A DNA stretch of 25,009 nucleotides. It comes from a virus. A program made the position numbers and the translations under genes. Positions within the stretch are counted from its first letter, which is position 1, and each line of letters starts with the position of its first letter. This document shows positions 1 to 25,009 of the stretch, piece after piece. The DNA lies in the IMG/VR virus record IMGVR_UViG_3300050821_017141, positions 1 through 25,009 of that record, one strand, 5' to 3'. Below the pieces are notes generated by a model that saw only the letters and a list, made by a program, of their open reading frames with translations, was not told the DNA's origin and searched no databases.

Positions 1-324
1 TATTTCTTTAACTTGCTCGACTGATAAAGGCATATAACGATGTTTAGGATTATATTCTTTTACTTTTTCGAAATTATCTTTTAAATGATTAATAATAGTC
101 GCTTTAATATAATCAAAATCAATAGGGATCGTTGGTAAAAGATCTTTAAGGTAATAATACATGTTTGTTGATATGGACATTATCACATTCATGTTCATGA
201 TAATTACATCAGCATCCGTTAAACTTCCTTCAGGATGAGTTCTAATAAAATTATCTACTTCCTCTTGGTAAACACTCATAATGTTTTTAACAATACGTTT
301 AAAATCATCTTTAACATCAGTCAT
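1..324 (-). CDS. Hypothetical phage protein, cut by left edge
   Basis: A reading frame opens with ATG at 324 and stays open to base 1 (108 codons, no stop), so the C-terminus lies outside the window. The protein begins MTDVKDDFKRIVKN and is rich in charged and aliphatic residues, with a predicted helical character and no membrane segment. An AAGGA ribosome site sits 8 bases before the ATG. The start overlaps the end of the upstream 60-aa gene by 8 bases, which fits translational coupling. It is the last visible gene of the minus-strand operon that starts with the XRE regulator. I do not recognise the family. Confidence 0.7.
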   Translation of the reverse strand, partial: MTDVKDDFKRIVKNIMSVYQEEVDNFIRTHPEGSLTDADVIIMNMNVIMSISTNMYYYLKDLLPTIPIDFDYIKATIINHLKDNFEKVKEYNPKHRYMPLSVEQVKEI

Positions 325-499
325 TCTTCTTTTCCTTTAAATGTCCGTAATAATGAAGTTCCATGTCATTCTTCAAATCTTGATATTCATTTTCAATTAG
401 AGATATTGATTCGTTATCACCTGCTAAAATTAAATGATTTCTAAGTTGAGCTAATAAAGCAAAACATCGCCCAAGCATATAATCTGATTGATTGCTCAT
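317..499 (-). CDS. Hypothetical 60-aa phage protein
   Basis: Short acidic protein starting MSNQSDYMLGRCFALLAQLR, probably helical. The ATG is preceded by AAGGA with a 6-base spacer. Its start overlaps the stop of the 198-aa gene through an ATGA junction (496-499), and its end overlaps the next gene, so it lies in a tightly packed operon. No known domain is recognisable. The overlapping junctions on both sides and the good ribosome site are the main reasons to call it real. Confidence 0.65.
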   Translation of the reverse strand: MSNQSDYMLGRCFALLAQLRNHLILAGDNESISLIENEYQDLKNDMELHYYGHLKEKKND

Positions 500-1092
500 G
501 CAGCTTCCTTTTCGATGAGTTGTTCAATTAAATGTTTGCACTGATCTATTACATATTCTTTTGTTCTCAATAAATCACAGAATTCACTATTAGGATCTTT
601 TCTAAAATCATAAAAATCAGGATATTTTTTCTCCATATCTTTTTTTACTTGAATATTGATCTCGATCATTAATTTAATTCCTGCTGATATTTTTTCATCA
701 AAAGAAAATATCTTTAAGGCTGTTTCAAGATCCATTAAATCACCAGCATGACCGCAATCGAAACCTATCCATTTATCTTCACATGGATGTTTAACAAGAA
801 GTTCTGCCATACTATGCTTTTCAAAAAATGTAATACCACCATGAACATCTATCAAAAAATCTTCTTCATTGTCTGAATAACCGGTTAAATTTTTATTGTA
901 GAATGGATGATCAGGTGAAATGGCCACATATCCGCATCTAAAACCCATATCATTAAAAGTAATGAGATAATCATAACCTTTATAATGACCTCCATCTTCA
1001 ATAATCACACCTCTCATTATTTCAGTTTTTGTTGGAACAGCTAAAAATTCCTTATCACCTTTTAATTCTAAAATTCGTGGTATACAACTCAT
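496..1092 (-). CDS. Conserved phage protein of unknown function (HGG...GFDCGHAGD type)
   Basis: 198-aa protein. The central part carries GYVAISPDHPFY, then DVHGGITFF, then WIGFDCGHAGD. From memory this order (glycine-rich turn, VHGG, GFDC.HAGD) is typical of a phage protein family found as a short core in many phages; no function is known to me. The conserved Cys and His residues could bind a metal, but this is inference. The C-terminal third (about residues 130-198) is a charged helical extension. An AAAGGA site precedes the ATG by about 8 bases. The start overlaps the end of the HNH gene by 4 bases (ATGA). Confidence 0.7.
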   Translation of the reverse strand: MSCIPRILELKGDKEFLAVPTKTEIMRGVIIEDGGHYKGYDYLITFNDMGFRCGYVAISPDHPFYNKNLTGYSDNEEDFLIDVHGGITFFEKHSMAELLVKHPCEDKWIGFDCGHAGDLMDLETALKIFSFDEKISAGIKLMIEINIQVKKDMEKKYPDFYDFRKDPNSEFCDLLRTKEYVIDQCKHLIEQLIEKEAA

Positions 1093-1385
1093 TTTTTCTT
1101 TCCTTTTGATTTTGGTATTTTAAAACGATCATCATAATAGTAATGACAAGATGCACAGAGCATTACAAAATTTTCGCGTTTAAATTCATATTCACATCCT
1201 TTGACTTTAGCCCAATTGAATTTTTTAGAAGGTTTTGTGCATTTTAAATTTTCACAACGATGAGCACGTCCAAAATGCAGACGTAACCATTGATGCAAAA
1301 CAGTATAATCGAGTGGTTTTTCCTTGTAATAAGCTTCCATAATTTCAGTTTTGTTAAAATCAATAATGACAGATGATTCATTCAT
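1089..1385 (-). CDS. HNH-type zinc protein, possibly endonuclease
   Basis: 98-aa protein with the layout of small phage HNH-type proteins: His31 in LHQWLRLHFG, a zinc pair Cys44/Cys49, an FNWAKVKGCEYEF segment, and a second cluster LCASCH (Cys77, Cys80, His81) followed by YYYDD. Related proteins usually read WANIS where this one reads WAKVK, so the expected Asn is Lys60 here. This may mean loss of nuclease activity or a structural/DNA-binding role. The C-terminus is lysine-rich. The gene starts 2 bases after the XRE stop and has only a weak ribosome site, so coupled translation is likely. Its position directly behind the repressor-like gene is unusual. Confidence 0.7.
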   Translation of the reverse strand: MNESSVIIDFNKTEIMEAYYKEKPLDYTVLHQWLRLHFGRAHRCENLKCTKPSKKFNWAKVKGCEYEFKRENFVMLCASCHYYYDDRFKIPKSKGKKK

Positions 1386-1387
1386 AA

Positions 1388-1597
1388 TTATTCGTCTCGC
1401 AAATCTTTATATTGAATATTCATTCCGTTTGCATTGGCTAAATCAATAATTTTTCTTAAAGTAGGATAGCCAGGTTTTCTTTTGCCCTTTTCATACAAAC
1501 AGATTGAGGTTTTATCTTTATCAATTTTACGCGCAAGTTCTGCTTGGTTTAGTCCAAGTTCAAATCGTATATATTTTATACATTCCGACGTTTTCAT
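1388..1597 (-). CDS. XRE/Cro-CI family transcription regulator
   Basis: 69-aa protein made almost entirely of one helix-turn-helix domain: LNQAELARKI (about residues 16-25) and the recognition-helix region DKTSICLYEKGKRKPGYPTL (about 28-47) match the XRE family. There is no C-terminal peptidase or dimerisation domain, so it is a minimal Cro- or CI-like regulator. A strong AGGAGG ribosome site precedes the ATG. It is divergent from the plus-strand early operon and faces a control region with repeated TTGACA/TGTCAA half-sites, which are its probable operators. Whether it is the lysogeny repressor or a Cro-like antagonist cannot be told. Confidence 0.88.
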   Translation of the reverse strand: MKTSECIKYIRFELGLNQAELARKIDKDKTSICLYEKGKRKPGYPTLRKIIDLANANGMNIQYKDLRDE

Positions 1598-1621
1598 GTT
1601 CTCCTCCTTTTAAGCCTAATC

Positions 1622-1651
1622 CTTATAACTTATTGACAAATAAGATGTCAA
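1622..1651 (-). promoter_or_regulatory. Probable promoter of the XRE operon
   Basis: On the minus strand, TTGACA (1646-1651, 6/6 to consensus) is followed after 18 bases by TATAAG (1622-1627, 5/6), leading to the XRE gene start at 1597. The -35 is itself one arm of the TTGACA-N7-TGTCAA palindrome, so binding there would block this promoter. Assigned from consensus only. Confidence 0.6.
1633..1651. promoter_or_regulatory. Palindromic operator TTGACA-N7-TGTCAA
   Basis: Perfect inverted repeat with 6-base arms and a 7-base spacer. A further TGTCAA lies at 1656-1661 and a TTGACA at 1690-1695, so the same half-site occurs four times in the divergent control region. The likely ligand is the XRE protein encoded next to it; this is inference from position. 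Confidence 0.55.
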
Positions 1652-1689
1652 TTTTTGTCAATTTATTAATATAAATTAGTCTACGTTAG

Positions 1690-1718
1690 TTGACAAATAT
1701 TTACAAGACATATACACT
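1690..1718 (+). promoter_or_regulatory. Probable early promoter (rightward)
   Basis: TTGACA (1690-1695, 6/6) and TACACT (1713-1718, 4/6) with a 17-base spacer, upstream of the first plus-strand gene at 1761. It would drive the early operon containing Bet. The -35 coincides with an operator-like half-site, so repression by the XRE protein is plausible. Confidence 0.6.
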
Positions 1719-1760
1719 GTGCATCTATATTTAAACAAAAAAGTCATAGGAGTTTTATAA

Positions 1761-1991
1761 ATGTACTATATGTCAAGTAAAGGTGCTCAATCAATATCAG
1801 AGGAACGTTTTGTCATTTCAGAGTGCTTAAGTCAGCTGGGTTTAGATCGGTGCGCAACAATGGCCAAAAAGGCTGATGTACATCACGAGCTTATTAATAG
1901 ATTCTTGGCTATAATCATAAAACTTGCAAAAGAAAAAAACAGACAGGATGTCTTGGAACAGCTTTATTTTGCTGGTTTGGTTTACGGTTAA
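1761..1991 (+). CDS. Hypothetical early protein, 76 aa
   Basis: First gene of the rightward early operon. The ATG at 1761 has an AGGAG site 8 bases upstream; a second in-frame ATG at 1770 (MSSKG) is less well placed. The protein looks helical, with VISECLSQLGLDRCATMAKK and a C-terminal leucine-rich helix. Its position is where a lambdoid phage would have Cro, but I see no convincing helix-turn-helix and do not assign it. Thirteen bases separate it from the next gene. Confidence 0.65.
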   Translation: MYYMSSKGAQSISEERFVISECLSQLGLDRCATMAKKADVHHELINRFLAIIIKLAKEKNRQDVLEQLYFAGLVYG

Positions 1992-2003
1992 GGAGGACTG
2001 TAA

Positions 2004-2390
2004 ATGAACATAGTCAATAAAGAAATTAAATCTTATATCAAATATCTCATTGAAGATAAAAACGCCCAGTTTTTTTCAGACCTTGATTCAATACATAAAG
2101 ATAAATTGGTCGCTGAAGCAATGGCATCATTAGGAAACGATGTTGATATTGTTTTAAATCAAAATGCAAATCGTCTTCTTACTTCACTCCTTCTTGTTAA
2201 AAATCATGAAACAGAAAATGACTTGATAAATGAAATTAAACAATCCTCCTATGACTTCTTTGAATCACATTTTGACAAGATAATCTCAGATTTCCGTGAT
2301 GAAATTTTTGCAGAGAAAATGTGTGATCTTGGCATGAGTTCATTCATCGATAGACAAACAGGCGAAACTTTATGGAGAAAATCAGCATGA
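2004..2390 (+). CDS. Hypothetical early protein, 128 aa
   Basis: Acidic, probably all-helical cytoplasmic protein beginning MNIVNKEIKSYIKYL. It has an AAGGAGG-type ribosome site just after the stop of the previous gene, with good spacing. No domain is recognised. The stop codon overlaps an ATG (ATGA at 2387-2390) that opens a short frame running into the Bet gene. It belongs to the early operon and is probably co-transcribed with the recombination genes. Confidence 0.7.
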   Translation: MNIVNKEIKSYIKYLIEDKNAQFFSDLDSIHKDKLVAEAMASLGNDVDIVLNQNANRLLTSLLLVKNHETENDLINEIKQSSYDFFESHFDKIISDFRDEIFAEKMCDLGMSSFIDRQTGETLWRKSA

Positions 2391-2497
2391 TTATTAAAGA
2401 TTATGTTACTCCAAAAGAACGAATCAACTTTTCAATTAATTTTAAATTTAAACTTTTAATAATGGGGTTAAAATCATGGCTATGTCAAAGCAAGTAG
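2387..2497 (+). CDS. Possible 36-aa peptide between the 128-aa gene and Bet
   Basis: ATG at 2387 overlaps the upstream stop as ATGA and opens a 36-codon frame (MIIKDYVTPKERINF..., ending CQSK) that stops inside the first codons of Bet at 2497. It bridges the 85-base gap, so ribosomes could be carried to the poorly preceded Bet start. It could be a real small protein, a coupling peptide, or chance. Only the ATGA junction and the otherwise empty gap support it. Confidence 0.35.
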   Translation: MIIKDYVTPKERINFSINFKFKLLIMGLKSWLCQSK

Positions 2498-3420
2498 CAA
2501 CAAATCCATCTATTGTTAATTTGGCTACATTGAACACGGATGAAAATACATTCAGGGTATTGCAGGAAACTTTATACCCAGGTTCAACCGATCAGGAAGT
2601 TGCAATGATTTTAAGTTATTGCAAGGCACGCAAAATTGATCCCATTTTAAAACCTGTTCATCTTGTCCCGATGAGTGTTAAAACCGATAAAGTTGATAAT
2701 CAGGGTAAAGCAATTTACGAACGTAAAAATGTCATCATGCCAGGTATCGGTTTATATCGAATTGATGCATCTCGTAGCGGTCAATATGCCGGAGTGGATG
2801 AGCCTGAATTTGGTCAGGATGTCACTGAAGAATTTGTTACAAAAGATAAAGACGGAAAGAAAAAAGGAAGCGTTAAAGTAACTTATCCTAAATGGTGCAA
2901 AGTGACTGTAAGAAAACTTTTACCAAATGGTGAAATTGCTTTATTCACAGCACGAGAATATTGGAAGGAAAACTATGCATCCAAATCAAAATGGGATGAT
3001 ACCCCAAATGATATGTGGTGCAAACGTTCATATGGTCAATTAGCAAAATGCGCTGAAGCACAAGCCCTTCGAAAAGCTTTTCCTGATATTGTTGGTAATG
3101 AATATACGAAAGAAGAGATGGAAGGCAAAAATTATCATCATGAAGATACACGAAAACCAAAAGGTCAAACTATTGAACATGAACCAATAGCTGCGCCTGT
3201 TGAACATAATATCGATCAGGATTTATTAGATATTTCATGGGCTGATTCGGTTGATAATCTCAAAGAAATTTATAGCAAAGCTTATAAATTTTGGATGAAT
3301 AAAAAGAACAAAGAAAACATGCAAAAATGTGTTGAAGCTAAAGACAAAAAACTAGCAGAACTTGAATCATCAACTAAAGCTGAAACAATTGATAATGAAA
3401 CGGGAGAGATTAAACAATGA
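2476..3420 (+). CDS. bet: Single-strand annealing recombinase, Bet/RecT-like
   Basis: 314-aa homologue of the lambda Red-beta annealing protein. The diagnostic segment near residues 34-67 (YPGSTDQEVAMILSYCKA, then DPILKPVHLVPM) matches the Bet family pattern of a C/Y-rich helix followed by K-P-V-H-[IL]-V-P-M. The middle holds GLYRIDASRSGQYAG and an RSYGQLAKCAEAQALRKAFP helix, also typical. The C-terminal 70 residues are charged and variable. Such proteins anneal complementary single strands at replication forks or resected ends. The ribosome site is poor (GGGG about 8 bases upstream), so coupling to the short frame at 2387 may matter; ATG 2482 is an alternative start. The stop overlaps the Gp157-family start by 4 bases. 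Confidence 0.92.
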   Translation: MAMSKQVATNPSIVNLATLNTDENTFRVLQETLYPGSTDQEVAMILSYCKARKIDPILKPVHLVPMSVKTDKVDNQGKAIYERKNVIMPGIGLYRIDASRSGQYAGVDEPEFGQDVTEEFVTKDKDGKKKGSVKVTYPKWCKVTVRKLLPNGEIALFTAREYWKENYASKSKWDDTPNDMWCKRSYGQLAKCAEAQALRKAFPDIVGNEYTKEEMEGKNYHHEDTRKPKGQTIEHEPIAAPVEHNIDQDLLDISWADSVDNLKEIYSKAYKFWMNKKNKENMQKCVEAKDKKLAELESSTKAETIDNETGEIKQ

Positions 3421-3917
3421 AGTCGTTGTCACTTTACGATATGTCAGAACAATATCAATTTCTAGTTAACGATCTTTATGATCCTGAAACAGGCGTTGTC
3501 GATGAGACAGCGCTTGATAAATTGAATGCTTTACAAGACTCAATCGAAAATAAATGTATTAATATTACAAAGCTTTTTAAATCAATTGAGCTAACTCAAG
3601 AAATGATTAAAACTGAAAAAGAACGTCTTATTAAGCGCGAAAAGATGTTTAAAAATCAAGTCACACGTCTTAAAGAATATCTCCAAATGAACATGGAACG
3701 ATGCGAAATCAAAAAGATTGAATCGCCAGAATTTACAATTTCAATGCAGAATAATCCCCCATCGGTTGAAATTTTAGATCCCAATCAGGTGCCATGCTCT
3801 TATGACAAAGATTTGCCTCGCGAACTTAACTTGAAAAAAATTATGGAAGATTTAAAAAATGGACTTGAAATCCCAGGTGTTCGTCTGGTACAAAGACAAT
3901 CGGTTCGTATCAGATAG
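3417..3917 (+). CDS. Siphovirus Gp157-family protein
   Basis: 166-aa protein beginning MKSLSLYDMSEQYQFLVNDL, with DPETG, then a long charged coiled-coil helix (about residues 40-110), then a short beta-rich C-terminal part with PPSVEILDPNQVP and IPGVRLVQ. This order matches the Gp157 family (streptococcal phage Sfi21 Gp157 and relatives), commonly next to annealing or single-strand binding genes. The molecular function is not established. Its ATGA overlap with bet suggests joint translation and a role in the same recombination or replication complex. Confidence 0.85.
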   Translation: MKSLSLYDMSEQYQFLVNDLYDPETGVVDETALDKLNALQDSIENKCINITKLFKSIELTQEMIKTEKERLIKREKMFKNQVTRLKEYLQMNMERCEIKKIESPEFTISMQNNPPSVEILDPNQVPCSYDKDLPRELNLKKIMEDLKNGLEIPGVRLVQRQSVRIR

Positions 3918-3922
3918 GGAAT

Positions 3923-4004
3923 GGAAAGGTGGCTGAGCGGTCGAAAGCGGCAGGCTGTAAACCTGTTCTCTAAAAGCGCGGAGGTTCGAATCCTTCCCTT
4001 TCCA
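3923..4004 (+). tRNA. tRNA-Tyr (anticodon GUA)
   Basis: Full cloverleaf with a long variable arm, as expected for bacterial tRNA-Tyr. Acceptor GGAAAGG (3923-3929) pairs with CCTTTCC (3997-4003), discriminator A4004. The anticodon stem is 3950-3954/3962-3966 with loop CTGTAAA and anticodon GTA at 3957-3959. The T arm is 3980-3984/3992-3996 with loop TTCGAAT. The variable arm lies at about 3967-3979. The CCA end is not encoded (GTC follows). It begins 5 bases after the Gp157 stop, so it lies within the early operon. It could supplement host Tyr decoding or be an acquired host gene. Confidence 0.93.
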
Positions 4005-4018
4005 GTCTAAATAAATAT

Positions 4019-4082
4019 GGCAACCAAAGCATAGTTGAGGCGAACTCTATGTTAAAAGTCTGCGGGACTCTGGTTGCCTCCA
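4019..4082 (+). ncRNA. tRNA-like element 1 with N-CCA end
   Basis: An 8-bp perfect closing stem, GGCAACCA (4019-4026) with TGGTTGCC (4071-4078), is followed by T and CCA (4079-4082), as in a tRNA acceptor end. Inside are two hairpins: 4028-4034 with 4047-4053 (7 bp including one G-U, 12-base loop), and AGTC/GACT (4057-4060/4066-4069, 5-base loop) directly beside the acceptor strand, where a T arm would be. There is no third arm and no TTCRA loop. It is not a normal tRNA and has no U-run for termination. Confidence 0.5.
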
Positions 4083-4089
4083 GTTAAAT

Positions 4090-4161
4090 GGCCGACTTTA
4101 TCAAGTCCTTTTCAATAGGGTTATGTTTTCCACATTTGCTGCTTGATAAAGTAGGTCGCCA
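4090..4161 (+). ncRNA. tRNA-like element 2 (long hairpin with N-CCA end)
   Basis: GGCCGAC (4090-4096) pairs with GTAGGTC (4151-4157) with one mismatch and one G-U, followed by G and CCA (4158-4161). The helix continues inward as a perfect repeat, ACTTTATCAAG (4095-4105) with CTTGATAAAGT (4142-4152), enclosing a 36-base loop. TTTTT follows at 4163-4167, so weak termination is an alternative reading. The outer end resembles an acceptor stem; the inside does not resemble a tRNA. Confidence 0.42.
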
Positions 4162-4167
4162 GTTTTT

Positions 4168-4264
4168 GGCAATTGTAGTTTAAGTGATAAAACGCGATAG
4201 AATGTTCTGAATTTCAGAAATTGCTGGGAAATGCTAGCACATTAAAACTAGCCAATTGCCTCCA
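4168..4264 (+). ncRNA. tRNA-like element 3 with D-arm, T-arm-like stem and CCA
   Basis: An 8-bp acceptor-like stem, GGCAATTG (4168-4175) with CAATTGCC (4253-4260), is followed by T and CCA (4261-4264). Next comes TA and a D-arm, GTTT-AAGTGATA-AAAC (4178-4193), close to the standard tRNA form TAGTTTAAGTGGTAAAACG. A 5-bp stem GCTAG/CTAGC (4233-4237/4248-4252) abuts the acceptor strand like a T arm but has a 10-base loop without TTCRA. In between is a hairpin TTCTGA-ATT-TCAGAA (4205-4219) without a normal 7-base anticodon loop. It may be a degenerate or highly unusual tRNA. It ends 15 bases before the exonuclease ATG. Confidence 0.5.
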
Positions 4265-4279
4265 TATTTAGGAATTTTT

Positions 4280-4984
4280 ATGCAAAACATTTGTATTTTA
4301 GATACCGAAACAACAGGGTTTGATCCATCCAATGGAAAAGTCATCGAAATTGCAGCTGTATTATTTAATATTCCCACAAGAAGTATTTTAGCCCAATCAT
4401 CTGTCCTTTGTTATAACGATACCAATGCTGCTTATTCAGTTAATCGAATTGAGGTTGATGCTTTAAAGCAAATAGATCAGAATTTGCAGGGAAGGGCTTT
4501 TTTAATGTTACGTGAAATGATTACTAAAGCCGATGCTATTGTTGCCCACAATGCAGAGTTTGATAAAAAATGGCTTGATACTTTGATCGATTTTCAAGAT
4601 TTAACTCGACAAAAAAAATGGATATGTACCCGAAATGATGTTATCTGGCCTGTTAGAAAAGGCATTCCATTAAACCTGATCCATATTGCTGTTGATCTTG
4701 GTGTACCTATTGTTAACGCTCACCGCGCTTTATCAGATTGCCTGCTACTATGCGATGCAATTCAGTGTATCGATGACATAGAAAGTTTTCTGGATAAATC
4801 AGGGAAAGGCCGATTAACCTATCATGCTCAAATCAGTTATGATCAAAGACAAGTTGTAAAAGATGCAGGTTTTGCATGGGACAATGTCAAAAAGGTATGG
4901 TTTGCAAAATTAACACCTGAGCAAGCAGCGGAATTACCTTTTACCGTTTATCCTGCGGAAAATGCTTGTGTTAATATCGCATAA
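4280..4984 (+). CDS. DnaQ-like DEDDh 3'-5' exonuclease with C-terminal DUF5710-like segment
   Basis: 234-aa protein. ExoI motif ILDTETTGF (Asp8, Glu10), ExoII HNAEFD (Asp95) and ExoIII AHRALSD (His148, Asp153) give the complete DEDDh catalytic set of the DnaQ/RNase T superfamily, which cuts nucleotides from 3' ends. Residues about 180-215 (YDQRQVVKDAGFAWD, KKVWFA) resemble the small K.AGA.WD...K.W module called DUF5710, often found on phage and plasmid DNA-metabolism proteins. ATG 4280 is chosen because AGGA lies 6 bases upstream; an in-frame TTG at 4256 falls inside tRNA-like element 3 and lacks a site. Association with Bet suggests a DNA end-processing role, although Bet partners usually degrade the 5' strand. 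Confidence 0.85.
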   Translation: MQNICILDTETTGFDPSNGKVIEIAAVLFNIPTRSILAQSSVLCYNDTNAAYSVNRIEVDALKQIDQNLQGRAFLMLREMITKADAIVAHNAEFDKKWLDTLIDFQDLTRQKKWICTRNDVIWPVRKGIPLNLIHIAVDLGVPIVNAHRALSDCLLLCDAIQCIDDIESFLDKSGKGRLTYHAQISYDQRQVVKDAGFAWDNVKKVWFAKLTPEQAAELPFTVYPAENACVNIA

Positions 4985-5000
4985 TCGTGCAGAATAATTC

Positions 5001-5039
5001 AGCAAAATTTATAAGATTACAGGACGTAATCATTTTGCT
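5001..5039 (+). promoter_or_regulatory. Strong two-part stem-loop upstream of the secreted-protein gene
   Basis: AGCAAAAT (5001-5008) pairs with ATTTTGCT (5032-5039); inside, GATTAC (5015-5020) pairs with GTAATC (5026-5031) around a 5-base loop AGGAC, with a one-sided bulge TTATAA. No U-run follows, so it is not a standard terminator. The loop and inner stem (AGGACGTAA) resemble the ribosome-site region of the next gene (AGGACGTTA, 5048-5056). It may control translation or RNA processing of the 68-aa gene. Confidence 0.5.
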
Positions 5040-5058
5040 TGAATGAAAGGACGTTACT

Positions 5059-5265
5059 ATGCGCAAATTCTTATTTCTGTTTTTAACTTTAGTTTCTATA
5101 AATTCCCATGCTGATTCAATAAAGTGCTTTTCAGGTGCGCGTGAAGTTTATCATCACGACATTACGAATTTAAAATATACCGGTGAAATATTCATATTTC
5201 AGGAATCTGATTCTGAAAAAGTTGTGATATATTCAGGTGATTGCTTGGTTAAAATTAATGTCTAG
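5059..5265 (+). CDS. Small secreted (periplasmic) protein, 68 aa
   Basis: The first 18 residues form a typical signal peptide: MRK, then the hydrophobic core [11 protein letters not shown], then NSHA with cleavage likely after Ala18. The mature part is about 50 residues with two cysteines (KCFSG and GDCLVK) that could form a disulphide, and is probably beta-rich. GAAAGGA precedes the ATG by 7 bases. A secreted protein within an early operon suggests action on the host envelope, for example superinfection exclusion or lysogenic conversion, but no motif proves this. No family recognised. Confidence 0.65.
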
Positions 5266-5273
5266 GAGGCGTT

Positions 5274-5423
5274 ATGCCATTGAAAAAAGGAAAGAGTAAA
5301 AAAGCTGTTTCAGAAAATATTAAAACTGAAATGGAAGCAGGTAAGCCCCAGAAGCAAGCTGTCGCTATTGCTTTAAATACAGCTCGCAAATCTGGAGCTA
5401 AAATCCCTAAAAAGAAAAAATAA
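5274..5423 (+). CDS. Small basic protein, 49 aa
   Basis: ATG at 5274 with a strong AGGAGG site (5264-5269) that overlaps the stop of the previous gene. The protein begins [15 protein letters not shown], has a central [20 protein letters not shown] segment and ends in a lysine run. Small basic proteins with the [PE]QKQAVAIAL.[AT]AR core are common in phages and bacteria; some are grouped in DUF families, but the function is unknown. Nucleic-acid binding is likely from charge alone. It ends one base before the convergent 98-aa gene, with no clear terminator between them. Confidence 0.75.
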
Positions 5424-5424
5424 C

Positions 5425-5721
5425 TTAAGCAGCTTGATCAGCTTCAAAATTACCATTGAGCTTTGCTTCAAGGTCTGTTTTTTCTTTCTCTAAAACTTGC
5501 ACTCTTTCAGTCAAATATTTTTCAGACGCCTGCACTTTTTGCAGCATTTCTTCGAGTAAAAGAATACTTGTTCTAAAATTTGCACTTTGTTCAAATTGTT
5601 CTTGCGCTTGAATTTGTCTAGCCTTAACTTGACTTGTTAATGATTTAACAACCATTTGTAAATGATTATTGTCATTTTCAAGACTTGTTAATTTTGCGTC
5701 CTTTAAAGCTTGATCTGTCAT
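5425..5721 (-). CDS. Coiled-coil protein, 98 aa
   Basis: Almost the whole protein is one predicted coiled coil (LENDNNHLQMVVKSL... through VQVLEKEKTDLEAKL), with no membrane segment or signal peptide. It is the last gene of the leftward structural operon, 9 bases after the 414-aa virion gene. It could be a fibre assembly chaperone or minor tail component. A holin or spanin is unlikely because it lacks a hydrophobic anchor. No family recognised. Confidence 0.65.
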   Translation of the reverse strand: MTDQALKDAKLTSLENDNNHLQMVVKSLTSQVKARQIQAQEQFEQSANFRTSILLLEEMLQKVQASEKYLTERVQVLEKEKTDLEAKLNGNFEADQAA

Positions 5722-5730
5722 ATTATATCC

Positions 5731-6975
5731 TTATGCGACACGTTGAACTAATACGGAAATGTTTACAGTACCTGTACCCCAATCGGTGGTACCTCCCGAA
5801 TATACTGCATAAATAGGCGCACCTGCAACACTTGATGTGTTCATTGCAACCGTTCCGGCAATAGGATTGCCTGTTCCACCCCATAAAGTATTAATAGGTG
5901 TTCCAAGCAATGCTGCAGTGATACCTGCATTATTAAAGACAGTTGTTCCATCAGTAATCGTTACTAATCTATCACCACCGCCTGAAAAGCCTGAAGCGCT
6001 ATAATTTACGCGAATATCACGTACCTTATATTGTTTGGATCCACTGGAAGCTTGAATTGCAATGTGACCTGAAGTCGCAAGACCTGCAGCTGTTAAGGGA
6101 ACATCAATCCATACTAAATCTGAAATAGCATCAGGTGAAGTTAATGCAGAGGTTTGAACGTTATTAGCAGCGAATCCTGCATCCGCAACTAAACCTGCAG
6201 TGCCTGAAGCTTTAACCAGATTACCATTAACCAAAGCCGCTGGTGCTAAAACAAAATCAGCAGTTGCTCCAGCTGGATCAGGTACTGTGATAACAGATGC
6301 TTGACCCATTGCAGCATTTGTTAATGTGGTATTTGTATTGCCGGTATTTGCGGCTGCTAATAAAATTAAAGAACCTTTTGCAGCTGTTGTTGGGAATAAT
6401 TGAACTTGAGCATTATTTCCACCCGCAGCTGAACCCCCCACAAAATTTCCTAATGTGGCGGTAAAGTTACCGGTTGCAGCGGTAATACCAAAGCCTGTGG
6501 TAGTTGTCGTGCTTGGGTTTCCGATAGTTCCTGCAGTATCTAAAAATGCGGCTAAACCATTATTAGTAACAGCAGCGCTTGCCATAACTACTTTTGTTTT
6601 AGCAGGATTAGATGGTGAATAACCCGCATCTTTAATTTGTCCTGTCGTTCCATTAAAATTCGCAAAATCACCGGATACAACGGGCAATAAAACATTACCT
6701 GGGTTTTCCCACAAAACTAAAGTAAATCCAGTTGACGAAGAATAAGTTAATTGAAAAATTCCAAAAGTTCCTTGTTGATTAGCTTGGTTAAAGCTATAAA
6801 GAACTTCAAAAATGTCAGTTGGAAAAATTGGATTGCCTGAAGAATTTTGTCCGTTTAAATATCCAGCTGCTGTAATCGTTGCAAGATTATCAGTTGTAAT
6901 CATCGTATTTCTGCGTGGATTAACGGTTTGACCAACTAATCCTGTTACATTTACATTTATCGATAAAATACTCAT
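5731..6975 (-). CDS. Phage structural protein, probable tail/head fibre component
   Basis: 414-aa protein rich in Ala, Gly, Thr and Asn, low in Cys, beta-type. It has an internal repeat: FNGTTGQIKDAGYS (about 107-120) and ASGTAGLVADAGFA (about 256-269). The segment SLILLAAANTGNTNTTLTNA followed by ITVPDPAGATADFVL (about 202-242) matches a motif seen in fibre-like structural proteins of many podoviruses. The C-terminal part (about 285-414) looks like a globular beta domain ending in SVLVQRVA. AAAGGA precedes the ATG. It follows the 573-aa fibre gene in the same operon. Surface exposure and receptor or glycan binding are likely but not shown. Confidence 0.75.
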   Translation of the reverse strand: MSILSINVNVTGLVGQTVNPRRNTMITTDNLATITAAGYLNGQNSSGNPIFPTDIFEVLYSFNQANQQGTFGIFQLTYSSSTGFTLVLWENPGNVLLPVVSGDFANFNGTTGQIKDAGYSPSNPAKTKVVMASAAVTNNGLAAFLDTAGTIGNPSTTTTTGFGITAATGNFTATLGNFVGGSAAGGNNAQVQLFPTTAAKGSLILLAAANTGNTNTTLTNAAMGQASVITVPDPAGATADFVLAPAALVNGNLVKASGTAGLVADAGFAANNVQTSALTSPDAISDLVWIDVPLTAAGLATSGHIAIQASSGSKQYKVRDIRVNYSASGFSGGGDRLVTITDGTTVFNNAGITAALLGTPINTLWGGTGNPIAGTVAMNTSSVAGAPIYAVYSGGTTDWGTGTVNISVLVQRVA

Positions 6976-7008
6976 ATTAAATTCCTTTTAAATATGAAAA
7001 ATTAATAA

Positions 7009-8730
7009 TTATCTTGCCCGTCTTCCTGCAATAAATCCAGTGGCTGCCATTGTAGATACACCAAAGCTTGACTGAGCGACAAGGTAAACGGTAGTTGTCC
7101 CAGATAAAGACAGTCTAATAGACGGTATCGGAAAAGCAGGATTTGCACCCGTTACAGTCCCAGTTCCTGCGCTAAATTCAGAATTAAAATTAGGATCGAG
7201 TGTTGCGCTTGTAGTGCTTGCACTTGCCAGAGCGTAGGTGACAGTTGTCGCACTGTTTGCGTTGAAAGAACAATAACCAGTAATATCCCAATCACCAGCA
7301 GTTAATGAAATAGAAACTACGTTTGATGGTGAGCCTGTTGAAAGAGATTGAGGAGTTAATTGTTGTGAATAAATATATTCACCGATATTTCCAGCGCTTC
7401 CGTTATCATTTGTTCGAGTACCTGGTATTTGACCGCCAGAGCTAATAGATGGAACACCTGAACTACTTGTGACAAGTACACCATAATTTGCGGTTGCTAA
7501 GGCAGCCATTGTATTTGCAGAACTCGCATAAAGTAATGTATTAATTGCATTAGTAGAAGGATAAGTGCTGGTTGACCAAGCGGGTGTTGCTGCATTTCCG
7601 GATAATAATAACTGTCCTGCAGTAGAAGTTCCTGACAAAATATTTAATTTAGTTGAATCAGACCAAAGAATACCGCCAGCGCTTGCTATTAATGCATTAT
7701 TAGTCCCGCCATTCGCTAAAGAGAGAGGTAATGATAATGCACTAGAATTATAATCTGCAAACCATGAAGCCGCTGTTGTACCTGAAGTTAAGATACATGT
7801 TACAAGTAAGGTAGTTCCCGCAGCCATTGCTTGAATGGTATTACCACCTGATGATTCAACAGTAACAACACCTGTTGAATTATTCGTAATGTAAAATGCT
7901 TGTCCTAATACTAGAGTTGATGTTACTGGAAGAAGAACAGTCTGCGTTGTCGTTCCTGTAAAAAATTGCTGATAAGCACTCGTCGCAACTAAAGTTGTTG
8001 TAGCTGCTGCGGTTGTTGTCGTCGCATAAGTTGATAAATTATTACTGACTGTAATAGTATTGCTACCATTAGCAACTTTAATGCCAGCACCTGGTGTAAT
8101 TGACCCCGCTGCAGGCTGAGTTGATGAACTACCAATAGCAAATTGTCCATCAGAAAGTGGAATGGAAATCATTGCGGAAACACCGCTAAATCCTAAAACA
8201 GAATTTGCTGTTGCTGAATATTGACCTACAACATTTGAACTTGAACCAAATAAAATATTACCAGAGGTAATAGTTGAGGGATAAGTTGCAGTTGTCCAAT
8301 TTGGTGCGCCCGCGCCACCTGACTGAAATAATTGTCCAGAGGTGCCAGGAGCCAATAAAGCAATAGCTGATGCAGTCGAATAAGGGATCGCACCATTTGA
8401 AGCTGTTAAATTAGCACCCGTTCCACCTTGTGACATTGGAATCGGAAAAGCAACACTACCTGATAATGTCCATACAGCTGTTGCAGCGTTTCCACTTGTC
8501 GTACAAACATAAAGAAGATGATTTGTTGTATCCCAACAAAATTGATAAACCACACCAGCAACCGATCCATTTGGATTACCTGCATTATTTAAAATAGTAT
8601 TTGCTAATAATAAGGATGCTACTTGTCCAAGTGTCTGTTGAACAGAGACTCCTGCTTGTACTGCTGCAATGATGTCAGCAAGTGTTGAGTTTGCAACCGT
8701 TGGTAATTGCGTAAATTTTTCATTGGCCAT
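7009..8730 (-). CDS. Probable tail fibre protein with GGTG/GGTN modules
   Basis: 573 aa from the ATG at 8730 (MANEKFTQLP). The upstream in-frame ATG at 8739 lies on the ribosome site itself (AAGGATG), while AAGGA sits 8 bases before 8730. Two long modules repeat: PMSQGGTGANLTASNGAIPYS ... GAPNWTTATYPSTI and SLANGGTNNALIASAGGILWS ... TPAWSTSTYPSTN, a pattern widespread in phage tail fibres. The N-terminus (FTQLPTVANSTLADIIAAVQ) is likely the virion attachment part. The C-terminal 130 residues (from about YIYSQQLTPQSLST) resemble a trimeric beta-sandwich head. Composition is strongly Ser/Thr/Ala. Likely role: receptor recognition. Confidence 0.82.
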   Translation of the reverse strand: MANEKFTQLPTVANSTLADIIAAVQAGVSVQQTLGQVASLLLANTILNNAGNPNGSVAGVVYQFCWDTTNHLLYVCTTSGNAATAVWTLSGSVAFPIPMSQGGTGANLTASNGAIPYSTASAIALLAPGTSGQLFQSGGAGAPNWTTATYPSTITSGNILFGSSSNVVGQYSATANSVLGFSGVSAMISIPLSDGQFAIGSSSTQPAAGSITPGAGIKVANGSNTITVSNNLSTYATTTTAAATTTLVATSAYQQFFTGTTTQTVLLPVTSTLVLGQAFYITNNSTGVVTVESSGGNTIQAMAAGTTLLVTCILTSGTTAASWFADYNSSALSLPLSLANGGTNNALIASAGGILWSDSTKLNILSGTSTAGQLLLSGNAATPAWSTSTYPSTNAINTLLYASSANTMAALATANYGVLVTSSSGVPSISSGGQIPGTRTNDNGSAGNIGEYIYSQQLTPQSLSTGSPSNVVSISLTAGDWDITGYCSFNANSATTVTYALASASTTSATLDPNFNSEFSAGTGTVTGANPAFPIPSIRLSLSGTTTVYLVAQSSFGVSTMAATGFIAGRRAR

Positions 8731-8753
8731 AACTAACATCCTTGTTAATTAAA

Positions 8754-8927
8754 TTAGCTTTCAGTAATTAAATTGTTTCCATCTTCCGTAATTAAATAAT
8801 TACTATCTTCAGTAATAAGATAGTTTGAAACAGGTGCAGGTTGACCTCCCGTAAATTGAACATTAAATAAGGGTGTCGTCAAAATATTAAAATTCATGCC
8901 AAACGTAAAATATTTACGGGATTGCAT
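8754..8927 (-). CDS. 57-aa tail-associated protein with LITED repeats
   Basis: Read from the gap between the 114-aa and 573-aa genes. The frame opens at ATG 8927, overlapping the end of the upstream gene by 14 bases, with AGGA about 10 bases upstream; ATG 8897 is an internal alternative without a site. The protein starts MQSRKYFTFGMNFNILTTPL and ends with three near-identical units, YLITEDSN, YLITEDGN and NLITES. The same repeat occurs in the gp10-like protein (positions 15830-16000). Its place between fibre genes suggests a small virion or fibre-linking protein. Length and coupling make it credible despite its size. Confidence 0.65.
   Translation of the reverse strand: MQSRKYFTFGMNFNILTTPLFNVQFTGGQPAPVSNYLITEDSNYLITEDGNNLITES
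8757..8822 (-). repeat. LITED(G/S)N peptide repeat, copy set A
   Basis: Three tandem 7-8-residue units at the C-terminus of the 57-aa protein. The DNA of the second unit matches the gp10-like gene near 15980 at about 21 of 24 bases, suggesting duplication or exchange between the two genes. Confidence 0.65.
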
Positions 8928-9258
8928 AAAATGATATTCCTACATCCTGACCACTTGCATTGTTGTTATAGCAACTAATTATATCACCCGCTTGTACATG
9001 TAATTGCGCGGGTGTTAAGACAGAAGTTGTTGCAGCAAAAGTAGCACCTGCCGGTTGTGCTGCAGTATTATTAATTGCGACCCAAATATCTGATCCGAAT
9101 TGATATTGAAAAACAATAATCCAATTTTGTGAAGAAGAAGGAACCGTCACCTCTTTATGTGCACCGGATGCAATTGTCGCTGAATAATTAATATCAGAAA
9201 TGACGGGAGCGTAAGCATTGAACCCTTGGACATCCCGACCAAAATTTAATTGCTTCAT
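8914..9258 (-). CDS. Hypothetical tail/virion protein, 114 aa
   Basis: Starts MKQLNFGRDVQGFNAYAP. ATG 9258 is preferred because AAGGA lies 7 bases upstream; the longer frame from TTG 9264 has poor spacing. It is a compact beta-type domain with WIIVFQYQFGSDIWVAINN and a C-terminal VGISFYAIP, without cysteine pairs or a membrane segment. It lies between the 625-aa collar-type protein and the 57-aa protein, overlapping the latter. Similar short beta proteins appear between fibre genes of podoviruses as accessory virion proteins. Function unknown. Confidence 0.7.
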   Translation of the reverse strand: MKQLNFGRDVQGFNAYAPVISDINYSATIASGAHKEVTVPSSSQNWIIVFQYQFGSDIWVAINNTAAQPAGATFAATTSVLTPAQLHVQAGDIISCYNNNASGQDVGISFYAIP

Positions 9259-9274
9259 AATCAATTCCTTTTGA

Positions 9275-11152
9275 CTATAATTTCAAAAATACATTTGCAT
9301 ACATTGTTGGTTGCATGGTGTTATGTCCTGCTCCACCACCATCGGCATCTGTTGATCCGCTTAAAGGACAGGCATGTGTTCCACCGTCATTATTTGTTCC
9401 AGAATTGAAACCAAATGTTGAAGGCATATTATTTGCAACAGGTACAATTGCTGTTGCAGTTGATAATCCGTGCGTATGGGATGCAAGTTCGCCATTTGTC
9501 AATGTATGGTTTGTTTCACCCAAATAAGCGCCTAATGCATTTAACAGTGAACTTGTGCCGGTTGAATCAGAACCTATATCCGTTGCACTTCCCGCATAGG
9601 CAAGTTCAAGTGTCAAAGCTAATCGCACCGTTGTTGCATTAATTACAATTAGAAAATAAACCGTTCCAGCTGCTAATGACGAAGGTAATGAACCGCCTGT
9701 ATTAATTAATTGAACAGGGGAACCTGTTGTAAAACCTGCGGAAGAACTAACAGTTAAATTAAAATGTGATCCTGCATAATTAGTCGTAAATGTTGTGTTC
9801 GTAACAACAGGATCCAATCCTGCAATAACACGTCCTAAATTTCTTGTTAGGGTCAGTGCTTTATTGGCAGAAAAATCTGCATAAGCATTGGCACCGCGAC
9901 CACCGGCTACAGGACACCAAGCATTTAATACACTGTTCCACAATAAATTATAGAGTGGCCAAGTATCAGTGTTTGCTCTATTTGTTGCACCCGATGTTGA
10001 AGTACCAATTGATCCATCATTTGCTGCAACAAAACCTGGCATGAATGAATTTAAACTTGTTCGATAGTCACCCGTTCTAGGTGAATTAATGATTGTTTCA
10101 ATCTGGTCATAAGTATCGAAGTTATTATCAGGTACTGTTTGACTTAAATAAAATTGTGGCTTTGTATGACTTATATTAAATGTAACATTCAATGGATATT
10201 GTATTCTTACAAATAATGCATCATCTCCACCTTCACCTAATGTTAAACCTGTTGCATCTGGTAAAGTAACGGGTATTAAAAACTTTTGAAAATTATTATT
10301 CAATGTCAAACGCATTTCGTTTATAGGTGCAGGTTGCGATAAAGCACCTGTACCTAAATATTGATATACTTGAACATCAATATAATTATTCGGATTACCT
10401 GCTATATTCTGCGCATGAACGACAATCGTTCCCATTGCATTTTGCAATGTTTTAACGTGAAGTGATAAGGGATATTGTATGCATTTAGTTGTTTCACCTG
10501 TCGTTGCACCTGCGCATTCAACATTCAAACAATATTCAGGCGTGACATCATTATCCAATGTTGTCGTCATAGGTAAAAATGATAGAGAATCATTTGCACC
10601 CGTAACATTTTTAATCCATTGAATATCGCCGTTTGTATAACCTTCGTGTTGGCTTGGTGCTACAACTTGCGATAGCACATTCGTTAAATTAAATGATCCT
10701 AAATTACGCCAGTAAACATTATTTAAAATATAATTTCTGAAAGTAGGTTCTTCCGATGTAGGTGACAAACCGGTTGGCATAAATGGAAAATTTTCACGTG
10801 TAAATTGTAAGGTTGCCGGTTGCCCGTTTTCATCTACAGAGTAAACCGTTATAAAATAAGTTTCAGGCGTATTTTCGTCAGTTTCTTCAAACGGATAATA
10901 AAATGGAATGACATCATTTCCATTAGGATCCTGAATAGTTCCTGCAGCGCTTAAAGATAATGGATTGTCTAATGGAATGTACGTATAAGCTCCTGGCACA
11001 CCCGTTTGATAGTACCAGTTTTTATATTGTGTATAACGTGCCGTATCAACCCATAGGGTGATGATACCGCCTGACAACGGTGTTCCATCTTTTTTGACAA
11101 GATAGTCTTGCAGCATCGGTGCCGCAACTAGCAAGTCTGGATTGATAGCCAT
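9275..11152 (-). CDS. Tail fibre/tailspike-like protein with collar-type C-terminus
   Basis: 625 aa. The N-terminus (MAINPDLLVAAPMLQDYLVKKDGTPLSGGIITLW) looks like a virion-binding beta domain, with PNGNDVIPFYYPFEETDENTPETYFI following. The C-terminus has the His/Gly-rich pattern of phage tail-collar fibres: LGETNHTLTNGELASHTHGLS, then GGGAGHNTMQPTMYANVFLKL, where the HTH and HNTMQP motifs are typical of metal-binding fibre tips and the tail-collar family (PF07484-like). The central region is a long beta-rich shaft. Its position after the ejection genes corresponds to the tailspike slot of P22-type phages. Enzymatic activity cannot be judged. Confidence 0.8.
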   Translation of the reverse strand: MAINPDLLVAAPMLQDYLVKKDGTPLSGGIITLWVDTARYTQYKNWYYQTGVPGAYTYIPLDNPLSLSAAGTIQDPNGNDVIPFYYPFEETDENTPETYFITVYSVDENGQPATLQFTRENFPFMPTGLSPTSEEPTFRNYILNNVYWRNLGSFNLTNVLSQVVAPSQHEGYTNGDIQWIKNVTGANDSLSFLPMTTTLDNDVTPEYCLNVECAGATTGETTKCIQYPLSLHVKTLQNAMGTIVVHAQNIAGNPNNYIDVQVYQYLGTGALSQPAPINEMRLTLNNNFQKFLIPVTLPDATGLTLGEGGDDALFVRIQYPLNVTFNISHTKPQFYLSQTVPDNNFDTYDQIETIINSPRTGDYRTSLNSFMPGFVAANDGSIGTSTSGATNRANTDTWPLYNLLWNSVLNAWCPVAGGRGANAYADFSANKALTLTRNLGRVIAGLDPVVTNTTFTTNYAGSHFNLTVSSSAGFTTGSPVQLINTGGSLPSSLAAGTVYFLIVINATTVRLALTLELAYAGSATDIGSDSTGTSSLLNALGAYLGETNHTLTNGELASHTHGLSTATAIVPVANNMPSTFGFNSGTNNDGGTHACPLSGSTDADGGGAGHNTMQPTMYANVFLKL

Positions 11153-11203
11153 TCCTTTGACTCTCCAGTGTTCTAAATCCGTTTAAAACAAATCCATTAT
11201 AGG

Positions 11204-13177
11204 TCATTTTTTTTGATTAAGCATTTTATTCACTAGGGCTTCTCTTAATTTTTCACTTGTTAATAATCGGGTAGCTACATTGCCACCTCCAATTGCAAGT
11301 CCTGCTTTTATAGGATTTGTATAAGCTAAAATGCCCTCAAGTGAACCGATAGCGCTATCCAGATGACGTTGTCCTGTTTTAGGGTTAAACATTGTAGTAA
11401 AGCTGTCCGTATTAAGACCTACTGTTCTCACATATTTATCGATTTGGCGCCTCATGACAGGATCAGATACTAAAGCTTCTCGTTGCTTTTCGCCCAAATT
11501 CTTGTATAATGTCCTAAATTTGAGCGGATTTAACCGCCCAGTTTCATCAATAGCTTTAGAGAGGTACATGTGTAATGGTAATTCCTTCAGGTCTTCTGGC
11601 AGTTTGCTGGTTAGTTTTGATAATAAAGTCCCTCGATCGTTAATCCCGCCTTTGAGAAAGTGAGACAATAAAATATCAGGGTCTCCGCCTTTTCGGGTAA
11701 ATTTAACGATGTCAGGATCTTCGAATGGTTTGAATTTTAAACCATAGTTTTTCTGTGCTTCGTCATAAGCTGTTTTTAACTCAGGATTATTAGAATCTTT
11801 TATAGCGCCTTCAATATCCTGACCTAATGCATTTTTTAAATCACGGTGGATGCCTGCCTCATACGTTTTACCATTCACATAATAATCATTAGTTTTATCG
11901 TTTAATTTTCCTTTAAAAATATTCGATAATTTTAAGCTATTACCTTCAGAATTTCTGGCATATTGCTGTAAATCACTTAATAGGTCAGGTGGTAATTCAC
12001 GCTTTAATTCTGGGCTTTGATCAATGTCTTCAAGTATTTGTTGGGCTTTAGTTTGTAAGTTACTTCGACCGACAACCATTCCGCTTTCATCGGCTATTTT
12101 GTTCACTTTATTATAATCGGCATTTTTCTCTTGTGTTGCTTCACGTGATGCCTTATCCAAAGCAGTCTGAAGAATTTCTGTTTTATCGCCTTCAGGTAAT
12201 TTCTCACCAATTTTGCCCATCAAATTTTCGCCTTGCGCGGTAACTTGATTGGCAGTTTGCTGCATTTTATTAAAGGCGCCTGAAAGCGGAACGTGAGGCA
12301 ATACATTTTCATAAATTCTTTTTAAGGTAGGTGAACCAATAACATCTCCTAAATTGGTATTAGTGCCTTGCGCTGCTTCCAAATTAGCTTGTAATTCTTC
12401 AGGTGAAAGATTACCGCGAAGGGAATTAGAAGGACGTACTGTGTTATAACCAAATTTAGCGGCTTTCCCTAGCCCAACAGGCAATGCAGTATTAACAGCA
12501 CCTTGGACACCAGCTTGAATTCTTTCATCAGGAGGCGCCTGTAATGCTGAATTAAGGGCATTCACACCTACAAAACCAAGCAATCCTTTTGAAGCGCCTG
12601 CAGCCCCTCCTAACCCATATTGACCTGCCATCGAAAGCAATGGATCTGGATTTTTAGTTTCGATATAACTTCCAAGGTCAATCGGATTTTCACCTTCAAG
12701 TCCCATAAATTCTCGCGCATTCCATTTGGGTACATTGAGATTTTTTCCTGTCAAACGGCCAATGGCCTCAGCACCTTTTCGCGTAACATATTCGCCACCT
12801 TCTAAACCTGCTGAAGCAAGTTTTTGAGAACCGCGTGCAATACCACCGGCAAGATCGCGAGCTGCACCTAGGGGACTCGTAACAACTTTATAAGCAGATG
12901 CAGGTACTTCTTTTGCAGTGTTCCAAATTTCACTTGGCAAGTTAGTCGCTGCATCTTCCGCATATTCTGGGATTCTTGAAAGCTGTTGTGCTAGTGAACT
13001 ATTCATGAAACCCATATCATTATCAGGCTGATTGCCCGATACAATATTTCTGATATCTTCTAAAGAATTTATACCTGAAGATGCATTTTTTTGCGCATTA
13101 GCTGACATTTTTGGATTTTTAGATTGTTGACTATTCCCAACAATATCTCGTACATCCTGTAATGAATTAATAGCCAT
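11204..13177 (-). CDS. Ejection (internal virion) protein, gp16-position
   Basis: 657 aa, mostly helical, with Gly/Ala-rich amphipathic stretches in the first half (PLGAARDLAGGIARGSQKLA, YGLGGAAGASKGLLGFVG) that could insert in membranes, and a C-terminal hydrophobic helix GLAIGGGNVATRLL. The N-terminus repeats a short unit: INSLQDVRDIV (3-13) and INSLEDIRNIV (36-46). Gene order after the 217- and 477-aa genes matches the P22 gp7-gp20-gp16 block, whose products leave the virion with the DNA. It overlaps the upstream stop by one base (TAATG). Sequence similarity to gp16 itself is not evident, so the call rests on position and composition. Confidence 0.7.
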   Translation of the reverse strand: MAINSLQDVRDIVGNSQQSKNPKMSANAQKNASSGINSLEDIRNIVSGNQPDNDMGFMNSSLAQQLSRIPEYAEDAATNLPSEIWNTAKEVPASAYKVVTSPLGAARDLAGGIARGSQKLASAGLEGGEYVTRKGAEAIGRLTGKNLNVPKWNAREFMGLEGENPIDLGSYIETKNPDPLLSMAGQYGLGGAAGASKGLLGFVGVNALNSALQAPPDERIQAGVQGAVNTALPVGLGKAAKFGYNTVRPSNSLRGNLSPEELQANLEAAQGTNTNLGDVIGSPTLKRIYENVLPHVPLSGAFNKMQQTANQVTAQGENLMGKIGEKLPEGDKTEILQTALDKASREATQEKNADYNKVNKIADESGMVVGRSNLQTKAQQILEDIDQSPELKRELPPDLLSDLQQYARNSEGNSLKLSNIFKGKLNDKTNDYYVNGKTYEAGIHRDLKNALGQDIEGAIKDSNNPELKTAYDEAQKNYGLKFKPFEDPDIVKFTRKGGDPDILLSHFLKGGINDRGTLLSKLTSKLPEDLKELPLHMYLSKAIDETGRLNPLKFRTLYKNLGEKQREALVSDPVMRRQIDKYVRTVGLNTDSFTTMFNPKTGQRHLDSAIGSLEGILAYTNPIKAGLAIGGGNVATRLLTSEKLREALVNKMLNQKK

Positions 13178-14610
13178 TAGAGCACTCCCATCTTGACAAA
13201 TTCTGTTTTAAGTTGGGCAAGGGAAAGTTTCTCTTTATGGGCAAGTTTATAAATATTCTTTTTATCAAAATCGTGCGGATCCTGATGATGTTTTTTAGCC
13301 CATGATTGAAGGTCTTTTAAATCATCTTTGTTAAAATTAGCCTGATCCAATTGTTTTTGATTTGGTTGATTAAAATCAATTCCGTTTGAATAAGCATTCA
13401 CTGACTCAGGATGTAAATAATCGCGCCATGTCCCTTTATATGCATCATTCGGCATTTTAGTTTCAGTGTTAATGTAAGGACGTTCGGTTTCATACTTATT
13501 CCACATTGCATCCATTATTTCAGGTCGCAAACCTAATTGTGTACCCGTTGCATAAAATTGTTGTCTTTCTTTCATGCGATCATTTTTTGCAATAACGCCT
13601 TGAGCTAAATCAAATGCAACATCTTTATTTTGCTTTCTGCTAGGTTTTGCCATTTGGTTTAATTCAATATCAGCCGCATGTACTGCATTATTTCCTTGAA
13701 ATAATTTTGTTGCAGAAATTGCCATGTTATTTGCATAGGTATCAGTTTCTTGAGCAGCATCACTTAATGCTCTAAGATTTCCCCCTACAGCACCTCTTTC
13801 TAAAGCATTTGTTCGATCAAGTGCATCTAAAAATTTATGAGCATTTAAGGTTGATTCATTGGCTACGACAGATTGATTATTAAAATCTTTGTTTCTTTCT
13901 ATATTTTCAGCTTGATATTTTTCGGCTTGCGCTTTAGACAAATCAAGTTGGGCTTGCATAGCAGGTGCCATACCAAATTTTTTAAAATACAAATTATCAA
14001 GTGCCGAATTTCCTGTAGGCGATGGCAAATTAGGCATATTGAATGCCAAAGCATTTGGATTATATTGTGACGAATTAAATTGTGGTGCATTAGGTTGCGG
14101 TAATTGACCTGGCTTCGCATTAATATTTTGAAGACTATTCGCAACGCTTGATGTCGCACTATTAGGGATGCCAATATTGCCCATATTAGAACTTCCACCC
14201 GCTTGAGGTGCAGGGTTTCCGCCTCCTTGATTACCTTGCTGATTCTGTATTGCCTGACTGATAAGCATTCCTTCAGGGCTTATGTATTGAGGATTATTAA
14301 CTAAAAATTTATTTTTTTGAGCTTCACTCATTAATTCGGATGATTGTGAACCTCTTAAACCTATTTCAGATTCCCAGATTCTTGGATCGAAAATATTATG
14401 TTGCTGTGCTGTTTTAAGCGCTGCAGCGGCATTAGGTTCAGCATATTTTGCCTGTACCTGTGCGATCTGGTTAGCCAGAATTTTTGCCTGTAATTCTTGT
14501 GGAAACATCATCCCGCTTTGCGTTAATTTTTGACCGCGTTCAGCCCCAACCAACCAAGGGTTAGCCTCATCAAAACTAATGCGCTGAAAGTCTGGAAATT
14601 GTATGGGCAT
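13177..14610 (-). CDS. Ejection (internal virion) protein, gp20-position
   Basis: 477 aa. Residues 1-115 are helical (FQRISFDEANPWLVGAERGQ, PQELQAKILANQIAQVQAKY). About 120-195 is a low-complexity linker rich in Asn, Gln, Pro and Gly, and the remainder is helical with LDLSKAQAEKYQAENIERNK and HAADIELNQMAKPSRKQNKD. The absence of enzyme motifs, the Q/N-rich linker and the helical character fit DNA ejection proteins of short-tailed phages. An AAGGA site precedes the ATG by 8 bases, and the stop is fused with the next start (TAATG), so translation is coupled. The exact P22 counterpart is inferred only from position. Confidence 0.68.
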   Translation of the reverse strand: MPIQFPDFQRISFDEANPWLVGAERGQKLTQSGMMFPQELQAKILANQIAQVQAKYAEPNAAAALKTAQQHNIFDPRIWESEIGLRGSQSSELMSEAQKNKFLVNNPQYISPEGMLISQAIQNQQGNQGGGNPAPQAGGSSNMGNIGIPNSATSSVANSLQNINAKPGQLPQPNAPQFNSSQYNPNALAFNMPNLPSPTGNSALDNLYFKKFGMAPAMQAQLDLSKAQAEKYQAENIERNKDFNNQSVVANESTLNAHKFLDALDRTNALERGAVGGNLRALSDAAQETDTYANNMAISATKLFQGNNAVHAADIELNQMAKPSRKQNKDVAFDLAQGVIAKNDRMKERQQFYATGTQLGLRPEIMDAMWNKYETERPYINTETKMPNDAYKGTWRDYLHPESVNAYSNGIDFNQPNQKQLDQANFNKDDLKDLQSWAKKHHQDPHDFDKKNIYKLAHKEKLSLAQLKTEFVKMGVL

Positions 14611-14621
14611 GATCTATGTCC

Positions 14622-15275
14622 TTATAAAAATGCAGCCAATCCTGCAACCGTACCGATGCCGCTCATTAGAGAACCCCATTCACCGCCCTCTTGTTGATTT
14701 TCAGCATTTTGGCCTTCGTAAGCCAACTTAGCGCGATTAGCCAATACTGAAGCTAAATTTTCGCCTAAACGCATACCACTTTCAGCTCCGGTGTTATATA
14801 AACCTTGTGAACCTTGCAATCCTGTACCATATAAACCTAAAGCATTCTGGAGCCATTGGTTATAGTCCTGATTCGCAAGGTTTGTAGCAAGTCCCATATT
14901 CTCTTGCTCGTGTTGTGGAGATCCGGCCATACCTCCTGCCGCTGCAGCATGATTTGCGCCTTGTAAGGCTTGCTGTAAAGCAAATTGAAAGCCAGGTGAT
15001 TGATGGTAACCTGCACCTATTTCATTAACTTTACCCCCAGGGTTTGACATCAAACTGCCGTATTGCCCTTGTAATTGAGGAAGCGCTTTATTACCCGCAT
15101 CAATATAAGGGCTAAAATATTGCTTAAGCTGGGCTGGCATTTGATTAAAATAAGGCGAGGCGGCATCAGCCGGATTTTGCCAATCGCTCATCATAGAACC
15201 AAAACCGGCACCAATAGCGCCACCGGCGCCCGCGCCAATCATCCAAGGCTGAATCCCTGATCTCGTTGCTGCCAT
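14622..15275 (-). CDS. DNA transfer/ejection protein, gp7-like position
   Basis: 217 aa. The N-terminus has a glycine-rich hydrophobic segment (MIGAGAGGAIGAGFGSMM). Then come SPYIDAGNKALPQLQGQYGSL, GAGYHQSPGFQFALQQALQG and NHAAAAGGMAGSPQHEQENM, ending with LANQDYNQWLQNALGLYGTG. This series (dimerising Q/Y-rich helix, G.Y..SPGF.F, AAAGGM.GSP, LANQDY..(W/Y)L..ALGLYG) is familiar from podovirus DNA-transfer proteins. The C-terminus ends in another hydrophobic segment. The ribosome site is AAAAGGA. It probably forms part of the ejected protein set that builds a channel for DNA across the envelope. Confidence 0.78.
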   Translation of the reverse strand: MAATRSGIQPWMIGAGAGGAIGAGFGSMMSDWQNPADAASPYFNQMPAQLKQYFSPYIDAGNKALPQLQGQYGSLMSNPGGKVNEIGAGYHQSPGFQFALQQALQGANHAAAAGGMAGSPQHEQENMGLATNLANQDYNQWLQNALGLYGTGLQGSQGLYNTGAESGMRLGENLASVLANRAKLAYEGQNAENQQEGGEWGSLMSGIGTVAGLAAFL

Positions 15276-15287
15276 ATCTAAATCCTT

Positions 15288-15605
15288 TTAAATAAGGACA
15301 AACGTTTTAGTCGCGGTCACAATGGGTGGCCCGAGACTGACTAATATTATTCCGTTAAATGCGTTATTCGTACTATCGTATATTATATTACCAATTGAAC
15401 CGCTCGTATTGCCTAAATTTGCAATATTCGATGCTGATTCGGGAGGGACTACAATACCCTCCGGCTTAAAATTCGTTTGTAAGGCCATTACTAATTGTTG
15501 AAAAAATAAATCCCAGTGGGAGGTTATTTGCCCTTGCCTGTCAACAAGTTGCTTGTCCCGAGGAAGATCGGGAAAGATAGCCTGCTGTTTTCTTGTTTGA
15601 CCCAT
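15288..15605 (-). CDS. Small virion-associated protein, 105 aa (next to gp10)
   Basis: Start set at ATG 15605 (MGQTRKQQAIFPDLP), 11 bases after the gp10-like stop and with AAGG about 9 bases upstream; the longer frame from 15686 would overlap gp10 by 70 bases with an unlikely N-terminus. Features: DRQGQITSHWDLFFQQLVMAL, FKPEGIVVPPESASNIANL and a GSIGNIIYDST segment. Similar short proteins sit beside the gp10 gene in many P22-like phages; the role is unknown to me. It occupies the place of the tail needle gp26 in P22 but is much shorter and lacks a long coiled coil. Confidence 0.7.
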   Translation of the reverse strand: MGQTRKQQAIFPDLPRDKQLVDRQGQITSHWDLFFQQLVMALQTNFKPEGIVVPPESASNIANLGNTSGSIGNIIYDSTNNAFNGIILVSLGPPIVTATKTFVLI

Positions 15606-15616
15606 ATTTGTCAACC

Positions 15617-17329
15617 TTATTGTCTTATATTGACAACCCCATCCGTTACCACAAAACGCCCTACACCATAAAAACGGAATTGACAAACTAAATCATTCGC
15701 CCATCCCAATTGCCACCATGCGAGCTTATATTTCCTTTGCCCAATAGGAGGTAAAGTTTGAGAATCGTAACTGCTGAAATGTTCGCCACCATCGATCGAA
15801 ATAGATAAATCCACATGCGGTAATTCATTTACAATATCTCCCTGCTCTGCAATCAGATAAAAGAAATCGGTTGAATCGGTTTGCTCTGAAACAAGAAAAT
15901 CACCACTTTCAGTCGTTAACAGGTTTCCGTTTTCCGTTTCAAAGAAGACGACATTTCCTTCGGTAATATAACGGTTTCCGTCTTCGGTTATTAAATACAA
16001 ATCACCGCGACTAACAGGTAAATAATTCGTTTCACCTGTTTCAATGGTGAAACCGCAATCATTCGCTATAAAAGCTTCCTGTTGGGGATTTCTGATATTT
16101 TTACATGTTCTAATGCGCGGAATTTCATGTCCATCGTATGTTGTAAAAATGGTATCAAATGCATATAAATTGCCATTATTTTTACTGACGAAATAATATT
16201 GATTATTGAAGAAGGCTACTTCAGCTGCAATGAAGTAATTGCCAAATTCATCGCACGCGTGATAAATCTTTTGTGTTCCATTAGGTAAGAAATCAATGAA
16301 AAATGATAAGTTATCGGAATAGAAATTTATGTGATAAAAAAGATGTCCGTCTTGTCTGTACATGAAAGCTTGGGAATCTTGCGGGTTTTGAAGGTTTGAC
16401 AAAACATATTCAAAACCATCCGTCGTTACCTGTGCAGGCATTCCACCTTCAGAATAAAAAACAATTGGCCCTGTTTTTTCGTTGATTCCAAGCCATACAA
16501 CTATTTCATCATTCGATGCTATCGTTGCAGGATTAATACAACCATAATCTACGTTAAAAGATGTATTTCTTTGATATGGGAATAATTGATAACCCACATC
16601 AAACCAAGGCTCGGTTACGGTATGCCCCATTACAACGATCATATTTCCTTTACTTGGAAATCTTAATACGGCTTGTGTGTTATCAGGCTTTGTTTGAAGT
16701 AAACCAATATGTGCCGCATCATCAGGCCATTGTAAACCATCATCCTGATTAGACAGACGCCACGTATTATTAGCAGCAGGTGAATAAAAACCATCAGCGC
16801 GTGCTGCACATAAAAAATAGGTATCATGAAAATCAATAAACCCAGGTATAAAATTAATAGGGTTTGTTCCATCGCGTGTTGCAATAGAAAATGATGCAAC
16901 ACCCATCGGAGGATTAGGATCATAAATATAAATTGAAACGCCATCCGAAAAAGCAATTTGCGGTTTGTTATTTTCTGAAATATAAACAACGCCTGTTGTC
17001 GTTTGTAATTCGCCAATTTTGATTGCCTGATAACTTGAAACAATCGCCCGTCTTTGATCAAAATTAATTGAAATCAAAAAAACATCACTACCAAATACTG
17101 CGATTAATTTTCCTAATTTAGTGCTGGTATGACATCCGCGTCCTTCGACATTATTTCCTAATTGATTTGCAGGGATTGCAATTTGATAACCGGCATAAGG
17201 CACCATCCAGTTATCCGACATAAACATATTATAAGTTTTTTCAATCGATATCTTAGGATAGCGACCAAATGTTGAAGAGCCTACTATGTTAAGCAATTCA
17301 GGTTTTGTTGTTTGAGACCTGTTAATCAT
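15617..17329 (-). CDS. P22 gp10-like packaged-DNA stabilisation / tail protein
   Basis: 570 aa (P22 gp10 has 472). The N-terminus SSTFGRYPKISIEKTYNMFM corresponds to the start typical of gp10 (a Y/P..S...N.Y.E..), followed by beta-propeller-like strands (GKLIAVFGSDVFLI, PQIAFSDGVSIYIYD). The C-terminus has the family ending: DLSISIDGGEHFSSYDSQTL, IGQRKYKLAWWQLGWA and VCQFRFYGVGRFVV. Between GFTIETGE and PHVDLSIS lies an inserted block of LITEDGN-type repeats (about residues 444-500). In P22, gp10 forms a hexameric plug of the tail between gp4 and the needle. One base separates it from the gp4-like gene. Confidence 0.85.
   Translation of the reverse strand: MINRSQTTKPELLNIVGSSTFGRYPKISIEKTYNMFMSDNWMVPYAGYQIAIPANQLGNNVEGRGCHTSTKLGKLIAVFGSDVFLISINFDQRRAIVSSYQAIKIGELQTTTGVVYISENNKPQIAFSDGVSIYIYDPNPPMGVASFSIATRDGTNPINFIPGFIDFHDTYFLCAARADGFYSPAANNTWRLSNQDDGLQWPDDAAHIGLLQTKPDNTQAVLRFPSKGNMIVVMGHTVTEPWFDVGYQLFPYQRNTSFNVDYGCINPATIASNDEIVVWLGINEKTGPIVFYSEGGMPAQVTTDGFEYVLSNLQNPQDSQAFMYRQDGHLFYHINFYSDNLSFFIDFLPNGTQKIYHACDEFGNYFIAAEVAFFNNQYYFVSKNNGNLYAFDTIFTTYDGHEIPRIRTCKNIRNPQQEAFIANDCGFTIETGETNYLPVSRGDLYLITEDGNRYITEGNVVFFETENGNLLTTESGDFLVSEQTDSTDFFYLIAEQGDIVNELPHVDLSISIDGGEHFSSYDSQTLPPIGQRKYKLAWWQLGWANDLVCQFRFYGVGRFVVTDGVVNIRQ
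15830..16000 (-). repeat. LITEDG-type peptide repeat inserted in gp10 homologue
   Basis: About six imperfect units: DLYLITEDGN, RYITEGN, VVFFETENGN, LLTTESGD, FLVSEQTD and FYLIAEQGD. They interrupt the otherwise recognisable C-terminal domain of the gp10-like protein. The consensus is [YF]LITE(D/S/N)G[ND]. The repeat is shared with the 57-aa gene at 8754-8927. Confidence 0.7.
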
Positions 17330-17330
17330 A

Positions 17331-18032
17331 TTAAGGTCTCCAACCGTGGCCTACATTCACATCCCCGAAATTCACGCCGCTTACGGTAGTGAGAATTGAA
17401 GTCTTTCTGACACTTAAATCAGGAGGCATAACATCCATTAATTGCCGTTCAATCATTTTCAGAATTTTTAATGATTCTGGATTCATTAAAATGCCATACT
17501 CAGAACACATATATTGAGCTAATGCATAGCGCAAATATTCTAAGTAGGATGGGTCATAAATAGTTAAAAGATCGGTATCAAGCGTTACATTCTGTAAACC
17601 AAATTTACCCATTATTTTTATTGGATAGGGGCCAGCAGGATAAAAATAAAGATAAATGGTTCCACCACCTAATGATCGGTTGAAGTACCAATTCGAGGGT
17701 AAGCTTGCAATATTATCAATACGACCTGTACCAAAATATGCAGTACGGGTTGTGTAATCGGTAGGATAACGAACGTCGCCAATGTTAAATGTTAATGATT
17801 CAACGCCCACCAAATTTGGAATGAAATAGGTTTCAACCCCAGGTGTCGCAATAAATTCGTAATAAGTCCAGTACGGAATTAAATCGATCTGAATGCTTTT
17901 CCAAGAAAGCAAAGCATTCAGCAAAAAAAGGCCATCCGTACCTTGGTCACCCACCACCGATTGAAGGCGGCGGGCTACAATTCCGGATAAATACCATGAG
18001 CGATCAACCAGCTGCCTTGCTGTATAAGACAT
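17331..18032 (-). CDS. P22 gp4-like head-completion / tail accessory protein
   Basis: 233 aa (P22 gp4 has 166). The N-terminal pattern ARQLVDRSWYLSGIVARR, then GTDGLFLLNALLSWKSIQID, then VETYFIPNLVGVESLTFNIG, matches the P22_Tail-4 family: a helix, an LL..LL..W helix, then G.e.y.ip...g...i...g. The rest, with YLEYLRYALAQYMCSEYGI and LKILKMIERQL, also fits. In P22, gp4 binds the portal after packaging and is the first tail adaptor. A GGGGAG site lies 9 bases upstream. Located between the 256-aa virion gene and the gp10-like gene, as expected. Confidence 0.83.
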   Translation of the reverse strand: MSYTARQLVDRSWYLSGIVARRLQSVVGDQGTDGLFLLNALLSWKSIQIDLIPYWTYYEFIATPGVETYFIPNLVGVESLTFNIGDVRYPTDYTTRTAYFGTGRIDNIASLPSNWYFNRSLGGGTIYLYFYPAGPYPIKIMGKFGLQNVTLDTDLLTIYDPSYLEYLRYALAQYMCSEYGILMNPESLKILKMIERQLMDVMPPDLSVRKTSILTTVSGVNFGDVNVGHGWRP

Positions 18033-18055
18033 ACATAATCACTCCCCTATAAAAA

Positions 18056-18826
18056 TTAGGATAATGTGACGTAGTAACCATATACAGATACGGAAACAGC
18101 ATCTCCTGATACAGTGACTTTGTAATCAACTTCAGGTTTGCTTGAACCCACACCGCAATTCAATGCAATATTCTGGGTTTGAGCAACGCCTGCAGCAATA
18201 CCTGTGATAGTAGGTAAGTTAGCAGTTGCGGTACTTCCCGTTGGTCTGAATTGAACCGTATCGCCCACAGCTGCAGGAATAAATGTTACTGTGCAAAGCG
18301 CAATAACAAATGGATCCGTGGTTGTAGGAATTGGGGTTGATAAGTCAATTGCGGTAAAGCTTGTAGCATTACCACCTGATAAAACACTGACAGCAGGTTG
18401 CAAGAAATAACCTTTGTAATAAGCTGCATTTAAAACGTCAGCTGCTACGAAGTGTGTTGAGCCATCGGTTGATACAGCGCCTATTAAACGCATGGAATCA
18501 TAACCGTAAGGAATTAATGGGCCGACATTGCTTTGAAGGCTCAAAAGACCTGCGGGTTGAAGTTTGTTTTTTGAATCAGCAATTTCCCAAATTAAATAAT
18601 TTGTGCTGGCCGCTAAAGTTCCTTTATCTAAACCATTAGCACCATTAACTGCTGAGTTAATATATTGTACGCTTGGCACAGGGATATCAATATTGTCGTT
18701 TTGATCACGACACTGACCTGGGGCGATTGCAATCACCGTATTAGATGCAACCGAAACATTCATCCCGCTTATATATAAAAACGGTAATTGTTCTACAGGT
18801 AAATTTTGTACGCCGCCGCTTAACAT
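18056..18826 (-). CDS. Conserved podovirus structural protein, 256 aa
   Basis: Contains a familiar podovirus pattern: VIAIAPGQCRDQNDNIDI (about 31-48), VNGANGLDKGTLAASTNYLI (about 59-78), PAGLLSLQ, IPYGYDSMRLIGAV. The second half is a beta-rich domain with Ser/Thr/Val repeats and a VSVSVYGYYVTLS end. Homologues, as I remember them, are labelled structural or decoration-like proteins in phages with this head layout; the exact location in the virion is unclear. GGAGGA precedes the ATG by 8 bases. It lies between the coat gene and the gp4-like gene, consistent with a head or connector surface protein. Confidence 0.72.
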   Translation of the reverse strand: MLSGGVQNLPVEQLPFLYISGMNVSVASNTVIAIAPGQCRDQNDNIDIPVPSVQYINSAVNGANGLDKGTLAASTNYLIWEIADSKNKLQPAGLLSLQSNVGPLIPYGYDSMRLIGAVSTDGSTHFVAADVLNAAYYKGYFLQPAVSVLSGGNATSFTAIDLSTPIPTTTDPFVIALCTVTFIPAAVGDTVQFRPTGSTATANLPTITGIAAGVAQTQNIALNCGVGSSKPEVDYKVTVSGDAVSVSVYGYYVTLS

Positions 18827-18853
18827 AGGATAAATCCTCCAATCCGTGGAATG

Positions 18854-18878
18854 AGTCGGTGACTAAATATCACCGACT
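18854..18878 (-). promoter_or_regulatory. Stem-loop just after the coat gene stop
   Basis: A perfect 9-bp inverted repeat AGTCGGTGA / TCACCGACT (18854-18862 / 18870-18878) with a 7-base loop lies 8 bases after the coat stop on the transcribed minus strand. No U-run follows, so it is probably an mRNA-stabilising, processing or attenuating hairpin rather than a full terminator. It would help keep coat mRNA more abundant than the downstream tail genes. Confidence 0.65.
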
Positions 18879-18886
18879 GCCGTTTA

Positions 18887-20224
18887 TTACGCTTGACTCA
18901 TTGGAATGATGACGCGCATACAATATTGTTTGACCGCAAGCGATCCGTGCGTTTCATCATAGATAATACCCTTCTGGTTCGCGCCGAAAATGGAACCGTA
19001 TGTCATACGTAATGACACACCTGTTTCAGGATCGTACTCGTTACCGGTATCGAAAGGACGTTGATCAGGTAATTGTGGCATCGCAATATAGAATGCATCC
19101 CCACCTACTACAATCCCTGCTTTATGTGATGGCAATACGCTTACTTGCATGCCAGGTTGTAAAGCTTGGTTCAAGTTAATGGAATTGCCACCAGCCCAGT
19201 TCAAAGGCCATGCCAAATTAACGGTAATGATACCGCTTGCATTAGCAACCGCATTAGCTATTGCACGGTTTTGAACGCGGTTAATTGAGACTTTGTGACC
19301 GATGTATGTCAAATAACGCATGTTTTGAAAACCGCTTACGCCATCGTTGAATTGAAACATATCGCCGACATTGATTGTGTCTCCGGATGAGGCACCACTG
19401 AATGTTAACTGAGTAACATTTTGACCTGTTGGGTCATTTGTACTAACCAAGGTTAATACAACGGCATTATTGCCAATCGTTCCTGCATACTGAATAGGTA
19501 GCAAGTTTGATTGATAATATTTAACACGTGGAGTACCAAATTCACCGACTTCCCAAGACATAGCGTCTTTGTTATTTCGTTCCGGTGCGAATTGATTTAA
19601 ACCGCTACCAATGATTGCGGGATAAACCGAATCAGGCAAGTAGACTTTAATTCCGTGAGACACGGAGCCAAAGTTTTTAAATTGCATGATCATTTGAGCT
19701 AACTGGTTATAAGAAGTTAACTGCGTTAAACCGTCACCGAAGAAACGGAATGGGCCTGATTCTGTATGCAATGCGCCTGTTGGGACTGATTGACCTTGTG
19801 AGTTAACCGTCATGACAGGTACAGCTGAAATACAGTTTAAGGCTAGGTTACCTTCGACTTCGTTTGCCAATTCGGTTAAGAACGATTTACCGAATACTTC
19901 AATGTATTCATCTTCGCCTTTTTCCAAGTTGAAAATACGTTGTTGCGCGGTAACAGTGAATGAAGCGTTGAATGCTTGATCGCAATTAAGCGTTTCAACT
20001 AACTGATCAGCAGGTTGCCAAGATGCCACCAAACCAGCTGCTGTAGTTGCGCGGGGTGGGGTATCGAATGTAACGCTTGATCCTAAGTTAGCCTGAATTT
20101 TATCGAAGTCTTTAAACTTCGTGTTTGAGGTGCTGACAAAGCAGCATAAGTTTTGCAACAAGCCTAAAGACGATCTTTGATAGGTCTGTACCTGTTGCAA
20201 AATATTATCGGCATATAAAGGCAT
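18887..20224 (-). CDS. Major capsid protein, P22 coat-like
   Basis: 445 aa (P22 coat has 430). The pattern fits the P22 coat family with HK97 fold: TPPRATTAAGLVASWQPADQ near the N-terminus, a helix FLTELANEVEGNLALNCIS, and the domain signal KVYLPDSVYPAIIG. A beta insertion (VGDMFQFNDGVSGF and neighbours, about residues 250-340) lies where P22 has its I-domain. The C-terminal GVSLRMTYGSIFGANQKGII and VKQYCMRVIIP match the family end. AGGAG precedes the ATG by 7 bases. It is encoded directly after the scaffold, as in P22. Confidence 0.9.
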   Translation of the reverse strand: MPLYADNILQQVQTYQRSSLGLLQNLCCFVSTSNTKFKDFDKIQANLGSSVTFDTPPRATTAAGLVASWQPADQLVETLNCDQAFNASFTVTAQQRIFNLEKGEDEYIEVFGKSFLTELANEVEGNLALNCISAVPVMTVNSQGQSVPTGALHTESGPFRFFGDGLTQLTSYNQLAQMIMQFKNFGSVSHGIKVYLPDSVYPAIIGSGLNQFAPERNNKDAMSWEVGEFGTPRVKYYQSNLLPIQYAGTIGNNAVVLTLVSTNDPTGQNVTQLTFSGASSGDTINVGDMFQFNDGVSGFQNMRYLTYIGHKVSINRVQNRAIANAVANASGIITVNLAWPLNWAGGNSINLNQALQPGMQVSVLPSHKAGIVVGGDAFYIAMPQLPDQRPFDTGNEYDPETGVSLRMTYGSIFGANQKGIIYDETHGSLAVKQYCMRVIIPMSQA

Positions 20225-20274
20225 CGTAATGCTCCTAACTATTCAATCCATGAAAAGTTCGGATAACGTTTGCC

Positions 20275-21072
20275 CTACACTCTGTATTTGGCCTTATAGT
20301 CCTTGACAGATAGTGGGCCTTGATTACCCGTTCCGGCGTTAGAAGGTCTCATCTGACTTAAGGGTTCATTAGGAGATTTGAAATTAGCCGCTTGACTGTT
20401 CGATTTAATCGATTCAGAAAGCTTCTTCATTTCAGCTAGTGCTAATCTGGGCTGACGGCCCGCACGAAGGTCGATGTCAATCAAGCCTTGGAGCTGACCA
20501 ATTTTGGCTGGGCTTTTTAAGAGCTCAACCATTACTTCGCGGGTATTATCAACCAAGTTTGCTAATTGAACGTGGTATGGAATAGTCCGCAAATCAACAC
20601 CCGATTCAGAAACTATCTTGTCAAAGGCTTGCACTCCGCCATCACCTGCAGCAACTTTGGTGAAGAACTCATTCGCAATTCGTTGAGCGTTTTGCTCTTC
20701 GGTTTGGCGTCTGGTTTCTTCTAAATGCTCATTCCTTGAGCGTTGAGCTTCTTCAGCTGCCAGTCGTCTTATTTCCTGTTCGGTCATGCCGTGGTTAGGC
20801 TGTGGTTGCATCGGCTGTTGCTGCGTCTGGTTGTAATTAGGCGCATAACTTGCCGGTTGCTGATGAGACTGATGCGCTGACATTGCTGTTTCACGCTTAT
20901 GTCTCTCTACAGCTTCACTTTTTGCACGTCCTACAAGATCATTAACTTCTGATTGCGAAAAAACCCGTTCCCTAGTTTCGGATGGTGCCGTTGCCGGTGC
21001 CGATCCTGATTGCTGCGGTGAAGGTTGAAAGTTGCTCGAACTTTGACCTTCTCCTGAACCTAAATTTTCCAT
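20275..21072 (-). CDS. Scaffolding protein, P22 gp8-like
   Basis: 265 aa (P22 gp8 has 303). Features expected for a scaffold: a disordered Ser/Gln/Pro-rich N-terminus, a glutamine-rich stretch around 70-95, a long charged helix (EEAQRSRNEHLEETRRQTEE), more helices, and a short basic C-terminal tail PLSVKDYKAKYRV. P22 scaffold binds coat through a basic helix-turn-helix at its C-terminus. It lies immediately upstream of coat. A ribosome site AAGGGA sits in the loop of a 14-base hairpin just before the ATG (21073-21086). The long leader upstream may allow autoregulation, which is known for the P22 scaffold. Confidence 0.85.
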   Translation of the reverse strand: MENLGSGEGQSSSNFQPSPQQSGSAPATAPSETRERVFSQSEVNDLVGRAKSEAVERHKRETAMSAHQSHQQPASYAPNYNQTQQQPMQPQPNHGMTEQEIRRLAAEEAQRSRNEHLEETRRQTEEQNAQRIANEFFTKVAAGDGGVQAFDKIVSESGVDLRTIPYHVQLANLVDNTREVMVELLKSPAKIGQLQGLIDIDLRAGRQPRLALAEMKKLSESIKSNSQAANFKSPNEPLSQMRPSNAGTGNQGPLSVKDYKAKYRV

Positions 21073-21262
21073 GAGATTCCCTTCTCGACTGTTAACCCCG
21101 TCACGGTAATGCCTCTATCTACGTAAGAGTCCCGCCCAATTTATCGTCCTGATAGGCATGGGTGCCTTGGCTATTTCCCCGCCACGGTTGACGTACGTTA
21201 GCTTTCGCACATCCCCTGATTAACGCTCAGGTCTCGGCTATTTATCCCTGATAGCTCAGTAA
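21073..21262 (-). promoter_or_regulatory. Structured, repeat-rich leader of the scaffold-coat operon
   Basis: About 190 bases without a convincing gene, visibly more GC-rich than the surroundings. Nested helices: GTTAACC (21091-21097) with GGTTGAC (21186-21192, one mismatch in the minus-strand RNA), and ATGCC..TATC (21109-21119) with GATAGGCAT (21151-21159, 9 bp plus a 2-base bulge). Near the ATG, GAGA-AGGGAA-TCTC (21073-21086) holds the ribosome site in its loop. Direct repeats: CCCCGYCACGGT at 21096 and 21177; GGCTATTT at 21169 and 21236; CCTGATAG at 21148 and 21247; GCTCAG at 21225 and 21254. It could be a cis-regulatory RNA, protein-binding repeats, or both. Confidence 0.5.
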
Positions 21263-21266
21263 GTTA

Positions 21267-21295
21267 AGCGTAGGTTCTGGTAGGAAGTTTTGCAA
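21267..21295 (-). promoter_or_regulatory. Possible promoter toward scaffold, sharing a -35 box
   Basis: On the minus strand TTGCAA (21290-21295) is followed after 17 bases by TACGCT (21267-21272; 3/6). The -35 is a palindrome and also serves the plus-strand promoter below. The match is weak, so this is a candidate only; late transcription could instead read through from upstream. Confidence 0.3.
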
Positions 21296-21318
21296 AAAAT
21301 GATCAAATGAATTAAAAT
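21290..21318 (+). promoter_or_regulatory. Probable promoter of the AlpA-like gene
   Basis: TTGCAA (21290-21295, 4/6), 17-base spacer, TAAAAT (21313-21318, 5/6). It precedes the isolated plus-strand gene at 21379 by about 60 bases. Because the surrounding genes are all on the other strand, this gene needs its own promoter. Confidence 0.55.
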
Positions 21319-21378
21319 GAAATAGAATTGAATAACAACAAAGCAACCGTTTATAGGTTTTTAAAAGGATTTAAAAAC

Positions 21379-21576
21379 ATGGTAAACATTATGGGTAAGG
21401 TTTATATAAGCGACAAAGAAGCAGCTGTACGATACGGATATTCACAAGGCTGGTTTCAAAAGATGCGGCATGAGAAGGCTGGCCCACCGTTTGTTAAACT
21501 TCGTGGCAAGGGAAAGGTTTATTATGCTATGGAGGAAACCGACAAATGGTTTAAGGATAATATGATGGTTATTTAA
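21379..21576 (+). CDS. AlpA/excisionase-type helix-turn-helix protein
   Basis: 65 aa from ATG 21379 (MVNIMGKVYISDKEAAVRYG), chosen because AAGGA lies 9 bases upstream; the frame extends back to a TTG at 21328 without a site. It has the winged-helix layout of small MerR/AlpA/Xis proteins: KVYISDKEAAVRYGYSQGWF (helix-turn-helix), then GPPFVKLRGKGKVYYAMEET (wing with the P.F.K...K..Y pattern), then DKWFKDN. Such proteins act as regulators or as excision directionality factors. No integrase is visible, so a regulatory role is as likely. It is the only plus-strand gene between 5423 and 25009, divergent from scaffold and convergent with the zinc protein, which it overlaps by 4 bases. Confidence 0.8.
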   Translation: MVNIMGKVYISDKEAAVRYGYSQGWFQKMRHEKAGPPFVKLRGKGKVYYAMEETDKWFKDNMMVI

Positions 21577-21893
21577 CCCCAGACTATTCCTTTGCCTTCG
21601 CAAGTTTTACAATCAACTTTATGAATCATTGCGTGGTAGTTAAATCCATTTCCTTCACAAATAGGACACTTATACGGCATTTTTCGTAATTTTTCGTTTT
21701 CTTCCGATAAACAATGTAATGCTCTGCCAAGATGACCTATTCTTTCAATGTAACCATATTGTGAATCTTCCAATTTTTTAACTTTATCTTGTAATTCGCG
21801 AACAGCTGACCAAATACACTCACATTTATCTGGAACTATTTTGTTACAACAAATACAAAATTGTGCTCGCTTCGAATTTAACTGATCTTCCAT
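21573..21893 (-). CDS. Zinc-binding protein with DnaJ-type CxxCxGxG motifs
   Basis: 106 aa. The N-terminal cysteine cluster (FCICCNKIVPDKCEC, residues 12-26) could bind a metal. The middle (about 30-70) is a coiled coil (VRELQDKVKKLEDSQ). The C-terminus has two DnaJ-type half sites, CPICEGNGF (76-84) and CKTCEGKGI (95-103), together able to bind one zinc. Small proteins with one such pair are frequent in phages; the function is not known. It ends head-to-head with the AlpA-like gene (4-base overlap) and is one base from the stop of the DUF3310 gene's frame. Confidence 0.72.
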   Translation of the reverse strand: MEDQLNSKRAQFCICCNKIVPDKCECIWSAVRELQDKVKKLEDSQYGYIERIGHLGRALHCLSEENEKLRKMPYKCPICEGNGFNYHAMIHKVDCKTCEGKGIVWG

Positions 21894-21894
21894 T

Positions 21895-22227
21895 TTATTT
21901 TATCCTTTGCTTAATTTCGTCCTGAATATACCAAATAGCTTTGCGTAAATCTTCAACCGGCGCATTCTTTAAATCACAACGCCATAGATATTTTATGGCA
22001 TTGCCAATGTTGAAGTTTAAATGGCGCGTCACATCAATACATTCAATTTGACGTCCGCATTCACACTTAGCTTCTGATTGATTGTAATGAGGTGGATTAT
22101 TGACAGGATCGTAAGGTTTAAGCAAACCTACTTTTAATTCAGGGTGTTTCTTATATTCATCTACTAGTCTTTCTTCACGCGCTGTTCTATCAGCTGTTGT
22201 AACTTCAGTTTCACAAGACAAACTCAT
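21895..22227 (-). CDS. DUF3310 family protein
   Basis: 110 aa from ATG 22227 (MSLSCETEV); the upstream ATG at 22239 is part of the ribosome site ATGGAG. The C-terminal two thirds carry the DUF3310 signature: DPVNNPPHYNQ, IECIDVTRHLNFNIGNAIKY, LWRCDLKNAPVEDLRKAIWY. The usual short link between HY and IECIDV is enlarged here by KCECGRQ, adding two cysteines. DUF3310 proteins are common phage proteins, some annotated as nucleotide-kinase-like, without proven function. The N-terminus (about 35 residues) is extra. It belongs to the small-gene cluster downstream of portal. Confidence 0.85.
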   Translation of the reverse strand: MSLSCETEVTTADRTAREERLVDEYKKHPELKVGLLKPYDPVNNPPHYNQSEAKCECGRQIECIDVTRHLNFNIGNAIKYLWRCDLKNAPVEDLRKAIWYIQDEIKQRIK

Positions 22228-22242
22228 TTTAAACTCCATTGA

Positions 22243-22374
22243 TTATTTGTTTTTTCTTTCTTGCTCTTTTAGATATTCCTTGCAGTTTTCACAAATCCAG
22301 CCTTCTAACTGTTTATCATAATAAGCTTTGCCAACAATTTCATCTTCGCAATAATCACAATTCTCTTTTTTCAT
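22243..22374 (-). CDS. 43-aa zinc-ribbon-like protein
   Basis: Found by reading the gap. MKKENCDYCEDEIVGKAYY... with a second pair WICENCKEY, giving CxxC-N19-CxxC, then a charged helix KEQERKNK. This is a compact treble-clef or zinc-ribbon form. The start at 22374 overlaps the end of the 69-aa gene by 20 bases; GGGACGAG precedes it. Fifteen bases separate it from the DUF3310 start. Likely a single-zinc protein of unknown role, one of several tiny metal-binding proteins in this cluster. Confidence 0.7.
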   Translation of the reverse strand: MKKENCDYCEDEIVGKAYYDKQLEGWICENCKEYLKEQERKNK

Positions 22375-22564
22375 AAACTCGTCCCATCGTTATGTTTTTT
22401 TGAGCGCGAACATGCGGGTTTTCAAACGTCCATATTTCACCTGTTTCATCAATTGCTACAACCCACATTAAATTGTGTTCAGCACCATAATCAATTAAAA
22501 ACCATGCAAGTCCTTTACCTTTTGGTGTGTCTAATGGAATAGGAGGATTAAGTTGTGTCATCAT
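22355..22564 (-). CDS. Conserved small phage protein, 69 aa
   Basis: MMTQLNPPIPLDTPKGKGLA..., then WFLIDYGAEHNLMWVVAIDE and TGEIWTFENPHVRAQKNITM. The pattern TPKGKG.A.FLIDYG.EH...WVV.ID.TGE.W...NP..R...N...GR is, from memory, recurrent in phages near structural genes, always small and unnamed. It is probably a compact beta domain. The start is one base after the previous stop; either of two adjacent ATGs may be used. Function unknown. Confidence 0.72.
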   Translation of the reverse strand: MMTQLNPPIPLDTPKGKGLAWFLIDYGAEHNLMWVVAIDETGEIWTFENPHVRAQKNITMGRVYEKREL

Positions 22565-22565
22565 T

Positions 22566-22751
22566 TTAAATTAACTCACCATGAATTCTTTTGATATAAG
22601 TACGGCCTTTGCCATTCTTATGACGGGAATCCCATACTAATCGGGGAACCATTCGGGATGAAATTTCTCGTTGTTTTTTGACAAAATCACTAACAGGTTT
22701 ATTACGATAAACGGGCTTAAGAGGTTTCCAGAAATGTGTTGTATCAACCAT
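22566..22751 (-). CDS. Basic 61-aa phage protein
   Basis: MVDTTHFWKPLKPVYRNKPV, a Lys/Arg-rich small protein with VRP-like basic patches and a C-terminal GKGRTYIKRIHGELI. AAAGGA precedes ATG 22751 with about 6 bases between. It ends one base before the 69-aa gene start. No family recognised; the basic character suggests nucleic-acid or virion binding. It overlaps another frame (22637-22861) by 115 bases; its own ribosome site and protein-like composition make it the better supported of the two over the shared stretch. Confidence 0.65.
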   Translation of the reverse strand: MVDTTHFWKPLKPVYRNKPVSDFVKKQREISSRMVPRLVWDSRHKNGKGRTYIKRIHGELI

Positions 22752-22861
22752 ATGAATTCCTTTTCAAAATGATCTTCAAACCATCCATGTCCTAACTTTC
22801 CCCCTTTAAGTTCACTGGGAGGGTGCAATTTGTTCCTAAAGGGGTAACAGCCGGATAGCAT
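22637..22861 (-). CDS. Possible 74-aa protein overlapping the 61-aa gene
   Basis: The start ATG is fused to the stop of the upstream 41-aa gene (TAATG), and the first 36 residues look protein-like (MLSGCYPFRNKLHPPSELKG, GKLGHGWFEDHFEKEF). After about residue 37 the frame runs through the 61-aa gene in another frame and becomes a hydrophobic shadow (LLSPFIVINLLVILS). It is either a real overlapping gene or a gene whose true end was changed by a frameshift near 22750. The 110 bases upstream of the 61-aa gene have no other explanation. Confidence 0.45.
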   Translation of the reverse strand: MLSGCYPFRNKLHPPSELKGGKLGHGWFEDHFEKEFIWLIQHISGNLLSPFIVINLLVILSKNNEKFHPEWFPD

Positions 22862-22986
22862 TATTTTTTCTTTTTCATCTTTCCATCCATCATTTTTTTA
22901 GAATGATCGGAATGGGGAGATTTAGGGCGCATAGGCTCTTTATAACTTTTATCGACTGCTTTCTTTTTTCCTTCCTTTGCTTTCAT
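22861..22986 (-). CDS. 41-aa Lys/Met-rich basic protein
   Basis: Read from the gap after portal. ATG 22986 with a strong AGGAG site 7 bases upstream; the protein begins MKAKEGKKKAVDKSYKEPMR and continues SPHSDHSKKMMDGKMKKKK. It is very basic, with no fold recognised. Position directly after portal and the good ribosome site support it. It could bind DNA or other virion components. The stop overlaps the next ATG by one base. Confidence 0.68.
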   Translation of the reverse strand: MKAKEGKKKAVDKSYKEPMRPKSPHSDHSKKMMDGKMKKKK

Positions 22987-23011
22987 TGTATTGCTCCTTT
23001 GGTTTTAAAAA

Positions 23012-25009
23012 CTATTGTATTGTAGCGCCTTGTTTATTGTGCTGCATTCGCGTTGTTTCTGCTTGGTGATTTGCCACATGCACTTTGTTATGAGTTTCAA
23101 TAGCCTCTCTAAAATGCCTGTGTTGCATGTCTTTCTTTTGCATTGCAAGTTCTACCTGCTTTGAAAAACGCTCTGCCTCAGCTTTAATACGTTGCGTCAT
23201 ACTATTATCTTTTGCAATAGATAAATCAGTTAATATTTTTAATTGATCCTGCTTCAATCTTTCAATATCTAACTTGAACTGTTCCTGATGCATTTGGGCT
23301 TTCACTTGGAGCTCTTGACCACTTTGTTGGACCTTTGCCATCTCAACTTGAGCCTTCATAACAGCAGGATTATTTTGCATTTCCTGTTGCTGTTGCTGCA
23401 TCGCCAATTCTTTCATTTTCGCTTGTTCCTGTTGCCATTCTTCAACTAGCATCTTCAATTGATCAATACCGCGTATTTCAATGTTATCAAGCAATACGTT
23501 TAAGCCCTTATCAGCCATGAACGCTTTGAATTGATCCGATACGCCTTGTAAAGCAATTAACTGTTGTAATGCACGTGATTTTTGAATTTGGAACGAAACG
23601 CCAGCTTCAACTTTGACATTAAGAACATTCGTATCGTAGAACATCGAAAAGCCGTCTTCCTGATTTACTTTGACATAATCGTGTTTTCCGTCAATTCCCA
23701 TTACAGGAATAGTCCGAGGGGTTTTATAATACTTGGGAATAAGATCAACCACTATTTCCGCAATGCGCTGAAGCCCCTGTAAAAAGCCCACAATGTAAGG
23801 CATAGCAGCGGCATTCGATTGTGTTGCGGCTTCCACAATTGCAACACCACTAAGCTGATTGTCATTGATCCCAAGAGAAGCATCGTAGCTACCCAATATA
23901 TTTTGGATAAGAGAATCAGTGGATGCGAATGTTTGAACGACTTCAGGAGGCGTTGGTACACGTTGAACTTCCCTTATTGGATTAGGTATGGGTTTATCAG
24001 GATCCTGCTCAAAGAAGGCATTAAATACCATATTACTGGGTTTTTGAATATCTTTATAAGCAGCTAACCAATCCATTTCTTTTGGTAAGGCTTCTTTCGC
24101 TACAATGAATTTATGCTGTACTATATTTTCCATTTCATTTGCTAATGTAATCCCCGCAAAGTTTTTAAGTTTTTGCGCACCTTTCGCATGATAAACATAT
24201 GGGCGCGTAACTTGTTCAACGGCGCCAGAAGTTTTTGGATTACGTAACATAATAGAGTTGCCATCAAAAAATACCAACGGAAAATAGGTAAAATCGGTTT
24301 CAACATATTCATAGACCTCGGTTTCAATACAACGATAACGGACGATAGTTTCAAGCGTTGTCCAGCGTGATTTGCCTTTGGGTTGTGGCATTAGAGCGAG
24401 AGTTCCTGATTGATCCCAAGTTTCCGCCATCGCTTCATATTCGGCTTGTGTTAGAACCTTACCGTTTGCTAATTGAAGAATTTTAACTTCACGCTTTTTC
24501 TTTTCATAGTAATCACACGCTACAACAATCTTTTCATTGCCGTTTAAATATGACCAATTGAAACCGGAAAAATTACGGGTAAAACTTAATTTATCTACTT
24601 TGACGTTTGAATTTATTGTTTTGAAGTCTTCCACTTCGTAAGGCATACATTCAAAACAGAAACGCCCATCGCCTTTATGCGAATAGCGTGCCATTTGGTC
24701 GTACCCACATAATGTTGGATCATAAACGCGATCAAACTTGAATATTTGCTGGAAAGCTTTTTTGCCCATAGGCGCTGCATAATCAGTCCATAGTTTCCCG
24801 CTTGAAAAACCGCCTGAATAGAGGTCTTTCATAATTTCCCAACGGGTATGGTGATTACGTTTATCAAGTAAGATATGGCGTAAATGCGCTTCAACGACAT
24901 GAACCGTTGCAGGATCTGCTTCCTCTTCGTCTTCCGATCCCACTTCAATGGAAGGTTCCTGCTTTGAAAATTCACCCATTAATCTTGATATATAAGCTTC
25001 CGAAACGTT
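23012..25009 (-). CDS. Portal protein, P22 gp1-like, 5' end beyond window
   Basis: 665 codons are visible before the stop. The frame is open to the right edge: ten codons (NVSEAYISRL) precede the ATG at 24979, so that Met is probably internal. The stretch YISRLMGEFSKQEPSIEV matches the region of P22 portal reading VRKLVSEMRQNPIDV, about 60-80 residues into that protein. Further on: WEIMKDLYSGGFSSGKLWTD, YVYHAKGAQKLKNFAGITLA and DASLGINDNQLSGVAIVEAA (the core that in P22 contains the wing and stem). The C-terminal part (23012 to about 23460) is a long Gln/Met/Lys-rich helix, like the P22 portal barrel. The portal is the dodecameric DNA channel of the head. Confidence 0.88.
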   Translation of the reverse strand, partial: NVSEAYISRLMGEFSKQEPSIEVGSEDEEEADPATVHVVEAHLRHILLDKRNHHTRWEIMKDLYSGGFSSGKLWTDYAAPMGKKAFQQIFKFDRVYDPTLCGYDQMARYSHKGDGRFCFECMPYEVEDFKTINSNVKVDKLSFTRNFSGFNWSYLNGNEKIVVACDYYEKKKREVKILQLANGKVLTQAEYEAMAETWDQSGTLALMPQPKGKSRWTTLETIVRYRCIETEVYEYVETDFTYFPLVFFDGNSIMLRNPKTSGAVEQVTRPYVYHAKGAQKLKNFAGITLANEMENIVQHKFIVAKEALPKEMDWLAAYKDIQKPSNMVFNAFFEQDPDKPIPNPIREVQRVPTPPEVVQTFASTDSLIQNILGSYDASLGINDNQLSGVAIVEAATQSNAAAMPYIVGFLQGLQRIAEIVVDLIPKYYKTPRTIPVMGIDGKHDYVKVNQEDGFSMFYDTNVLNVKVEAGVSFQIQKSRALQQLIALQGVSDQFKAFMADKGLNVLLDNIEIRGIDQLKMLVEEWQQEQAKMKELAMQQQQQEMQNNPAVMKAQVEMAKVQQSGQELQVKAQMHQEQFKLDIERLKQDQLKILTDLSIAKDNSMTQRIKAEAERFSKQVELAMQKKDMQHRHFREAIETHNKVHVANHQAETTRMQHNKQGATIQ

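Follow-up and report, generated by a model that had tools for sequence, protein, structure and literature searches.

An eight-residue repeat counted in threes in the tail hub and in a small protein beside the fibre gene of a short-tailed phage

The window, a 25 kb stretch of DNA (25,009 nucleotides) from an IMG/VR virus record, bears a short-tailed-phage structural module on its minus strand. The gene at 15617–17329 (minus strand) encodes a gp10-type tail hub or packaged-DNA stabilisation protein of 570 amino acids, which in a profile search matched PHROG 578 (head closure Hc3) with an E-value of 8.1e-29 over residues 102–457. By its AlphaFold2 model, built from 65 sequences (pLDDT 89.1, pTM 0.84), the hub has the fold of P22 gp10: Foldseek gave a value of 1e-21 against P22 gp10, and VIA aligned 448 residues with 8eap_D (Z 34.4, rmsd 2.5), with further fold matches to 9vyg_M (Z 33.5), 7sg7_S (Z 32.1) and 7eeq_1 (Z 30.9). 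The input to VIA-align was the hub only, and the resulting fold list says little about the repeat block described below. When the whole hub was compared with PDB sequences, 7eeq alone was returned, with an E-value of 0.19. The whole fold is common to the hubs of P22, Sf6, Pam1 and Pan3 (PHROG 578; nozzle proteins of the T7 gp12 type), but these chains are shorter than that of the window, with about 471 amino acids in P22 and Sf6 and about 442–445 in Pam1 and Pan3. In the Rhodoferax phage P26218, unlike in the window hub, the loop at the repeat site is short.

The repeat block occupies hub residues 436–500 (15830–16024, minus strand) and is an insertion in the C-terminal beta domain, flanked by the strands GFTIE.G and DLSIS.DGG. 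It consists of six units of eight residues, all on the minus strand, with the general pattern Y/F-L-I-T-E/Q-D-G-N: unit 1, YLITEDGN (15974–15997, key residue Glu449); unit 2, RYITEGNV (15950–15973, Glu457); unit 3, FFETENGN (15923–15946, Glu466); unit 4, LLTTESGD (15899–15922, Glu474); unit 5, FLVSEQTD (15875–15898, Glu482); and unit 6, YLIAEQGD (15836–15859, Glu495). The six conserved Glu residues are spaced 8, 9, 8, 8 and 13 residues apart. The original prediction of about six YLITEDGN-like units in a gp10 homologue is borne out by this parsing; it placed the block correctly, at 15830–16000, and made it slightly too short. A synthetic six-unit consensus scored 16.3 bits against the Pfam octapeptide repeat PF03373, below the gathering cut-off of 17.5, and no Pfam family of the octapeptide-solenoid kind came above its cut-off. 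The same consensus matched Pfam UL11 (23.9 vs. a cut-off of 21.4, with no stretch passing) and came near the cut-off of the flagellar protein FlgE, and both matches were put down to chance, the query being an artificial repeat. A sequence search found no relatives of a three-unit set (hereafter, triplet) in the PDB.

In the AlphaFold2 model, the block follows the propeller and lies in the C-terminal (platform) beta domain, where its pLDDT deciles range from 72 to 87 and every unit shows a short bridge pair. Its DSSP string consists of short strands, which fit a solenoid or other short-strand arrangements alike. For L003, an all-Gln relative with nine units whose extra triplet was modelled with pLDDT below 50, a search of the fragment against known structures gave no match at E ≤ 0.001 and no solenoid. 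Of the beta-helical surface loop that had been proposed for the block, the strand-rich surface loop is therefore compatible with the model, whereas the solenoid geometry is unproven.

The second repeat-bearing gene of the window encodes a protein of 57 amino acids (8754–8927, minus strand) and has homologues at the same place in relatives. The protein ends in three units, NYLITEDS, NYLITEDG and NNLITES, as had been claimed for its C-terminus, and this C-terminal triplet (NYLITEDSNYLITEDGNNLITES) is encoded at 8757–8825 (minus strand). The start of the gene overlaps the 3' end of a conserved gene for 116 amino acids (8914–9264, minus strand), which serves as a synteny anchor, and 14 bases past its stop begins the gene for a fibre-type protein (7009–8739, minus strand; PHROG 11393, tail fibre) with the N-terminus MANEKFTQLP, an N-terminal class that is paired with ITE-type small proteins. 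No noteworthy promoter or terminator was detected near this gene. Both proteins had been called virion proteins; for gp10 this is supported by PHROG 578 and by the fold, whereas the 57-amino-acid protein matches no family in Pfam, PHROGs or NCBIfam at E ≤ 0.1 and is assigned to the tail region by its neighbours only.

The likeness between the peptides of the small gene and the hub units is far beyond that found in shuffled open reading frames. With a unit matrix derived from gp10 blocks, the small gene scores 40.9, only 2 of 27,840 shuffled frames reached two chained units at a score of at least 16, and the top score in a first shuffled run was 23.5. At the DNA level, the two YLITEDGN units share 21 of 24 bases, the figure given in the original prediction, and the three mismatches are all synonymous. 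However, two copies of the same peptide drawn from the codon usage of the window are expected to share 19.8 of 24 bases on average, with 21 or more in 33% of draws (P 0.33). The DNA match is thus at the level expected from the peptide and provides no evidence of recent exchange. Repeats are by nature able to recombine, and exchange or slippage could act between as well as within the two genes. Yet similarity outside the Glu/Gln position of the units is 0.272 within a protein and 0.256 between units of different index in different proteins, which led us to reject homogenisation of the units, and it is highest, at 0.433, between units of the same index, which suggests that the units are old and keep their places. 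The repeat-driven exchange that had been offered as one explanation is therefore very improbable.

In hub relatives, the insert is optional and has been gained and lost three units at a time. With the hub protein as query, a scan of IMG/VR returned 77 loci (designated here by L numbers), which with the loci of later scans amount to 168 hub relatives at E ≤ 1e-40; in 148 of the 168 the block was parsed between its flanking strands, yielding 84 distinct sequences. The lengths of these 84 fall into classes of 36–40 (n = 5), 61–65 (n = 9), 70–75 (n = 3), 89–97 (n = 66) and 128 (n = 1) residues with nothing between, which we read as 0, 3, 3, 6, and 9 units, respectively. The block is absent or shorter in some gp10 relatives, rather than being part of all gp10 proteins, and its copy number varies among them between 0, 3, 6 and 9 units, both of which agree with the original prediction of an inserted block. 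A tree was built from 65 non-redundant hubs with the block left out, and L060 and L105 were counted on it as six-unit hubs by length alone. This tree requires at least 12 changes of length class, and its strongly supported branches force at least six changes each of the six-unit and the three-unit class. Therefore, steps of three happened repeatedly. L060 and L105, together with L074 and L086, are unparsed in the non-redundant block listing, and the first two were omitted from the Glu/Gln analysis described below. At the block site, the L111 hub has units of an LLL type, and the hub of L060 (L060:10001–11749) has an unrelated glycine-rich insert (GSGYTTATLMFVGGNGSGATATATITSG...) exactly at the repeat site, indicating that the site takes different modules. 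Between hubs that are at least 75% identical elsewhere, identity is 0.79 outside and 0.54 within the block.

The fifth position of the units follows a rule of its own. We compared 48 non-redundant six-unit hubs, in which a scoring rule set the unit positions, in a few cases loosely (L044, L018). With a single exception, the parsed units have either Glu or Gln here, and uniform proteins make up 39 of the 48. Concordance within a protein is 0.924, vs. 0.563 after permutation of columns, and none of 2000 permutations reached the observed value. When six independent units were simulated on the tree, the mean concordance was 0.676 and no run out of 1000 reached that observed; the number of uniform proteins averaged 12.2, with 38 in the highest run, for these 48 hubs and one tree. 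The z-score of the Glu/Gln position is 21.8, compared with −0.4 to 4.3 at the other offsets of the unit. General Glu/Gln composition was rejected as the cause, since Glu/(Glu+Gln) outside the block is 0.355 in both Glu- and Gln-type hubs. Swapping of whole blocks was likewise rejected, because nearest neighbours chosen by the masked block give the right Glu/Gln type in 38/48 hubs, no more often than those chosen by the remaining sequence (38/48). The coherence is clear, although the independent events are few: paired independent switches of unit 1 number only three on strongly supported branches and eight on the full tree. With signals of neither unit homogenisation nor block swapping, gene conversion and block swapping do not explain the coherence well, whereas a shared physical constraint does. 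Among the 48 hubs, units 1 and 4 never disagree, units 2 and 5 disagree in seven and units 3 and 6 in five. A simple stack of 1 on 4, 2 on 5 and 3 on 6 would not predict the latter two sets of disagreements, and such a stack is not proven.

The units recur in other, unrelated tail proteins, mostly in threes. A strict regular expression for the repeat found only three open reading frames. The scan that reached unrelated contigs used six Glu-type small proteins as queries and required two adjacent units, so the resulting survey is biased. Distant gp10 hubs (profile E-values of 6e-27 to 4e-37) carry triplets at the same site before a WSDDGG strand in L140, L145, L149, L158, L160, L164, L168, L247 and others. 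Further triplets were found in a protein of about 900 amino acids (L134, L138 and others), at the C-terminus of a 702-amino-acid tail protein (L133, PHROG 6616), in a 228-amino-acid frame matching the end of PHROG tail families (L167), twice in a 427-amino-acid protein (L146), and at the C-termini of small proteins (L139, L150, L155, L159 and L249), of which those in L139, L155 and L249 are encoded before fibre-like genes. Outside the hub clade, 33 of 43 distinct Glu-type peptides chain three units. Two were counted with four units (a hub fragment of L221, and L158 with one extra loose match), and eight were counted with two, of which one is the small protein of L127, which has three units, and the rest look like chance. 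In this unit-chain survey, 85 chains from shuffled frames passed the threshold compared with 343 real ones, and the two-unit and weak L-type rows are unreliable. Phage matches H66 and H67 were read as flagellar hook-like proteins. In L153, a distant gp10 hub is directly followed by a gene (L153:4558–5418) with a triplet of its own (GDYLQTENGDYFITEASDYLLAD), and the corresponding gene in L149, L152 and L156 is without one. L153 is a second case of two tail-region proteins with a common module.

In relatives of the window phage, the small gene at the same place ends in a triplet of another kind, FLLLDGxNFLLLDGxxFLLL (LLL-type). A rule-based tally covered 149 loci that have the anchor gene upstream. 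Partial de-duplication left 95 rows, with some contigs present twice, and the rule overlooked small genes visible by eye in L114, L050, L065 and L100. Among the 95 rows, ITE-type small genes have a MAxxKF fibre in 7/7 cases and LLL-type small genes an MSKNI fibre in 48/48 classified cases (three more have no recognised fibre), none of the 16 loci with a MAIEEMF fibre has a small gene in front of it, and in the remaining 21 rows the rule detects no small gene. In the loci that were read, the small gene adjoins the fibre gene. With respect to the hub, ITE-type small genes occur with a Glu hub in 5/5 classified loci, and by eye also in L105, whereas LLL-type small genes occur with Glu (8), Gln (11) and mixed (5) hubs. 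The single Gln/Gln case, L114, was found by eye and has YQDDN in both the hub and the small protein. L159 has a Glu-type triplet in its small gene and a hub without the block, and L001 has a hub block and no small gene. By this tally, the type of the small protein goes more closely with the fibre N-terminus than with gp10. Hubs also differ between fibre classes, with a Gln-type block in 12/12 MAIEEMF-fibre loci with a classified hub (e.g., L020, L023, L024 and L029) and Glu-type hubs in 7/8 classified MAxxKF-fibre loci, an association that may be due to shared ancestry.

We class the block as a module inserted into tail hub proteins, and its counting in threes, the Glu/Gln rule and its wide reuse are real in this sample. 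Our favoured reading, to which we give even chances, is that the underlying element is a portable triplet of eight-residue beta strands, carried once, twice or three times by phage virion proteins, with two triplets in the loop of this hub. One triplet would probably make up one turn of a small, three-sided beta-solenoid, in which the Glu or Gln side chains of all strands could come together in one ladder or cluster; a solenoid turn with such a ladder would account for the counting in threes as well as for the all-or-none change of residue. The module might protrude from the hub near the junction of adaptor and fibre and serve in docking or stiffening for proteins of the fibre region, and the 57-amino-acid protein would then belong to the fibre cassette as an accessory built with this module too. 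In SU10, the platform domain of the nozzle protein touches the adaptor, and the long fibres are held by dock domains of this adaptor; the nozzle comprises platform and propeller domains, a fibre dock loop and inserted nozzle domains that bind fibres (PMC9509320). The adaptor gene of the window lies at 17331–18032. The hub of the window is likewise decorated by an insert, and from the fold match the block appears to lie in the domain equivalent to the SU10 platform, a position that would suit a docking or stiffening element near the fibres. The block might instead be an adhesive surface that binds a host receptor under diversifying selection, as its faster divergence than the rest of the hub and the other insert at the same site in L060 would suggest. 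However, the strict spacing of the units, their counting in threes and the Glu/Gln rule speak for a structural constraint, and a separate fibre gene is present, making this decidedly unlikely.

Other explanations concern what connects the two genes of the window. The triplet of the small protein may serve the fibre, as an adaptor or cap at its N-terminus, and its likeness to gp10 would then reflect common descent or convergence of one module. The agreement of types in every classified case, together with the MAIEEMF loci that have no small gene and the triplet-ended small genes before fibre-like genes in L139, L155 and L249, argues for such a role. However, neighbouring genes are inherited together, which suffices for the link between small gene and fibre and needs no contact, and the tally ignores relatedness and counts some contigs twice; we regard this role as possible but hold it only tentatively. 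The common binding partner that had been suggested for the two proteins may exist, and direct contact of the small protein with the hub is only one option; its tightest link is to the adjacent fibre. In its strongest form, the triplet of the 57-amino-acid protein would add a further turn to a two-triplet solenoid in gp10, so that hub and small protein bind through matching repeats. A precedent of this kind can be found in Podospora, in which HET-S has two repeats, NWD2 has one, and NWD2 templates HET-S. HET-s/HET-S and NWD2 are products of two genes with a common short repeat that adopts a beta-solenoid fold (PMC4344463). That system is one of fungal prion signalling with another sequence, whereas here two phage genes lie about 6.7 kb apart. 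Stacking of the HET-s type could be a working analogue of the triplet. Such stacking fits the presence of exactly one triplet in the small protein and two in the hub, and an agreement in residue class that is Glu/Glu in the window, L014, L127, L032, L033 and (by eye) L105, and Gln/Gln in L114. This agreement rests on about four lineages only, though, most small proteins are of the LLLDG type and occur with Glu and Gln hubs alike, L159 combines a Glu-type small protein with a hub that lacks the block, and hubs with the block and without a small gene are common. We therefore consider stacking between the two proteins unlikely. Quite unlikely, too, is an extension of the portable-triplet reading in which triplets act as an assembly code, hub, small adaptor and fibre each having a stackable single-turn solenoid, with the Glu/Gln ladder as a compatibility mark that switches together, possibly in the partners too.

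Ice-nucleation proteins and other octapeptide beta-solenoids have a period of eight residues formed by a strand plus a turn. They contain dozens of copies, whereas the phage module has three. Tail hub proteins with insertions are already known; a module counted in threes, common to unrelated tail proteins and with an all-Glu or all-Gln rule was not found described in Pfam, PHROGs, NCBIfam or the literature searched. If the solenoid reading of the triplet is true, the module would be a minimal natural building block, with about 24 residues to a turn, and a clear natural experiment on side-chain ladders, in which individually diverged strands have to switch a single residue in concert. The module would also provide a sequence handle on small, unannotated genes directly before fibre genes.

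A Sulfuricurvum MAG contig, L127 (JAQTOQ010000025.1), has a 75% identical hub along with its ITE-type small gene, which is a weak hint at a campylobacterial host. The window gene at 5731–6975 lies downstream of the fibre gene, as do its counterparts in L014 and L001, and in many relatives its homologue is found upstream of gp10. It is 90% identical to that of L014, although the hubs of the window and L014 are only about 76% identical.
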